Notes under the pieces: model-generated
What the model was told of the DNA's origin: nothing
The model's database searches: none
What the model saw: only the letters and a program-made list of their open reading frames with translations
From: Natrinema salaciae
GTDB lineage: Archaea > Halobacteriota > Halobacteria > Halobacteriales > Natrialbaceae
Length of the DNA: 64,000 nucleotides
Direction: 5' to 3'
Assembly (NCBI RefSeq): GCF_900110865.1
Contig: NZ_FOFD01000001.1
Coordinates: 744,001 to 808,000 of the forward strand
Part shown: positions 1 through 64,000 of the stretch, piece after piece
Numbering within the stretch: position 1 is the stretch's first letter
Layout: every line of letters starts with the position of its first letter
Made by a program: the position numbers and the translations under genes

Positions 1-894
1 CGACTCGAGCCGATCACGGTCTCGACGTACGACTCGGCGTACCTGAAGGCCGACTCGGTGGGTGACCGGTTCGGTCTCGTCGTCTTCGACGAGGCCCACC
101 ACCTCGGCGGCGAGGGGTATCGCGAGATCGCACGGTTGCTCGCCGCTCCCGCGCGACTGGGACTGACCGCCACCTTCGAGCGACCCGACGGCGCACACGA
201 GGTCATCGCGGACGTCGTCGGGCCGCTGGTCCACCGGCTCGACGTGGACGACCTCGCCGGCGACCACCTCGCCGACTACGATCTCAAGCGACTCGAGGTC
301 TCGCTCACCCCCGCGGAACGCGAGGAGTACGAGCGGGTACAGGGGATCTTCACGGACTACCTCGCGACATCGAACATCGACATGCGCAGCGGTTCGGACT
401 ATCAGCAACTCGTCAAGCGATCCGGCAACGACCCCGAGGCCCGCGAAGCGCTGCTCGCACGCCAGCGCGCACGGGAACTCATGCTCGGCAGCGAGAACAA
501 GATCGAAGCGCTGGCGGACGTTCTCGACGATCACCGCGGCGATCGGATCATCGTCTTCACGGCCCACAACGACCTCGCGTACGACGTCAGCGAACGGTTT
601 CTGATCCCGACGATCACGCACCAGACCGGAACCCCAGAGCGACGGGAGATCCTGGAGCGGTTCCGTGAGGGGACCTACACCCGGATCGCGACCTCCAACG
701 TGCTCGACGAGGGGGTCGACGTTCCCGATGCGAACGTCGCGGTCGTGCTCTCCGGCAGCGGCAGCGAACGGGAGTTCACGCAGCGCCTCGGGCGGATTCT
801 CCGCCCGAAAGCGGACGGCACTCGAGCGGTTCTCTACGAGGTCGTCGCCGGAGATACCGGCGAGCGACGCATCGCGAACCGCCGTCGCGAGTGA
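1..894 (+). CDS. XPB/Rad25-family DNA helicase, C-terminal part (5' end outside window)
   Basis: The reading frame is already open at base 1, so only the last 297 residues are seen. Superfamily 2 helicase motifs are present in order: DEAHH (visible residues 30-34, Walker B), the TAT motif III in GLTATFERPDG, and the C-terminal RecA-like domain ending in the motif VI sequence QRLGRILRPK. The RED motif typical of XPB, next to motif III, reads RPD here. In archaea XPB unwinds DNA locally for repair. The adjacent downstream gene is the XPB partner nuclease Bax1, which makes XPB the best assignment over a generic DEAD/DEAH helicase. The XPB N-terminal damage-recognition domain cannot be checked because it lies beyond the window edge. 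Confidence 0.88.
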   Translation, partial: RLEPITVSTYDSAYLKADSVGDRFGLVVFDEAHHLGGEGYREIARLLAAPARLGLTATFERPDGAHEVIADVVGPLVHRLDVDDLAGDHLADYDLKRLEVSLTPAEREEYERVQGIFTDYLATSNIDMRSGSDYQQLVKRSGNDPEAREALLARQRARELMLGSENKIEALADVLDDHRGDRIIVFTAHNDLAYDVSERFLIPTITHQTGTPERREILERFREGTYTRIATSNVLDEGVDVPDANVAVVLSGSGSEREFTQRLGRILRPKADGTRAVLYEVVAGDTGERRIANRRRE

Positions 895-953
895 CGCTCG
901 CTTCGAGCCGCCGTCCGAGCGACTTTTGGCGATTCCACACCGACACGACGTAG

Positions 954-2489
954 ATGCTGACGAAGGACCTGCTTCGCGTGTCGCGCGCCGGGGGCGGCTA
1001 CCGCCCCCGGTTCGCCGGCCGCGAACACCGCCCGCTCGCGGCCCGCGTCATCGGGACGTATCAGGGCCACGTCGGCGAACCGCAGAGCGCGCTCGAGACG
1101 GCGCTCACGGACCTCGAGCGCGACGCGGACGATTTCAAACTCGTCCGCGGGCTCTCGGCGCTGCTCGAGCGCGAGGCGACCATGGAGACGGACGCGGCGA
1201 TCGACCCCGAGCGGGCCCGCCGAGCCGCGTTCGAGGCCGCCGAAGCGGTCGGCGTCGTCACCGACGACGAGCGCGTCACGGCACTCGTCCGCGCGGGCGA
1301 CTCGCTCGGGCTGTCGGCGGACGACCTCGAGACCGCGCTCTATGCCGATCTCGAGGAGCGGCAGGTCCTGACCGCGGTCGAGCCGCGGTGGGATCCGGAC
1401 GGGCTGGTCGCCCAGTACAACCTGTCGCTGGCGCAGACGGCGCTGTTCGACGCGATCGAGGTACGCGTTCGTTCGAGCGACCCGAAAGCGCTGATCTCGG
1501 CGATCAAGCGACTGCGGCTGATGTACGAGATCAGGCGGCTCGAGGACGATTCGGCGGACGGTGTGGCGGGCGTCTCGGAGCGCGAGGTCGTCGTGACGGG
1601 GCCGACGCATCTCTTTCGTGCGACTCGACGGTACGGCACGCGCTTCGCGCGGCTCCTGCGGACGGTGGCGGCGGCCGACCGGTGGCACCTCGAGGCGACG
1701 ATCGACGACCGCGGCACCGAGCGTACGCTCGAACTCTCCCACGACGATCCGGTTCGGGTGCCGGACGCCGAGCCGGTCGCGACGGTCTCGTTCGACAGCG
1801 GCGTCGAGGCCGACTTCGCCGGGCGGTTCTCGGCTCTCGGCCTCGAGTGGGAGCTCGTCCGCGAACCCGAACCGCTCGCGACGGGGACGCGCGTGATGAT
1901 TCCCGATTTCGCCTTCGAGTACGAGCACGGCGACTTCCGCGTCTTCTTCGAGATCATGGGGTTCTGGACGCCGGAGTACGTCGACAAGAAGCTCTCCCAG
2001 CTCGCGGCGCTCGAGGACGTGGACATGCTGGTCGCGGTCGACGAATCGCTGGGCGTCGGCGAGGAGATCGCGACCCGCGACCACCGGGCGATACCCTACT
2101 CGGGCACGGTCCGGGTGAAAGACGTCGCCGACGTCCTCAGGGAGTACGAACGGCAACTGGTGGCCGAGAGCGCGGCCCGGCTGCCCGACGAGCTCCGGCC
2201 GGACGAGGACGCGATCGAACTGGCGGCAGTGGCCGAGCGCCACGGCGTCAGTGCCGACGCGCTCGACGACGCGTCGTTCCCCGAGCACGAACGGGTCGGC
2301 CGGACGCTGATCCGGCCCGCCGTCCTCGACGCACTCGGCGAGGAGATCGACGCCGGAATAGCCCTGTCGGACGCCGAAGCGGCGTTCGAGGAGTACGGCA
2401 TCGCCGACTCGAGTGCGATCCTCTCGCGGCTGGGCTATCGCGTCGAGTGGGAGGGGCTGGCGGGCGGGACGGTCGTGGACCGAACGTGA
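954..2489 (+). CDS. bax1: Bax1, XPB-associated structure-specific nuclease (DUF790 family)
   Basis: The 511-residue protein matches the DUF790/Bax1 family (binds archaeal XPB). A nuclease-like core is visible around residues 314-340: IPDFAFEY followed by FFEIMGFWTPEYVDKK, a PD-(D/E)xK-like arrangement. Known family members form a complex with XPB and cut bubble or fork DNA, as XPG does in eukaryotic nucleotide excision repair. The gene lies 59 bases after the helicase on the same strand, so the two probably form one repair operon. The ATG at 954 is the first plausible start after the helicase stop. Function is inferred from family and context. Confidence 0.88.
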   Translation: MLTKDLLRVSRAGGGYRPRFAGREHRPLAARVIGTYQGHVGEPQSALETALTDLERDADDFKLVRGLSALLEREATMETDAAIDPERARRAAFEAAEAVGVVTDDERVTALVRAGDSLGLSADDLETALYADLEERQVLTAVEPRWDPDGLVAQYNLSLAQTALFDAIEVRVRSSDPKALISAIKRLRLMYEIRRLEDDSADGVAGVSEREVVVTGPTHLFRATRRYGTRFARLLRTVAAADRWHLEATIDDRGTERTLELSHDDPVRVPDAEPVATVSFDSGVEADFAGRFSALGLEWELVREPEPLATGTRVMIPDFAFEYEHGDFRVFFEIMGFWTPEYVDKKLSQLAALEDVDMLVAVDESLGVGEEIATRDHRAIPYSGTVRVKDVADVLREYERQLVAESAARLPDELRPDEDAIELAAVAERHGVSADALDDASFPEHERVGRTLIRPAVLDALGEEIDAGIALSDAEAAFEEYGIADSSAILSRLGYRVEWEGLAGGTVVDRT

Positions 2490-2597
2490 TAGATAATCGG
2501 ATCGGCGAACCGAGCGTCGGCGATTCGTCCGGCGGCGGGTCCGATCCAACGTGCTTCGTGACTAGCCTTAACCGTCTGACGCACCTGATACAGTACA

Positions 2598-3050
2598 GTG
2601 TCCCCTTCAGCATCTAGCGATCCCGTCTCTCTCTTGCTCGTCGAGGACAATCCCGGCGACGTTCGGCTCATCGAGGAAGCCTTCAAATCGGCGGGCTTTG
2701 CCACGACGTTTCACACGGTCGCCGACGGTGATGCCGCGCTCGAGTTCCTGCAGACCGAAGCGACGGCCGACTCCGGCCCCGATCTGGACCTCATGCTGCT
2801 CGACCTGAACCTGCCCAGAACGGGCGGCTTCGAAGTTCTCGAGACGATCAAGAACGATCCGGAACTGGCGTCGCTGCCGGTGCTCGTCCTGACGAGTTCG
2901 GAGGCGACGGAAGATGTCGTCAAGAGTTACGAACTGTGTGCGAACGCGTATCTCACCAAGCCGACCGATCCCGACGCGTTCGCCGACATCGGCCGCGCGG
3001 TGGAAGCGTTCTGGATCGACGAGGCGACGCTCCCGTCCGTCCCGTCGTGA
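2598..3050 (+). CDS. Single-domain response regulator (CheY/Rcp1-like receiver)
   Basis: A 150-residue stand-alone receiver domain. The acidic pocket (E16, D17), phospho-acceptor D69 in LLDLNLP, T99/S100 in VLTSSEA, and K121 in YLTKP are all present, so it should be phosphorylatable. There is no output domain, so it probably acts through protein contacts, as Rcp1-like regulators paired with phytochrome or PAS histidine kinases do. No kinase gene lies nearby, so the partner is unknown. The start is GTG at 2598. The GTG lies about 26 bases after the TTAACCG stretch near 2567-2573, which could be a TATA element for a leaderless message. Confidence 0.85.
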   Translation: MSPSASSDPVSLLLVEDNPGDVRLIEEAFKSAGFATTFHTVADGDAALEFLQTEATADSGPDLDLMLLDLNLPRTGGFEVLETIKNDPELASLPVLVLTSSEATEDVVKSYELCANAYLTKPTDPDAFADIGRAVEAFWIDEATLPSVPS

Positions 3051-3144
3051 CGCGTTCGCCGGCGTCCGCGAGGAGGTCGTCGAGACGCGCCGCAAGGTGG
3101 TGCGGGCCGCCCGACGCCCGCTCTTTTCGTTCGGATCCGTCCCG

Positions 3145-3681
3145 CTACGCCTCGAGGTCCCGCTGTCGCCCCTTCGGGACCATCGAGCGCAGTTCGCCGT
3201 GGACGTAGAGACCGACGCCGATGGGTTCGCGCTCGCCGGCGATCTCGTGGGCGGCGACGAGATACCCCCAGTCGCCGTCCCACTCGAGTTCCTGGTCCTC
3301 GCCGGCCGCGAACCGCCGGGCGGCCTCGCGATCGAGTTCGATGACGCACTCGGTCGCCGCCCGTCCGAAGCGCTGGACGAAGTCCGTCGTGGGCTTCCAG
3401 TGTTCCTGGCGGGTGCGGAGGCAGGTCATGCCGATCGCCTCGATCTCGATCGGCGTCGGCGCGTCGCCGCCGTAGATCCAGATCTTGCCCGCCCCCTTCT
3501 CCCAGAACGTGTAGCCGTCGAACGTCGCCGGCGGGACGCCGAACCGGTCCGCGAAGTAGTCGACGACTTCCGCGCGCGTGGCTCGCCCATCGACGGTGCG
3601 CTCCGCCGCGGTGGCGGGCAGCCGGTCGAACCGCTGGCCGTCGTTCGTCGGCGCTGCGTCGGCGTTGCGTCCGTCGCCCAT
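3145..3681 (-). CDS. PUA-like RNA-binding protein, detached C-terminal module of a NOP2/RsmF methyltransferase
   Basis: 178 residues beginning MGDGRNAD. The C-terminal half (TFWEKGAGKIWIYG, then PTTDFVQRFGRAA, then VGLYVHGELRSMVPKGRQRD) resembles the PUA/Nip7-like domain that usually ends NOP2/Sun-type rRNA and tRNA cytosine methyltransferases. Its ATG shares one base (3681) with the TAA stop of the upstream methyltransferase gene, a TAATG junction that suggests translational coupling. The two products probably act together on RNA, the PUA-like part giving substrate affinity. Annotated elsewhere as a DUF family; the RNA-binding role is inference from similarity and gene order. Confidence 0.75.
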   Translation of the reverse strand: MGDGRNADAAPTNDGQRFDRLPATAAERTVDGRATRAEVVDYFADRFGVPPATFDGYTFWEKGAGKIWIYGGDAPTPIEIEAIGMTCLRTRQEHWKPTTDFVQRFGRAATECVIELDREAARRFAAGEDQELEWDGDWGYLVAAHEIAGEREPIGVGLYVHGELRSMVPKGRQRDLEA

Positions 3682-4589
3682 TACGCGGTCACCTCCAGTT
3701 TCGCGACGAAGAAGCCGCCGGTGTCGTTCTGGTGGGGGTAGATCCGAGCCGCGTTCTCGAGGCTCGAGTCGAAGGTCGCGCCGTCCCACTCGGTCACACC
3801 CGTGGCGTGCTCGAGGTCGAGATCGAAGTCGACGACGCGACAGGATTCGGTCTCGAGCGCGTGCTGTACGACGGCCTCGTTCTCCTCGGGGGCGAAGGTA
3901 CAGGTCGAGTAGACGACCGTCCCGCCCTCGCGGGTGGCCTGGATCGCGCGGCGGAGGATTCCCTTCTGGATGCCCGCGACGGAGGAGATGTGCCCCTCGG
4001 ACCAGTTGTCCAGGGCGTCGGGGTTCTTCCGGATCGTCCCCTCGCAGGAACAGGGGGCGTCGACGAGAGTCCGATCGAACGCGTCGAAGTCGAACCGCTC
4101 GAGGGAGTAGTTCCGCGCGTCGTCGTTCGTCACCGCGAGGCTGGTCGCGCCGAGTCGCTCGGCGTTGAACCGGAGCGCCGAGATGCGCCCGAGGTTGTTG
4201 TCGTTCGCGACGACCGTCCCGCGATCGTCCATCAGCGCCGCGAGCTGCGTCGCCTTCCCGCCGGGCGCGGCACAGCAGTCCCAGACCCGCTCGCCGGGCT
4301 CGGGCTCGAGGACGACCGGCGGCACCGCCGACACCTCCTCCTGGCCGTGCGTGAACCCGTGAAACGACGTCCACGTGGACCCCGGGGAATCGGTCTCGAG
4401 GTCCAGGACGCGTGGGTTCCAGTCGGCCTGCTCGTAGCCGACACCCTCCCGCTCTAGGGCCTCGAGCGTGCGCGCCACCGAGGCCTTGATCGTGTTCACG
4501 CGGACGGCGTTGCCGAGCGGCCGCTCGCAGGCGGCGAGAAAGGCGTCGAAATCGTCGATAATCGATCGGTACCGCTCGAGTGGCTCCAT
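3681..4589 (-). CDS. RsmB/NOP2/Sun-type RNA (cytosine-C5) methyltransferase
   Basis: 302 residues. SAM-binding motif I is DCCAAPGGKATQL, and the two cysteines used by RNA m5C methyltransferases sit in DAPCSCEG (motif IV) and YSTCTFAPEENE (motif VI, catalytic). A short N-terminal RNA-recognition segment (AVRVNTIKAS) precedes the Rossmann domain. The enzyme stops right after the catalytic domain; the PUA-like C-terminal domain of many homologues is encoded by the next gene in the operon. The start chosen is ATG 4589 (MEPLERYRSI), where similarity begins; an upstream TTG at 4703 is in frame but adds a non-conserved tail. The target could be tRNA or rRNA and cannot be decided here. Confidence 0.85.
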   Translation of the reverse strand: MEPLERYRSIIDDFDAFLAACERPLGNAVRVNTIKASVARTLEALEREGVGYEQADWNPRVLDLETDSPGSTWTSFHGFTHGQEEVSAVPPVVLEPEPGERVWDCCAAPGGKATQLAALMDDRGTVVANDNNLGRISALRFNAERLGATSLAVTNDDARNYSLERFDFDAFDRTLVDAPCSCEGTIRKNPDALDNWSEGHISSVAGIQKGILRRAIQATREGGTVVYSTCTFAPEENEAVVQHALETESCRVVDFDLDLEHATGVTEWDGATFDSSLENAARIYPHQNDTGGFFVAKLEVTA

Positions 4590-4741
4590 CGGCTGCGGGT
4601 TCGAGCGCCCGTCGCTTGTGGGTTTCGAAGCGGACGGAATCGCCGCACCGGCGGCTGCGATCGAATCGAACCGATCGCAATGGTGGTGGACAGAACTATA
4701 CAATATCGTTTCTAATTGTTCGCTAATGGGTGTACTTGGTC

Positions 4742-5437
4742 ATGGATGAGCCGACGTTCGAGGTCACCGACTGCGCCGTTATCGGACGCACGTTCGAGGA
4801 GTACGCGGCCATGTTCGACCTCGAGCCGGCCGAACTGGCTGCCGGTCGGGTACTCGACTGTCCGTCCGGCGTGGCGTCGTTCGTCGCGACCGCGTCCGAA
4901 CGGGGTATCGACGCGGTCGGGGCCGACGTCGTCTACGACCGGCCGCTCGAGGAACTCGCCCGGCGGTGTCGCGACGATCGGGAGTCGGTCGGCGAACAGC
5001 TTCCCGAGAAGCGGACGCTGTTCGAGTGGTCGTTCTACGGCTCGCCGGCCGAGCGACGCCGGTATCTCAGGCGCGCGTCCGAACGGTTCCTCGCGGACTA
5101 CGCGACCGGCGGGGCGGGGAATCGGTACGTCCCCGCGGCGCTCCCGTCCCTGCCCTTTCGCAGCGATTCGTTTTCGCTCGTCCTCTCGTCGCACTTCCTG
5201 TTTCTGTACGGGGATCGGTTCGACGCCGAGTTCCACCGCGAGTCGCTGCGGGAACTCGCCCGCGTCGCGACCGACGAGGTGCGGGTCTATCCGCTCCAGG
5301 GACTCGACGCGGAGCCGTCCGCACACCTCGAGCCCGTTCGCTCGACGCTCGAGGACGAAGGGTACGAGCCGCGGCTCGAGCGGGTTCCCTTCGAGTTCCA
5401 GTCGGGATCGACGGAGATGCTCGTCCTCTCGCCGTGA
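4742..5437 (+). CDS. SAM methyltransferase-like protein (conserved haloarchaeal)
   Basis: 231 residues. The N-terminal stretch RVLDCPSGVASFVATASERG looks like a degenerate motif I of class I SAM-dependent methyltransferases (DCPSG in place of D-x-G-x-G), followed by an acidic residue after VGAD as in motif II, and FSLVLSSHFLFLYGD as motif IV. Substrate is unknown. It is divergently transcribed from the RNA methyltransferase operon across an AT-rich 152-base gap. The ATG at 4742 is preferred over an in-frame GTG at 4730 because it leaves room for a promoter in that gap. Confidence 0.6.
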   Translation: MDEPTFEVTDCAVIGRTFEEYAAMFDLEPAELAAGRVLDCPSGVASFVATASERGIDAVGADVVYDRPLEELARRCRDDRESVGEQLPEKRTLFEWSFYGSPAERRRYLRRASERFLADYATGGAGNRYVPAALPSLPFRSDSFSLVLSSHFLFLYGDRFDAEFHRESLRELARVATDEVRVYPLQGLDAEPSAHLEPVRSTLEDEGYEPRLERVPFEFQSGSTEMLVLSP

Positions 5438-5487
5438 CCCGAGCGCAGCCCGAGTTCGGGTCCCGTCCCGGAACCACCCGCCCTCGA

Positions 5488-5493
5488 TTTTAT
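5488..5493 (+). promoter_or_regulatory. TATA-like box of the PAC2-family gene
   Basis: TTTTAT centred about 28 bases before the ATG at 5518, in otherwise GC-rich sequence. No Shine-Dalgarno site is visible, consistent with a leaderless transcript. Confidence 0.45.
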
Positions 5494-5517
5494 GCCGCCG
5501 ACGGTCGATGTCGAACT

Positions 5518-6264
5518 ATGGCAGGCATTCGTGTACAGGGCTCGGACGCCGAACTCGAGGAGCCGACGCTCGTCGAGGGGTTTCCGGGCGTCGGCCTCGT
5601 CGGAAAGATCGCGACCGACCACCTCGTCGAGCAACTCGACATGCGCTACTACGCGAGCGTTCATTGCGAAGGGCTCCCCCGGATCGGCGTCTACCGGGGC
5701 GGTGATCGGACCGCGCAACCGCCGGTGCGGCTCTACGTCAGCGAGGAGCACGATCTGATCGCCCTCCAGAGCGACGCACCGATCTCCTCGCAGGCCGTCG
5801 CGAACGTCGCCGATTGCCTGACCGGGTGGATCGTCGATCGGGGTGCCACGCCACTCTACCTCAGCGGCCTCCCCGCCGAGCGCGACGACGAGGATCGACC
5901 CGACATCTACGGGATCGCCACCGGCGACGGTGCCGAACGGCTTGAGGCGACCGACATCGCGGTCCCGCCGGAGGACGGCGTCATCACCGGGCCGACGGGG
6001 GCGCTGATCAACCGGGCTGCACAGGAGGACTACGGGAGCCTCGGCCTCGTCGTCCAGTGCAACCCGCGGTTTCCGGACCCCGAGGCCGCGAGCGTCCTGC
6101 TCGAGGACGGCATCGGCCCGCTCGCCGACCTCGAGGTCGACGTGCAGGACCTCGTCGACCGCGCCGAGGAGATCCGGGCGAAACGGGAGCAACTGGCCCA
6201 GCAGATGCAGGCGATCGGCCAGGACGAGAGTTCGCAGGCGCAGCCGCTGCGGATGTACCAGTAG
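5518..6264 (+). CDS. Proteasome assembly chaperone (PAC2) family protein
   Basis: 248 residues with the PAC2-family opening (LVEGFPGVGLVGKIATDHLV) and the conserved block GPTGALINRAA around residue 160. Archaeal members resemble PbaA/PbaB, ATP-independent chaperones linked to proteasome assembly or to other complexes. The C-terminal region (about 200-245) is charged and likely a coiled coil (EEIRAKREQLAQQMQAIG), a tail where family members present proteasome-contacting motifs. It is a single-gene unit preceded by its own TATA-like box. No proteasome genes are adjacent, so the client is inferred only. Confidence 0.8.
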   Translation: MAGIRVQGSDAELEEPTLVEGFPGVGLVGKIATDHLVEQLDMRYYASVHCEGLPRIGVYRGGDRTAQPPVRLYVSEEHDLIALQSDAPISSQAVANVADCLTGWIVDRGATPLYLSGLPAERDDEDRPDIYGIATGDGAERLEATDIAVPPEDGVITGPTGALINRAAQEDYGSLGLVVQCNPRFPDPEAASVLLEDGIGPLADLEVDVQDLVDRAEEIRAKREQLAQQMQAIGQDESSQAQPLRMYQ

Positions 6265-6390
6265 CCCGTTCGGCCGGTCGGGAGCTTCCGTAGCCGTCGA
6301 GCCTCGAGCCCTCGGCTCTCGGCTCTCTGGACGCCACGACCGATGACGGCGGCCGGATTCACGCCCGAACCCGTCGAACCGCGAGGTAAC

Positions 6391-6396
6391 ATATAT
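6391..6396 (+). promoter_or_regulatory. TATA-like box of the amidase gene
   Basis: ATATAT stands alone in GC-rich sequence 25-30 bases before the amidase ATG at 6421. The position supports 6421 over the in-frame upstream ATG at 6343, which would lie ahead of the promoter. Confidence 0.5.
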
Positions 6397-6420
6397 CACG
6401 GCTCGTGTGGGTGTTGTGGT

Positions 6421-7902
6421 ATGTCACGCGAACACGACCTCACTCGCCTCTCCGCGACGACTCTCGCGTCCCGAATCCGGGACGGCGACGTCACGGCGAC
6501 CGAGGCCGTCGAGGCCCACCTCGAGCGAATCGACGACCGCGACGACGAGATCAACGCCTTCGTCACGGTCTGCGACGACGAGGCGCTCGCGGCCGCCGCC
6601 GAAGCCGACCGCGTGCTCGAGGGGAGCGAGGTGCAACGCGCCACGGATAGTCGCGCGGGGAGCGAAGCGACCCGCGAGACGGGCGAGTCCGTGGGTCCGC
6701 TCCACGGCGTCCCGCTCGCGCTGAAGGATCTCGGGTCGGAGAAGGCGGGGGTTCGACACACCTACGGGTCGGCGCTCTTCGCGGACCACGTCTCGGAGCG
6801 GACCTCGGCGATCGTCGAGCGCCTCGAGGCGGCCGGCGCGATCGTGATCGGGAAGACGAACACGCCGGAACTGGGTCACAAGGGGACGACCGACAACGAA
6901 CTCGTCGGCGCGACGGCGTCGCCGATCGACACCGACCTGAACGCGGGCGGCTCCTCCGGCGGGTCGGCCGCGGCGCTCGCGGCGGGACTGACGCCGATCG
7001 CGACGGGCAGCGACGCGGGCGGCTCGCTGCGGATTCCGGCCGCAGCCTGCGGCGTCTACGGGTTCAAGCCGACCTTCGGACTGGTACCGGACGACGGTCG
7101 TCCGAGCGCCTTCGGCCGGGAGCTCCAGCACACGACGAAGGGACCGATGACCCGCACCGTCGAGGACGCCGCACTGTTGCTCTCGCTGCTGGACGGCCCG
7201 CACCCCGACGATCCGAACAGCGTCCCCGTCGACGTCGACTACCGCGGCGCCCTCGAGCGGCCAATCGACGACTACCGGATCGGGTACAGTCCCGACCTCG
7301 ACGTCTTCCCGGTCGCGGACGACGTCGGTGCGGTCGTCGACGACGCAGTCGCCGCGCTCGCGGACGCGGGTGCGACGGTCGACGAGATCACCGTCGACCA
7401 CGGCTACTCGATGGCCGAGCTGAGCGAGGCCGCGATGCCGACGTATACGACCTCCGTCCTCGAGAGCGCGACCGTTATCGAGGAGGCCCACGGCGTCGAC
7501 TTCCAGGAGCGGGCCGACGAGGTCTCCGACAGCCTGCTCGCGATGCTCCACGTCGGCGAGGAGCACGGTGCCGACGACGTCGCCCGATCCGGGATCGTTC
7601 GGACGGGTGTGTACGACGCCGTGCAGGACGTGCTCGCGGACTACGACCTGCTCGTGACGCCGACGCTCTCGCGGGCGGATCTCGGCCTGCACGCCGATCT
7701 CGGTGCCGAGGCCTGGGAGTGGCCGCTGACCTGGCCGTTCAACTGGACCGGCCACCCCGTCGCGTCCGCTCCTGCCGGGCTGACCGAACGCGGCCACCCC
7801 GTCGGTCTCCAGCTCGTCGGTCGGCGGTTCGCGGACGACGACGTGCTCGCCGCAAGCGCCGCGCTCGAGCGGGAACGGCCCTGGGAGCACCTGTACGAGT
7901 GA
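6421..7902 (+). CDS. Amidase (amidase-signature family, GatA-like)
   Basis: 493 residues with the complete amidase signature. The Ser-cisSer-Lys triad is visible: K102 in LALKDLG, S178 in NAGGSSGGSAA, and nucleophile S202 in GSDAGGSLRIPAA. The family hydrolyses amide bonds; GatA uses the same fold to provide ammonia in Glu-tRNA amidation. No gatB or gatC is adjacent and the protein is longer than typical GatA in its N-terminal region (inserted acidic loop around residues 68-92), so a stand-alone amidase for amide or peptide-like substrates is more likely. The substrate is not predictable. Confidence 0.85.
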   Translation: MSREHDLTRLSATTLASRIRDGDVTATEAVEAHLERIDDRDDEINAFVTVCDDEALAAAAEADRVLEGSEVQRATDSRAGSEATRETGESVGPLHGVPLALKDLGSEKAGVRHTYGSALFADHVSERTSAIVERLEAAGAIVIGKTNTPELGHKGTTDNELVGATASPIDTDLNAGGSSGGSAAALAAGLTPIATGSDAGGSLRIPAAACGVYGFKPTFGLVPDDGRPSAFGRELQHTTKGPMTRTVEDAALLLSLLDGPHPDDPNSVPVDVDYRGALERPIDDYRIGYSPDLDVFPVADDVGAVVDDAVAALADAGATVDEITVDHGYSMAELSEAAMPTYTTSVLESATVIEEAHGVDFQERADEVSDSLLAMLHVGEEHGADDVARSGIVRTGVYDAVQDVLADYDLLVTPTLSRADLGLHADLGAEAWEWPLTWPFNWTGHPVASAPAGLTERGHPVGLQLVGRRFADDDVLAASAALERERPWEHLYE

Positions 7903-8016
7903 CCGGCGTCCCGTTCTCGCGGCCCGTCGGTCCCGGGCGCTCGGAATCCCTTGTCGCAACGCGAACCGCTGACCGCTACCCAAACCCCTTTTCGCGCGCT
8001 AGCCCTTCGTCCGGGC

Positions 8017-8859
8017 ATGGGAACTGACGACGCCGAAACGATCGCACCAGAGATGTGTCCGTCCGCCAACGGCATGCCGATGCTCGGCCTCGGCACCTGG
8101 CAGAACGACGACGCCGAGCAGTGCGCCGAGAGCGTCCGGACGGCGCTCGAGACGGGCTACCGACACATCGACACCGCCCAGGCCTACGAGAACGAGGCGG
8201 CCGTCGGCGAGGGCATCGCGCGGGCCGACGTCGACCGCGAGGAGGTCTTCCTCGCGACCAAGGTCTGGATCTCGAACCTCGCACACGACGACGTCCTCGA
8301 GACGGCACGCGAGAGCCTCGATCGGCTCGGCGTCGAGTACGTCGACCTGCTGTACGTCCACTGGCCGTCACGGACCTACGACCCGGCGGAGACCCTGGCC
8401 GCGTTTTCCGAACTGTACGACGAGGGGCTGGTCGAGAACGTCGGCGTGAGCAACTTCCAGCCGGAACAGCTCGAGGAGGCCGTCGACGTCTGCGACGCGC
8501 CGATCTTCGCGAATCAGGTCGAACTGCATCCGCTGCTCCCTCAGGAGGAGATCCGAGAAGCCTGCGACGACGACGACGTCGAGGTCGTCGGCTACTCGCC
8601 GCTGGCGCGCGGGCAGGTCTTCGACCAGCCCGAGATCCAGGCGGTCGCCGAGAAACACGACGCCAGCGAGGCGCAGATCAGTCTCGCCTGGGCGCGCGAG
8701 AAGGGCGTGACGGCAATTCCGAAGGCGACCGGTGCGGACCACATCGGCGACAACTGGGAGTCGCTGACGGTCGAGCTGGATCGGGAGGACGTCGACCGGA
8801 TCGATGCGATCGACGAGACGAGCCGCGAAGTCGATCCCGGCTTCGCGCCCTGGAACTGA
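8017..8859 (+). CDS. Aldo/keto reductase
   Basis: 280 residues forming a TIM barrel of the AKR superfamily. All four catalytic residues are present: D52 in HIDTAQAYENE, Y57, K82 in LATKVW and H115 in LLYVHWP. The NAD(P)H-binding end is represented by AIPKATGADHIGDN. These enzymes reduce carbonyls to alcohols with NADPH. The start at 8017 is favoured by the T-rich stretch near 7989-7992 acting as a possible TATA element about 27 bases upstream. A later in-frame ATG at 8053 would also leave the fold intact. It is monocistronic and the physiological substrate is unknown. Confidence 0.85.
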   Translation: MGTDDAETIAPEMCPSANGMPMLGLGTWQNDDAEQCAESVRTALETGYRHIDTAQAYENEAAVGEGIARADVDREEVFLATKVWISNLAHDDVLETARESLDRLGVEYVDLLYVHWPSRTYDPAETLAAFSELYDEGLVENVGVSNFQPEQLEEAVDVCDAPIFANQVELHPLLPQEEIREACDDDDVEVVGYSPLARGQVFDQPEIQAVAEKHDASEAQISLAWAREKGVTAIPKATGADHIGDNWESLTVELDREDVDRIDAIDETSREVDPGFAPWN

Positions 8860-9010
8860 TCGCGCAGCCGATCGCCGGAACGCGGGCCAGTGTCGGTCCC
8901 TGAAACCGGCCGAGAACCGTTCTCGGCCCGGGTGAGCGGATCGTCGGGAACGTGTTATCGGGGCAGAAAAAGCAGGAAAGTTTACGGTACACCGGCTTTT
9001 TGGCTCGCGT

Positions 9011-9781
9011 ATGTCTACCCGCTCGCGAAGCGGTGGCGGTGGTGGGTTCGTCGGCGCGATCAGGGCCGACGTTCAGCGGTTACACGGTGCCTGGATGGAG
9101 ATCGTCTTCCCCCGGCAACGTGGCCGCGGCCACTCCGTTATGGGCAAGTGGAAACCCGAGAGCGTCCCGCAGAAGGTCGGCTATCACGGCTGGAGCGTCC
9201 TCGGAATCATCGGCTTGCTCGTTCTCTATCCGCTTACCGTCCTCGGTCTCGCAACCCGCTACTACGCGGCGAAACTCGACTCGACCCGAACTCGCCTCGG
9301 CATCGTCGGCGTCACGGGCATCGCACTGCTCGGCTGGGGACTATTGACGATCGCCTGGGGTGCGATGTCGTACATGGACCAGGTCGACATCCCCCTGGAC
9401 GCGGTCCTCGCAGTCGCCGCAGCGAGCGGCGTTGCGACCGTCGCAACCGCACTCGCCGCGACGTCCGCGAAGGTCGGCGGCCGGGGCCTGACGGTCGTGC
9501 TCGCCTATCCGTTCGCGATGACGGCGCTGTTTCTCCCGCCGGTCGTCGCCGCGCTCGTCACGCCGTCGCTGCATCCGTACGTCCTCGACCCCAGCTACGA
9601 CTTCGCCGTCTGGGTCCTGGACAACGTGCTGTTCGTCGGCGGAATCAGCGAGTACCTGCGGGGCAACTACACGCTCGAGGGTGCGGCCTACGCGGGGATG
9701 TGGTTCGGGCTCTCGTTCCCGCTCGGCTGGTTCTTCGGGATCGTCGTCGCGCTGGCGAATCTCGTTCGTCCGTCGCAGTAG
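9011..9781 (+). CDS. Conserved haloarchaeal multi-pass membrane protein of unknown function
   Basis: 256 residues. A soluble, basic N-terminus with a poly-Gly stretch (residues 8-13) is followed by about five hydrophobic segments, at about residues 63-80, 96-115, 127-148, 160-185 and 228-250. No catalytic motif is recognised. A TTTACG element at 8981-8986 lies about 28 bases ahead of the ATG and could be its TATA box. Neighbours give no functional hint. Confidence 0.65.
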   Translation: MSTRSRSGGGGGFVGAIRADVQRLHGAWMEIVFPRQRGRGHSVMGKWKPESVPQKVGYHGWSVLGIIGLLVLYPLTVLGLATRYYAAKLDSTRTRLGIVGVTGIALLGWGLLTIAWGAMSYMDQVDIPLDAVLAVAAASGVATVATALAATSAKVGGRGLTVVLAYPFAMTALFLPPVVAALVTPSLHPYVLDPSYDFAVWVLDNVLFVGGISEYLRGNYTLEGAAYAGMWFGLSFPLGWFFGIVVALANLVRPSQ

Positions 9782-9871
9782 GCCGATACACCGGTTCCGG
9801 TTTTGCGCAACCGTCGTGAACGGACTGCCGATTTCCGATACCATTAGGTGGCCGGTTCCTAACGCCCGCAC

Positions 9872-10063
9872 ATGGAGTTCGACCTTCCCAAGACGGCAGC
9901 CGTGTTCGTCGTCGTGATCGCAATCGGTCTCGGCGGCATGATCGGTATGGACATGATGCCGACGGATACGATTATGATGATGGTCGCACCGTCGATGATC
10001 GTCTTCGGCCTGCTCATGCTCGCACTCGGCGTCAAACACGGCGAGTACCGGTCGACGCGCTGA
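9872..10063 (+). CDS. Small two-helix membrane protein (63 residues)
   Basis: Two hydrophobic segments (about residues 8-26 and 34-52) separated by a Met/Asp-rich turn (MIGMDMMPTD). Resembles small haloarchaeal DUF membrane proteins. Nine methionines in 63 residues is unusual and clusters in the loop and second helix (TIMMMVAPSM). A CCATTAGG element at 9841-9848 is about 28 bases before the ATG, fitting a leaderless transcript. No function is assigned. Confidence 0.6.
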   Translation: MEFDLPKTAAVFVVVIAIGLGGMIGMDMMPTDTIMMMVAPSMIVFGLLMLALGVKHGEYRSTR

Positions 10064-10117
10064 TCGATTCGGTCGGTCGCGACCCGAACCGCCGACTCGG
10101 ACCGGAGACGATTTCTC

Positions 10118-11353
10118 TCAGCCGGCGTCCGCTCGAGTCCCGAGCGCGTCCACCCCGTCGGCCGCGAGCGCCCGCGTGACGAGCCAGCAGTTCGTGAGCG
10201 GGTGGTAACCGGGCTCGACCGCCGGGCCGTGGTTCGGGCCGTCGCGGTCGTGCTCGCGCGTGACCCGTTCGTACCAGTTGCCGTAGCGCGGATTGATCAG
10301 GTGCGTCCCCGCGTACTCCCAGAGTCGGTCGTACCACTCGAGGACGTCCGCCGACCGTCCGTCGGCGTCGCGGTCGACCCGGCTCAACAGCGCACTCGCA
10401 CCGATCGCCTCGGCGTGGACCCAGCCGTACTTGTCGGCGACGATCGGCTCCCCGTCGTCCGCGACGGTGTAGTAGAGGCCGCCGTGCTCGTCGTCCCAGC
10501 CCAGATCGACGGCGGCGTCGAAGAGCGTTCGAGCACGCTCGAGCAGCCAGTCCTCGGGACGGTGCTCCGCCAACAGCGCCAGCAGTTTGGCCCACTCGGC
10601 GTGGTGTCCGGGCTGGTATCCCGGCGGCCGGAACTGGTGGCGGGGACTGTCCTCGTTGTACGAGAGATCCGGCTCCCAGGACTCGGTGTAGTGCTCCCAG
10701 AGGAGCCCGTCGGTCGCCGCGGTACCGTCCCGCGTGACCCGATCGGCCACGGTGTACGCCCGCTCGAGGAACCGGTCCGCGCCCGTGGCCTCGTAGGCGG
10801 CGAGCAGCGCCTCGCAGGCGTGCATGTTCGCGTTCTGCCCGCGGTACGGCGCGAGTTCCCAGTCCGGCGACGCGCGGGCTGCGTAGCGACCGTGGTCCAG
10901 TTCCCAGAACCGCTCCTCGAGGACGCCGAACGCGCGCTCGAGTTCGTCTCGAGCGCCGGCGATCCCCGCCTGTAACGCCCGAGCGGCGGCGAGCAGGACG
11001 AACGCGTGGCCGTAGCAGTACCGCGTCCGGTCGGTCGGCGTCCGCCCGTCGAGGTGCCAGTCGTACCCTCGCCGCGCGTCGTCCCAGTGGACCGTCGCGA
11101 GGAACTGGAGGCCGTGTTCGGCGGCGTGTTCGCACCAGTGGGGACCGTCGGCGAGGACGCCCAGACTGAAGTTGTGGACGCCGCGGGCCGTCGCGACGAG
11201 GTGTTTCGTCCGCGCGTCGTAGACGTGGCCGTCGCGCTCGTCGAGCTGTGCGACGTAGCCGCCGACGGTCGTGTCCAGACAGTCCGGATAGTAGAAGTTC
11301 AGCACGTCCCGAAACCGGTGGCGGAGTCCGGCCCGCGTTCGGTAGACGGTCAT
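10118..11353 (-). CDS. AGE-family sugar epimerase/isomerase (N-acylglucosamine 2-epimerase-like)
   Basis: 411 residues of the (alpha/alpha)6-barrel AGE superfamily. Family hallmarks seen: the early segment ARGVHNFSLGV, YGHAFVLLAAA in the first third, QNANMHACEALLAAYEATG with the conserved His near residue 180, PGYQPGHHAEWAKLLALL with a catalytic-type His pair near 253, and GNWYERV towards the end. Members interconvert GlcNAc/ManNAc, mannose/fructose or cellobiose/epilactose. The exact sugar cannot be named. The gene is monocistronic, with the start ATG at 11353. Confidence 0.8.
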   Translation of the reverse strand: MTVYRTRAGLRHRFRDVLNFYYPDCLDTTVGGYVAQLDERDGHVYDARTKHLVATARGVHNFSLGVLADGPHWCEHAAEHGLQFLATVHWDDARRGYDWHLDGRTPTDRTRYCYGHAFVLLAAARALQAGIAGARDELERAFGVLEERFWELDHGRYAARASPDWELAPYRGQNANMHACEALLAAYEATGADRFLERAYTVADRVTRDGTAATDGLLWEHYTESWEPDLSYNEDSPRHQFRPPGYQPGHHAEWAKLLALLAEHRPEDWLLERARTLFDAAVDLGWDDEHGGLYYTVADDGEPIVADKYGWVHAEAIGASALLSRVDRDADGRSADVLEWYDRLWEYAGTHLINPRYGNWYERVTREHDRDGPNHGPAVEPGYHPLTNCWLVTRALAADGVDALGTRADAG

Positions 11354-11472
11354 ACCTGCCCGTTCGATCGAGTCGAAAATAAAGCCGTTCGAAAGCGAAT
11401 CGCCGCGGTTCGACGAGGCTCGAACGGCAGCGCGTCGGAGCGAATCGGTCGAAAACGGGACAGGGACGCCGC

Positions 11473-12444
11473 TTACATGTAGCCGAGGTCGCGCAGGCGC
11501 TCCATCAGGTCCTCCTTGTCCTGGGCGCGGCCCGCGCGCTCGGTGGTCCCTTCGAGGTCCTGGAGCCAGGCGGGTTCCTGGTCGCTCTTTTCCGTGCTGA
11601 CTTCGCTGCCAAGCGAGCGGAAGCCGGCGAAGTACTTCGGCGAGATCGGCACGTCATCCTGGGAGACGCCCTCGGGGAGGTCGTCGTCGGCCTGCGGGAC
11701 GTACCCCTCTTCGGGGAAGTTCTCGACCGTGTCCGGCACCACGAAGTTCCAGAACGCGTCCCAGACCGCAGCCTCGTCGAACTGCAGGATGGGCTGGATG
11801 CGGTCGTGGGGCGGGTAGATGTCGGGGTCGTGGCGCGGCGAGAAGAACGTCTCGTCGGCGCGGGCCTCCTGTTCGTCCCAGCGGACGCCGGAGATGACGC
11901 CGTCGATGTCGTGCTCCTCGAGCGCGTCGTTGAGCGCGACCGTCTTCAGCAGGTGGTTGCCGACGTAGGTGTCCAGCAGGAACGGGAACGTGTCCTCCTC
12001 GTACTCGAGGATGTCCTCGACGTGGTGCTGGTTGTGCTCCGAGAGCGCCGAGATGTCGATGTCGTCGCCGGGCTCGAGGCCGTTCTCGTCGACGTACTCG
12101 CCGACGTCCTCGTTGCGCGCGTAGATGACCTCGAGATCCCACTCGTCGGCCCAGTGGTCGACGAAGTCGTGGATCTCGTCGAAGTGCTGGTAGTGGTCGA
12201 TGAAGACCGCCGGGGGCACCTCGAGGTCGAAGCGGTCGGCGACCTCCTTGATGAAGTACAGCGTGAGCGTCGAGTCCTTGCCGCCGGTCCACATGACCGC
12301 CGGGTTCTCGTACTCCTCGAGGCCCTCGCGGGTCACTTCGATCGCCTTCTCGATCTTGTCCTGAATGTGGGGATACTCCGCGGGCTCTTCGCCTTCGCCG
12401 TCGGAATAGTCGACGGCTACGTAGTCGGGAAAGTTCTCGGCCAT
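11473..12444 (-). CDS. Phosphoadenosine phosphosulfate reductase (CysH/CysD-like) PP-loop protein
   Basis: 323 residues. The PP-loop MWTGGKDSTLTLYF (residues 51-64) is the ATP-pyrophosphatase/PAPS-reductase type and VISGVRWDEQEAR matches the conserved downstream motif. The catalytic ECGIH-type cysteine of true PAPS reductases is absent: no cysteine occurs in the C-terminal region, so it may be a sulfate-adenylyltransferase-like (CysD) or other sulfonucleotide enzyme rather than a reductase. The protein is very acidic. A TATA-like ATTTACA (minus strand, 12471-12477) lies about 30 bases before the ATG and a palindromic AT block sits between the two. Confidence 0.7.
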   Translation of the reverse strand: MAENFPDYVAVDYSDGEGEEPAEYPHIQDKIEKAIEVTREGLEEYENPAVMWTGGKDSTLTLYFIKEVADRFDLEVPPAVFIDHYQHFDEIHDFVDHWADEWDLEVIYARNEDVGEYVDENGLEPGDDIDISALSEHNQHHVEDILEYEEDTFPFLLDTYVGNHLLKTVALNDALEEHDIDGVISGVRWDEQEARADETFFSPRHDPDIYPPHDRIQPILQFDEAAVWDAFWNFVVPDTVENFPEEGYVPQADDDLPEGVSQDDVPISPKYFAGFRSLGSEVSTEKSDQEPAWLQDLEGTTERAGRAQDKEDLMERLRDLGYM

Positions 12445-12448
12445 CTCG

Positions 12449-12464
12449 TAATTAGATATAATTA
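12449..12464 (-). promoter_or_regulatory. AT-rich inverted repeat at the start of the PP-loop gene
   Basis: TAATTA-GATA-TAATTA lies 5-20 bases before the start codon at 12444, between the ATTTACA box (12471-12477) and the ATG. That would place it across the transcription start, where a bound repressor could block initiation. It is an operator candidate from position and symmetry only. Confidence 0.35.
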
Positions 12465-12636
12465 GGAGGTGTAAATCCTTTGTGTCGGCGGAAAGCTCTG
12501 TCGGGACTCCGGACCGATCCGCCCCATCCCGTCGAGAGTCGCTCGTCCGCCCGGGGACGGCCGCCTCGAGCGGCTGGCTGGCGAGCCGAGTCGATGCGCA
12601 AGCGTCGACGGTCCCGGCAACTATCGCGACAGCCGT

Positions 12637-13167
12637 TCACCGCTCGTCCTCGTCGTATCGCTCCGCCGCCGACTCGAACCCGAGCTCCGACTGTTCGCGA
12701 CCGCGGCGCTCCTCGAGGGCTGCGATCGCGTCGGGGTCCGGCGCGGCGTCGTCGGTGATTCGCGCCCACGAGTTGTGGACCTTCGCGTGACACCATCGGC
12801 AGAGGTAGATCGTGATCTCGTGGGAGAGCGTCTCCCCGTCGCGAGCGTACGAAAGATGGTGTTCCTCGAGCAGCGGCCGCTCGTCGTCGTGAGCGATCCG
12901 TTTCTCCTCGAGGCTGCAGCGGACGCACTCGCGGTCGCGGTTGCGCGAGCGAAAGTGCGGACAGTCGCCCCACGACCAGTCCGATTCCGGGTCGACGACG
13001 GGACACTCGTAGTCGTCGTCGGCCCGGTCGCGTGCGAACGCGGGGTCGTGGCCGTAGTGGTCGACGGCGTACCGACACGTCCCCTCGCCGGTGAGATAGT
13101 CGCAGACGCCCGCGAACTCGTACGGGTCGTCGACGCCGACGGAGGTTCCCTGTGGCGTTTTCTCCAT
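12637..13167 (-). CDS. HNH-like zinc-binding protein (conserved haloarchaeal)
   Basis: 176 residues. The central region carries an HNH-type treble-clef layout: ECVRC, then LLEEHHLSYA, then YLCRWCHAKVHNSW, giving two CxxC pairs and the His residues expected for zinc and metal binding. The N-terminus has additional Cys/His residues (CDYLTGEGTCRYAVDHYGH; CPVVDPESDW; DCPHF), so several metal sites are possible. It may be a nuclease, but the final H-N-H spacing is short and it might only bind zinc. It is monocistronic on the minus strand. Confidence 0.65.
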   Translation of the reverse strand: MEKTPQGTSVGVDDPYEFAGVCDYLTGEGTCRYAVDHYGHDPAFARDRADDDYECPVVDPESDWSWGDCPHFRSRNRDRECVRCSLEEKRIAHDDERPLLEEHHLSYARDGETLSHEITIYLCRWCHAKVHNSWARITDDAAPDPDAIAALEERRGREQSELGFESAAERYDEDER

Positions 13168-13301
13168 GCCCGAGTGCCGAGTTCGAGTCGGATCGATTTG
13201 AATCCTCCGCGCGCAGCGTCCGTCGCGGTCACCGGCCCGTTGGCGGAATGAATGATGTAATTATTCGTAAGAGATAAGGGATACCATTGCGGGCATCAAC
13301 T

Positions 13302-15842
13302 ATGGTGGGGACTGTACGACAACTTGTACCATCGATCATTCGACGGAGTTACGCGCTCAAATTTGGGATCGTACTGCTCGTCCTGGGGATCACGGTCGGC
13401 TCTCTGGGGCTCGTCGCGACCGCAGCGCTCACCGATAGCGTCGAGGCGACGGTGCTCGAGGACCAGCAGGACGCCGCGGTGCAGGAGGCCCAGGCGATCG
13501 ATAGCTGGGACCAGCGAAACGCACAACTCGTTGCGTCGGCGGCCAACGCTCCCGTCTTCGGCTCGGGAAACGAATCGGCTATCGAAGCCTACCTGCAGGA
13601 GACCTATCAGAGTTTCCCGAACGGGCGGATGAACGCGATCTACGTCAACACCTCGACCGGCGAGATCCAGGGGAGCGTCGATACGAACGCCGCGACCATC
13701 GAGGATCTGTCCTTCCCGAACCGTGACGAGCTCGACGAGGACCTCTCGAGCCACAACATCCAGCGAACCGAGCCGTACGCGATGCCCGACGAGTCCGGAC
13801 TGGCGTTCGACTCTCACGCCGTCGTCTCGTACTACGTCGGCGTCGGCGACGCCGACGACCGAGCGCTCGTGATCACGTTCAACCTCTACGATCGGTCGAC
13901 GGAGATGCTCTCGAGTACGGATTCGGAGACGGTCGTGACGGTCGTGGACGGCCAGGGCCGAATCGTCGGCGACGACGCGTACCTCGGCTACGAAGACGGC
14001 CAGGAAGCGGTGACGTTCTTCGAACCCTACGACGACCGCAACGGGCTCCTCAAGGCCGCGCGGGAGGGACCGGGCGCGACGAAAATCGACGGGGAACCGC
14101 CCGGCGTCCTGAACACGGAGCCGTACAACTTCGACCCCGACGGGTACGTCGTCGGCTATCACACGACGGCCGACGGGTGGGTCGTCCTCGTCCACACGAC
14201 TAACGCGGACGCCCTCGGCTTCGTCAATACGGTCGATCGGTTCGGTACCGCGGTCACCCTCGGCGTCGTGCTCCTGATCGGCCTGTTCGGTGCCGTACTG
14301 GGCCGGAACACGGCAATATCGATCGATCGACTGACGCGAGCGGTCGGCGAGATGGAGGACGGAAACCTCGACGTCGAGGTCGAGAGCGAGCGGATCGACA
14401 ACATCGGCCGGCTCTACGACGGCTTCACCTCGATGCGCGACGAACTGAAGCGGAAGATCACCGAGACCGAGGATGCTCGGGCGACGGCCGAACGCGAACG
14501 CGAGCGCGTCGAGCGGATCAACGAGGACCTCCAGCAGGCGGCGGCCTCGTACTGCGACGTGATGGAAGCGGCCGCGGACGGCGACCTCACCGCGCGGATG
14601 GATCCGGACGCGTCGGAGAACGAGACCATGCGGGCGATCGCGACCGACTTCAACGAGATGCTCACCGAACTCGAGGGAACCGTCGAGAACATCAGTCGGT
14701 TCGCCACCGAGGTCGCGACGGCCAGCGAGCAGGTCACCGCCTCGAGCGAGGAGGTCAGATCCGCGAGCGAGCAGGTCAGCGCGTCGATCCAGGAGATCTC
14801 GAACGGTGCGGACGACCAGTACGAGTCGCTCCGGTCGGTCGACGCGGAGATGAACACGCTCTCGACGACGACCGAGGAGATCGCCGCCACGTCGAACGAG
14901 GTCGCCGACGTCGCGGAACGGACCGCTCGAACCAGCCGCGAGGGCCACGACGCGGCTCAGGCGGCAATCGACGCCTGCGAGCACCTCGAGACCGAGCGGG
15001 ACGCGGTCGTCGAGGAGTTCGAGCAGCTTCGCAACGAAGTCGGGCAGATCGACGAGCTAACCGACAGCATCGCCGAGATCGCCGAGCAGACCAACATGCT
15101 CGCGCTCAACGCCAACATCGAGGCGTCCAGATCCGCGTCCGCCGAGGACGACGGCGGGTTCGCCGCGGTCGCCGCCGAAGTCAAGGAACTCTCCCAGGAC
15201 GTCAAAGACGCCACCGACGAGATCGGTGCCCGCCTCGAGCGGATTCAGGACCAGACCGAGCAGTCGGCGGACGAGGTCGACCGGACGAGTCGCGAGATCG
15301 AACGCGTCCACGACCTCGTGACGGACACCGTCGCCTCGCTCGAGGAGATCGCGGAGTACGCCCAGGAGACCAACGACGGCGTCCAGGCGATTTCGACCGC
15401 GACCGAAGAGCAGGCCGGGTCGACGCAGGAGGTCGTCGCGATGGTCGACGATATCGCGACGATCGCCGAGGAGACGACGGCCGAAGCCGAGACCGTCGCC
15501 GCGTCGGCCGAAGAGCAGACGTCCGCCCTGACGGCAGTGTCCAGGTCGGCCGACGACCTGTCCCAGCAGGCGGTGACGCTCTCCGAAGCGCTGGATCGCT
15601 TCGAGACCGACGCCGACGGGAGCGCCGGGCCCGTCGATTCGCTCGCGGCGATACCCGATCCCGGAACCGGCAGTGACGGGTCCACACCGGACGACGGCGA
15701 GCGGAGCGAACCGGATCACGACGGCGAACGGAGCGAACCGAACCAGGACGGCGAACGGAACGAACCGGACGACGCGGCATTTACGTTCGGCCAGGAACCG
15801 GCGACGCCGGACGACACCCCCGACTCGACCGAGGACAGCTGA
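13302..15842 (+). CDS. Methyl-accepting chemotaxis transducer (Htr family) with extracytoplasmic sensor
   Basis: 846 residues. TM1 (about 20-45), an extracellular Cache-like sensor of about 250 residues, TM2 (about 308-332), a HAMP domain (GEMEDGNLDVEVES), a linker and a second HAMP-like stretch (AAADGDLTARMDPD), then the MCP signalling rod. The hairpin tip is recognisable as EQTNMLALNANIEASR, which contacts CheA/CheW. The ligand is unknown and no che genes are adjacent. The start is ATG 13302 (MVGTVRQL); a TTG at 13287 is less likely. The extreme C-terminus holds three 9-residue repeats followed by an acidic tail. Confidence 0.9.
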   Translation: MVGTVRQLVPSIIRRSYALKFGIVLLVLGITVGSLGLVATAALTDSVEATVLEDQQDAAVQEAQAIDSWDQRNAQLVASAANAPVFGSGNESAIEAYLQETYQSFPNGRMNAIYVNTSTGEIQGSVDTNAATIEDLSFPNRDELDEDLSSHNIQRTEPYAMPDESGLAFDSHAVVSYYVGVGDADDRALVITFNLYDRSTEMLSSTDSETVVTVVDGQGRIVGDDAYLGYEDGQEAVTFFEPYDDRNGLLKAAREGPGATKIDGEPPGVLNTEPYNFDPDGYVVGYHTTADGWVVLVHTTNADALGFVNTVDRFGTAVTLGVVLLIGLFGAVLGRNTAISIDRLTRAVGEMEDGNLDVEVESERIDNIGRLYDGFTSMRDELKRKITETEDARATAERERERVERINEDLQQAAASYCDVMEAAADGDLTARMDPDASENETMRAIATDFNEMLTELEGTVENISRFATEVATASEQVTASSEEVRSASEQVSASIQEISNGADDQYESLRSVDAEMNTLSTTTEEIAATSNEVADVAERTARTSREGHDAAQAAIDACEHLETERDAVVEEFEQLRNEVGQIDELTDSIAEIAEQTNMLALNANIEASRSASAEDDGGFAAVAAEVKELSQDVKDATDEIGARLERIQDQTEQSADEVDRTSREIERVHDLVTDTVASLEEIAEYAQETNDGVQAISTATEEQAGSTQEVVAMVDDIATIAEETTAEAETVAASAEEQTSALTAVSRSADDLSQQAVTLSEALDRFETDADGSAGPVDSLAAIPDPGTGSDGSTPDDGERSEPDHDGERSEPNQDGERNEPDDAAFTFGQEPATPDDTPDSTEDS
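15693..15773 (+). repeat. Three in-frame 27-base tandem repeats in the transducer tail
   Basis: Units at 15693-15719, 15720-15746 and 15747-15773 encode DGERSEPDH, DGERSEPNQ and DGERNEPDD. They differ at only a few bases. The repeat lies past the signalling rod, so it extends a flexible acidic tail. Confidence 0.85.
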
Positions 15843-15974
15843 GAGCGACTCGAGGCCGCGTACTGGCCCGCGAATATCGATTCCGCGGCCGAACGCCGGA
15901 GCTCGGCGACGTCCCGACTACCGGTTTCGAACCGTTTTAGTTACAGCACAATATAGTTGAAATACTGATAGCAC

Positions 15975-16670
15975 ATGGCTCGGTCGACCCCTACCGAGAT
16001 CGCTGCAGTCGTCGTCGCCGGCTGGATCGGTCTCGAGTTCGCGCTTCGGCGCGGCCTCGTCGCCGGCGCTGCTGCCGTCGGAATCGATCCGCTGGTGGCG
16101 GACTATCTGGTCCTCGCGGTCGGCTTTCCGCTCATCGCGGCGATCCTCTCCAGGTACGCGCTCGAGCGGGGGGACACCCGCGAATCGTGGGGATGGGACT
16201 GGGCACCGCGGAACCTCGGTCTTGGCGTCTTCGCTGCGGTCGTCGGGTTCGGCCTGCTCGCCGGTGCCTCGCAGATCGACGCGGCGCTGTTCGGCCTCGA
16301 CGAGGCGGGCCAAGCGGTTGGCGAGGGACTGGCGGCCGCGTTCGAAGCCAGCCCCGCGCTCGCGGTCCTCTTTCTCGTCGGGAACGGACTCGCCGCCCCG
16401 ATCGCGGAGGAACAGGTCTGGCGGGGGATCGTCCAGACGACGCTCGTCGACGAACGGGGTGCGGCCGTCGGTATTGCGGTGACGGCGGTCCTGTTCGCGC
16501 TCAAGCACGTGATCGTCGACCTGTCGGTGGTTCGTCTCACGACCCTGCTGACGCTCGGACTCCTCTTCGGCGTCGTTCGCCATCGGTGGGGAACCGCGAG
16601 CAGCGCGGTTACGCACGTCCTGCTCAACGTCGTCTCGTCGGCGAGCATCGTTGCGATGGCGTTCCTCTGA
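15975..16670 (+). CDS. CPBP-family intramembrane metalloprotease (Rce1/Abi-like)
   Basis: 231 residues with about seven hydrophobic segments. All CPBP motifs are visible: E145-E146 with R150 in EEQVWRG (motif 1), F174-x3-H178 in FALKH (motif 2) and H214-x3-N218 in HVLLN (motif 3). The family includes the CAAX prenyl protease Rce1 and bacterial proteins involved in bacteriocin self-immunity; archaeal substrates are mostly unknown. The ATG at 15975 is preceded by AT-rich sequence (TTTTAG near 15935 and AATATAG near 15950) that can serve as promoter. Confidence 0.82.
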   Translation: MARSTPTEIAAVVVAGWIGLEFALRRGLVAGAAAVGIDPLVADYLVLAVGFPLIAAILSRYALERGDTRESWGWDWAPRNLGLGVFAAVVGFGLLAGASQIDAALFGLDEAGQAVGEGLAAAFEASPALAVLFLVGNGLAAPIAEEQVWRGIVQTTLVDERGAAVGIAVTAVLFALKHVIVDLSVVRLTTLLTLGLLFGVVRHRWGTASSAVTHVLLNVVSSASIVAMAFL

Positions 16671-16767
16671 GCGGACTGAATCGGACGGGGCCGACGTCGA
16701 CCCGCCCCAAGGACCCGACCCGCCGTCGGCGAGAAGGTTTTTGCCGGTACCGGTTCGACTCGAGGGC

Positions 16768-17142
16768 GTGCAACTCGTCCACGAATCGGCTGGGGACGCC
16801 GCTTCCGGCGAGGGGACCGACCGCGAGACGCTGGCGACGACGGTCGACCTCGCGGACTCGATCCTGAGCCGGACGCGAGGGCTCATGTTTCGGCGATCCG
16901 TGCCGGACGACTACGCGTTGGCGTTCCCGTTCGATTCGGCCACGACGCGCGACCTTCACATGCTGTTCGTCTTCATCCCGATCGATGCGGTCTGGGTCGT
17001 CGACGACGTCGTCCAGCGCGTCGAGACGCTCCGGCCGTGGCGGAGCCTCGCTCGGGCGGAGGCCGACCTGATCGTCGAACTCCCCGCAGGCACCGCGGTC
17101 GACGTCGACCCCGGCGATCGGCTGGTTCTCGAGACCGGCTGA
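16768..17142 (+). CDS. DUF192 family protein
   Basis: 124 residues from a GTG start. DUF192 hallmarks are RTRGLMFRRSVPDDYALAF, LHMLFVFIPIDAVWV and VELPAGTAVDVDPGDRL. These small beta-rich proteins occur widely in bacteria and haloarchaea, with no settled function. The GTG at 16768 is preferred over an ATG at 16651 because a TTTTT element at 16738-16742 lies about 28 bases upstream of the GTG and would fall inside the longer version, whose extra 39 residues have no family similarity. Confidence 0.75.
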   Translation: MQLVHESAGDAASGEGTDRETLATTVDLADSILSRTRGLMFRRSVPDDYALAFPFDSATTRDLHMLFVFIPIDAVWVVDDVVQRVETLRPWRSLARAEADLIVELPAGTAVDVDPGDRLVLETG

Positions 17143-17300
17143 CGGCGAGGGCGTCCGTGCGGGGCTGCGATCGCTCGACCACCCATCGGCGTCCAAACGC
17201 GATTGCGTTCGACCGCCCACGCCCGAGCTGGGAGCCGAATCGCAGCTATCGGGTCGCGTATCGAACCGGAACGGGAGCGACGCGAGCCGTGACCGGCGGA

Positions 17301-17306
17301 TTTAAG
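17301..17306 (+). promoter_or_regulatory. TATA box of the leader-ORF/citramalate synthase transcript
   Basis: TTTAAG centred about 32 bases before the ATG at 17335. It is the only convincing promoter element between 17142 and the synthase and predicts transcription starting just before the small ORF rather than before the enzyme. Confidence 0.5.
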
Positions 17307-17334
17307 TCAGCATGAGACGATAGCCCACAGTACA

Positions 17335-17424
17335 ATGGCACGAGACTCCATCTCACTGCCGCACGACGAGGATAGAGGAAGTCGGGGCGACCCGGCTGGA
17401 TGCGAAATTCTCCGACGAACGTAA
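17335..17424 (+). CDS. Short upstream ORF (29 residues), candidate leader peptide
   Basis: An ATG 32 bases after a TATA box opens a 29-codon ORF (begins MARDSISLPHDED, ends GCEILRRT) that stops 19 bases before the first possible start of the citramalate/isopropylmalate synthase. It is in a different frame from that gene. Its placement at the predicted 5' end of the mRNA fits a leaderless translated leader. It contains only two Leu and two Ile codons, so a classic run-of-Leu attenuator is not evident. No similarity is recognised. Confidence 0.45.
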   Translation: MARDSISLPHDEDRGSRGDPAGCEILRRT

Positions 17425-17443
17425 CCGCAGTTCACCACCACTC

Positions 17444-18976
17444 TTGCCTGTAACTCACTCCGCCGACCAGACGATCGCATCGGACCGTACAGTGCGCCTT
17501 CTCGACACGACGCTTCGCGACGGCGAGCAAGCCCCGGGCGTCTCGCTCTCGCCCGACGAGAAAGTCGAGATCGCTCGAGCGCTCGAGCGAGCCGGTGTCG
17601 CCGTCATCGAGGCCGGGAGCGCCTGTACCGGCGCGGGTGAGCGACAGGCGATCTCGCGGGTCACGGATCTGGACCTCGACGCGCGCGTCACCAGCTTCTG
17701 TCGCGGGATGAAAGGCGACATCGACCTCGCGCTCGAGTGCGACGTCGACGGCGTCCACATCGTCGTCCCCTCTAGCGACCGCCACATCGAGGAGAAAGTC
17801 GGCACCTCCCGCGAGGACAACCTCGAGGCGACGGCCGAGCTCGTGTCCTACGCTCGAGACCACGACCTCTGGGTCGAGGTCATCGGCGAGGACGGCTCGC
17901 GGGCCGACCTCGACTATCTCGAGGTACTGGCCGAGACGTCCCTCGACGCGGGTGCGGAGCGATTCTGTTTCGCCGACACCGTCGGCCACACCGGACCGGA
18001 ACACACCCACGAGGCGGTCTCCCGGCTCGCCGAACTCGGGCCGGTCAGCGCTCACACCCACGACGACCTCGGACTCGGCGTGACCAACGCGCTCGCGGCC
18101 GTCTCGGCCGGTGCCGATCTCGTTCACTGCACCGTCGACGGGCTCGGCGAACGCGCCGGCAACGTCGCCCTGGAAGAGGTCGCCATCGCCCTCTCGCACG
18201 TCTACGACGTCGACACCCTCGAACTCGAGGAGGTGTACGATCTCGCACAGATCGTCTCGCGCGTGACCGGTGTCCAGCTCCCGCCGAACAAGGCCGTCAT
18301 CGGTGAGAACGCCTTCACGCACGAGAGCGGCATCCACACCGACGGGACGCTCAAGGACGACAAGATGTACGAGCCGTACGCGCCCGAAACCGTCGGCCGC
18401 GAGCGCCGGCTCGCGCTGGGGAAACACACCGGCCGCGCGGGCGTCGCGGCGACGCTCGAGGAGCACGGCGTCGAGGCCGACGGCGACGAAATCGCGGAGA
18501 TCGCGACCCGCGTCACGGAACTCGGGGACCGCGGTCGTCGCGTCACCGACGCCGATCTGCTGGCCATCGCCGAGGACGTCACCGGCGAGGATCGAGACCG
18601 CGTCGTCGACCTGCTCGATCTCACCGCCACCAGCGGGGGTGCCGTCCCCACTGCGAGCATCCGACTGACCGTCGACGGCGAGGAACGCGTCGCCAGCGGG
18701 ACCGGGTCGGGTCCCGTCGACGCCGCCGTCTCGGCCATCCGCGAGGCGCTCGGCTCGATGGCCGACGCCGAACTCGAGTCCTACCACGTGGACGCGGTCA
18801 CGGGCGGCACCGACGCCGTCGTCACCGTCGAGGTGACCATGGTTCGCAACGATCGCTCGGTGACGGTCGCCCGCAGCGAGGCCGACATCACCCGTGCGAG
18901 CGTGACGGCGATGGTCGACGCGCTCGATCGATTGCTCGCGGCCGACCAGCGGCCGCTCGCACCGGCCGACGACTGA
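17444..18976 (+). CDS. (R)-citramalate synthase / 2-isopropylmalate synthase family (LeuA/CimA)
   Basis: 510 residues if TTG 17444 starts; GTG 17492 would remove 16. The DRE-TIM metallolyase core begins LLDTTLRDGEQAPG, with metal-binding VSAHTHDDLGLG and the family signature GLGERAGNVALEEV. A C-terminal LeuA dimer/regulatory domain (about residues 380-500) suggests feedback control by Leu or Ile. The enzyme condenses acetyl-CoA with pyruvate (isoleucine route) or 2-ketoisovalerate (leucine route); sequence alone does not decide. No ATG start is available: the frame is open back to the TAG at 17321. It is probably cotranscribed with the short ORF at 17335. Confidence 0.85.
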   Translation: MPVTHSADQTIASDRTVRLLDTTLRDGEQAPGVSLSPDEKVEIARALERAGVAVIEAGSACTGAGERQAISRVTDLDLDARVTSFCRGMKGDIDLALECDVDGVHIVVPSSDRHIEEKVGTSREDNLEATAELVSYARDHDLWVEVIGEDGSRADLDYLEVLAETSLDAGAERFCFADTVGHTGPEHTHEAVSRLAELGPVSAHTHDDLGLGVTNALAAVSAGADLVHCTVDGLGERAGNVALEEVAIALSHVYDVDTLELEEVYDLAQIVSRVTGVQLPPNKAVIGENAFTHESGIHTDGTLKDDKMYEPYAPETVGRERRLALGKHTGRAGVAATLEEHGVEADGDEIAEIATRVTELGDRGRRVTDADLLAIAEDVTGEDRDRVVDLLDLTATSGGAVPTASIRLTVDGEERVASGTGSGPVDAAVSAIREALGSMADAELESYHVDAVTGGTDAVVTVEVTMVRNDRSVTVARSEADITRASVTAMVDALDRLLAADQRPLAPADD

Positions 18977-19071
18977 CCGGGAGCGAGTCGACCGGCGGTT
19001 GCGCGGCTCGTTTTTCACGATTCTCGTGATCCAGACTGGCAGTCGGAGCGGTGCCGCCTGGCCGATCGTGG

Positions 19072-19272
19072 TCAGCCCTGCCGGAAGGGATCGCTGACGA
19101 CGTTCCACGGATCGAACAGGTAGACGCCCGCGAGAAACAGGGCGAGGGCGACGACGAACAGGCGAGCGAAATCGATCGCCGAGGACGGCACACCGAGGTC
19201 GAGCGTTGTCGCCATTATGGCTGCGACCCCGATCCAGAGGCTTCCGACGATCAGTCGCTTTCGAGGGTCCAT
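19072..19272 (-). CDS. Small membrane protein of unknown function (66 residues)
   Basis: Two hydrophobic segments (about residues 8-26 and 36-54) after a short basic N-terminus (MDPRKRL), ending in a polar tail (NVVSDPFRQG). Resembles small conserved haloarchaeal membrane proteins. ATG 19272 is used because an in-frame ATG at 19293 adds only seven residues with no conservation evidence. No operon partner. Confidence 0.55.
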   Translation of the reverse strand: MDPRKRLIVGSLWIGVAAIMATTLDLGVPSSAIDFARLFVVALALFLAGVYLFDPWNVVSDPFRQG

Positions 19273-19550
19273 AGTCGATAGTTCGGCTCGCATCGCTTGA
19301 AAGACGTTTGGTTTCGGATACGTTCGAACGAGAACGTGCGTCGTACGCTCGGGCTATCGGAATCGTGACCGGCTATAGTCGTCGGTTTCTCGCCGACGGC
19401 GACGGGGTGGATCACGTCTCGGATGGGACTACCTACCGACCGCCTCGGCGACCGTTGCAGGGAGGAAACGGACCGACCGACGTTCGCTGACGCACAATTA
19501 TCAGTAGAATGGGTATAACAAATCCGGGAATTCGTGACGGTATGCTCGTG

Positions 19551-21212
19551 ATGGACGAAGACAATCAGGAAGATCGATCGGGAAGCGCTCGCGGTGAGAC
19601 GTCGCGTCGTTCGTACGTACGAATGCTCGGTGCCCTGGGGATCGGTGGCGCTCTCAGCGGTGTCGCCGCGACGAGTTCGCGGAACGCCGGTATCGCCGCG
19701 GCGCAGAGTCAGGAGGCCGCGTCGATAGCTGTGAGCGACTCGGGAACGACGGTCGACGACGACGTGTCGCACCTCGATTTCGGGGAGTCGATCTCGGTGA
19801 CCGACACCGATGCGGACACCGTTACCGTTCGCGGCGAGACGAACCCGAACGTCGTCGACGTCCGCGACGATCTCGGCGTCGAACCCGAGGCGGACGACCT
19901 GTGGGGCGCGATCGAAGATCACTACTACTCGTTCGAACCGACGGAACGAAACCACTGTTACAAGATTCCCGCGGGGACGTGGTACGTCGACACCGACAAC
20001 GTCCACTTCGGGGCCCACGAGTTTCTGGGGATCGTGGGCGAACCGTTCGCCGTCCTCGAAGTGACCGATCAGGACGTCGACCGTCTGATGACCGTCGGAA
20101 CCATCGACACGTCGCTTCCGAACGCCCAGCGAACGGTCCTTCGGAACGTTCAGGTCGACATCAGCGGCGAGTACGACGCCGGCATCTGTCGCTGGTACAC
20201 CTACAGGTACGGCCTCATCGAGAACGTCTCCATGCGCGGGCAGCGCAACAAGCGGGAGCCGACCTACGGTGGCGACCTCCACACGATCATGGTCGACGGG
20301 AGACTACCGACCACGACGAACGTCATCAGGAACTGTCACCTCGTCAACGGTGACACGTACTACGATCGGGACTCCCACTTCGGGTTCGCGATCCCCTTCG
20401 CCTCGGAGATCTACAACAGGGGGACGAATCACTGGGAGAGTTGCAAGGCGGCGGGGTACATCTCTCACGGATTCTACGTCTCGCACGATTCCGGTCGAAA
20501 CGTTCTCTCCGATTGCCACACGCACAATTGTGGTGCCGCACACATCCGGCTCGGAACGAACGATTCGGCACAGAACTGCCGGATCTCGATGACCGAACAC
20601 CCCGGGGTTCCGTGGACGGGACTCTGGCTCGAGGACGACGGGAACCAACGAATCGACGGACTGAACGTGACGAACGAGGTCAGGAAGAATACCGAATTAG
20701 TTCGGTTGACGCAGGACGGTCCGGCCCGCTTGACGAACGTGTCCCTCACCGACACGGGAACCGACGGCCGCGCCATTCGTATCGACGACAGCGGCGATGC
20801 ACAGGCGGTCTTCGACCGCTGTTCGCTGACGGATCGGACGAGCCCGTCAGTTTCCGATTACGCGGTCTCCGTCCGATCGTCGCGGGTGACGTTCACCGAC
20901 TGCGAGTTCGACGTTTCGTCGCAGTCGTCTACCGATCGCCACGGTCTCTTCGTCACCGACGGTGACGGCAGCATCGATCGGATCAGAATCGACGGCTGTT
21001 CGATCGATTCCGACGACGCGAGCCTCCGGTTCGCCGAGAGCGGGGCCGATCACTCGGTCGAGAGCTCGTTCTTCGACGGGCTCGTCATGAGCGATCCCGA
21101 TACGGAACTCTCGAACGTGCTGTGGACGGGCAACCGCCACTACGGCGAAACCGACTTCCGCGGTGAACGGGTGCAGTGGCAGGGCGACTTCAATTTCGGG
21201 TACGAGCTCTAG
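19551..21212 (+). CDS. TAT-exported right-handed beta-helix protein (pectate-lyase-like fold)
   Basis: 553 residues. A twin-arginine signal is visible near the N-terminus: SRRSYVRMLGALGIGGALSG, followed by an Ala-rich cleavage region (GIAAAQSQ). The mature part has repeated beta-strand and N/D-rich turns (VIRNCHLVNG, VLSDCHTHNCG, VTFTDCEFDV, RIDGCSIDSD) typical of parallel beta-helix polysaccharide-active or surface proteins. No catalytic lyase residues are assigned. ATG 19551 gives a normal-length TAT n-region; earlier starts at 19509 and 19542 are possible. It is followed by an AsnB-like gene on the same strand. Confidence 0.75.
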   Translation: MDEDNQEDRSGSARGETSRRSYVRMLGALGIGGALSGVAATSSRNAGIAAAQSQEAASIAVSDSGTTVDDDVSHLDFGESISVTDTDADTVTVRGETNPNVVDVRDDLGVEPEADDLWGAIEDHYYSFEPTERNHCYKIPAGTWYVDTDNVHFGAHEFLGIVGEPFAVLEVTDQDVDRLMTVGTIDTSLPNAQRTVLRNVQVDISGEYDAGICRWYTYRYGLIENVSMRGQRNKREPTYGGDLHTIMVDGRLPTTTNVIRNCHLVNGDTYYDRDSHFGFAIPFASEIYNRGTNHWESCKAAGYISHGFYVSHDSGRNVLSDCHTHNCGAAHIRLGTNDSAQNCRISMTEHPGVPWTGLWLEDDGNQRIDGLNVTNEVRKNTELVRLTQDGPARLTNVSLTDTGTDGRAIRIDDSGDAQAVFDRCSLTDRTSPSVSDYAVSVRSSRVTFTDCEFDVSSQSSTDRHGLFVTDGDGSIDRIRIDGCSIDSDDASLRFAESGADHSVESSFFDGLVMSDPDTELSNVLWTGNRHYGETDFRGERVQWQGDFNFGYEL

Positions 21213-21417
21213 TCCCGCGCTCGCCGACCGTCGGGCATCGCCGCCAACGCACCACCCGCATCCGATCGGGCCGTCGATCGGGAGGCCACTGCGAGGGAGT
21301 CGGCCCGCTTTTAGGACGCCCCGTCGCACCGACCACTGCGGTCGAATCACCGTGAGAGATCCGTTCGACTGATTTAACTGCTGAATAATAATCCCCTTCG
21401 AGTGGTTCCCCTCCAGT

Positions 21418-23223
21418 ATGCCTGGAATTACGGTTCTCGGAGAGCCGACTGCCGACGATGTCGTCGACGACGTTCTCGACTCCGTTCGGTTTACCGACGC
21501 CTATCAGCGCCACAACGTCCGGACCGATGACCCCATCGTCGCGTACACGAAGTACGACGAGTATCCGGTATCCGTGTTCGAAACGGAGGCGTCGACAGTC
21601 GTGCTGGAAGGGTATCTCTACGGTACCGCGGACGTCGACGCGGCGGTCTCGGAAGCCGCGACGCTGGTACGCGAGGGCGACACCGAGGCGCTCTCGGAGT
21701 GGGTGGCCGCCAGAGACGGCGACTTCCTGCTCCTCGTTATCGACGACGCGGACGGAACGATGTGGGCCGTCAACGACGCGTTCGGGCGACTGCCGACCTA
21801 TCGCGCGACGATCGATGGGACGACGGTCGTCACGCGCGAGCTCAAGGTCGTTCGAGAACTGGGTCGGGCACTCGGCGACGAACTCGAGCCCGATCCGATC
21901 GCCCTCGGGCAGTTGCTGCTCCTCGGCTACCCGCTCGGGACGCGAACGCTGTACGCGGGGGTCGAACGGCTTCCGCCGGGATCGCTGCTCGAGGTCGGCG
22001 CGGAGTCGGTGACGTCGACACACGAGTTCGAGTTCGACGTCCACGCGAACGGGAATCGACGCGTCGAGGCGAACGCCCGACGGCTCCGGGATCAATTCGT
22101 CGAGGCGTGCGAAAACCGCGCCAGCGTCTCCGAGGAAACGCTCATCTCGCTCAGCGGTGGCCTCGACTCGCGGGCGGCGATCGCCGGGTACACTCGCGTC
22201 GATGGGACACTGACGGCCGCGACATCGATGCGAGCGGACGGCGCGAACACCGCCGAAGTCAACGTCGCACGACAGGTAGCGAACGCGCTCGACGTTCCCT
22301 GGGAGTCGTACGTCGTCGACAGGACCGATCGCCACCGCGAAGCGCTGCTCGACATGACGCAGGGAATGAACAACTTGAGCATGTCCCTGGGTCTCAACTT
22401 CGCCGAACAGGTGTCGGCGGACCATCCCCGCGCCACGTTCATCACTGGTGACGGCGGCGACAAGGCGTTCCCCGACCTGACACCGTCGAAAGACGTCGAT
22501 TCGATCGACGAACTCGTGGACGCGATTCTCGACGATCAGCAGGTGTACTCGCTCGAGGACGTGGCTTCCCTCATCGACGCCGACCCGGACACGCTCCGCG
22601 CGTCGATCCGGGACAGACTCATCTCGTATCCCGAGTCCGACCACGACGGGAAGTTCGTTCACTTCCTCGTTCGCGAGCGCGGATTCAACTACCTCAACAC
22701 CGGCGAGGACCGGACGCGATACTACCTGTGGTCGACGACGCCGTTTTACTCCCTGCCGTTTTTCACCGAGGCGATGGCGTGTCCGCCCGAACAGAAGCGG
22801 CGGACGAACCTCTACCGTGAGTTCCTCGCCGCGCTCGATCCGAACACCCTCGACGTCGAGTACGTCGATTACGGCGCGCCCATCGATTCCCTCGAGTACC
22901 GCGTCAAGCACGCCGGCTACGAGTGGCTGTCCGAGCACCCCGCACTCAAAAAACGGGTCCTCCAAATGCTGGGTCGAGGCGGCGGCTCGTCCGGACAACC
23001 ACCGACCGCCCTCGTCGACGCGACGAGCAAACCCGACGAGCTGGCCAGCCCGTTCTCGAGCGAGACGGTCCGTCGAATCACCTGGTCGCAGGGCGGCTAC
23101 AACACTCACCAGCAGTACCTACTGCTGACGCTCGTCGCGGCCCTCTCCCGGGACGCTGCCGAGCCCGAGTCAGCGGTCGCCGACCGCGATCAGTCCCGTC
23201 CGCCGACGATCAACCAGTCGTAA
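21418..23223 (+). CDS. Asparagine-synthetase-like protein lacking the glutaminase cysteine
   Basis: 601 residues. The N-terminal 200 residues keep the class II glutamine amidotransferase fold (GDFLLLVIDDADG ... AVNDAFGRLPTYRA) but the protein starts MPGITV with no Cys2, so glutamine cannot be used as ammonia donor in the normal way. The synthetase half has the PP-loop SLSGGLDSRAA (about residue 244) and FITGDGGDKAF. Such proteins often lie in surface-polysaccharide loci, where they may amidate sugar or peptide acids. ATTTAACT at 21371-21378 and an AT-rich run after it precede the ATG at 21418. A link with the beta-helix gene upstream is inferred from adjacency. Confidence 0.75.
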   Translation: MPGITVLGEPTADDVVDDVLDSVRFTDAYQRHNVRTDDPIVAYTKYDEYPVSVFETEASTVVLEGYLYGTADVDAAVSEAATLVREGDTEALSEWVAARDGDFLLLVIDDADGTMWAVNDAFGRLPTYRATIDGTTVVTRELKVVRELGRALGDELEPDPIALGQLLLLGYPLGTRTLYAGVERLPPGSLLEVGAESVTSTHEFEFDVHANGNRRVEANARRLRDQFVEACENRASVSEETLISLSGGLDSRAAIAGYTRVDGTLTAATSMRADGANTAEVNVARQVANALDVPWESYVVDRTDRHREALLDMTQGMNNLSMSLGLNFAEQVSADHPRATFITGDGGDKAFPDLTPSKDVDSIDELVDAILDDQQVYSLEDVASLIDADPDTLRASIRDRLISYPESDHDGKFVHFLVRERGFNYLNTGEDRTRYYLWSTTPFYSLPFFTEAMACPPEQKRRTNLYREFLAALDPNTLDVEYVDYGAPIDSLEYRVKHAGYEWLSEHPALKKRVLQMLGRGGGSSGQPPTALVDATSKPDELASPFSSETVRRITWSQGGYNTHQQYLLLTLVAALSRDAAEPESAVADRDQSRPPTINQS

Positions 23224-23370
23224 CGCCTCCTGCCACCTGTCTACCGACGGGGCTCGACGCTGTCGATTCGTCGCCGAGGCCCCGTGCTCCGGGCGTTCGT
23301 CGTCGAGGGCCCCAGCGACGTGCCGACCGTTGGGACGGCGACGTCGATCACGGAGCCGTCAGCGCGCCGG

Positions 23371-24987
23371 CTACGTGGAGAAATCGGGGCCGACGGTCCG
23401 ATCCTCGAGAACCTCCTGGCGCGTATCGACCATATCGACGTCCGCGTACGAGGTCGGTCCGGGCACCTGTTCGGCGTTCGCCCCGGGTTGGTTGCCGAGA
23501 TACGTGACGTTCGGATTCGTCCCGATATCCTCGAGGAGCTTGAACTCCGAGTCGGGAGCGTCGATCAAGTCCTCGAACCGCTCCTGTGCGAGCGCCTCGC
23601 TCGGTCCCTGGAACTCCTCGCCCTCGCCGGGTTCCTCCGCGAGCCCGAGCCGGACGAGATTCTCCTGACTCTCGAGGTTGACGCCGCTGTCCTCGATGGC
23701 GCTGACGACGCTCAGCACGGTCTCCTCCTTGTCCGGGAGGGAGTCGCCCGGCGGCGGCTCCTCCTCGTACTCTTCGGTCGTGAGGTCGACCGCTTTCGCG
23801 AGGGCGACCAACTCCTCGGTCAGGTCGTCGACGTTTTCGATGACGGCGTCCAGGTTCCCGTCAGTGCCCTGAAGCGACGACGAGAGCGTATCCTGCGACG
23901 GCAGTTCCGCGTCCAACTGGATGATCGTTCGCGCCCGGGCCGGGTTCTCCTCGTACCGCTGCGGGTCGCTCGCCGGATTGTTCTTGTCGCCGAACTGAAT
24001 CACGTTCGGCGGACAGGCCTGTTCGCAGGCGCTCGTGCCGACGAGTTGCTCGCCCTTTTCCCCGTCCTGGCGGACCGGGTCGAAGACGCACTTCGACATG
24101 ACGCCCCGCGGCGCGCGTCGACTGACCCGCCGGCCGCGCGCGTCCGTGATGTCGTCCTCCTCGAGTTCGCTGCGATCGACGTCCGGTTCGTCCCACTGGA
24201 AGTAGTTGACGCCGTACGGACAGGCGACCTGACAGTACCGGCAGCCGATACAGACCTCGTAGTCGGTCAGGACGAGCCCGTCGTAATCTCGCGTGTGACG
24301 TGCCGTCGTCGGACAGACTTTCTCGCAGGGTGCGTCGGTACAGTGCTGGCACGGCCGCACGAGGTAGTTGAAATCGCGGACGCTCTCGTACTCGTCGGGT
24401 TCGGGCGACTCGACGGTGCTGTCCTCGTAGGCGAGGACGTACATCCAGTTTGCCCCCTCGTCCCAGTTGTGCTCCTGATTGCAGGCGGTCACGCAGGAGA
24501 GGCAGCCGTCGCAGTGCTCGAGGTCGATCGTCATCCCCCACTGCGTGTCCGGGGTCTCCGTGGTCTCGGTCGTCTCCTCGACGGCCAGCTCCGGCTGATC
24601 CTCACCCTGCGTTTCCGCCGTTCCCCAGGCGCTGAGCCCGACGAACCCGGCCCCCGCGCTCATCTTCTTGAGCATCTCCCGACGGGACTCCTCGTCGGCA
24701 CCGAGTCGGGAGAGCATCGACTCCATCCGTCCATCGCCGTCGTCCGGACTCGCGATCGGTCGCTGGTCCTCGCCGAACTCGTCCATCACGTCGTCGTGAT
24801 ACCGCTCGTGGAACGCTTCTTCCGAGAGCTCCCCCTTCGTCACTCGCATGGCGTCTCTCGCCATCTCCATCCCGAGCTCCGTGTCGTACTCGGTATCGTC
24901 GAGGACGTCCTCGAGATCGTCTTGCCAGGACTCGCCGAGCGGATGAAACACCTCCTCGTCGTCCGCCGGTTCGTCGTCAGAACTCAT
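23371..24987 (-). CDS. Four-cluster 4Fe-4S ferredoxin-type subunit (DmsB/NrfC/PsrB-like)
   Basis: 538 residues. Cysteine motifs for four [4Fe-4S] clusters are present: CDGCLSCVTAC (about residue 157), CQHCTDAPCEKVCP, CIGCRYCQVACP, and a split set with KCVFDP and ACEQACPPNV. This is the electron-transfer subunit layout of complex iron-sulfur molybdoenzymes. About 100 acidic residues precede a twin-arginine-like stretch (SRREMLKKMSAGAGFVG), and a 170-residue acidic C-terminal extension follows the clusters. No molybdopterin subunit or NrfD-type membrane anchor is next to it. The start at 24987 follows GGTGGGGACG, a weak ribosome-binding candidate. Confidence 0.82.
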   Translation of the reverse strand: MSSDDEPADDEEVFHPLGESWQDDLEDVLDDTEYDTELGMEMARDAMRVTKGELSEEAFHERYHDDVMDEFGEDQRPIASPDDGDGRMESMLSRLGADEESRREMLKKMSAGAGFVGLSAWGTAETQGEDQPELAVEETTETTETPDTQWGMTIDLEHCDGCLSCVTACNQEHNWDEGANWMYVLAYEDSTVESPEPDEYESVRDFNYLVRPCQHCTDAPCEKVCPTTARHTRDYDGLVLTDYEVCIGCRYCQVACPYGVNYFQWDEPDVDRSELEEDDITDARGRRVSRRAPRGVMSKCVFDPVRQDGEKGEQLVGTSACEQACPPNVIQFGDKNNPASDPQRYEENPARARTIIQLDAELPSQDTLSSSLQGTDGNLDAVIENVDDLTEELVALAKAVDLTTEEYEEEPPPGDSLPDKEETVLSVVSAIEDSGVNLESQENLVRLGLAEEPGEGEEFQGPSEALAQERFEDLIDAPDSEFKLLEDIGTNPNVTYLGNQPGANAEQVPGPTSYADVDMVDTRQEVLEDRTVGPDFST

Positions 24988-25025
24988 CGTCCCCACCGTG
25001 TCGGAACCGTTGTCTCTCGAGTGGC

Positions 25026-25058
25026 GATCATTGTGATCGTGTCGATAAACATATCACA
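25026..25058. promoter_or_regulatory. Inverted repeats in the ferredoxin-subunit promoter region
   Basis: A GATCA-TTG-TGATC... dyad spans 25026-25038 (5-base arms, 3-base centre), and TGTGAT (25032-25037) pairs with ATCACA (25053-25058) across 15 bases. The stretch also contains a TATA candidate on the minus strand (GTTTATC, about 25048-25054). A regulator of respiratory genes could bind here; no factor can be named. Confidence 0.3.
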
Positions 25059-25265
25059 TGTCTTTGCATAGAGACCCTGCTTGCGAGTGATGGGGGCCTG
25101 GACGCGCCGCCGTTCGCAGTCGTGTCCGCGGTTCGATCCGCGGCGAACGGCCGCCGCTCGAGGCGCGAGCGGAGAGCGGAATCGAACACGTTCGACGCAA
25201 ACGGGCCGGTCGAGAGTCGGCTCCGGCGAGCGGACGCTCCGCTCGGCGGATTGGCGTCGGAAAAG

Positions 25266-25350
25266 CGCCGAGAGGGAGATTTGAACTCCCGAGTCCGTGA
25301 GGACAGTAGATTTCGAATCTACCGCCTTGGCCGGGCTAGGCTATCTCGGC
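25266..25350 (-). tRNA. tRNA-Ser (anticodon CGA)
   Basis: An 85-base class II tRNA. The acceptor stem pairs GCCGAGA (5' end at 25350) with TCTCGGC, discriminator G at 25266. The anticodon stem GTAGA/TCTAC encloses the 7-base loop TTCGAAA, giving anticodon CGA. A long variable arm and the T-arm GGGAG-TTCAAAT-CTCCC fit serine tRNA. CCA is not encoded. A TAAAAA box (minus strand, 25375-25380) lies about 27 bases upstream. Confidence 0.95.
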
Positions 25351-25374
25351 TCACTCCTACCTACCCGAGTGACC

Positions 25375-25380
25375 TTTTTA
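25375..25380 (-). promoter_or_regulatory. TATA box of tRNA-Ser
   Basis: TAAAAA on the minus strand, 25-30 bases before the tRNA 5' end at 25350. Confidence 0.5.
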
Positions 25381-25675
25381 CCCGTTTCGATTTCCCGTCC
25401 GGCCTGTGACTACTTCTCGAAGCTACAGCGGGTCGGGACTTCTCGAGCACGTCGAGAGTCGCTGCAGTGTCTCGTCTCCGGTGGTCCGTCGAGGAGCGAC
25501 GGGACGGCGGGATACTCGAGGAGGGGCCTACTCGACGGACAATTCCGGAAGCCACCAGCGTCGTACACGGGTGAGTGCCCGATCGTGGAGAGGGCTCGAG
25601 CCGTGTCCCGTCACTAATCGAAACCCTCTTGACTGCCACAATTTACGGACGTAATCTTATATGGCCGTCTTTCGA

Positions 25676-27085
25676 ATGGCAGATTCGAACGACCCGACCA
25701 TGGCTACGATACGTTCTCAGCGCATCCTCGAGTTCGTCTTCTTCCCAGGCGTGGTCCTCCACGAACTTTCTCACGCAGTAATCTACTGGATTTACGACAT
25801 CGACTACCGCATCCGATGGTCGTTCTGGGACCCCGGAGTGGGGCACTCGCACGTCGTTCCTCACCGCCTCCCGCCAGCCCAGGCAGCGATCCTCACGAGC
25901 CTCGCCCCGTTTGTACTGTTGGTTCCGGCCGTCCTGATCACGGTCGCGCTGGAAACCGTTGGTGGGCTGGGGTTCCCCTTTGGTCGACTGCTCTTCCTGG
26001 TACTGTTCGTTCAGGGAATCGGCTGTATCCAGCTGGCGACGCCATCGAAATCGGACGTTACGAGTACCCTGGTCGCGCTAGGTCGCTTCGAGGGGCGACA
26101 GGCGTGGCTCGCGACGACAGCAGTCACTGCGCTTCGATTCACGCTTCTCGTTTTGTGGATCGGGGTCACGATATCCTACGTCTCCGGCGGCGGATTGAGA
26201 CTCCCGTCCATCGAATGGGCGTGGCTCGCCGGCGTCGTCTTCCTGTTCGCCGTCTTCGGCTCCGTAACCGATCGTGAGGAGGGATCGTTCGTCCGCTCGC
26301 GAGTGGACCTCCGCAGTCGGTATGCCACTTCCCTCTGGAGGAAAGACGACGACGAAGCCGCGGAACGGCACATTCTGCGCGCGATCGACACCGTGCAGGA
26401 CTACGAGCTCGACGAGCCCGACCCCTTCGCCATCTACGCCGGCTTTCTCCTCGAGAGCTGGGAAACCGATGCAGCGGAGTGGTTCTGCCGTCTCGCCCTC
26501 GAGATCGATCCGGACTGTGCGCTCGCACACGTCAACTACACGGCCGTGCTCGCCCGTCGAGAGGAGTTCGGTGCCGCCGAAGCGCACTGTGAGCGCGCGC
26601 TCGAGTTGGCCGTCGACGAGGAGATAAACGGCGCCAACTACGCGGCGGTCGCTCACGTCAACTACGCGGAAATACTTCGCGAGCGGGGCCGATACGACGA
26701 GGCCGAACGCCACTGCCAACGTGCCCTCGAGTTCGATCCGGAGCATCCAGTCGCCCACGCCAACTACGCCGACGTCCTCGTCGAACGGGGGGACCTCGCC
26801 AATGCCGAAAGTCGTATCGAACGGGCGATGACCCTCGGACCGGAGCTGCCGGCAGTTCGAATCGCTTACGCCGGGTTTTTCGCGGAACGCGGCGACGATG
26901 CGGCGGCGGACCGACAGTTCCGACGGGCGATCGATCTCGAGCCTGACTGCGTTCCAGCCCGAGAGGAGTACGCGGCCTTCCTCGAAGAACGCGGGCGAGT
27001 CGAAGCGGCGACCCGCTATGCGCCGTCGACCGAACGCGACGGGACTGCCCCGGAGAACCCGTACGAAGGGTCGGGGACCGAGTAA
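25676..27085 (+). CDS. Membrane zinc metalloprotease-like domain fused to TPR repeats
   Basis: 469 residues from ATG 25676 (alternatives 25661 and 25700). The N-terminal hydrophobic segment contains HELSH in GVVLHELSHAVIYW, the HExxH zinc motif in the membrane-embedded setting of site-2-type metalloprotease relatives. Four or five further membrane segments follow to about residue 200. The C-terminal 240 residues are tetratricopeptide repeats (for example AHVNYAEILRERGRYDEAER and the following AHANYADVLVERGDLANAES). A TPR module would recruit or present substrates. No SREBP-like target is nearby. The zinc third ligand is not certain, so activity is inferred. Confidence 0.65.
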   Translation: MADSNDPTMATIRSQRILEFVFFPGVVLHELSHAVIYWIYDIDYRIRWSFWDPGVGHSHVVPHRLPPAQAAILTSLAPFVLLVPAVLITVALETVGGLGFPFGRLLFLVLFVQGIGCIQLATPSKSDVTSTLVALGRFEGRQAWLATTAVTALRFTLLVLWIGVTISYVSGGGLRLPSIEWAWLAGVVFLFAVFGSVTDREEGSFVRSRVDLRSRYATSLWRKDDDEAAERHILRAIDTVQDYELDEPDPFAIYAGFLLESWETDAAEWFCRLALEIDPDCALAHVNYTAVLARREEFGAAEAHCERALELAVDEEINGANYAAVAHVNYAEILRERGRYDEAERHCQRALEFDPEHPVAHANYADVLVERGDLANAESRIERAMTLGPELPAVRIAYAGFFAERGDDAAADRQFRRAIDLEPDCVPAREEYAAFLEERGRVEAATRYAPSTERDGTAPENPYEGSGTE

Positions 27086-27094
27086 CGAACGTAC

Positions 27095-29785
27095 TTACCC
27101 TGTGTTCTTCATGCCGGCCGCGATTCCCTTGACGGTCAGTCGGAGGGTCCGCTCCTCGATGTCCGTTCGGTGGGTTCGGTTGAGCAGGTAGACCTGCAGC
27201 ATGTTCAGCGGGTCGACGTAGGGGTTCCGCCGCTCGAGGTTCTCGCCGAGCCAGTCGCGGGTGTGCAGGCGGTCTCGCTGGCCGATCTCGGTGATCAGGT
27301 CGGCCGTTCGCTCGTACTCGTCGGAGACGCGGGGGAAGAACCGATCCCGCAGGTCTTCGTCGGCCATGTCCGCGTAGCGCTCGGCGATCTCGAGTTCGGT
27401 TCGCGACAGCGAGAGGGCGGCGTTGTCCAGCGTCGTCCGGAAGAACGGCCACTCGTCGTACATCTCCTGGAGCGTCTCCACCGAGCCGCCGTCGTCGAGG
27501 TAGGCCTCGACGCCGGTCGCGATCGCGTACCAGCCGGGGAGGATACACCGCGACTGGGTCCACGAGAACACCCACGGGATCGCTCGCAGGTCCTCGACGG
27601 TGCGCTCGCCCGATCGGGAGGCCGGACGCGATCCGAGGTCGAGGTCCTCGATGACCGTGATCGGGGTCGCCTGCTCGAAGTACTGGACGAAGCCGTCGCT
27701 CTCGAGGAGGTCGCGGTACTCGCGGCGGGCGGCGTCGGCCATGGTCTCCATCGCCTCGACCCACTCGTCGCTGACTTCCTCCTCGGGCTGGTCCATCGAC
27801 TGCTTGCGCGCCCGCAACTGGGCGTTGAGCATCTGTTCGATGTTGCGCTCGGCGATCCGCGGGTTGGCGTACTTCTCGGCGATCGCCTCGCCCTGCTCCG
27901 TGAACTTGACCTGCCCCGTCACCGTCGAGTTCGGCAGCGCGAGCAGCGCCTCGTTCATCGGACCGCCGCCACGCGAAATCGAGCCGCCGCGGCCGTGAAA
28001 CAGCCGCATGGTCACGTCGTGGTCGTCACAGATCTCGCCGAGCCGGCGCTGATTCTTGTACAGCGACCAGTTCGCGGCGAGGAACCCGTTCTCCTTGTTC
28101 GAGTCCGAGTAGCCGAGCATGATCTCCTGGGTCTGGTTGCGCGCCTCGAGCGCCTGTGCGTAGGCCTCGTTCTCGAACAGCGTGCCCATGATCCGGCGCG
28201 CACCCGAGAGGGCGTACTCCGTCTCGAGCAGCGGAACGATGTCGATCCCGGAGTGCTCGGGCAGGGAGACGACGCCCGCCTGATCGGCCAGGAACAGCAC
28301 CTCGAGGACGTGGCTGGGCTCCTCGGTCATCGAGATGGCGTAGGTGTCGATGGCGTGGCTACCGTACTCGGTCTGCCAGTCGGCGAGACTGTCGAACAGC
28401 CGGAGGACCCGCGCCGAGTCGTCGGAGAGCGCCTCGGTGTCGCCGAGGTCGATCACCGGTTCGTCCTGCAACACGGCGTCGGTCAGGAACTCGACGCGTT
28501 CGTCCTCGGAGAGGCCATGGTAATCGATCCCCTCGGCCTCGAGGGCTTCCGCGATGGCGTCGGTGTGTTTCGCCTGGTGCTCCCGGAGGTCGAGACTGGC
28601 GAGCGAGAAGCCAAACGTGGCGACCTGCCGACGGATGGGATCGACGTGCGCGTCGACGACGCTCTCGGCCCCGTTGTTGCGCAGGCTCTGTGCGATGATC
28701 TCGAGGTCGTCGAGGAGCGCGTCGACGTCGTCGTACCCGCCCGGCCGGACGTCGCCGACGCGGCGGAGCCGCTCGCGCATGAGCTTGAGCTTCTGCCGGT
28801 AGGGCTCGCCGGGGTAGCGCTCCTCGGCGGTGCGCGCGCTGCCGGGCAGGCGTTCGCGGTCCCGCTCGAGCGAGGCCTGAAACGCGGAGCCGGCGTCGAT
28901 CCGGCTGCCGTCCTGACTCAGCACGCCCGAGAGGCGCTTGAGCTGTTCGCGGTACCGCTCGAGGACGACCGACCGCTGGCGCTCGAGGGTGTTCGCGGTG
29001 ACGTCGGGGGTCACGTACGGGTTGCCGTCGCGGTCGCTGCCCGCCCACGAGCGGAACTCGAAGAGCTTCGGAATCTCGAGGTCGCCCGGGACCTCCTCGT
29101 CGATGGCGTCGTCGAGTTCGTCGTAGACCTCGCCGACGACGTCGAACAGCGTGTTCTCGAGGTACCACTGCACGTTGCGCGCCTCGTCCTCGGGTTCGGG
29201 CTGGCGATTGCGCACCTGCGGGGTCTGCCAGAGGCTGGTGATCTCCGCGTCGATGTCCCGCCAGACCTGGCTCTCCTCCTTGTCGGTCAGCAGCCGCTCG
29301 TCCAGCGTCTCGAGGTACGTCGAGATCTCCCGGAGCTTTGACTTGACCGTCTTACGCCGGGCTTCGGTCGGATGCGCGGTGAACGTCGGCTCGATCAAGA
29401 CGTCGTCCAGGACCTGCCGAACGGTCTCGACGTCGGCCTCGCCAAGCTCCTGGGCCGCGGTCTCGAGGCTGTCGTCGAGAGTTCCCTCGTGGGAGTCCGT
29501 CCGGATGGTCCGAACGCGCTCGCGCTCCTCCGCGAGGTTGATCAGTTCGAAGTAGGTCGTGAACCCGCGGGCGACGATCCGCTGTTGATACGGCGAGAGG
29601 TTCCGGAGTTCCGTGACGAGCGGTTCGCGCGACTCGAGTTCCCCTGATCGGTAGTCGATCGCGGCCCGTCGACACGACTCGACGGTCTCGAACGCCTTGC
29701 GAGACGTCTGTTCCTCGAGGACGTCCCCGAGTAATGCACCGAGTTCGCGGACGTCCTGGCGGACCTCCCTGTTGTGGAGTCGCAT
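27095..29785 (-). CDS. ppc: Phosphoenolpyruvate carboxylase
   Basis: 896 residues, the normal length for a bacterial-type PEPC. Signature motifs: FTAHPTEARR with the catalytic His, the GYSDSNKENGFLAAN segment, FHGRGGSISRGGG at the glycine-rich loop, and the invariant C-terminus ending KGIAAGMKNTG. It adds bicarbonate to PEP to give oxaloacetate, replenishing the TCA cycle. It stands alone. The minus-strand TTTTTA at 29810-29815 lies about 27 bases before the ATG, so the transcript is probably leaderless. Confidence 0.96.
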   Translation of the reverse strand: MRLHNREVRQDVRELGALLGDVLEEQTSRKAFETVESCRRAAIDYRSGELESREPLVTELRNLSPYQQRIVARGFTTYFELINLAEERERVRTIRTDSHEGTLDDSLETAAQELGEADVETVRQVLDDVLIEPTFTAHPTEARRKTVKSKLREISTYLETLDERLLTDKEESQVWRDIDAEITSLWQTPQVRNRQPEPEDEARNVQWYLENTLFDVVGEVYDELDDAIDEEVPGDLEIPKLFEFRSWAGSDRDGNPYVTPDVTANTLERQRSVVLERYREQLKRLSGVLSQDGSRIDAGSAFQASLERDRERLPGSARTAEERYPGEPYRQKLKLMRERLRRVGDVRPGGYDDVDALLDDLEIIAQSLRNNGAESVVDAHVDPIRRQVATFGFSLASLDLREHQAKHTDAIAEALEAEGIDYHGLSEDERVEFLTDAVLQDEPVIDLGDTEALSDDSARVLRLFDSLADWQTEYGSHAIDTYAISMTEEPSHVLEVLFLADQAGVVSLPEHSGIDIVPLLETEYALSGARRIMGTLFENEAYAQALEARNQTQEIMLGYSDSNKENGFLAANWSLYKNQRRLGEICDDHDVTMRLFHGRGGSISRGGGPMNEALLALPNSTVTGQVKFTEQGEAIAEKYANPRIAERNIEQMLNAQLRARKQSMDQPEEEVSDEWVEAMETMADAARREYRDLLESDGFVQYFEQATPITVIEDLDLGSRPASRSGERTVEDLRAIPWVFSWTQSRCILPGWYAIATGVEAYLDDGGSVETLQEMYDEWPFFRTTLDNAALSLSRTELEIAERYADMADEDLRDRFFPRVSDEYERTADLITEIGQRDRLHTRDWLGENLERRNPYVDPLNMLQVYLLNRTHRTDIEERTLRLTVKGIAAGMKNTG

Positions 29786-29809
29786 ATCGTGGGGATGTGG
29801 GTGCCACGG

Positions 29810-29815
29810 TAAAAA
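29810..29815 (-). promoter_or_regulatory. TATA box of ppc
   Basis: TTTTTA on the minus strand centred about 27 bases ahead of the ppc start at 29785. Confidence 0.5.
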
Positions 29816-30294
29816 CCCCTAGCAGAAGCACTGAGCGGCTCATACATCGTTTTCCGTGATAGTTACTGACGGTGGAATCAAGCTATCGAGCAGGTCCTGT
29901 CGACTCGTTCACTGACCGGAACGTTCGCTGTCGATACCCTCACCACAATCAACATATTTACTACAAATGTAAATCACATATATATTCGCCGAGAATGTCT
30001 GGGGAACATATTCGCGACAGCGGCGTTCAATTCGGAGCGGCGAACGGGTGAGGAGCAGGGTTATTTTTACCGCCTGTGTCCTCGCACGTAACTCGCGCGC
30101 GGCTGGCGGTCGACGGCAGTGATCGCTCGATCCGGTGCCACGGGGTTCGGCGGCTCGCACCGCGGGAGCCGGTACCGAGGTCGGTGAGGTGAAACCGCCG
30201 CCGGGTTCGTAGCCGCGTCGTCCTCGCCTGTTTCACGCGAAATGACGGATGGGCTGCTCGGACGCGGTCGGGAGCCCGCGCTGGGTATTCGTCG
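29816..30294. other. Intergenic stretch between ppc and the ABC permease genes
   Basis: No credible gene. A conspicuous AT-rich island at about 29945-29990 contains TTTAC and GTAAA arms seven bases apart and an ATATATATT run. It lies upstream of ppc's own promoter and downstream of the ABC operon's last gene, so it may be regulatory or simply spacer. The rest is GC-rich with short out-of-frame ORFs only. Confidence 0.5.
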
Positions 30295-31521
30295 TCAAGC
30301 GCCGAGTTCGTCGACGCGGGCGTACCGCGCCGCTCGCCAGCCGGCGACGACCGCGCCGAGGGTCCCGATTCCGACGGCGATCAGGAGCCCCGCCGCGTAC
30401 ACCGTCGGCGGCGTTCGCAACAGGTTCTCGAAGCCGACGGCCGAGGCGGCCAGCCGATCGAGTGCCACAGCTGCGAGCGGAGTCGCGAGGAGCCCGAGCG
30501 CGCCGCCGAGCGCACCGAGGGCGAATCCCTGGCCACCGACGACGCCGGCGATCAGTCCGCGAGAGAGACCGAGCGCCCGCAGCGCTGCGAGTTCCTCGCG
30601 CTGCTGGACGGCCACGAGAACGAGCGTGTTCGTCGTCAGCGCGACTCCCGCCAGCAGCGCCAACGCAACGAGCGTCGCCCCGCTGGCGAGCACCAGCAGG
30701 TACTCGCCCAGCATCGACTCGAACTGATCCTCGCTCGTCCGCACGTGGTACTCCGGGTGAGACCGCTGGATGTCCTCGCTAACGGCGTCCCGGTCTGCCC
30801 CGTCCGCGGTAGTGACCGTCACGAACGTCGCGCGATCCGTCCCGGTGGTCCCGGCGAGCTCCTGTAACTCGCTGATCGGCATCGTCACCGTCGACGTTCC
30901 GAGGAACTGCGAGTACTCGCCAGAGAGACCGACGATCTCGAACTCGCGTTCCGGGGCGTCCGCTCGGCTCGTCCCGACGTAGAGCGTGTCGCCGACGCCC
31001 ACGTCGAAAAGGTCGGCCGTCTGCGGGTCGATGACGATTTCCTGACTCATCGGGCCGTCGTAGCTGCCGTTGGCGTAGTGACTGTTCCCCTCCGAGAAGC
31101 CGTCGCCCGTTGCGGTATTTCCCGTCCCGGGGACGCCGACACCAGTCACGAGCTCGAGGTCGTCCGGTTCGGTCCCGACGTAGACCGCGTGGAACGCCAG
31201 CGGCGAGGCGGATTCGACGTCGTCGCGCTCCTCGACCTCGCGGGCGAGCCCGTGGGCGTCCGTGATCGGGTTCTCGATACCGCCGGTCGCCGTCAACTCG
31301 ACCGACTCCCCGGAGATCCAAACGTCCTGTCCGGCCCGATCGAACTGCTCCTCGCCGGTCTGCATGACGCCGAATCCGAGGCTGGCCAAGAGGGTGACGG
31401 CAAGGACGGCCAATGCGATCGCGAGGACCACGAGTACGGTCCGCCCGCGCTCGTGGCGGGCCTGACTGGCCGCGAGGCGGGCGACCGCGTGTCCTTTGAC
31501 GAGTAGCCGGCGCATGGTCAT
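30295..31521 (-). CDS. ABC transporter permease, FtsX/MacB type (second permease)
   Basis: 408 residues with the FtsX-like layout: one TM helix near residues 27-50, a large extracytoplasmic domain (MacB periplasmic-core-like), then three TM helices at about 285-310, 330-355 and 375-398. The start ATG at 31521 overlaps the TGA of the upstream permease in an ATGA junction, which favours it over ATG 31515. Together with the permease and ATPase ahead of it, it forms a heterodimeric export or lipoprotein-release-type transporter. No substrate gene is adjacent. Confidence 0.85.
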   Translation of the reverse strand: MTMRRLLVKGHAVARLAASQARHERGRTVLVVLAIALAVLAVTLLASLGFGVMQTGEEQFDRAGQDVWISGESVELTATGGIENPITDAHGLAREVEERDDVESASPLAFHAVYVGTEPDDLELVTGVGVPGTGNTATGDGFSEGNSHYANGSYDGPMSQEIVIDPQTADLFDVGVGDTLYVGTSRADAPEREFEIVGLSGEYSQFLGTSTVTMPISELQELAGTTGTDRATFVTVTTADGADRDAVSEDIQRSHPEYHVRTSEDQFESMLGEYLLVLASGATLVALALLAGVALTTNTLVLVAVQQREELAALRALGLSRGLIAGVVGGQGFALGALGGALGLLATPLAAVALDRLAASAVGFENLLRTPPTVYAAGLLIAVGIGTLGAVVAGWRAARYARVDELGA

Positions 31522-32843
31522 CGACCCAGTTCGGCGACGACGTTCGTTCGTGCGACGAGGGAGAGCGGATACGGTAGCGCGAGGATGCCAGCGACCAGTG
31601 CGACCCCGACGGCGTAGGGAACCATCACCGGACGGAGCGTCGCGATCGGCCCCGGTGCGACGGTCGCCGTCGCCGCGTAATTCGTGATCGACACGCCGAC
31701 GACGCCCAGGGCGACGCCGGCCACCGCACCGGCGAGCGTCAGGCTGAGCGTCGTGATCGCGACGATGGCCAATCGCGACCGAACCGAGAAGCCGATCGCT
31801 GCGAGCACGGCGATCGCTTGCCGGTCCCGGTCGACCGTCAGCGCCGACGAGGTCGCAACGAACAGCGAACAGATCGCGGTTGCGACGACCATCGCGACGA
31901 GGCTCGTCGCGAGCGCGAGCTCGTCGCTCCGAATCGACGCGAACCCACTCTCGCTGCCGGATTGGATCGTCGCGTTCGGGTACGCCTCCGCGGCTGCCGA
32001 CTCGGCACCCGCGGTCGACGCGTCGGACTCGGTTTCGACGAGTATCTGGTCGGCGAGATCGCCGTCATCGGCCCCCGTCAGCGACTGGAGTTCGCTCAGG
32101 TGGAGAACGACGAGCGGGAGTTCACCGGACAGATCGTTGTTCTCGGTGTCGTCGACGGAAGTCACCGTATAGTCGGAGGGACGACCGTCACTCCCAACCT
32201 GGAATGCCCCTCCGGAAGTCGGACTCGTAACCGCGAGTTCGTCGCCCGCCGACGCGTTGATCTCCTCGGCTACAGTGTCTGTCAGGACCACCTCACCCGT
32301 CCGGGGGCCGTCGTACGACCCGTTCGCGAACTGTGGATCGCCCGGCTCGAGCGAGGCGGTCGAAACGCCTTCCACCGCCGTCGGTTCATCCGGTGGGACG
32401 ACGCCCATCGCGAGCACGGTTTCGGGCTCGTCGTCATCTCCGGTCCGGATCCGGACGACGTCCGTGAGAACGGGCGTCGCGTACGCCACGCCGTCGCGGC
32501 GCTCGATCGTCGCGATCCCCTCGTGAACGTCTCCGAGTCGCACGGTCTCGACGTCGACGATCGGCGAGAGCGTCCCACCGCCCTCGGGCATCACGCGGAC
32601 GTCGACCTCGTCGGTGCCCGTCGAGTCGGCCGCGAGACCGGCCGAGATCCCGGTAACGACGACGAGGAGTGCGATCGTGAGCGCGACGAGGGAGACCGTC
32701 ACCGCGGTCTGTCGCGGCAGCCGGCGCAGTTGCGAGACCTGCCGCCCGACGGACACGCGGAACAGTCCGAGCCAGCGCCGCCGACGGCGGCCTCGAGGCC
32801 GGTCCGGCAGCTCGTCAGCCATCGTTCGCACCCGAACGATCAT
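31518..32843 (-). CDS. ABC transporter permease, FtsX/MacB type (first permease)
   Basis: 441 residues, a paralogue-like partner of the next gene. A basic N-terminus ([15 protein letters not shown]) precedes TM1 (about 48-72), a large extracytoplasmic domain and three C-terminal TM helices. The ATG at 32843 overlaps the ATPase stop in an ATGA junction and its own stop overlaps the next permease, so the three genes are translationally coupled. Likely transports something out of, or within, the cytoplasmic membrane; bacterial relatives move lipoproteins, macrolides or peptides. Confidence 0.85.
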
Positions 32844-33625
32844 CGTGCATCGGTCGTCACCTCTCCGTCGAGGAGTCGGAGAACGCGGTCCGTCACCGCG
32901 ACCGCGCGCTCGTCGTGGGTCGCGATCAGCACCGTCCGATCGTCGGCGACGTCGACGAGGAGATCGAGTACTCGCCTGCCGGTCTCCGTGTCGAGCTCGC
33001 CCGTCGGCTCGTCGGCGAGGACGATTTCGGGATCGGTCACCAGCGCCCGTGCGATCGCGACGCGCTGTTGCTCGCCCCCGCTCAATTCGCCCGGCCGGTG
33101 GGTCAGCCGATCGCCGAGCCCCACCCGCTCGAGGGACTCGGCGGCCCGCCGCCGCCGCTCGCGTCGGGAGACGCCGCGTTCGACCAGCGGCAGGGCGACG
33201 TTGTCCCGGGCCGACAGCGACGGTAGCAGGTGGAACTGCTGAAAGACGAACCCGACGTGATCGCGGCGTAGCTTCGTTCGCTGGGCGGCAGAGATGCCGG
33301 TGAGATCCGTCCCGAGCACCTCGACGGTGCCCGCGCTCGGCTCGAGGAGTCCGCCGACCACGTGGAGCGCCGTCGATTTGCCGCTGCCGCTCGGCCCCAC
33401 GAGGCCGACCACCTCGCCGGCGCGAACCGCGAACGAAACGTCGCGAAGCGCGGTCACCGTTCGGGACGACGCGGATCGAAAGCCGGACGAGTCGTCGCCG
33501 TACTCGTGGGTGACGCCCTTGCAGCGGACGGTGACCGGCGACGCGGCGGTCGCTGAAGTGAGATCATCGCCCGTCGTCCGCGCTCGAGCAGTGTCGTCCG
33601 CGCTCGGTTGTGAATCGCGAACCAT
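32840..33625 (-). CDS. ABC transporter ATP-binding protein, LolD/MacB type
   Basis: 261 residues. Walker [10 protein letters not shown] (77-85), Q-loop [10 protein letters not shown], signature [15 protein letters not shown] and Walker [13 protein letters not shown] are all intact. [20 protein letters not shown] is characteristic of the LolD/MacB subfamily. It is the first gene of a three-gene operon with both permeases. The ATG at 33625 is chosen because a strong ribosome-binding site lies seven bases upstream; an in-frame ATG at 33676 is beyond it. Confidence 0.9.
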
Positions 33626-33632
33626 GGAACTG

Positions 33633-33640
33633 CCTCCTCC
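33633..33640 (-). promoter_or_regulatory. Strong Shine-Dalgarno site fixing the ABC ATPase start
   Basis: GGAGGAGG on the minus strand with a 7-base spacer to the ATG at 33625. Most genes in this window have no such site, so this operon has a real 5' untranslated region. Confidence 0.7.
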
Positions 33641-34209
33641 GAGGGCCTCTCGGCAGCGAGTATTGTTTGGAGCCACTTACCGCAGTTCATACGGTATTAC
33701 CTTGCTCGGCCACGGGCCCGCGAAACCGTTGCTCTGGTATCAGTAGTAGCGAGTAGATCCGTTGTCGGGCACCGAAATGACGAATTACCGTTGGGTAGGG
33801 GCGTGGCTGTGCAGAAGGCGGACGTGCAATTCGGACCGTCGCTGTACTGTACCGATCCGTACGGAGATTAGCGTCTCCCAGAGACGGAGTGCCGATAGCT
33901 TCATCAGCGCGTTGACCGACCGAATCTCGTCCCCGTATCGGCTGTGATGAGGAAGGGGAATACCGTTTTCTCGCCGGTTTCCATTCCCGACCCCTGCTCG
34001 AGGGGACCACGATCCTATCGAGATAACTGGATGCCAGTCACCTCGCTCTGCCACTACTGGAAGATGCAGAAACAGGTCACTCGTCACGCGTAATACGGGC
34101 TGTCTTCCTTCCGACGGGAGGCTTTGGAGAACTGCCGAGACGGACCGGCTCGAAGCGGTGAACTACAACCTGTCCTCGTACACGGCTGCTGGTCACTGGT
34201 CTTCTCTGG
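33641..34209. other. Intergenic stretch without a recognisable gene
   Basis: About 570 bases between the ABC operon and the membrane hydrolase-like gene. ORFs here are short, out of register and have no recognisable similarity. It must hold the ABC operon promoter near its left end. The base composition is less GC-rich than the flanks, so a decayed gene cannot be excluded. Confidence 0.45.
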
Positions 34210-34767
34210 CTACGCCGACCTGCTGACGGAACTCCCGAGGGCACGTCGAACGGCACCGAGGCCCGGTGTTCCGTCGCGGTACCAGAGGACGAGCGCGACA
34301 CAGACGAGACCGAGCTGGGCCCACTCGTACCACCCCATCGAGTACCGCAGGAAGGCGGCGAGGATCCCGTCGACCGATTCGTACGCAGGTGGCTCGAGGA
34401 CGGGCCAGAACAGGAACGTCGTCGCGGAGAGGTCGCCACCGAAGACCGCGGCCGGCGGAACGTCTGCGAGCAGGTGCGAGACGTGTCCGACGGCGAACGC
34501 CGTTCCGACGTCGGGATGGCCGACGCGACGGGCGATCCCGTAGACGACCGGGAGGAGGAGCGCGGCGGCGAACACCGAGTGGGTGAGCGTCCGTCCGCCG
34601 GGCAAGACGCCGAACGTCCACGCGAACGGTTTGTCGATCAGGTCGGGAAACTGCGAGCCGATCGCCAGAACGGTCACCGGCAGCGCTCGCGGCGGGCTAC
34701 CACCGCGTCGATGGTGATAGACCGAGTATAGCAGATACGCGACGGCGAGGTGTCCCCAGGGCCACAT
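34210..34767 (-). CDS. YdjM-like membrane-bound metal-dependent hydrolase family protein
   Basis: 185 residues, multi-pass. Conserved His/Asp positions of the family are visible: GHLAVAYLL at the N-terminus, GSQFPDLIDKP, GRTLTHSVFAA and GHVSHLLADV. The family (LexA-binding inner-membrane hydrolase/DUF457-like) has poorly known function; the His/Asp set suggests metal binding. The start at 34767 (MWPWGHL) places the first conserved motif at the N-terminus, as in homologues. Confidence 0.72.
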   Translation of the reverse strand: MWPWGHLAVAYLLYSVYHHRRGGSPPRALPVTVLAIGSQFPDLIDKPFAWTFGVLPGGRTLTHSVFAAALLLPVVYGIARRVGHPDVGTAFAVGHVSHLLADVPPAAVFGGDLSATTFLFWPVLEPPAYESVDGILAAFLRYSMGWYEWAQLGLVCVALVLWYRDGTPGLGAVRRALGSSVSRSA

Positions 34768-34918
34768 CGCGTCGGACTTTTCGTGGTATCCGGAAAGGCG
34801 TATCGTTCCCACCGAGGTCGTTCGACCAGCGGGGATCGCGATTGTCGCCGCAGCGACTCTCGAGTCGTATCGCGGCGGGCGCTACGTTTAGGTGGCACGA
34901 CATTGCGCCTTGGAGTAC

Positions 34919-35200
34919 ATGCCGACCCAGCGCCGAATGCGGTTCGTCCGAGGGCACGTCGCGTGGATGGTCGCGACGGTCCTCGTCCTCGTGCTGTTGA
35001 ACGCGCTCTCTTACGAGCTAGTCTTCGTCTGCTCGTTGATCGGCTTTCTCGTCGTCACCGAGCTGACCGCGCCGACCAACGTCACGCCGACGTGGCGGCG
35101 GCGGCTCCGATGGCTCATCGCACTCGGCCTCGTCGGCTTCGCCGTCGTCGTCGTCCGTCGGATCCTCGAGATTCTCCCGCCGGAGGTGATCCCCGTATGA
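34919..35200 (+). CDS. Small membrane protein at the head of the DUF4350-MoxR operon
   Basis: 93 residues with a basic N-terminus (MPTQRRMRF) and three hydrophobic segments, the last near 65-82. Its last codons overlap the next gene's ATG in an ATGA junction, so it is translationally coupled to the DUF4350 protein. A CGTTTAGG element near 34885 is about 33 bases before the ATG. A role in the membrane part of the MoxR-linked system is inferred from position. Confidence 0.65.
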   Translation: MPTQRRMRFVRGHVAWMVATVLVLVLLNALSYELVFVCSLIGFLVVTELTAPTNVTPTWRRRLRWLIALGLVGFAVVVVRRILEILPPEVIPV

Positions 35201-36321
35201 GCTGGCACCGTGGCCTGCTGGGCGAGGGCGGCCGGACCGACTGGCCGCGGGTCCTGTTGCTCGCACTCGCCGTCACCGTCCTCGTCGCACTGGGAACCGT
35301 CGCGGCGACGTCGTCGACCGCGTTCGGCCCCTACAACCCGTCGTGGGACGGATCGTCGACGTTCCGGGCGGACGTCGCTGACGATCCCGGCGTCGAGCGC
35401 CACCTCGTCCGCGATACGACCCGGTACGACGAACTGCCGGCCAACGAGACGGTCGCGATCGTCGTGTCGCCGACGGACTCCTACGACGGGGCCGACGCCG
35501 AGCGCCTCGAGGCGTTCGTCGCCGAGGGCGGGACGCTCGTCGTCCTCGAGAACTTCGGCGAGCCGGGGAACGCGCTGCTGGCTGCGGTCGGTGCCGACGC
35601 GCGGGCCGACGGGCAGCTCCTCCGGGACGAGCGCCATCATTTCCGCGGGCCGACGATGCCGGTCGCGACGAGCGTCGAGAACCACACGCTCACGACCGGC
35701 GTCGATCAGTTGACCCTCAACTACGCCACCGCGGTCGAGCCCGGAAACGCGACGGTGCTGGCCTCGACCAGCGATTTCGCCTATCTCGGCCCCGAAGAAG
35801 ACGACCTGGACGAGGAAGATAACCTCCGGTCGTATCCGGTCGCGACGGTCGAAAACGTCAGCGAGGGTCGCGTGGTCGTCGTGGGCGATCCCAGCATCAC
35901 GATCAACGCGATGTACGACGAGCCGGACAACGCCGCGTTCGTCCGCGGGCTGTACGCCGACGCCGATCACGTGATCGTCGACCGCTCGCACGGGGCCGAA
36001 TTACCCCCGCTGTCCGCTGCGGTGCTGACGATCCGCGGATCGCCGCTGTTACAGCTCGTCGTCGGCACCGCCGGCATCGGCCTCGTCGCGGTGGCCTCGC
36101 GAGTTCGGACTCGAACCGCACTCGAGGCCGCGCAGTCACGGCTGCCGGCGCGGTTCCGTCCGGCGGGGAGTCACGACGCTCGGCCGAGCGGCCCGGGCCT
36201 CTCCGACGCCGAACGCGCCGAGTACCTCCGCAGACGCCATCCCGACTGGGACGAGGATCAGATACAGCGAGTGATGGGAGCGCTTAACCATCACCGTTCA
36301 GAATGTAGGGACGACGAATGA
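35197..36321 (+). CDS. DUF4350 domain membrane protein
   Basis: 374 residues: TM helix near 20-38, an extracytoplasmic domain of about 230 residues with GATase1/ThuA-like strands (VAIVVSPTDSYDGADAERLEAF, GGTLVVLENFGEPGN, RVVVVGDPS), a second TM helix near 285-302, then a basic and acidic cytoplasmic tail that includes EYLRRRHPDWDEDQIQRV. DUF4350 proteins accompany MoxR and DUF58 genes in many prokaryotes. ATGA overlaps join it to both neighbours. Confidence 0.8.
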   Translation: MSWHRGLLGEGGRTDWPRVLLLALAVTVLVALGTVAATSSTAFGPYNPSWDGSSTFRADVADDPGVERHLVRDTTRYDELPANETVAIVVSPTDSYDGADAERLEAFVAEGGTLVVLENFGEPGNALLAAVGADARADGQLLRDERHHFRGPTMPVATSVENHTLTTGVDQLTLNYATAVEPGNATVLASTSDFAYLGPEEDDLDEEDNLRSYPVATVENVSEGRVVVVGDPSITINAMYDEPDNAAFVRGLYADADHVIVDRSHGAELPPLSAAVLTIRGSPLLQLVVGTAGIGLVAVASRVRTRTALEAAQSRLPARFRPAGSHDARPSGPGLSDAERAEYLRRRHPDWDEDQIQRVMGALNHHRSECRDDE

Positions 36322-37355
36322 GCGGTCCTACCGATCCGGCCGACGGCACGACCGGCGATCCGAAGGTCGTCTACGACACACTTCGCGGAGAGGTCGACCG
36401 CGTTCTCATCGGCAACGAGACGGCGGTCGAGTACTTGACGATCGCGTTGCTGACTCGCGGCCACCTCCTGCTCGAGGGGGTACCGGGCATCGCCAAGACG
36501 ACGCTCGCGAACCTCTTCGCGCGGACGACCGGGCTCGAGTACAACCGCATCCAGATGACGCCCGACACGCTCCCAGCCGATATCACGGGAACGCACATCT
36601 ACCGGCAGGGTGCGGGGACGTTCGAACTCCAGCGGGGACCCGTCTTCGCGAACCTCGTGGTCGCCGACGAGATCAATCGTGCGACGCCGAAGACTCAGAG
36701 CGCGCTGCTCGAGGCGATGGAGGAGCAGCGGGTGACCATCGAGGGAGAGACGCTCTCGCTGCCGGACCCGTTCATGATCGTCGCGACCCAGAACCCAATC
36801 GAGTCCGAGGGCGTGTTCCAGCTCCCCGAAGCGCAGCGCGACCGCTTCCAGTTCAAGCTGACGCTGGACCTCCCGGAGCGGACGGACGAGCGAGAGCTGC
36901 TCGACCGGTTCGACGACGATCCCGAACTCGGCCCCGACGACGTCGAACAGGTCCTCGAGCCGCGGGCGCTGATCAATGCGCGCCAGAGCGTTCGATCGGT
37001 CCACGTCGCACCGCCGGTCAAGGAGTACGTGCTCGACCTCGTCGCCGCGACGCGATCGCACGCGGACGTCGCCCACGGTGCCTCGCCGCGTGCAACGCTG
37101 TCGTTTCTCGACGGTGCCAAGGCGCGCGCCGCGATCCGCGGTCGCGACTACGCGATTCCCGACGACGTGAAGTCGATGGCCGAACCGGTGTTGCGCCACC
37201 GGCTCGTGTTGAGCACCGACGCGGACCTGAGCGACGTCGATCCCGACGCCGTCGTCGCAGAACTCGTCGACGCGATTGAACCGCCGGGTGCCGAGACGGG
37301 TGACGCCTTCGAGTCGCCTGCGGCGAGCGACGGGGGCGACGGCACGCTCGAGTGA
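36318..37355 (+). CDS. MoxR-family AAA+ ATPase
   Basis: 345 residues. Walker A reads EGVPGIAKTTLAN (residues 53-65), Walker B VADEINRA, sensor ATQNPIE, arginine-finger region QRDRFQFKL. MoxR ATPases act as chaperones for assembly or maturation of partner proteins, often with von Willebrand A or DUF58 proteins; the DUF58 gene lies downstream on the other strand. The gene starts inside the stop of the DUF4350 gene. Confidence 0.93.
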   Translation: MSGPTDPADGTTGDPKVVYDTLRGEVDRVLIGNETAVEYLTIALLTRGHLLLEGVPGIAKTTLANLFARTTGLEYNRIQMTPDTLPADITGTHIYRQGAGTFELQRGPVFANLVVADEINRATPKTQSALLEAMEEQRVTIEGETLSLPDPFMIVATQNPIESEGVFQLPEAQRDRFQFKLTLDLPERTDERELLDRFDDDPELGPDDVEQVLEPRALINARQSVRSVHVAPPVKEYVLDLVAATRSHADVAHGASPRATLSFLDGAKARAAIRGRDYAIPDDVKSMAEPVLRHRLVLSTDADLSDVDPDAVVAELVDAIEPPGAETGDAFESPAASDGGDGTLE

Positions 37356-37406
37356 GCGCGGACGTCGTCGGCACGCTTGATCGAATCGGTACAGACACTC
37401 GCGTTC

Positions 37407-38324
37407 TCAGTTCGCCCGGGTCTCGCCGGAATCCGTCTTTTCGCTCGTCTCGTCGTCCGCCTCCCAGCGGCAGGTAACCAGCCAGTCAGACCGCTCGTCG
37501 CCCGACTCGATCTCGAGTCGGATCGGCCGTTCGAGACCGGTCGCGAACCCGACTGCGAGAAACGAGGCGATCGGATGGTCGAAGCGGTCGACGTCGCCGA
37601 ACGCGCTCCCGTCGATTGCGACGGTGACGCGACCCGTGTCGACGTCGACGTCCGCGTCGGCACCGTCCGCGAGTTCGAACTGTTCGACGAGCCCGTCCAC
37701 GAGCTGGGTCGCGAGCGGTGCCGGTGCGGTCGCGATCGCGTCGGGTAGCGCGCGCTCGAACGCGTCGAACAGCGTCGCTCCGGTGGGCTCGAGGGCGAGT
37801 CCGCGGTGAGCGGCATCGGTCAGGACCGGTCCCTCGAGTTCGTCGGGCGAGGGCGGTTCGTCGGACGACCGCTGGGGGACGTACAGGCGCACGTCGGCGT
37901 CGTCGGGAATATAAACTCGATCGTCGCTCAGGCCGAGTTCACTCGCGAGCGCGGCTTCGTTGGCCGCCATCGGGGCGTAGACCCGTTCGCCGACGGTCGC
38001 GGCGACGAACGACTCGGGGGTCACGTAGTACGTGAGCACCCCGCCGAAGAGTCCCACCGCGGCGAGCGCGAAGAGCACCTCGCGGCCGTCGGGGAAGACG
38101 ACAGTGGCGAGTGCCGCGATTGCACCGACGAGTGCCAGTCCCGCCGCAGTGCGACGGTACTGCGATCGGCGGGCGCGGGCGTACTCGGCTCGCAACCGTC
38201 GGTTCTCTTCTTCCAGCAGCTCCGCCCGTGCGGCGAGCTCGAGCTGATCCGCTTCCGTCTCGGTTTCGCGATCGGTCGGCGGGTCAGTCGTCGCCTCGTC
38301 CAGATCGGCATCGCTCGGACTCAT
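37407..38324 (-). CDS. Membrane-anchored coiled-coil protein of the DUF58 operon
   Basis: 305 residues. An acidic N-terminus leads into a charged helical stretch (ELAARAELLEEENRRLRAEY, likely coiled coil, about 33-52), two TM helices (about 64-82 and 85-105) and a soluble C-terminal domain. No catalytic motif is seen. The ATG overlaps the previous gene's TGA (ATGA), placing it last in the DUF58 operon. Function unknown; known only as a haloarchaeal domain family. Confidence 0.65.
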   Translation of the reverse strand: MSPSDADLDEATTDPPTDRETETEADQLELAARAELLEEENRRLRAEYARARRSQYRRTAAGLALVGAIAALATVVFPDGREVLFALAAVGLFGGVLTYYVTPESFVAATVGERVYAPMAANEAALASELGLSDDRVYIPDDADVRLYVPQRSSDEPPSPDELEGPVLTDAAHRGLALEPTGATLFDAFERALPDAIATAPAPLATQLVDGLVEQFELADGADADVDVDTGRVTVAIDGSAFGDVDRFDHPIASFLAVGFATGLERPIRLEIESGDERSDWLVTCRWEADDETSEKTDSGETRAN

Positions 38325-38887
38325 GCGGTATCGATGGGCTCCGTCTGCGACTCGGGGGTCGGTTCTGCGTGCGATTCGGCGGTCGTCTCCGCGGGCGATC
38401 GCGGGCCAACTCCGTCGTCCGTCGAGACGAGGCCGAGTCGAACGAGTTCGAGCCGGTGGAGGCCGTACGCGGCCGTTGCGAGCAGACAGAGTACCGCAGC
38501 GGCGGCCACAGGGATCGACTGCGAGCCGCCGACGAGCCACGCGGTGCCGGCCAGCGCGAGCGCGCTCGCGATCGCGACGAGCGAGATGCGAACGGGGCTC
38601 GCGGTCCGGCCGAGCGGCGCGACCAGGAGGGTCGCGAACGCGACTTCGACGACGACGAACGAGTCGAGACCGATGGCGCCCGGGAAGACCCCGACGAGCG
38701 CGACGTGGCCGGCCGCGAGCGCGTACGGCGCTCCGAGCAGGACGCCGACGAGCGCCGTCGCGAGCCCGGCGAACGCCCCGAGGGGGCCGGCAGCGACACC
38801 GAACGCGACGACGACGGCGACGAGGGCGACGACGGTCGGCCAGTCGCGGCCGTTCGCGGCCGGGACCCCGTCGATCCGGCCCCTCAC
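38321..38887 (-). CDS. Multi-pass membrane protein of the DUF58 operon
   Basis: 188 residues with about five TM segments between residues 18 and 150 and a polar acidic tail (TAESHAEPTPESQTEP). The GTG start overlaps the DUF58 gene stop (GTGA), and its own stop overlaps the next gene, so the three are coupled. Corresponds to DUF7519-like proteins of haloarchaeal MoxR loci. No function is assigned beyond membership of that locus. Confidence 0.68.
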   Translation of the reverse strand: MRGRIDGVPAANGRDWPTVVALVAVVVAFGVAAGPLGAFAGLATALVGVLLGAPYALAAGHVALVGVFPGAIGLDSFVVVEVAFATLLVAPLGRTASPVRISLVAIASALALAGTAWLVGGSQSIPVAAAAVLCLLATAAYGLHRLELVRLGLVSTDDGVGPRSPAETTAESHAEPTPESQTEPIDTA

Positions 38888-40458
38888 GCGCGATCACCCC
38901 TCGATCGGCCCGCCTCGAGGATCGCCGACAGCCGGTCGGCCGGGCCGACCTCGAGGGCCGTCACGTCGTCCATGCGAGCAAGCTCTCGACGGAACTCCTC
39001 GAACGCCACGTATCCGTCGTAAGCCCGCTCGACGTCGGCGAGCCCGCCCGGCTCGTAGAGCACCGAGGGAGCGAGCAGGACCGTGACCTCGTTGCCACCC
39101 CGTCGCGCGAGCGAGACCGTCTCGCGGAGCTCTCCTCGCCGCGAATCGTCGGTGCAGATGACCGTCCACAGCGAGCCGTGTGCGTTCGTGACGCCCCTGT
39201 GAACCGCGCCGTACAGCGGATCTTCGGCGATCCGTTCCCGGTATCGCTGCCGGTCCGCGTAGAAGGGACGCAGCGTCCGCGCGAACGCGTCGTCGTCTCC
39301 CTCGAGGTCGGCGAGCGATCGACGCGCGTCCGTCGGCGTGGTACGGCCCCGGTGGGACGAGACGCGAGTCGCGCTTGTGCGATCCGCGGTCGACGGCGGA
39401 GCCTCCGAGGCGGTCGAACCGGTCCGGTTGTTCGAGGGGGTCGCGTGGTCTCCACCTTCAAGCTGGTCCGCCGGCCCGGAGCGGTCCCGTCCCGAGACGC
39501 CCGTCGCGCGGTGCTCGTCCGCCGGCGTCGGCTCCAGCTCGAGGAGCCGGCGACGGATCGAGCCGTAGTTGACGGTCGGTGCCGCCATCTCGACGTGCTC
39601 GGTTATCCCGTCGTCGCCGACCGTCACCAGCCCGAGCGGATCGTTGAGACGGCGCGCGTTGCCCGCGATGAGGACGGCGACCTCCCGGAGGGCCTCGAGT
39701 TTCGTCTCGCCCCGCGGGCCGGTCGCGAGCGAGGCGCGGTGGTCGACGACGACCATGGTCCGGCGATCGGTTTCGGCCTCGTACTCGCGAACGTACGGCG
39801 ACCCGTGCCGTGCAGTCGCGTTCCAGTCGATTTCTTTCCCCGTATCGCCCGGGACGTACTCCCGCAGTTCCGCGAGTTCGATGCCGGACCCGGACCGACC
39901 GGCATCGTGAGTCCCGTAGGAAGTCGAGATCCGGTCGCCGCCCTTGCCGACGTGAATCGTTCGGCGGCGTGGCGGTTCGACGGTCACCATCGGCGTCGGA
40001 CCCACAGTAATCGTCTCGCGGAACAGCCCGTCCGTGGCCGTCACGGTTGCGGATTCGAACGAGTGACGGCCGGCGACGGGCCAGGTGACGGCCCGGGTTC
40101 GGTCCGCCCGTTCGGCGTCCGGATCGAGCGTCACCGCGATCCGATCGTTCGTCGCGGCTCCGACCGGCAGTCCGGCAGCGACCTCGAGCGTCAGTGCCGT
40201 CTCGGCCCCGCACGTCGCCGCGAGCGTGACCGGCGTCTCGGTGGCGGTCCGAACGGCGGTCTGGGCGGGTGACTGAACGACCGACAGCGAGCCGATCGTT
40301 CGCTCGAGGTCGCGAACGAATCGGTACTGGTGGGCGACCAGCCACGCACCGACGAAGGCGGACCCGACGAGGACGAGCGGGCGTGCGAACACCGCCGCGA
40401 GGATGGCGAGCACGCCGGCGAGTGCGGCGACCGTCCATCCCCGACGCGTGGGGTACAT
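38884..40458 (-). CDS. DUF58 (von Willebrand A-like) membrane protein
   Basis: 524 residues. Two TM helices at the N-terminus (about residues 10-27 and 30-47), an Ig-like middle, then the DUF58 signature GIELAELREYVPGD and KEIDWNATARHG followed by the vWA-like Rossmann fold (TMVVVDHRASL; SLWTVICTDDSRRG). A disordered insertion rich in Ser/Thr/Asp spans about 330-400. DUF58 proteins act with MoxR ATPases. The ATG 40458 is chosen because TM1 begins right after it. Confidence 0.87.
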   Translation of the reverse strand: MYPTRRGWTVAALAGVLAILAAVFARPLVLVGSAFVGAWLVAHQYRFVRDLERTIGSLSVVQSPAQTAVRTATETPVTLAATCGAETALTLEVAAGLPVGAATNDRIAVTLDPDAERADRTRAVTWPVAGRHSFESATVTATDGLFRETITVGPTPMVTVEPPRRRTIHVGKGGDRISTSYGTHDAGRSGSGIELAELREYVPGDTGKEIDWNATARHGSPYVREYEAETDRRTMVVVDHRASLATGPRGETKLEALREVAVLIAGNARRLNDPLGLVTVGDDGITEHVEMAAPTVNYGSIRRRLLELEPTPADEHRATGVSGRDRSGPADQLEGGDHATPSNNRTGSTASEAPPSTADRTSATRVSSHRGRTTPTDARRSLADLEGDDDAFARTLRPFYADRQRYRERIAEDPLYGAVHRGVTNAHGSLWTVICTDDSRRGELRETVSLARRGGNEVTVLLAPSVLYEPGGLADVERAYDGYVAFEEFRRELARMDDVTALEVGPADRLSAILEAGRSRGDRA

Positions 40459-40556
40459 GTCCCGACAGATTTCACTGATCGTGTTGAAAGTATTGGTTAC
40501 AGCCGCCGCGAATCGCGGGGGAAGAAACGAGCGGTGAGTCGCCAAGCGGATCGGTC

Positions 40557-42698
40557 GTGGCGGATTCCGCCGCTCGGGAGAATCGCTTATTGGTGTGGAC
40601 CGCAAACGGTCTACGAGTGGTTGGTGATGGTTATGGCCGTACGCTCCTCGCGCTCCTGCTCGTCTCGATAGCGGTCGGTGGCGGCATCGCCACGGTGAAC
40701 GCGACGAGCGCGGCAGACGGCGGTCCCGCCCAGCGCGTCGCGGCCCAGCAATCCGAGAGTGACGACGATCCAAACGAGACGCAGCCGCATCGGAACCCCG
40801 ACGAGTACGCCGAAGACGGGGATCTCGAGAGCCTCGAAGGCTGGCTGTCGGACCGGATGACGACCCGGCTCGAAGAGGGGGCCATCCGGCTGCGAGAGGG
40901 CGAGTACGAGGCGGCGGGCGGCTACGTCGGCGAGGACTACCGCGAGCGACTGGGACAGTACGTCAACATCACCGAGATGACCGACGGTGACAGTTACGAC
41001 GAACGGTTCGATGTGACCGGTGAACAGCAGGCGCGGCTGTCGGACGCCGTTCGGGAATATCGGGAGACCAAAGCGGAGTACGAGGCGGCCCGCGAGGCGG
41101 GCGACGATCGGCGCGCCCGGGAACTTGCTCGTGACCTCGAGACCCTCGCCGACGAGATCGACTCCCTCGGCGGCTCGGTTCGCGGGAACTACGACGATCT
41201 CGAGGCGGGAACGGACGCCAACCTCACGGAGGCGGACGCGGCGATCGAGAACGTGACCGAGGAGATCCGGACCGAACAGGCGGCCGTTCGCGAACAGGAG
41301 TTCGAGGAAACGGAGCTCTCGCTCGAACCCGAACGGGAAGAGATCTCGTTCCTCGAGCCGCTGGCCGCGACGGGCGAGCTCCGGACCGCAAACGGCAGCC
41401 CGATCGCGAACGAGGAAATAACCCTCGAGATCGGTAACCGGACCGAGCGGTTCACGACGAACTCGACCGGCGAGTTCACGCTCGAGTATCGCCCGATCGA
41501 CGAGCCGCTCGACGCCGAGAAGCTCTCGTTTCGGTACGTTCCCGACCCCCAGTCGACGTATCTCGGCGACGAGACGAACGTCAGCGTCTCGATCGAACAG
41601 GTCGAGCCGACCGTCGAGCTGTCCGAGACGCCGAGCGAGGTGTCGTACGGCGAGACCCACGCCGTCACGGGCGAGCTCCACGCCGACGGGGTTCCCGTCG
41701 ACGGCGTCCCGCTCACGGTGTCGCTCGACGGCGAGCGGATCGGCAACGCCACGGTCCGAGATGGGGCGTTCGAAACCGCGGTGGCGGTTCCGGCATCGGT
41801 CGACGACGGCGACCGGGAGCTACGCGTTCGCCTCCCCTTCGAGGATCGGGCGCTAGCTGCGACGGCTAACACGACCGGCGTTCGCGTCCTCGAGACGGAG
41901 ACCGAACTCTCGATCGAGGGCGATTCGGCCGGTGAGAGGGAGATCACAGTCAACGGGACGCTCAGTGCGGCCGGGTCGGACGGCGTCGAGGGCGAGGACG
42001 TTCAGCTCCGGATCGATGGGGCGGCAGCCAGCACCGTTACGACGGGTTCGAACGGAACGTTCGCGGACACCGTCGCCGTCCCGGACTCGGTCGACGCGAA
42101 CGACGTAACGGTTACCGCGGTCTACGAGGCGCGCGACACCAATCTCGAGTCAGCGACGGCCGAGACGGCGGTAACGATCGACGAGGCGGACTCGCAGCTA
42201 TCGACCGTGATTCGGCTCGGTGGCGGTTTCCTCGTCGTGATCGCTGCCGGACTCGGTATCTGGTGGTATCGACGCTCCGACGGGATGGATGCCCCGGTCG
42301 GTTCCGCGAACGATCGGGGCTCCGCAGACGACGGCGCGATCGCCGCCGTCGAACCCCTGCTCGAGCGGGCGAGCGAGCACCTCGAGAACGGACAGCCCAG
42401 CGACGCGGCCCGGACGGGCTACGCGGCCGTCCGTCGGGTCCTGGCGTCGCGGATCGACGGACAGGAGGCGCTCACTCACTGGGAGTTCTATCGCGCCTAC
42501 CGGGAGGAGGGCGACGCGGACGCCGACTCGCTTCATACCCTTACCACGGCGTACGAACGCGCCGCGTTCGATCGGGACCGCATCTCCCCGGCCGACGCTG
42601 CGAGCGCCCTCGAGACGGCGCGGCGGCTGTGCGAGGTCACGACGTCGGACGGCGGCGGAGGGCCCGCGGACGACTCGAGAGCCGTTAATACGGATTGA
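40557..42698 (+). CDS. Surface-anchored DUF4129 protein with Ig-like repeats
   Basis: 713 residues from a GTG start. An N-terminal TM or signal (about 27-48) is followed by a helical coiled-coil stretch (about 120-240), two to three Ig-like beta domains with the motif TVELSETPSEVSYGE and repeats such as GNATVRDGAFETAVAVP and STVTTGSNGTFADTVAVP, a second TM helix (about 557-577) and a C-terminal DUF4129 region containing TGYAAVRRVLASRIDGQ. The DUF4129 family is linked to MoxR/DUF58 and transglutaminase loci. It is divergently transcribed from the DUF58 operon across 98 bases. Confidence 0.8.
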   Translation: MADSAARENRLLVWTANGLRVVGDGYGRTLLALLLVSIAVGGGIATVNATSAADGGPAQRVAAQQSESDDDPNETQPHRNPDEYAEDGDLESLEGWLSDRMTTRLEEGAIRLREGEYEAAGGYVGEDYRERLGQYVNITEMTDGDSYDERFDVTGEQQARLSDAVREYRETKAEYEAAREAGDDRRARELARDLETLADEIDSLGGSVRGNYDDLEAGTDANLTEADAAIENVTEEIRTEQAAVREQEFEETELSLEPEREEISFLEPLAATGELRTANGSPIANEEITLEIGNRTERFTTNSTGEFTLEYRPIDEPLDAEKLSFRYVPDPQSTYLGDETNVSVSIEQVEPTVELSETPSEVSYGETHAVTGELHADGVPVDGVPLTVSLDGERIGNATVRDGAFETAVAVPASVDDGDRELRVRLPFEDRALAATANTTGVRVLETETELSIEGDSAGEREITVNGTLSAAGSDGVEGEDVQLRIDGAAASTVTTGSNGTFADTVAVPDSVDANDVTVTAVYEARDTNLESATAETAVTIDEADSQLSTVIRLGGGFLVVIAAGLGIWWYRRSDGMDAPVGSANDRGSADDGAIAAVEPLLERASEHLENGQPSDAARTGYAAVRRVLASRIDGQEALTHWEFYRAYREEGDADADSLHTLTTAYERAAFDRDRISPADAASALETARRLCEVTTSDGGGGPADDSRAVNTD

Positions 42699-42769
42699 GT
42701 CGAGTCCCATAGTGGGACGGGACTAGCGGGCCCACCGCTTTTCACTCCGTTCGGAGTACTAGCGGTCCA

Positions 42770-43870
42770 ATGGTCGTGTTCCGATCGCTCTGGCTCCTGC
42801 TCCCACGGCAAGTCAGGCGGCTGCCTGCCGATCTCGCTGCCGTCGTCGCTCTCGTCGCCGCGACGAACGTCGCTGCGCTGGTACCCGTGATCCGTGAGAC
42901 GCTCCTGCGAGTTCCGCTCGGGCTCGCATTCGTCCTGTTCGTCCCGGGGTATGCGTTCATCGCAGCGCTGTTCCCCGAAGCCGGCGAGTCGCCTGCGCCA
43001 GCCGCGACGTCCGGAGCGCCCGGCGAGAACGCGACAGACGATTCGGATCCGGACGGTTGGTACGACTCGATCGCCTCGCGGAACAGCATCGACGGCCTCG
43101 AGCGCGTCGCACTCTCCTTTGGGTTCAGCGTCGCGATCGTTCCCCTCGTCGGGCTCGCGGTGAGCCTCACGCCATGGGAGTTCCGACTGACGCCGATTCT
43201 GGTCGCGCTCAGCAGCGTTACGCTCGCGTTGACGGCCGTTGCAGCTACCCGCCGGTGGGAACTGCCGGGCGACGACCGGTTTCGAGTTCCCTACCGAGCA
43301 TGGTACGCCGCCGGCCGCGCTCAACTGCTCGAGCCGGACACGCGCGCCGACGCGGCGCTGAACGTGCTGTTAGCTGTGTCCGTCGTTCTCGCGGTCGGCA
43401 GCGTGGGGTATGCCGTGACGGTCCCGCCCGACGGCGAGCGGTTCTCCGCGATCTATCTGCTGACCGAGGACGACGACGGCGAACTGGTCGCCGACGACTA
43501 CCCGACTGAGTTCGTTCAGGGGGAGAGCCAGGAGCTGATCGTCGGCATCGACAACCACGAACACGAGACGACCGAATACACGGTGGTGGTCCTCGAGCAA
43601 GATGTCGAGGTGATCAAAAACGGGACCGTGAGCGGGAACGCAACGGTCAACGAGACCGTCATTCGGGAACAGCGCGAACTCGACCGGTTCTCCACCACGA
43701 TCCCGCACAACGAGAGCTGGCACCAGAAGTACGAACTCGAGCCCACGATGACCGGCGAGAACCAGCGCGTCGTCTGGTTGCTTTTTCCCGGCGGAGAGGT
43801 TCCGGCCGAGCCCTCGATGGCTGATAGCGACTATGCTGTGCACCTATGGGTGAACGTATCCGAGCCCTGA
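42770..43870 (+). CDS. DUF1616 membrane protein
   Basis: 366 residues. TM segments at about 18-38, 42-65, 105-128, 140-160 and 203-223, followed by an extracytoplasmic beta-rich domain (VEDYPTEF-type: DDYPTEFVQGESQELIVGID) as in DUF1616 proteins. Such proteins often sit beside glycosylation or surface genes; here it lies between the MoxR locus and the glycan island. It follows the DUF4129 gene by 71 bases and may be co-regulated with it. Confidence 0.85.
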   Translation: MVVFRSLWLLLPRQVRRLPADLAAVVALVAATNVAALVPVIRETLLRVPLGLAFVLFVPGYAFIAALFPEAGESPAPAATSGAPGENATDDSDPDGWYDSIASRNSIDGLERVALSFGFSVAIVPLVGLAVSLTPWEFRLTPILVALSSVTLALTAVAATRRWELPGDDRFRVPYRAWYAAGRAQLLEPDTRADAALNVLLAVSVVLAVGSVGYAVTVPPDGERFSAIYLLTEDDDGELVADDYPTEFVQGESQELIVGIDNHEHETTEYTVVVLEQDVEVIKNGTVSGNATVNETVIREQRELDRFSTTIPHNESWHQKYELEPTMTGENQRVVWLLFPGGEVPAEPSMADSDYAVHLWVNVSEP

Positions 43871-44335
43871 GGGCCGCGTATGGGGCCCTTGTCTGGGTGT
43901 GACCGAAATCGGATCAACCAGTTCTCGAGCGAGGGATCACGTGGGTAACAGGGTGAAGTACGTGGTACTGAGATTTAGTATCACCCCACCGAACGGTTAG
44001 AGGGCGTATACAACCAACCCCTTGCGGGCTCCGGAACTATCGAACATGCGAGCCGCAGACGAGGGTCACGGGGAGCCAAACCCGTTTTTCACCGGTCTCG
44101 AGTAGGACGGGTCAGACTGATCCGGATGCGTGCTAGATCAATGCAGCCACCAGCACTACGGCCAATCGCGAAGACATCGGCTGGATCTTCTTTATGATTG
44201 CTCACTCTATCTTCCTCGCATCCGTAGCCACAAATCACCATTTGCAATAACTACTAGAAACTACCCACGGGTATTTGAATTGCCTGTATAGGCAGCAATC
44301 CTGTAGAAACCAGTACTAAACGATTGAAGCGATGT
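43871..44335. other. Intergenic boundary between MoxR locus and glycan island
   Basis: About 465 bases with no convincing gene. GC content falls from left to right: the first half still looks like its GC-rich neighbours, the second half is AT-rich and contains GTATTTGAAT near 44270 and GCCTGTATAGGC (44281-44292), a short palindrome about 45 bases before the GT2 start. It likely contains the glycosyltransferase promoter and marks the edge of a compositionally distinct island. Confidence 0.5.
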
Positions 44336-45358
44336 ATGATAGAACCGGTCGATCCAGTCCTCGGAGGAATCGCACTCGGGCTCCTTGCATGGGGGTTCGA
44401 ACGGTATCGAACGCAGTTCGTCAAGTCGGACCTCGTACTGGCGACCACATTCTCGTTCGGGATTGTGCTCTTTACGGTATCCCCCTGGGTGTACGACTCC
44501 GTCGGGAATCTGCTCAACATCAATCAGCGGTTTGTCCTGTTTTCCTTGCTCGCCCATCTCGCGATGCTCGCGATTGTCCTCTATCTGCTCACGACGGTCC
44601 GTGAGACCAACGCCCGTTATTCTGATCTCGTCAGGAACCTCTCGGCAGATCAGGTGGCACAGACCGATGGAGGTAAGCGAACGATCTTCATCGTGATTCC
44701 GGCGTACAACGAGGGTGAGACGATCCAGAACGTCGTCAAATCGCTCCCGGAGACGATTCGCGGCTACGCAATTCAGCCGCTCGTCATCTCCGACGGCTCC
44801 GACGACGATACCGCCGAGAACGCACAGTACAACGGTACCGCTGTTGTCGAACATCCCGTGAATCAGGGTCAGGGCGGCGCGTTGAAAACAGGCTTTCAGA
44901 TAGCGCTCGAACGACAGGCCGAAATCGTTGTGACGATGGACGGCGACGGCCAGCATCCGGCAGCCGAACTTGAGCGACTCGTTTCGCCCGTGATCGACAA
45001 CGAGGCGGACTACGTGATGGGATCGCGATACAAGGGCGAAGACCACTCGAACAACGGTCTCGTCCGCGAAAACGGAATCGTCGCGTTCACTCGTTTAATA
45101 AACCTACTGACCGATTCCGATATTACGGACTGTACGAACGGATTTCGCGCGATCCGGGCGTCGAGGCTCGAGGAGATGCAGTTGACCGAAGAGCGATTCA
45201 GCGCACCCGAGTTGATTATCGAGGCGAAGAAGAACGGACTGCGGATTCGCGAAATTCCGATCAAGATCGAAGAGAGACAAGCCGGTGAGACGAAAAAGCC
45301 CCAGTTGAAGTATGCGATCGGGTTGACGCGGGCGGTCCTCACGACGTGGATCAGATAA
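44336..45358 (+). CDS. DUF2304-GT2 fusion glycosyltransferase (AglD/Dpm1-like)
   Basis: 340 residues. Residues 1-95 are a three-helix DUF2304 membrane domain and residues 117-340 a GT-A glycosyltransferase with IVIPAYNEGETI, the DxD-type VTMDGDGQHP and MGSRYKGED. Comparable fusions transfer a sugar to dolichyl phosphate in haloarchaeal S-layer N-glycan pathways. The ATG at 44336 is in frame; the TTG at 44324 is less likely. Its stop overlaps the convergent gene by 8 bases. Confidence 0.85.
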   Translation: MIEPVDPVLGGIALGLLAWGFERYRTQFVKSDLVLATTFSFGIVLFTVSPWVYDSVGNLLNINQRFVLFSLLAHLAMLAIVLYLLTTVRETNARYSDLVRNLSADQVAQTDGGKRTIFIVIPAYNEGETIQNVVKSLPETIRGYAIQPLVISDGSDDDTAENAQYNGTAVVEHPVNQGQGGALKTGFQIALERQAEIVVTMDGDGQHPAAELERLVSPVIDNEADYVMGSRYKGEDHSNNGLVRENGIVAFTRLINLLTDSDITDCTNGFRAIRASRLEEMQLTEERFSAPELIIEAKKNGLRIREIPIKIEERQAGETKKPQLKYAIGLTRAVLTTWIR

Positions 45359-46457
45359 CCATCAGTATTTCGGAGAGGGCTGTGGCCATTTCTCGGCCGA
45401 TCCGGTTCGGGTCGTTGCGCACAGTCACACGTTGTTGAGCGGCAGATCCCAATCTGGCAGCGAGGTCGTCGTTCGATAACAATCTCGCGATTCCGGACGT
45501 GAACTCACCCCGGCAGTGAGTGCTAACAAGCAATCCCGTTTCGTCGTGCGTTATTTGTTCTACCATTCCGTGGGCAGCGTTTGCGATTATTGGGAGACCG
45601 GAGGCCATTGCTTCGGAGATCACGTTCGGATATCCATCAATGTACGAGCAGTAGACGAATACGGACGCGGCGGCGTAGAGGTCAACTACGTTCGATACGA
45701 AACCAGTGGTAACGATACGGTCGCGGATCGCTTCGGGGACATTCCGATCGAGATAGCGACGAAGATTGTCCAGGTATCGACCGCCGCCCGCGATCACGTA
45801 CGAGAGGTCTGAGTGCGCTCGTAGAAGCGGTTGTACTTCTTGAACTAGGTGTCGAACTCCTTCGATCTTTCCCTTGAAGCGGAGGTTGGTGACAGTGAGG
45901 AGGATCCGTCCACTGTCCCTAGCAACGTACTCCCGTCCAATCTCCGGATCGCCGCGTCGGTACTGTGCTTCGTTGATCGGTACCGGGACACGTCGAACCC
46001 GTTCCAGTGATAGACCGGTACGGGTCGCTACTAATCGTCGTAGTTCGTTCGAGACGACGAGATAGCCATCCGAGTTCGTTCCGAATAGCTCGTTCAGGCC
46101 GATCTGACCGCTCCGCGCGAGCGCGGAGCGGATATTCCAATTTCGAAGCTCGCGTCGCAACTCTTCGCGGTTTGTCCGCCAGAAATCGCCACCGACGCGG
46201 ATCACCACCGGTGTTCGAGTAAACCGGCCAAGTGAGAGCACGGTCGAACCGAGTCGCCCGGGATAGTTCGCGAGAAGCACGTCCGGCGGATCGGAAACTA
46301 TTCGTTGGTATCCGGACCGGAACAAATATGGGTATTTCGAGAAACCCTCTCGGTTCGCTACAGTGATCACCTCCGAATCGGGGAGCGACGACAACGGAAT
46401 CGCTATCTTCGACGATCGAGAATCCGCAAAGCCGAGGATTCGGGGACTATTCGTCAT
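45351..46457 (-). CDS. Glycosyltransferase family 4 (A)
   Basis: 368 residues with the GT-B layout: N-terminal acceptor domain including RVGGDFWR, then the C-terminal nucleotide-sugar domain with LLTVTNLRFKGKIEGV, IVTTGFVSNVVDLYAAASVF and the GT4 signature DGYPNVISEAMASGLPII. Start ATG 46457 overlaps the preceding glycosyltransferase end by 11 bases, so the two are probably co-translated. Its lower GC and richer A/T codon choice match the island. The sugar is unknown. Confidence 0.85.
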   Translation of the reverse strand: MTNSPRILGFADSRSSKIAIPLSSLPDSEVITVANREGFSKYPYLFRSGYQRIVSDPPDVLLANYPGRLGSTVLSLGRFTRTPVVIRVGGDFWRTNREELRRELRNWNIRSALARSGQIGLNELFGTNSDGYLVVSNELRRLVATRTGLSLERVRRVPVPINEAQYRRGDPEIGREYVARDSGRILLTVTNLRFKGKIEGVRHLVQEVQPLLRAHSDLSYVIAGGGRYLDNLRRYLDRNVPEAIRDRIVTTGFVSNVVDLYAAASVFVYCSYIDGYPNVISEAMASGLPIIANAAHGMVEQITHDETGLLVSTHCRGEFTSGIARLLSNDDLAARLGSAAQQRVTVRNDPNRIGREMATALSEILMVI

Positions 46458-47562
46458 TTGTCAACTCTGAATACAACTCAAGGTATTTCTGACACATTTT
46501 CTCCATTGAATACCGTCGTTTCACCACCGATCGTGCGCGATGAGAACTATCCGGGTGGCCGACTGAAAACGAATCTATCGCGTCTGCCAGTGCCCGATAG
46601 TCGTTCGGCGGTACGGTTTCGCCGACCTCGACGATCTCAGATGCACCACCGACGTCGGTCGCAACTACTGGCAAGCCGCACGACTGGGCCTCTAATAGTA
46701 CGGTCGGTTGACCTTCCGAAAATGATGGGAGAACGAACAGATCGTGGTTTCGATAGTACGAAACGACATTTTCCTGATAGCCGTCGAACGTGACGCGGTT
46801 CTCGATTCCCAGGTCGGTGCATAGCCGTTGGTATTCCTCTCGCTTCGTCCCGTCTCCCACGATGGTCAGACGGTACCTCTTCTCGCTATAGTGTGATAAT
46901 CGATTCAGCGCGTACAGAAGAGTCGGAACTCCCTTTACCGGATCGAGTCGACCGACGAAGAGGAGGTCCTTCGTATCGGCGTCGTTTGCGGACTCATCAG
47001 CAGACGGAGTAAACTTTTCCGTGTCGATTCCGTTCGGTATTACCATTAATTTATTTTCTGAAACGTACGGCTCGAGCGTACCGATGAGATACTCTCCGAG
47101 AGCGACCACGTGGGAGGCGGCAGTAAACGTCGCTCGTCCTAGCGTGGACGTGTAACATCGTCCAATCAGATCCACAAGTCGGTTTCCTGATGTCCAGTTC
47201 ACCCCCGGAAGCGAATCGACAGTCACTACCGAAGGTGTATCAAGCCGGACCGATTCCAGGACTGCCGCGACACAGACGGGATAGAAATAACTGTACACGT
47301 GGATGAGGTCTGCTCGGCTGATCTGTCTCGAAAGACACCGGAGAAACGATGACGTTGGTAGCGTATATCGAATACCAGGAATGTACGTAGCATTATAATA
47401 ACGATAGGTAACACGAGAATGTTCAGAGATTCTGGACTTGCTATCCGACGGGGTGAGCACGGTCGCGTCCACTGTCGCGGATAAACCTGTGCTGAGCGAT
47501 CGGATGCCTGTTCGGAGCTGTTTGGTCGGATTAACGTAGAGGACGGAGAGATCAGAAGTCAT
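46447..47562 (-). CDS. Glycosyltransferase family 4 (B)
   Basis: 371 residues. GT-B fold: VVALGEYLIGTLEPYVSENK at the domain boundary, DLLFVGRLDPVKGVPTLL, VTFDGYQENVVSYYRNHDLF and SEGQPTVLLEAQSCGLPVVATDVGG, the last containing the E-x7-E of retaining GT4 enzymes. It is the middle gene of a three-gene minus-strand operon (phosphatase-like, GT4, GT4), with an 83-base gap after the upstream gene. Confidence 0.88.
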   Translation of the reverse strand: MTSDLSVLYVNPTKQLRTGIRSLSTGLSATVDATVLTPSDSKSRISEHSRVTYRYYNATYIPGIRYTLPTSSFLRCLSRQISRADLIHVYSYFYPVCVAAVLESVRLDTPSVVTVDSLPGVNWTSGNRLVDLIGRCYTSTLGRATFTAASHVVALGEYLIGTLEPYVSENKLMVIPNGIDTEKFTPSADESANDADTKDLLFVGRLDPVKGVPTLLYALNRLSHYSEKRYRLTIVGDGTKREEYQRLCTDLGIENRVTFDGYQENVVSYYRNHDLFVLPSFSEGQPTVLLEAQSCGLPVVATDVGGASEIVEVGETVPPNDYRALADAIDSFSVGHPDSSHRARSVVKRRYSMEKMCQKYLELYSELTNDE

Positions 47563-47645
47563 TGGTGGGCGGTCGTAACAGGGAATGCGATTTGGACGGA
47601 AGAGTGGGGCTCATTCATGATTATATTCAGTATGTATTGGTCTTG

Positions 47646-49004
47646 TCAGTCAAGATAACCTAGATCTTCTAAATTTGATTGAACTTCAGAGGACAGATCA
47701 TCGCTACTCCGTTTGAGGGTTGTATTTTCGTCTGTGATCTTATTCTCAGCCATCCAATCCCGAAACTTCGCCATCCGTTTCCGGTATTCGCTGAATTTCG
47801 CCGGGTATTCGTCACGGACATCGATCGAATCGTGCTGTTCATGTCCATCAGCGAATAGTCCTGTATCGACCCCTCGATCAGATTCGATATACTTGAACCG
47901 ACCTTCTCTTACTCCGCGTCGTGGATTCGTCGTATCAACGGCAAATCGAATTGGTGAATCAAGCGACCGATTCGTGCTGAGCAGGGAGCCACCACTCCAA
48001 TCTGGGTGGTACTCGTGATCAAAGAGATCCGCAAGCGTTGGTGCGACATCTACGTGTTGCGCGGGAAATTCGTTGACAACCCCAGTAGGGAGTTCTGGTG
48101 ACTTCACGATCAACGGTACCCTTGTCATTGAGCTGTAAAGGGATAGATTGTGATAGTTCCCGTATTCACCGAATTCCTCTCCGTGATCACCAGTAATCAC
48201 AACGCTCGCGTCATCATTGAGAACCGATTTCAAGCGGCCAACTTGCTCGTCCGCGCTTCGGATCGCAGCATCGTACGTATCGATCACGGCGTCTGACGGT
48301 GATTCACCCTCGGAGACATAACGTTTAGCGTCGATGATATGGTCGATATCCGTATCGCCCCGAATCGCCTGTAAATGGCTGTCCCAACGCGACCAAGGAC
48401 TGTGTGCATTCATCAAATGAATCCACGCAAAGAAGCTGTTCCCCCTCTTTTGTTGTGTTTCGATCCATTCGATAGCATCGTCACAGAGGTCAGCGTCCAC
48501 GACTCCCTCCCTATATGACCTCGAGAGAGAACCGCGGAAACCTTGGATATACTCGTAAATTGGCCTGAAAACGTTTTGGCGGACATATTGGCTATTTATT
48601 TTATCGTCGAATGCATGACCGAACCGGATTATCGGTTTCTGATCATCAGTGTAATCTTTCACACCACGAAACCGGTCGAAATATCTGTGATAGTCATAAT
48701 CACGTGAGAGCCAACCGTTATTCGCGAAGCCGGCGGTACTATATCCGTTCGAATTGAATCGCGATGGGATCAGTAGATCGTCGGGGTTTAGGAGACCGAA
48801 TCCATTGATCTGGTGCGTATATACGCCGGTGAGAAGCGTTTGAAGTGCCCAGGCGGTCCCTGGCGCGTTGGCGTAACTGTATTGGTATCTTGTCCCTGAA
48901 GCGGCGAGTTCATCGATGTTGGGAGTCGTATTTCGATGGTACCCATAGCAACCGACGTGATCTCTGCGTAAACAATCAATGGTTATTAGCACGCATGATC
49001 TCAT
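47646..49004 (-). CDS. Alkaline-phosphatase-superfamily enzyme (sulfatase-like) with Thr at the nucleophile position
   Basis: 452 residues. Metal-binding D10 in LITIDCLRRDHVG and the C-terminal pair in VVITGDHGEEFGEYGNYHN are present. At the place of the sulfatase formylglycine Cys/Ser (seven residues before LLTG) the sequence has T50 (APGTAWALQTLLTG), and the C-x-P-x-R box is missing. So it is probably a phospho-transferase or phosphoesterase, perhaps decorating or trimming glycans, rather than a sulfatase. ATG 49004 is chosen; TTG 49022 is six codons earlier. Confidence 0.8.
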   Translation of the reverse strand: MRSCVLITIDCLRRDHVGCYGYHRNTTPNIDELAASGTRYQYSYANAPGTAWALQTLLTGVYTHQINGFGLLNPDDLLIPSRFNSNGYSTAGFANNGWLSRDYDYHRYFDRFRGVKDYTDDQKPIIRFGHAFDDKINSQYVRQNVFRPIYEYIQGFRGSLSRSYREGVVDADLCDDAIEWIETQQKRGNSFFAWIHLMNAHSPWSRWDSHLQAIRGDTDIDHIIDAKRYVSEGESPSDAVIDTYDAAIRSADEQVGRLKSVLNDDASVVITGDHGEEFGEYGNYHNLSLYSSMTRVPLIVKSPELPTGVVNEFPAQHVDVAPTLADLFDHEYHPDWSGGSLLSTNRSLDSPIRFAVDTTNPRRGVREGRFKYIESDRGVDTGLFADGHEQHDSIDVRDEYPAKFSEYRKRMAKFRDWMAENKITDENTTLKRSSDDLSSEVQSNLEDLGYLD

Positions 49005-49250
49005 GGCTTGGTATGCGGACAACGTTAAATCATATAAGCGTTAGCTATTGTCGCTCCGTGCTGTCCACAGGAACGGCGAATGTGTGGTAGTCGTTGTTTG
49101 AATCTGGAGTAGATTACGAACGTTCGTGTGCACGCATCCATCGATTCCGTTTGACTCCCCATTGAGAGCGGAGTTCCTGACGAAGAAAAACAATACAGAA
49201 ACTGATGCCCGATGGCTTTATTCGGAGAAACGATGACGGATTAAGACACC

Positions 49251-50894
49251 ATGCGCTTGCGAACAGTTATTTCCGGAGTTTGCTTGCTCTTCACTGTCTG
49301 CGTATTCTGCGTGTACACGAGGAGCCGTCTTTGGCCGGGGGTTCCAGGAATGCTTGTTCTCTCGTTACTCCTAATTTCTGCAGTGAATGAGGAGACGCTC
49401 CGTACCCGATTTTTCCTCATTACCGGACTCATTTGTACGGTGAGCGTGACATACCGGCTTGTTATCGTTATTTTTCCGGGTTCGCTCATTGGAATGGATC
49501 CTGACGAGTACGCATGGGCGATTCGCAACGTGGTGAACACGGGAACGATCGCGGGTAGCGAGTTCTCAATATTCTACGAACAGACCGGGATTATGCTTGC
49601 ATTTGGTGGAGTTTCCTCGATACTAATGGATATTCCTGGAAGGGAAGCGATGGCAGTCTATGCTGTGGTCCTCGGTCTATTGGTACCGCTATCGGTCGTC
49701 GTGATTGCTCGATCGCTCTGGCCCACCCATCCCAGAATTGCGGTTTATTCAGCAAGTATAGCATCGGTCGCGACGGCAACGCTCAAGTTTTCCGGATGGC
49801 CGATTGCACAGTCACTCGCGGTCGTTTTCTGGGTTGTATTTCTGTATCTATTCCTTCGATATCTCGGAGATGACTGGCGGTTATCGGCATTGGCACTATG
49901 CATTGCTCTTCCGTTTGTATTCACGCATAAACTAGCACCGCTCATCGCATTCTTGGCTACTAGTGGAGTGTTACTTGGCACGATATCGATGCGGTTGCGG
50001 CCGTCGAAGCCACCACTGCGCACTTCCTTCCGCCCTGTCGTCATATTCAGCTTGGTGGTCGCCGCACTCGCGTATTTACAGTGGAATATGTCCGAATATT
50101 TCGCCGGAGTCGTTTGGCATTTGCTTCGTACCGTCAGCTCAGTAGGAGGGGGTGAAAGCGGTGTGGTGGAGGTCACATCTGCGGAGCCCGCGTTAAATGG
50201 GTTGACGATGATTCTCTATCGGAGAGGCCATGCGCTTGCCCTCGCTGCGATCGCCGGAATCGGTTGGCTCTTTCTCCTCACCACCCAACGGAGACCGGCT
50301 ACGCATCTCGTGCTGGGTTGCGTAACAGTCATCACGGGAACCACGGCACTCGCCTTCGTCGCGCCGGGCCTTAGTTTCGAACGGCCGCTATTCTTCGCCG
50401 AACCACTGCTGGCGATTATGGCAGGTGTGGTGCTGTCTGCAATCGTCGGTTCGGACCGACTGCCGTCCTCGAAGCAGCTTGTTAGAATTGTTTTTCTCGG
50501 GTTACTAGTCACGCAAGCGTTCGCCGCTCCAGCTATTCCTGATTCGACTCATCAGCCGCGATATTACCTCGATAGCAACGAAATGCAGTCGAAGCAGTTT
50601 GCGGGGGTATACGGCCCGGAGACAGTTCACACGGATTTTTATCTCACGGAGGAGCGCGCCGACTGGACGGGGACACAGAACACAAAATTCGAACCGATCG
50701 ACAGGGCATATCTAACGGGCTCCATCGAGGGGGAGTACATTCTCCACCGAAGTATCTCGGTACGCTATACGCCGCATCTACTCCCACAGGCCAGAGAATC
50801 GATATGGGTGTTGCGGTGGAATCCGAAAGCCACTCTTGATCATGAGTACCATCGCGTGTACGATTCCGGCTCGACAACCCACTATAAGTATTAG
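49251..50894 (+). CDS. Multi-pass membrane protein, GT-C glycosyltransferase-like
   Basis: 547 residues with about 11-12 TM helices and a C-terminal soluble domain (about 435-547) containing TDFYLTEERADWTG. The acidic pair D83-x-D85-E86 in GMDPDEYAW sits in the first extracytoplasmic loop, the position of the catalytic acid in GT-C enzymes (PMT/ArnT type). Assignment as glycosyltransferase is from topology and this motif, not strong similarity. Co-directional with the methyltransferase 44 bases downstream. Confidence 0.6.
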   Translation: MRLRTVISGVCLLFTVCVFCVYTRSRLWPGVPGMLVLSLLLISAVNEETLRTRFFLITGLICTVSVTYRLVIVIFPGSLIGMDPDEYAWAIRNVVNTGTIAGSEFSIFYEQTGIMLAFGGVSSILMDIPGREAMAVYAVVLGLLVPLSVVVIARSLWPTHPRIAVYSASIASVATATLKFSGWPIAQSLAVVFWVVFLYLFLRYLGDDWRLSALALCIALPFVFTHKLAPLIAFLATSGVLLGTISMRLRPSKPPLRTSFRPVVIFSLVVAALAYLQWNMSEYFAGVVWHLLRTVSSVGGGESGVVEVTSAEPALNGLTMILYRRGHALALAAIAGIGWLFLLTTQRRPATHLVLGCVTVITGTTALAFVAPGLSFERPLFFAEPLLAIMAGVVLSAIVGSDRLPSSKQLVRIVFLGLLVTQAFAAPAIPDSTHQPRYYLDSNEMQSKQFAGVYGPETVHTDFYLTEERADWTGTQNTKFEPIDRAYLTGSIEGEYILHRSISVRYTPHLLPQARESIWVLRWNPKATLDHEYHRVYDSGSTTHYKY

Positions 50895-50938
50895 TTCTTA
50901 CCAAAAGCATTGTTACCCAGGTCGGGTTGTATACAGAC

Positions 50939-51571
50939 ATGGCGAACAGAACGATGGCGGAGAGGAGATATCCACACATCAAGGAACACATTCAATCGAA
51001 ATCGGTTCTGGATATCGGCTGTGTCGAGCACGACCCAGCTAATTCATCAGAGGAGTATTGGCTTCACGACAAGATACGTCGCGATTCGCGGTTGACCGTC
51101 GGGTTAGATATAATCGAGGCCCCCGGACTTAATGAACGGGGATACGATATCAGAGCCGCCGATGCGCGCGATTTCAACCTTGACGAGACGTTCGATGTCG
51201 TCGTTGCCGGCGAATTGATCGAACACCTCGATAATTTCGACGGACTTTTTTCATCAATAAAAACACATCTTAAGGATGATGGAATATTGATTCTCACGAC
51301 TCCGAATGGTATGTCGGTTCTGTACTCTTTAAAACGGTATCTGTTAGGGGATTTTGTTCATCAAGAACACACATGCTGGTTCGACTCGCAGACAATTCGT
51401 CAGCTCTTATTTCGTCACGGTTTCAAGGCCACAGAAATCACGTTCATCCGACACGGTACTCCCTCGAAAAGCCCACTGAAGTTCATACAATGGCTAGCGG
51501 AATTAGCGTTACCGGATGAGATCGGCGCTCAGACGATGGTCGTCGTAGCAGAGAAGAGAAATCAACACTAG
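50939..51571 (+). CDS. Class I SAM methyltransferase of the glycan island
   Basis: 210 residues. SAM-binding VLDIGCVEHDP (motif I, about residue 23), acidic motif II VGLDIIEAPG, and FDVVVAGELIEHLDNFDG (motif IV/V) are typical of methyltransferase_11/23 type enzymes. The surrounding glycosyltransferase genes suggest methylation of a sugar or lipid-linked glycan. The ATG 50939 is preferred over the upstream TTG at 50927; another ATG is at 50954. Confidence 0.78.
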   Translation: MANRTMAERRYPHIKEHIQSKSVLDIGCVEHDPANSSEEYWLHDKIRRDSRLTVGLDIIEAPGLNERGYDIRAADARDFNLDETFDVVVAGELIEHLDNFDGLFSSIKTHLKDDGILILTTPNGMSVLYSLKRYLLGDFVHQEHTCWFDSQTIRQLLFRHGFKATEITFIRHGTPSKSPLKFIQWLAELALPDEIGAQTMVVVAEKRNQH

Positions 51572-51590
51572 GAACTGCGTCGGAAAACCG

Positions 51591-53054
51591 CTAGAATAGA
51601 GATGAAATAGCTTCTCGGACATCTATTAGCCCACTGACTTCTATTAGAGTCGTCCAGATCAAGACGCCCAGGAGGACAGCCACTAACATCGGAATGAGAC
51701 CCGGAAAAACGCGGATTATACCGTAGACGGGTGCCGAGATGATGATAGCAAGGATAACGGAGTAGACGACGTATCGGAGTAACAGTCGTATTCGAAGATC
51801 TAGTTCGAGGTGGATTACGTACACATTCGCGACAGTGTACAAAAAATGAGTGATAACGGTTGCAATGGCGGCTCCGACGATTCCGATCCGCGGTATTAGG
51901 ATGACGTTCAAAAATACATTCAGAAGAGACGTAGTGACCTGAACGATCGCCCGCGCTTTCGCTCTTCCGAGGTAATCTAGGCTGGTATTAGTCAGCTCCG
52001 TAATCGATTGAAATACTATATAAAAAGAAAAGACATGCAAAACGGGAACTGCACCGGTATAGTTACCCCCGAATACGAGCTTCACTAGTGGTTCGGCGAT
52101 CGCTAGGAGACCGAATCCGATCGGGATGTACAGCAAGAGACCGTAAGAGAGAGATCGTTCGTAAATACGCGCTGCCGTATCGGAATCGCCGCTCGCTTTC
52201 CGCGATCCGTACACGGGCGAGAGGGTGAACCCGAGTGAGGTTACGGGCATTTTGAGGAATTGAACGACTTGTTTTCCGGCGGTATAGTAAGCGACTGCAA
52301 GTGGATTGAGAAAGAACCCGATCAATATCGTGTCAACTCTCTTATCTAGTATATTCGCAGTATTCGTCGCGGTCAATGGGATAGCATATTCGACGATCCG
52401 TCTCCGTAGGTTCGGCTCGATAGTGTTCTGTTTGATCGTCCGGTAAAATGAGAGATACAAAAACGAAAGTCCAGATATCGAGACCAGCGCTGCACTCAGT
52501 ATGTATCCGCCGAGAGCACCAACGACACCGTAACCGAGCAGAACAAAACTGACCGCAAGAAAGAGACGGCAGAAGCGATCGGCTGCATAGATGACTGAAG
52601 ATGTTTTAATTTCTCCAAATCCCTGCAATGTGATTCGAAGATAGGAGACAATTGATCCGAATCCGATGAAAAGCGCACCCAACGGTAGATACCGGCTCAA
52701 TTCGGATTCACCGACAAGCACAGCGATACGCTCGCTCGCAATCACTAGCAAGGTACCGGTGATAAATATAGTAGATATATTGAGAATAAACGAAGTTTTG
52801 AGAATATGAGGTATTTGGCCGGTATCTGATTCGCTATATTCTGAGAGATACCGGGCAGCAGATCGTCCAATCCCGAGTTTACTGAAGAGCTTTATAATCC
52901 CGAATATGGAGATCGTGAGAAAGAGTAATCCATACCTGTTCGGCTCTAACAAGCGAGCGAGGAGAACCGTCAAAGCGGAGCTAGATATCGTTGCGATAAT
53001 TCGACCAGTGAGCTCTGCCTTAAATTGCCTCGTCAATTTATTCACTATGTCCAT
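51591..53054 (-). CDS. Polysaccharide flippase (Wzx/MATE-like, MOP superfamily)
   Basis: 487 residues with about 12-14 TM helices and no large soluble domain. The first loop has ARLLEPNRYGLLFLTISIFG and the conserved SLGFTLSPVYGSRKASG near residue 285 typical of Wzx-like proteins. It would flip lipid-linked oligosaccharide across the membrane for S-layer or surface glycan assembly. It is convergent with the methyltransferase, the ends being 19 bases apart. ATG 53054 is used, not GTG 53060. Confidence 0.85.
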   Translation of the reverse strand: MDIVNKLTRQFKAELTGRIIATISSSALTVLLARLLEPNRYGLLFLTISIFGIIKLFSKLGIGRSAARYLSEYSESDTGQIPHILKTSFILNISTIFITGTLLVIASERIAVLVGESELSRYLPLGALFIGFGSIVSYLRITLQGFGEIKTSSVIYAADRFCRLFLAVSFVLLGYGVVGALGGYILSAALVSISGLSFLYLSFYRTIKQNTIEPNLRRRIVEYAIPLTATNTANILDKRVDTILIGFFLNPLAVAYYTAGKQVVQFLKMPVTSLGFTLSPVYGSRKASGDSDTAARIYERSLSYGLLLYIPIGFGLLAIAEPLVKLVFGGNYTGAVPVLHVFSFYIVFQSITELTNTSLDYLGRAKARAIVQVTTSLLNVFLNVILIPRIGIVGAAIATVITHFLYTVANVYVIHLELDLRIRLLLRYVVYSVILAIIISAPVYGIIRVFPGLIPMLVAVLLGVLIWTTLIEVSGLIDVREAISSLF

Positions 53055-53487
53055 TATCACATTATTTTTTAAAAGTAATCTGCTTCAGATATTGCCAAAA
53101 GTTATTTTTGGAATTGTGAGGGTAGCGGTAGTTTTTGTGGCATGTCACTCTGATCGATACTTATGAAAAAACCCGTTTTCGGAATCGTTTTCTCCAATTC
53201 AGGCACATGGCCCTCAAAACGGCTTTTCGGCGGCCTGTTTGAAGGAAGTTTCTGTGGTCAAAGTTTGAGACGGTAATTTCTGGCCAACTCTCTTCTACAG
53301 ATTAACAGACCTAGGGGTCCGAACGTTGGTTCGATGATTCACTAAAAACGCCCCGTTGGGTGATATGTCATCTTCAAGAGATCGATCCGCTGCCCAACTT
53401 CATTGATCCAAGTTTTCGTGCCGTCAGATCGGACGACAAGTGGGCGTAACCTAATGGTGTCCGAATTTCGTTGATCACGCCGGAGGC
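53055..53487. other. Intergenic stretch at the edge of the glycan island
   Basis: About 430 bases. The left part is AT-rich and should hold the flippase promoter. On the minus strand (about 53335-53487) a stop-free stretch encodes a peptide containing RPLVVRSDGTKTWINEVGQ and ending HPTGRF, with no start codon and no identified family. It could be the 3' remnant of a lost gene just beyond the epimerase. No inverted repeats or transposase motif were recognised. Confidence 0.35.
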
Positions 53488-54417
53488 TCATTCGGCTCGG
53501 TACTGCGCACACACCCGTCGAATGCCCTCCTCGAAGTCGATCTGCGGTTCCCAGCCGATCGCCTCGCGGATCTTCGAGGAGTCGGCGCAGGTGTCGTGAA
53601 CGTACACCGAATCGGGGATTGGGTTCTCGACGTACTCCGGTTCCACGTCGGTTCCGAGTTCCTCGTTGATCAGTTCGACGACCGTGTCGAAGTCGTACGC
53701 CTCCCCAGTTCCCAGGTTGTAGATGCCGTCGAGTTCGGCCGCAGCGGCCCCCTCGAGCCCGCGGACGATATCGGAGACGTGCGTGAAGTCCCGGGTCTGC
53801 GTGCCGTCGCCGTAGAGGACCGGCGACTCGCCGTCGGCGATATCGTCGGCGAACTGGGCGATGACGTTGGCGTACTCGCCTTTGTGTTCTTCGGCACCGC
53901 CGTACCCCTGATAGACCGAGAAAAAGCGCATGCCGGCCATCGACATGTCGTAGTGGTTCGAGAAGTACTCGCCGTAGCGCTCTCGGGCCAGCTTGGAGGC
54001 CTCGTAGCCGGTGTTGACGCTCACGTCCATGTCTTCCGGCGACGGCTCCGTTCGGCTGCCGTAGATCGACGACGTGGAGGCGTACACTACCGTCTCGCAG
54101 CCGTCCTGACGCGCCTGCTCGACGACGTTGACGAACCCTTCGACGTTCACGCGGGCACCCGTCGTTGGGTCGTCCTCGTGCATCGCGTAGGACGACAGCG
54201 CCGCGAGGTGAAAGACGACGTCGACGTCCGTCGGCAGGTCGTCGTCCAGAACGCTCGCTTCGACGAACTCGACGTCGTCGGACAGGTTGTCAGGTGTTCC
54301 CAGATAACCGTCGTCGACGACCGTCACGTCGTTCGGTTCGGCGAGGTAGGTCGCCAGGTTCGATCCGATGAATCCCGCGCCCCCGGTGACGAGGACGGAT
54401 CGGTCTTCGAGGTTCAT
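53488..54417 (-). CDS. NAD-dependent sugar epimerase/dehydratase (GalE-like)
   Basis: 309 residues of the extended short-chain dehydrogenase family. NAD-binding GGAGFIGSN (residues 12-20), catalytic-type Ser/Thr in YASTSSIYG and the Tyr-x3-Lys in TGYEASKLARERYG are intact. It likely interconverts UDP-glucose/UDP-galactose or a related nucleotide sugar and so supplies the neighbouring glycan genes. Composition is GC-rich, unlike the island, so it is probably a core gene. The start ATG is at 54417. Confidence 0.85.
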   Translation of the reverse strand: MNLEDRSVLVTGGAGFIGSNLATYLAEPNDVTVVDDGYLGTPDNLSDDVEFVEASVLDDDLPTDVDVVFHLAALSSYAMHEDDPTTGARVNVEGFVNVVEQARQDGCETVVYASTSSIYGSRTEPSPEDMDVSVNTGYEASKLARERYGEYFSNHYDMSMAGMRFFSVYQGYGGAEEHKGEYANVIAQFADDIADGESPVLYGDGTQTRDFTHVSDIVRGLEGAAAAELDGIYNLGTGEAYDFDTVVELINEELGTDVEPEYVENPIPDSVYVHDTCADSSKIREAIGWEPQIDFEEGIRRVCAQYRAE

Positions 54418-54595
54418 ACCCGAAATCCCAGTTCGGCGACGCATAGGTGTTGTGGAACCGTGGGTGGAGACGAACGCGTCACACCGAAGGAGGAGGAGGG
54501 GGAAGTGGAGCGGATCGGCACTCGAGCGGTCGGCGGGCGTCCGTGAACTGCCGGTCGACGGGACCGGTAACGCCGGCCGCGAACTCGAGCACACA

Positions 54596-54604
54596 TTTAT
54601 GAAA
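54596..54604 (+). promoter_or_regulatory. TATA box of the MFS gene
   Basis: TTTATGAAA, 22-30 bases before the GTG start at 54626, in the divergent region shared with the epimerase gene. No Shine-Dalgarno site follows, which fits leaderless translation of the GTG. Confidence 0.5.
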
Positions 54605-54625
54605 AATGATGTCAAACACACCTAG

Positions 54626-55948
54626 GTGACGCTACTTTCGAATCCGTATCGCCGGCGGTGGCTCGGCTGGGGGGTGCTCGTCACGGCGTTCTTCCTCGTG
54701 AGTCTCCACCGATCGTCGACGGCGGTCCTCTCGGAGGAGTTGATGCGATCGTTCGAGACGACGGGGACGACGCTGGGGCTGCTCCACTCGTCGTTTTTCT
54801 ACCTCTACGCGGCGTTCCAGGTTCCGGCGGGTCTGTTGACTGATCGCTACGGGGCGCGTGCGATCGCGGCGGGGGGAACGGCACTGATGAGCGTGGGGGC
54901 GCTCGCGTTCGGCCTCGCGCCGACGTACGCGCTCGCGTTCGCCGGTCGGGTGCTGGTCGGGCTCGGGGCGAGCGTGCTGTTCGTCGCGGCGCTGCGGTTC
55001 TGTGCGAACTGGTTCCGGCCCGACGAGTTCGGGACGATGACGGGTGCCACGTTTAGCGTCGGCATCCTCGGTGGACTGGCGGCGACGACGCCGCTGGCGA
55101 TCGCCATCTCGCGGCTGGGCTGGCGGCAGTCGATGATCGGCCTCGGACTCCTCGGTCTCGCCGCCGCGATCGGTATCGTCCTGTTTTCGCACGATTCGCC
55201 GGCCGACGCCGGGCTCCCGCCCGTCGAGAACGTCCCGGATCGGCCGGACGTGACCGACGCGGCGACGCTGAAGCGCTACGTCTCCGACGCGGTCCGAGAG
55301 CCCGAAACCTGGCTGTTGGGTATCATGCTCTTTTTCATGACCGGCATCGGAATCACGATCTTCGGCCTGTGGGGGATCCCGTATCTCGTCCAGACGCACG
55401 ACATCTCCGTGACGGCGGCCTCCGTCTACCTCCTCGTCGGGAACGTGGGCGGGATGATCGGGCCGACGCTCTTCGGCTGGGTCTCGGATCGGTCGGGAAA
55501 TCGGACCGGGCTCATCGTCTTCTCCACGGTCGTCTTCGGACTGACCTGGGGAATCTTCGCCGCGTTCGGCGTCGTTCCGCTGTTGCTCGTCGGAGCGATT
55601 TTCCTCGTCTCTCGCGTCCTCCGCGGCGGGGTGCCGCTCGCGTTTGCCGTCATCAAGGAGCGCCACCCGGAGGGCGCGAGCGGCACCGTGATCGGCCTGA
55701 TCAATACGATGGGCTGGATCGGGGCGGCCGTCTTCCCCGTCGTCCTCGGTGCCGCGCTCGACGCGTACTGGACCGGCGAGACCGTCAACGGGACCCGCGT
55801 CTACACCGAGTTCGGCTATCGGGTCGCGTTCGCCATCGCCGCGGCGTCCGGACTGATCGCCGCGGCCTGTGCCGTGGTCCTGCACGTGCGAACGCGGGCC
55901 GAACGCCCCCTCGAGACCGGTGCCGACGCCGACCGGCCGACGAGTTGA
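54626..55948 (+). CDS. Major facilitator superfamily transporter
   Basis: 440 residues, 12 TM helices. The MFS loop motif between TM2 and TM3 is GLLTDRYGARAIA and its counterpart in the second half is GWVSDRSGNRTG. Length and layout fit anion/organic solute transporters of the OFA/nitrate-sulfonate group, but the substrate is unclear. Translation starts at GTG 54626, 26 bases after a TATA-like box. Confidence 0.85.
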   Translation: MTLLSNPYRRRWLGWGVLVTAFFLVSLHRSSTAVLSEELMRSFETTGTTLGLLHSSFFYLYAAFQVPAGLLTDRYGARAIAAGGTALMSVGALAFGLAPTYALAFAGRVLVGLGASVLFVAALRFCANWFRPDEFGTMTGATFSVGILGGLAATTPLAIAISRLGWRQSMIGLGLLGLAAAIGIVLFSHDSPADAGLPPVENVPDRPDVTDAATLKRYVSDAVREPETWLLGIMLFFMTGIGITIFGLWGIPYLVQTHDISVTAASVYLLVGNVGGMIGPTLFGWVSDRSGNRTGLIVFSTVVFGLTWGIFAAFGVVPLLLVGAIFLVSRVLRGGVPLAFAVIKERHPEGASGTVIGLINTMGWIGAAVFPVVLGAALDAYWTGETVNGTRVYTEFGYRVAFAIAAASGLIAAACAVVLHVRTRAERPLETGADADRPTS

Positions 55949-56054
55949 TCCGGGCGGAAGGGAGGGCGACGCTCGAGTACGGCCGGCCGCTGCGCTTCAG
56001 TCCACTCTGCCTCGGCCCACAGGTTCTTGCCCACACGTACCACACCTCACGGGC

Positions 56055-56507
56055 ATGCGCTATTACGAAGATATCGACGTCGGGGAGACCCAGGAGTTCG
56101 GCGAGTACCACGTCACGAAAGAGGAGATAATCGAGTTCGCGGAGCGGTACGATCCGCAGCCGTTTCACACCGACGAGGAGGCCGCCGAAGAGTCCGCGTT
56201 CGGCGAGCTGGTCGCGTCGGGCTGGCACACCGCCGCGATGTGCATGCGGATGCTCGTCGACGGCCCCATTCAGGACCGCGCCAGCATGGGTGCCCGCGGC
56301 GTGGACGAACTCCGGTGGAAACGGCCGGTCAGACCCGGCGATACGCTATCGATCCGGACCGAGGTGCTGGACAAGCGCGTCTCCGAGAGCGACCCGAGGC
56401 GGGGCTACGTCGACAGCCTGCTCGAGGGGGTCACGCAGGACGGCGACGTCGTCATCTCGTGGATCGGACTCGGCATGATCGCGCGTCGCAATCCTGCGGA
56501 GGACTGA
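56055..56507 (+). CDS. MaoC-family dehydratase (hot-dog fold)
   Basis: 150 residues. The hydratase-2 motif is FAERYDPQPFHTDEEAA with catalytic D33 and H38, followed by FGELVASGWHTAAM. MaoC enzymes hydrate enoyl-CoA in fatty-acid or PHA metabolism and resemble the R-specific type. The next gene follows after 6 bases, making a probable two-gene operon. The start ATG 56055 is the first Met before the conserved MRYYEDIDVGET. Confidence 0.85.
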   Translation: MRYYEDIDVGETQEFGEYHVTKEEIIEFAERYDPQPFHTDEEAAEESAFGELVASGWHTAAMCMRMLVDGPIQDRASMGARGVDELRWKRPVRPGDTLSIRTEVLDKRVSESDPRRGYVDSLLEGVTQDGDVVISWIGLGMIARRNPAED

Positions 56508-56513
56508 GTCGCC

Positions 56514-57038
56514 GTGGCCCGCGTTCCGCTGCTCGAGCCCGCGGACCTCCCCGAGGAGTATCGGTATCTGTTCACCGAGAACGACGTCGGCGACGCCCAC
56601 ATCTTTCGGGCGATGGCCAACGCCCCCGAGCTCCTGCAGTGGTATCTGCGGTACTCGACGCGGCTCTGGGACGTCCTCCCCGAGCGCGAACGGGAAATCG
56701 TCATCCTCGCGACGGCGCGCGCGCTCGAACACGAGTACGAGTGGCACCAGCACGTCCGGCTCGGCCGCGAGGCGGGCGTCACCGACGCGGAGATTATCGC
56801 GATCAGCGACGGCACGCTCGAGGCGCTCGACGACCGCGACGCGGCGCTGACGGCCTACGCCCGGGCGGTCGCGCTGGGCGATCCGCGCGATGGGGACCAC
56901 GACCGGCTCGGCGACCACTACGACGCGGAAACCGTCGTTGGCGTCGCGATGCTCGTCGGCCACTACGTCGCGACGGCGCGGGCGCTCGACGCGTTCGACG
57001 TGGCGACGGAAGAGCCGTTCGTCGGCTGGCGTCCGTAG
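56514..57038 (+). CDS. Carboxymuconolactone decarboxylase family protein
   Basis: 174 residues from a GTG start. The helical CMD/AhpD-type core is REIVILATARALEHEYEWHQH followed by REAGVTDAEIIAI. The paired cysteines of the AhpD peroxidase subgroup are absent, so it is more likely of the non-redox type. The operon with the MaoC dehydratase may point to aromatic or acyl-CoA degradation. The substrate is unassigned. Confidence 0.78.
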   Translation: MARVPLLEPADLPEEYRYLFTENDVGDAHIFRAMANAPELLQWYLRYSTRLWDVLPEREREIVILATARALEHEYEWHQHVRLGREAGVTDAEIIAISDGTLEALDDRDAALTAYARAVALGDPRDGDHDRLGDHYDAETVVGVAMLVGHYVATARALDAFDVATEEPFVGWRP

Positions 57039-57095
57039 GCGCGGCTCCCTGCGACGGTCGTCCGCCGCGGCTCGAGCGGGGTCGGGTCCCGCAAT

Positions 57096-57115
57096 CTCGA
57101 GGTCTGGACCTCGAG
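57096..57115 (+). terminator. Perfect GC-rich hairpin downstream of the CMD gene
   Basis: CTCGAGGTC and GACCTCGAG pair perfectly with a 2-base loop. It lies about 60 bases after the CMD stop. It has no long U-run, so it may instead be an RNA processing or protein-binding site. Confidence 0.4.
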
Positions 57116-57311
57116 CGCTCTGGGGAGGGCGAGGACGCGTCGTTGCGCCCGGTACTACGCAGTATTCTTCGATCTGCGATCGTCCCACCGGTGCTCAACA
57201 CGCGAACTTGTGGCACGAACTGGCAGTTCGGCAGTTCGACTGGCATCACGTTGCGTACCGGCTCGTCGTACAGACCGCTAGCAGAGCGTCACGAGGACGA
57301 CGTAGCAGACG

Positions 57312-57620
57312 CTATCCCAGCCGCTTACGCACGCGATTGCTAGTCGAAACTCGAATATCGAGCTTCTCGGTGCTTCGAATCCAGTTCACGTAGTCCTGGA
57401 GCCGATCCGCCGTTCGTAGTGCGGTGATCGTGTCGTAGTCTTCCCGTAGTTCCGCGTTCGTGAACACCGCGTGAATCTGCTTGTGACATGGGCGACACAG
57501 CATCGCTGTCGGACTTTCTGCCCGCTCTTCTGGTCGCAGGTGGTGTTCCTGAACGACCTGTGGATCGGCGATCGTCTCGTCGGGAATGATCCGGCGACAG
57601 AGCGCACACGTAGTCGGCAT
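57312..57620 (-). CDS. Small HNH endonuclease
   Basis: 102 residues. The HNH core is TTCALCRRIIP, then VVQEHHLRPEE, then MLCRPCHKQIHAVFTNAELR, giving two CxxC pairs and the catalytic His. The C-terminus is basic (VRKRLG). HNH proteins of this size can be free-standing nucleases. It sits at the edge of the mobile-element-marked stretch, but haloarchaeal genomes contain many chromosomal copies. The start is ATG 57620. Confidence 0.75.
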   Translation of the reverse strand: MPTTCALCRRIIPDETIADPQVVQEHHLRPEERAESPTAMLCRPCHKQIHAVFTNAELREDYDTITALRTADRLQDYVNWIRSTEKLDIRVSTSNRVRKRLG

Positions 57621-57703
57621 TACCGGACTTACGGACGAGGCGAGCAAAACGGCTCGGGTCCACTGCGTCAGTTCGCTGCAGATACGTATCGGATTTTGAA
57701 GGC

Positions 57704-58321
57704 TTATCGTCGTGACCGCGGATCGGACGACTGGTCGATAAAGGGAACACTGACGTCGTGGCCCGCAACGTGAGCGTTCAGTTTCGCCGCCGCCGGCGAT
57801 TCCCTGATCGCCTCACCGCTGTAATTCGCCTCGGTGAATACGTCGGTGATCCACCGTTTTCCGCGGAGATTGAACTTCTGGTGGGAGGCCGCTGCCAGAT
57901 GGAATCGATCGAGCGATTCGAGACGCGTTGCGATCCGGTCGCGGTCGAGATCACGTTCGCGCAGAAACGTCAGCAACTGGTCGTGTTGGTCTGCCGTCTC
58001 GGTAAAGACGACGTTCTGGTACTGGCGTTTCTGGGGCTGCTGATACGGATCGTGTTCGGAAAACGCTCGCTCGAGTAGCTCACTGAACGAGAGCTGTTCG
58101 GGATCGTATTCGATCTGGACGACTTCCGTATGGTCGCCGAGAACCTCGTAGGACGGGTCGGATTTCGTCCCGCCAGCATAGCCGACTCGCGTCCGCACGA
58201 CACCGTCAACTGCGCCGAACGTCGCGTCGGGACCCCAGAAACAACCCAGACCGAACGTCGCCGTCTTCGTGTCTTCCGGTGCCTCGCTATCGAACTCCGT
58301 GACGACTGTTGGTGTGAGCAT
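57704..58321 (-). CDS. msrA: Peptide methionine-S-oxide reductase MsrA
   Basis: 205 residues. The catalytic motif is ATFGLGCFWG with nucleophile C27, followed by the family blocks RTRVGYAGG, YEVLGDHTEVVQIEYD, EHDPYQQP and YQNVVF. It reduces S-methionine sulfoxide in proteins, a repair enzyme for oxidative damage. The C-terminal resolving-cysteine region is atypical and no further cysteine is visible. The ATG at 58321 is the start of the conserved region; the frame stays open upstream to 58846 without similarity. Confidence 0.9.
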   Translation of the reverse strand: MLTPTVVTEFDSEAPEDTKTATFGLGCFWGPDATFGAVDGVVRTRVGYAGGTKSDPSYEVLGDHTEVVQIEYDPEQLSFSELLERAFSEHDPYQQPQKRQYQNVVFTETADQHDQLLTFLRERDLDRDRIATRLESLDRFHLAAASHQKFNLRGKRWITDVFTEANYSGEAIRESPAAAKLNAHVAGHDVSVPFIDQSSDPRSRR

Positions 58322-58399
58322 GGTCGAGATGTGGGACGGAAACCGGCCGCGTACGTCGACTATCGTGTCGCGGTCAAGTAACCCTGTCTTTGCGTCACA

Positions 58400-58630
58400 C
58401 CTACTTCGACAGGGGAGCCAGTGCAGATAGCTACGTCTCTGTTCCGTACGCGCGGACGGTACGTCTGTGCGGACTGTGACGCGGCGTTCAACGCTGACGT
58501 GAACGGGGCGGAGAACATCCGTCTCGACATCGCCGCACGTAACTCCGAGTCTGCACCCAGTTTGGGTGGGGAGAGGAGTACCAGCTGGGTAGCACAGCCA
58601 GTAGTTGTGGCTCCGTTGAAATTCTATTGA
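58400..58630 (+). pseudogene. Remnant of a tnpB gene (IS200/IS605 OrfB type), C-terminal zinc-ribbon part
   Basis: The frame contains RYVCADCDAAFNADVNGAENI, which matches the last CxxC zinc-ribbon half and the RuvC-III region of haloarchaeal TnpB proteins, followed by the typical C-terminus (LGGERSTSWVAQP). The first 80 percent of the protein, including RuvC-I and the catalytic Glu region, is missing. It is a decayed copy unrelated in frame to its neighbours and of a different subfamily from the intact tnpB at 61388. Confidence 0.7.
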
Positions 58631-58855
58631 CTCGAAATCTTCCCCGCTGAAATAGCCGATAGTTAGAACAGCTGATTCTCCGTCGATGCCGAGTCGGGGT
58701 GACACAGAGAAACTAGTCGGTAATAATTTATTATCAGACAGCACAAAAAGAGGAGATGCAAACGGTTTCTCTACCTGCATCCCCGCATCGTAGCTCTGTG
58801 TCCGATTGTTTATTGCCCGAGGTTTAGGTTGTAAGCGTTCTTGCACCTACTAAGC

Positions 58856-59290
58856 GTGACCGAACGATACTATATTCACACGAACGAATTGGAGTCGAGG
58901 GATAGGTCGAAAGTGGTACAGGAATTTGTCAGAGGGGTATTGGGGGCAACGGACCGAAGTCCAGAATCTATCCAACTTACAGGCATTAAAGATCTACTTG
59001 AAGAATACGTCAATCAAGAGGCTGTCAATCAACTCTATAAAAACGACACTCTGGAAACAACTGATGGCGTGATCGAAGGACGGGTCAAAGCAACTACCGA
59101 GAACATCGACAACGCTATCAACCTGGTTTCAGACCCTCTCATCGAACTGCTCATCTATGATCACAATCAGAACCTGATCTTTGCGAGGAAAGACACCGAC
59201 GAGAATCAAATCCATCTCTCTGAGAGCGAATTCGAAAAACTACGATCACGGCTTAGTAGTCGAAATATGAGTCTGGTCGAACAAATATGA
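58856..59290 (+). CDS. Hypothetical protein with low-GC composition
   Basis: 144 residues from GTG 58856 (an in-frame TTG at 58841 adds five). No family is recognised. The protein is hydrophilic and mostly helical at the N-terminus (SRDRSKVVQEFVRGVLGATD) with a beta-type middle (LIELLIYDHNQNLIFARKD) and a charged end. A/T-rich codons are used much more than in surrounding core genes. It sits between mobile-element scars, so it may be a cargo gene of an integrated element. Confidence is mainly from composition and intact frame. Confidence 0.5.
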   Translation: MTERYYIHTNELESRDRSKVVQEFVRGVLGATDRSPESIQLTGIKDLLEEYVNQEAVNQLYKNDTLETTDGVIEGRVKATTENIDNAINLVSDPLIELLIYDHNQNLIFARKDTDENQIHLSESEFEKLRSRLSSRNMSLVEQI

Positions 59291-59464
59291 TTCTGTATCA
59301 CGTCTGTGTTCCACGGACCGGATACACGGTAGCGTTCCACGTCAGTGTCCCACGAGACTGTGCTACGTGTCCGAACCGAGCGTAGATATGTTCCTTATCT
59401 ACCGGAGTTGTTGACAGACTCTCGTCGAATAGACAGTGCGTATCTCGCCCCGCTGCTCCATTGA

Positions 59465-59635
59465 TTAGCTGGCAATAATCCGGGCGATCCAGACGATCGG
59501 GATCACTGGGATGGCCAATCCGGTGACCAAAAGCACGATGGCGATCACGGCTTTCTCGGCGCGACTCGACCCGTGCCATATCGACTGCCACAGATCATCG
59601 ATCGCCTGTGCCGTTCGCTGGATCAATCCAGCCAT
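59465..59635 (-). CDS. Very small single-pass membrane protein (56 residues)
   Basis: MAGLIQRTAQAIDDLW, then an amphipathic stretch, then one long hydrophobic helix (about 27-52, including AVIAIVLLVTGLAIPVIP). Short, positively charged centre (SSRAEKA). No family identified; in-frame extension to 59752 exists but is hydrophilic and lacks support. It is transcribed away from the ATPase gene. Confidence 0.5.
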   Translation of the reverse strand: MAGLIQRTAQAIDDLWQSIWHGSSRAEKAVIAIVLLVTGLAIPVIPIVWIARIIAS

Positions 59636-59813
59636 GGATGGTGCTGAGGGTATAGAGACGGAAAATCCCACGGCATGCAAAGGATTGGATTCCCGTTTCA
59701 CGGCGTCTGGGCCATTCGCCTTCCGCTCCTCATCCTGTAGAAGAAATCGCACGTTTGGAAATCGTGATTTCTGAAATCGAAAATTCTATTCGGTCTGAGA
59801 TGCTACTGGCTGT

Positions 59814-61196
59814 ATGGAGCAATTCGTTGATCGAGACATCGAACTCGATCAACTCACGGACTGCTATGAGTCCGAGACGGGGGATTTCGTCGTGATCTAC
59901 GGCCGCCGTCGCCTCGGTAAGAGTGAACTCGTTCGCCAGTCCATCGCTGATCGGGACGACGCTATCTACTACCAAGCGGTCGAGTCCACGGCACAGAACC
60001 AGCTCGAACAGTTCGTCGACACCGCCACCGCACAGTTCCCGTCGCTGCGGAACGTCCGCCGTGACTGGGAAGCACTCCTTGAAGCACTCGGCGAGGAAGA
60101 CGCGATCGTCGTCATCGACGAGTTTCCGTTCCTCATTGAGGAGGACGAGTCGTTGCCTTCCCGAATTCAGCGCGTCTGGGATGTGGAGTTACAGGAGACG
60201 GGGATGACGCTCGTGCTCGTTGGCTCGTCGATCAGTGTCATGGAGGACAAGGTGCTTTCTGGAAGCGCACCGCTGTACGGTCGACGGACGGCGACGATCG
60301 ATCTCAAACCACTCGACGTGGCCGATGCACGTCAGTTCTTCCCGGAGTACGACCCCGAGACCGCCATCACCGCGTGGTCGATCTACGGCGGCACACCGTA
60401 CTACCTCCAGACCATCGATCCCGACCAACCGGTAGGAACGAACGTCCAGCAGGCGATTCTGTCGGAGCGTGGCCTCCTGTACTCCGAGCCCGAGTTCCTG
60501 CTCCGCACCGAACTCCGACAGCCGAATACGTACTTCAGCATCCTTCGTGCGCTCGCCCACGGCCGTCGAACCCCGAACGAGATCGCGGGCATGGCCGGCG
60601 TGGACTCCGGATCGCTCAGCACGTACCTCCAGAAACTCCGCCGACTCCGCCTCGTCGAACGCCACATCCCCGTAACGGAATCGCCGACGGCCTCGAAACG
60701 CGGTCGATATCGCGTCGCAGCTCCACTGTTCCGGTTCTGGTTCCGGTTCGTGTACGGAACCCAGGACCAACTTCGTATGCTCGGCGACGACGCGTACGAC
60801 GAACTCGTCGCGCCCGAACTGGCGGATTACGTGAGCCCGCTGTTTGAACGGCTCTGCCAGCGCGAGCTCCCGGAGCTCATCGATCGACGGTTCCATGACG
60901 TCGGGCAGTGGTGGTTCAAGGAACACGAACTGGACGTCCTCGGCCTTACCGACGAGGGACTCGTCGCTGGCGAGTGTAAGTTCACCTCTCGGCCTGTGAG
61001 CGAAGGTGTCCTCGCCGATCTCGAACGAACAGCGTCGGAAGTACGGTGGTCAGCAGAGCCAGCAGACGGGGAGACGCGGTACGTCTTGTTCAGCCGCTCC
61101 GGGTACACCGACGATCTCGAACGAGCCGCCGATGCGCGTGACGACGTCCTCCTCTTCGAGCTATCTGATCTGGTCACTCCCGATAGCAACTTCTGA
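59814..61196 (+). CDS. Archaeal ATPase with C-terminal DUF234 nuclease-like domain
   Basis: 460 residues. P-loop YGRRRLGKSEL (residues 29-39) and Walker B VVIDEFPFL belong to the archaeal ATPase_2 family. A winged-helix segment (NEIAGMAGVDSGSLSTYLQKL, about 265-285) precedes DUF234. In DUF234, ELDVLGLTDEGLVAGECKF contains D and E-x-K residues in a PD-(D/E)xK-type arrangement. Such ATPases are frequent in mobile or conflict-linked regions but have no proven function. It stands alone. Confidence 0.78.
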   Translation: MEQFVDRDIELDQLTDCYESETGDFVVIYGRRRLGKSELVRQSIADRDDAIYYQAVESTAQNQLEQFVDTATAQFPSLRNVRRDWEALLEALGEEDAIVVIDEFPFLIEEDESLPSRIQRVWDVELQETGMTLVLVGSSISVMEDKVLSGSAPLYGRRTATIDLKPLDVADARQFFPEYDPETAITAWSIYGGTPYYLQTIDPDQPVGTNVQQAILSERGLLYSEPEFLLRTELRQPNTYFSILRALAHGRRTPNEIAGMAGVDSGSLSTYLQKLRRLRLVERHIPVTESPTASKRGRYRVAAPLFRFWFRFVYGTQDQLRMLGDDAYDELVAPELADYVSPLFERLCQRELPELIDRRFHDVGQWWFKEHELDVLGLTDEGLVAGECKFTSRPVSEGVLADLERTASEVRWSAEPADGETRYVLFSRSGYTDDLERAADARDDVLLFELSDLVTPDSNF

Positions 61197-61253
61197 GTAC
61201 AGAGATAGACATCCGATGCGTCTGAAGCAGACCGTTTTGTTAGCTGAAGTGGA

Positions 61254-61319
61254 GGGCGCTAAGCCCCCGTCCTCAAGAAGCGAACGGTAGTGAGCGAGTA
61301 GGACGGGGATACAGCGCCC
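61254..61319 (+). ncRNA. Second omegaRNA-like hairpin upstream of tnpB
   Basis: A 9-bp perfect stem, CCCCGTCCT (61265-61273) with AGGACGGGG (61300-61308), closes a 26-base loop that begins CAAG and ends GAGT. An outer 7-bp stem pairs GGGCGCT (61254-61260) with AGCGCCC (61313-61319). The stem length, loop length and loop ends equal those of the hairpin at the 3' end of tnpB, but the stem bases differ with compensating changes. It is either the left-end hairpin of the element or the 3' RNA scaffold of a lost tnpB. Confidence 0.5.
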
Positions 61320-61387
61320 GCTAGTTATACAACCAGTTCTGTTCAGAACACTTAACAAATCATAACTCATAGACAGCAGCAAGTCGC

Positions 61388-62656
61388 ATGGAATACAGTC
61401 CGAGACTCCGACTCTTTCCGACAACCAAGCAACGAGAGAGTCTCGACTGGAATCGAAACACCATGCGACAAGTCTACAACCACGCACTCAACCAATTCAA
61501 CAAAATACCTCAAGACAACGGAACACTTCGACAACGAGTCTGGCAAGTCCGCGACAACCTACCAGCACTCAAACAACAGTGGACAGACCTCAAACAAGTC
61601 TACTCTACCGTCCTCCAGAAAGCCGTCGAGCGCATCCGCACCAACATCAACAACCTTGGCAAACTCAAAGCCAAAGGATACGATGTTGGCTCGTTAAACT
61701 GGAAATCACCGCGTGAATACAGGAGTTTCACCTACCGGCAGTCAGGCTTCGAACTCGACAAGAAGAGTGGCCCGAGAGACCGAGCAATTCTCCGATTAAA
61801 GAAGGTACGCGGTGAAACCCTAGAGATTCCAATCCGACTCCACCGAGACCTTCCAGACCATGACGCTATCAAGGAAGTCACGGTGAAGAAAGAACCAACT
61901 GGCGCGTGGTATGCCTCGTTCTGTATCAGCACCGAAGAACCAGAGAAAACCGGGCCAGAAGACATTGACGCAAAGGACACCGTGGGTCTCGACCTTGGGA
62001 TTCTTAACTTCATCCACGATTCCGATGGGCGTTCCATCGGACGCCGTGACTTGTCCGACGAGCGCGAGCGACTCGAACGCGAGCAACGCTCGCTCTCTCG
62101 CAAGCAGTATGAGTCGAACAACTGGGAAGCTCAACGCCGTCGCGTTGCCGAGGTTCACGCCCGAATGTCAAACAAGAAGCGTGATTACAAGCACAAGCTC
62201 GCGCACTTCTACGCGACGGAGTACGACGCCGTGTTCGTTGAGAATCTCAACGTGAAGTCGATGTTGGAGAACAATGACAATGCGCGGAATAAACACGAGG
62301 TAGGATGGAGTAAATTCCGTGCGATTCTCGAACACCATTGTGACAAGCACGGCACGCACTACGTCGAAATCAATCCAAGCGGGACGACGAAAGAATGCGC
62401 ATCGTGTGGCGTGGAATCAGAGAAGCCGTTGTGGGTTCGAGAACACTCGTGCCCAGCGTGTGGGTTCGAGTTGGACCGGGATTGGAACGCGGCGTTAAAC
62501 GTGCAGTCGCGTGGTCTATCTGAACTAGGAGTGGTTCACTCCGAAGCAACGCCTGTGGAGACTGCGACCGCTGTGGACACTCGTTCTGTGTCTGCAAGTC
62601 GCGTCGTCGAAGCAGGAAGCCCCTGCCTCAAGGAAGCCACGCCAGCGGCTGAGTAG
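61388..62656 (+). CDS. tnpB: TnpB RNA-guided endonuclease (IS200/IS605 OrfB, InsQ type)
   Basis: 422 residues, complete. RuvC-type residues: D202 in TVGLDLGIL, E285 in VFVENLNV and D363/D365 in DRDWNAALN. The zinc ribbon is CASCG and CPACG around residues 338-360. TnpB is a relative of Cas12 that cuts DNA guided by an omegaRNA made from its own 3' end. No tnpA lies next to it, so it is an IS1341-type, non-autonomous element or needs TnpA elsewhere. The stop lies inside the 3' hairpin. Confidence 0.93.
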   Translation: MEYSPRLRLFPTTKQRESLDWNRNTMRQVYNHALNQFNKIPQDNGTLRQRVWQVRDNLPALKQQWTDLKQVYSTVLQKAVERIRTNINNLGKLKAKGYDVGSLNWKSPREYRSFTYRQSGFELDKKSGPRDRAILRLKKVRGETLEIPIRLHRDLPDHDAIKEVTVKKEPTGAWYASFCISTEEPEKTGPEDIDAKDTVGLDLGILNFIHDSDGRSIGRRDLSDERERLEREQRSLSRKQYESNNWEAQRRRVAEVHARMSNKKRDYKHKLAHFYATEYDAVFVENLNVKSMLENNDNARNKHEVGWSKFRAILEHHCDKHGTHYVEINPSGTTKECASCGVESEKPLWVREHSCPACGFELDRDWNAALNVQSRGLSELGVVHSEATPVETATAVDTRSVSASRVVEAGSPCLKEATPAAE

Positions 62657-62671
62657 GCAGGGGTAGTTCAC
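62540..62671 (+). ncRNA. Predicted omegaRNA/sotRNA scaffold at the tnpB 3' end
   Basis: The end of tnpB forms a 9-bp perfect stem, CCCCTGCCT (62620-62628) with AGGCAGGGG (62655-62663), with a 26-base loop that starts CAAG and ends GAGT and contains an inner AGCC/GGCT pairing. The tail TAGTTCAC ends at 62671; the bases that follow would be the guide. Haloarchaeal IS1341 genes are known to yield such sense-overlapping RNAs. Only the start position is a guess. Confidence 0.6.
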
Positions 62672-62726
62672 GGTTCTTCTCCATCGTCCGTTTGAGAGTG
62701 GAATTCGCGGCACCCCACATCTTGCC

Positions 62727-62900
62727 CTAACGGTGGGTTCGCCAAATCAAGCCACTAGGGACACTTCCAGACTCCAGTGACGCGTCGCGGATGGCAGTCC
62801 GCTCTTCGTGCGTTACGTAATCCCGTGGCGTCGTTGATTGGTTTTTGCGGAATCCGCTACGTGTGGGCAAATTCCGGAATCGCCCGACTGGACCCGAATC
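62727..62900 (-). pseudogene. Tyrosine-integrase fragment next to tRNA-Glu
   Basis: On the minus strand the frame includes LPTRSGFRKNQSTTPRDYV and HEERTAIRDASLESGSVPS, which resembles the start of the catalytic half of haloarchaeal XerC/D-like integrases (a Y-x-x-x-E-R-x-x-x-R-x-A-x-x-Y/S-G-S segment). The remainder, including the R-H-R-Y catalytic residues, is missing. The fragment lies about 160 bases from the 3' end of tRNA-Glu, where many haloarchaeal elements integrate. Similarity is from memory, not from a search. Confidence 0.45.
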
Positions 62901-63056
62901 CCGTCTGAGTCCTGCGAATCGCATAGCCCGGCAAAACGGGAAATCGCAAGACAGCGTGGCTGTGTGTGAATTCTTCGAATCTACTTGGCCTGAGTATTGA
63001 GTCGAACATGGGTTACCTCCGCAGGCCAAAACCGAAAGAAGGCGTCGGGAAAGGAG

Positions 63057-63131
63057 TGCTCCGACAGGGATTCGAACCCTGGTCATTGCCGTGAGAGGGC
63101 AATATGATTGGCCGGACTACACCATCGGAGC
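63057..63131 (-). tRNA. tRNA-Glu (anticodon CTC)
   Basis: 75 bases. Acceptor stem GCTCCGA (5' end at 63131) pairs with TCGGAGC, discriminator A at 63057. The anticodon stem TTGCC/GGCAA encloses the loop CTCTCAC, giving anticodon CTC. The T-arm CAGGG-TTCGAAT-CCCTG is normal and CCA is not encoded. The minus-strand box CTTAAAC near 63169-63174 is a possible promoter element about 40 bases upstream. Confidence 0.95.
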
Positions 63132-63239
63132 GGGCGTCGTCCTCACTCAATCGTAGCGCGGTACGATGTTTAAGGATTCCGTTTCGTCCCGAGAGTGTCG
63201 AACAGTCCCACGTGAGAACCTCTCAGCGAGTGCCCACAG

Positions 63240-64000
63240 TCACTCCTCGAACGGGGACTTCGTCGCCTCGGGTTCGAAGCCCTCGAGACTGATGATGTTT
63301 TCGCGGCCGACGCGGAGTTTGCTGATGGTGCCGTCGTCTTCCATGTCCGAGAGGAGCATACTGACTTTGGACTTCGACCAGCCGGTCGCGTCGACGATGT
63401 TGACCTGTTTCATCCGACCGCCGTTCTCACGGATGAGTTTGACGACGCGGTCTTCGTCCGTCATGAGCTCTTCCTCGGAGAGCGGATCGGGCCCCGCGTC
63501 GTCGCCGTCGTTCGTCGGGTCGGTATCTCTCGAGTCCGCAGCCGCGTCATCGTCGCCCTCGGACCGCGGCGGCGACTCGGACGACTGGTCGGTCGTCCCG
63601 TCGGCCGTCTCGGCGCCGGGTCCGTATCGGCGGTACCAGACGACGGCGGCGACGCCGACCGCCGCAACGAGGAGGCCACCGACCAGATACCAGACGAGAT
63701 TGGCGCTCTCGAGCGCGCCCAAGAGCCCGGTGCTGCCGGCGGGAGCGGCAGCACCCGTCGGGGTGACGAGCTCCGCGTGCGGCTGGCCGTCGGCGAACTG
63801 CTGCTCGCCGCTCCACTGGACCGACCCCGTTCGCTCGAGCGTGGAGCCGTCGTACTGGGTGTCGGGGTCCGGGGCGACGGTGCGGAACTGAAGGTCACCG
63901 CCCGGCTCGAGCACGATCGACTGGTCGGACGCCAGATAGAGGTCACGGAAGACGTCGCCGACGACGATCGTCTCGCCCTCGATCGCAGCGAAGTTCGTCC
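63240..64000 (-). CDS. Membrane-anchored winged-helix protein (5' end outside window)
   Basis: The frame is open to the right edge, so the N-terminus is missing. Visible order: an extracytoplasmic beta-rich segment (SIVLEPGGDLQFRTV...), one TM helix (VWYLVGGLLVAAVGVAAVVW), a long Asp/Ser-rich linker, and a C-terminal winged helix (EDRVVKLIRENGGRMKQ, then VSMLLSDMEDDGTISKL). Such haloarchaeal proteins resemble IclR/MarR-type DNA-binding domains linked to a surface sensor and may regulate genes directly from the membrane. The target is unknown. Confidence 0.78.
   Translation of the reverse strand, partial: TNFAAIEGETIVVGDVFRDLYLASDQSIVLEPGGDLQFRTVAPDPDTQYDGSTLERTGSVQWSGEQQFADGQPHAELVTPTGAAAPAGSTGLLGALESANLVWYLVGGLLVAAVGVAAVVWYRRYGPGAETADGTTDQSSESPPRSEGDDDAAADSRDTDPTNDGDDAGPDPLSEEELMTDEDRVVKLIRENGGRMKQVNIVDATGWSKSKVSMLLSDMEDDGTISKLRVGRENIISLEGFEPEATKSPFEE

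Follow-up and report, generated by a model that had tools for sequence, protein, structure and literature searches.

A site-2-protease-like membrane domain joined to a C-terminal TPR array in Natrinema salaciae

Site-2 proteases (S2Ps) carry a reentrant beta loop after the HExxH helix, and in SpoIVFB both the C-terminal CBS domain and a linker are cytosolic, with the substrate held by the linker, which contacts it more than the CBS domain does (PMC11486902, in the portions available to us). TmcP, a member of DUF3267, is presented in the available part of PMC13252029 as a working S2P-type protease, in which mutation showed the HExxH histidines and the distal aspartate to be needed. A zinc protease followed by TPRs is known from BepA, an M48 enzyme that depends for its function on a cavity in its C-terminal TPR domain (PMC7950410, in excerpt). 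Among haloarchaea, Haloferax volcanii has S2Ps of several makes, HVO_0285 with a CBS domain, HVO_1870 with a PDZ domain and two without an extra domain, and their biological role is given as unknown in the excerpt of PMC9263693 at hand.

Here we describe a gene of Natrinema salaciae, located in a stretch of 64,000 nucleotides (the window; contig NZ_FOFD01000001.1, positions 744,001 to 808,000), whose product joins an S2P-like membrane domain to a TPR array. Like MjS2P (3b4r) and SpoIVFB, the protein has an HExxH helix, two strands thereafter, a distal Asp after a Pro-containing motif and an additional C-terminal domain past the last membrane helix. It differs from both in carrying a TPR array in place of CBS and PSxxD in place of PMD(GG), and from 3b4r in lacking about one membrane helix at the N-terminal end. 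With DUF3267 (PF11667) and TmcP it shares a short S2P-like membrane domain, HExxH, a distal Pro/Asp and a weak profile match, but it falls below the family cut-off and has a TPR tail. The joining of a zinc protease to a C-terminal TPR domain recalls BepA, which is a soluble periplasmic M48 enzyme, whereas the protein described here has a membrane domain. The Haloferax volcanii S2Ps are likewise S2P-type haloarchaeal membrane proteases, yet no TPR-bearing one is named in the excerpt of PMC9263693. Literature searches turned up no description of an S2P-TPR fusion, though this does not prove that none exists.

The gene, its interval and its relatives

The features of the locus are collected in Table 1. 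An in-frame ATG at 25661 is likewise open (ORF 25661..27085, plus strand, 474 aa), and residues are numbered in this 474-aa frame, so that ATG 25676 is M6. The latter is the better supported start, since the L003 homologue has Met at about the same place (MADSND / MGTNEW).

Table 1 Features of the fusion gene and its surroundings (positions in the window)
Feature	Position	Strand	Basis or remark
tRNA-Ser(CGA), bounding the interval of the fusion gene	25265..25350	-	one side of the interval
Fusion-protein gene	25676..27085	+	469 aa from ATG 25676; 474 aa from ATG 25661
Site-2-protease-like membrane domain, aa 20-205	25718..26275	+	hydropathy, AlphaFold2, profile match to 3b4r
HELSH, aa 34-38	25760..25774	+	sequence; putatively two His ligands and catalytic Glu
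Two beta strands after the HExxH helix, aa 49-52 and 64-67	25805..25861	+	AlphaFold2; place of the S2P reentrant beta loop
Invariant Pro83, second membrane helix	25907..25909	+	alignment of relatives
PSKSD, aa 128-132, after the third helix; Asp132 candidate third zinc ligand	26042..26056	+	sequence, relatives, profile alignment
C-terminal helix-pair array, aa 206-453	26276..27019	+	Pfam, AlphaFold2, fold match
Canonical TPRs, aa 253-430	26417-26950	+	five repeats
Phosphoenolpyruvate carboxylase gene (ppc)	27095..29785	-	other side of the interval; 3' end facing that of the fusion gene

The fusion gene is bounded by tRNA-Ser(CGA) on one side and, on the other, by a gene that we take, from its sequence, to be ppc. 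Of 28 further genomes of the genus, 27 have nothing in the corresponding interval (window 25351-27094 and L067-L095), which measures 100-157 bp in them; in the 28th, L072, it holds an ORF, presumably TnpB-like, and no tRNA was found within 1.5 kb. A homologue of the fusion was found at the matching place in the genome G009, which represents a second genus: it too stands between ppc and tRNA-Ser, in the orientation seen in the window and with its 3' end facing that of ppc, and a MoxR-like gene separates it from the tRNA-Ser. MoxR-like genes occupy the interval, with the protease absent, in at least five of nine genomes of other genera (L129, L130, L131, L132 and L135), including G010 from the genus of G009. 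The interval thus gains and loses genes. Identity between the window genome and G009 is 89% for ppc, 64% for the neighbouring iron-sulfur protein (by our assumption DmsB-like) and 44% for the fusion. The origin of the fusion fits an ancient gene that most lineages have lost, and it fits a transfer into a tolerant interval through recombination in the flanks as well. By operon logic, the neighbours (ppc, tRNA-Ser and the iron-sulfur protein) gave no hint of a substrate.

The initial annotation had called the combination unusual and proposed a search for the same fusion in other archaea. The TPR fusion was indeed rare: of the 125 family genomes two have it, its own and G009. The G009 homologue has the same two-domain architecture at 44% identity over 443 aa, and this conservation in a second genus indicates that the fusion is not a chance one. 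The 200-residue membrane part alone matched 3 of the 125 genomes, namely these two and G119, where the domain is followed by a different C-terminal half. When the G009 homologue was used as query, 1 of the 61 family genomes listed matched at E 1e-20, G009 itself; the genome of the window (G000) was not among the 61. Searches of the order, the phylum and f17 showed no further TPR fusion among the fetched loci and the few long frames read. The long frames of G383, G398, G374, G399 and G160 were single-domain, out-of-frame extensions or unrelated, and none had TPRs.

Single-domain relatives are common in haloarchaea, the closest to the window type being L041, L104 and L123 (judged by eye beyond L041). 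Four loci (L039, L100, L004 and L042) have the same membrane domain and motifs and differ in their other long C-terminal parts, which are not TPRs; HEAT models scored above cut-off in L100 and L039, with weak HEAT matches only in L004 and L042. In many haloarchaea single-domain members (L050, L052, L056, L058, L063, L064 and others) adjoin a gene whose product has another HExxH zinc motif, HEIGHxxGLEHC, and which we presume to encode an archaemetzincin; the two zinc proteases may form a conserved pair. Apart from the fusion, the genome of the window encodes a canonical DUF3267 protein about 360 aa long (L017, G000:C2:623030-623341, E 4.1e-27).

In a phylum search with query A2, 34 of 392 genomes matched, many of them weakly. 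By motif script, 14 of 15 loci from this search had HExxH and 10 had SxxD; L106, missed by the script, has both motifs on direct reading. No SxxD was found in L113, L115, L116 and L117, which may be other zinc proteins. Against genome contigs, the full protein gave 63 stretches, none confirmed, and query A2 gave three single-domain loci from 189 stretches, one in Diapherotrites and two in Hermodarchaeota. These relatives (L097, L098 and L099) come from MAGs, and the Hermodarchaeota ones keep an Asp without the PS of PSxxD. Mobile origins were considered and rejected: the 200-aa membrane part had no match in plasmids, the full protein had none in phages, and of 75 stretches found in viral contigs with query A2 none was confirmed. 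An anti-phage defence gene was likewise rejected, PADLOC giving the window protein weak matches in the TPR part only (best E 3.3e-4).

The TPR array

The C-terminal half, in which five or more TPRs had been noticed from the sequence alone, contains five canonical TPRs beginning at aa 253, 287, 329, 363 and 397, preceded by a degenerate helix pair (206-247) and followed by an incomplete repeat (431-453). They are tandem 34-residue helix pairs with the canonical residues present. Pfam TPR_12 matched with 1.7e-15, further TPR models scored above cut-off, and the AlphaFold2 model of the full protein (pLDDT 85.7, pTM 0.79) has paired helices throughout aa 206-453, matching the TPRs of OGT structurally with Z about 21. 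The NCBIfam BepA model matched the TPR part alone and stayed far below cut-off (13.6 vs 570 bits). Given the seven K/R in aa 201-230 and the five Cys in the TPR part, the array is probably cytosolic.

Between the two homologues the TPR part is 50% identical and the membrane domain 39%. The better conservation of the TPR part is due to the canonical structural positions, of which 33 of 40 are identical; of the concave-face positions 10 of 25 are identical, against 47 of 105 other non-canonical ones, which gives no sign of a conserved ligand common to the two proteins. The proposal of the initial annotation, regulated proteolysis with built-in docking, held up in part: the zinc-protease-like domain with its D132, the TPR array and the rarity of the combination all agree with it, while the concave face does not point to a conserved ligand. 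Docking of a substrate by the array remains plausible by analogy.

The same figures bear on a different role for the array, in which it would serve as an assembly module that brings the protease into a larger complex, with further copies of itself, with a chaperone or with an AAA ATPase, for example MoxR, while the membrane domain would pick the substrates. Strong conservation of canonical positions beside a variable concave face is what such a module might display, and in G009 the MoxR-like ATPase gene lies directly upstream of the fusion on the same strand, 155 bp off (L035). Two sequences are, however, too few for testing surface conservation, and pairing of MoxR with the protease is not conserved, since MoxR-like genes occur in the interval without the protease in the other genera, as given above, and none stands beside the fusion gene of the window. 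We therefore regard an assembly role as possible but doubtful, and keep to the reading in which the array binds a substrate or adaptor.

The membrane domain and its zinc motifs

Since fold searches with the whole model were dominated by TPR chains, the membrane domain was folded separately (pLDDT 80.6, pTM 0.72). Its AlphaFold2 helices span 12-26/28-44 (a kinked first helix, which holds HELSH), 73-101, 106-126, 130-140, 145-174 and 184-200, and we count it as a five-helix domain. By hydropathy HELSH sits in the first hydrophobic segment (aa 22-41), and the reading of this segment as the mark of a membrane metalloprotease-like domain was borne out by a profile of 34 membrane domains, which matched MjS2P (3b4r, MJ0392) with E 5.4e-6 over profile positions 8-166. 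In this alignment the two HExxH motifs coincide, and the PSxxD aspartate is placed opposite the Asp of MJ0392. Structural matches were weaker. Foldseek ranked SpoIVFB first (E 0.053, prob 0.98), with no hit at E < 0.001, and VIA ranked 3b4r first at Z 6.2 over 146 residues and 6.1 A, a score that unrelated 14-3-3 chains also reached, aligning model residues 1-215 with 26-214 of 3b4r. The match to Pfam PF11667 (DUF3267; E 2.4e-4) had 21.9 bits and was below the cut-off of 27.1.

Absence of a third zinc ligand had been named as the observation that would count against a protease. A candidate, D132 in PSKSD, is present. In the order search with the domain profile (392 genomes, 115 matched), HExxH and PSxxD occurred together in all 30 best-scoring loci, the window's own included; in L053 and L062 PSxxD was read directly, the motif script having caught an earlier SxxD. 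This count is the unbiased one. The rows of alignments A3 and A4 were picked by a regular expression requiring the distal Asp, so the invariance of S129 and D132 there partly comes from selection, and L099, which lacks the pattern and has VSNKD at that place, was left out of them. Based on the two motifs in the relatives, the profile match to 3b4r, the position of the strands and the sub-threshold DUF3267 score, we assign the membrane domain to the S2P clan (clan MM, M50-like) and not to PF11667 proper.

From these motifs we infer that the domain binds zinc and acts as a protease. A pseudoprotease or scaffold that keeps the S2P-like fold and does not cut is an alternative, and SpoIVFB itself was purified without zinc, as stated in the portions of PMC11486902 available to us. 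Drift would be expected in a non-enzyme, though, and H34, E35, H38, P128, S129 and D132 are unchanged in both TPR-fusion homologues while their membrane domains are only 39% identical, which makes loss of activity improbable. A chance origin of HELSH, in some unrelated membrane protein that merely happens to have TPRs, is hardly credible and was rejected, for, frequent as HExxH alone is by chance and although the single sequence found no match among PDB sequences, the 3b4r profile match aligns both motifs and PSxxD accompanies HExxH in every one of the 30 loci.

Proposed mode of action and wider reading

Taken together, we favour, with reasonable rather than high confidence, an intramembrane zinc protease of the S2P clan whose C-terminal TPRs probably bind substrate or an adaptor. 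One zinc would be held by H34, H38 and D132, with E35 as the general base. A membrane-bound or membrane-inserted peptide would be cut, offered as an extended strand beside the strands that follow HExxH, as in SpoIVFB. The array, directly after the last membrane helix and probably in the cytosol, where MjS2P and SpoIVFB have CBS, would most likely bind an adaptor, or else the substrate through its cytosolic part, and thereby select or gate cleavage. The analogy on which docking draws may fail, since the CBS domain of SpoIVFB touches the substrate little (PMC11486902, in part), and most relatives of the membrane domain have no repeat domain, a further point against this reading.

More tentatively, and as something we think possible rather than probable, haloarchaea may have a little-noticed family of small proteases of the S2P clan that share one membrane core and exchange between lineages the cytosolic solenoid at its C-terminus (TPRs in the protein described here, HEAT repeats elsewhere, no solenoid in most members). 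The solenoid would be an adaptor for substrates or partners, and swapping it would re-aim the core.

The components are familiar, and the protein varies a theme already known from S2Ps with CBS or PDZ domains and from BepA; the joining of an S2P-like domain to TPRs is genuine, uncommon and shared by two genera. Substrate choice by S2P-type proteases is poorly understood, above all in archaea. A protease that carries a large, soluble and separable repeat domain in one chain would permit substrate fishing with the TPR part alone, and docking would be testable by deletion of the TPRs, in a group with good genetics.
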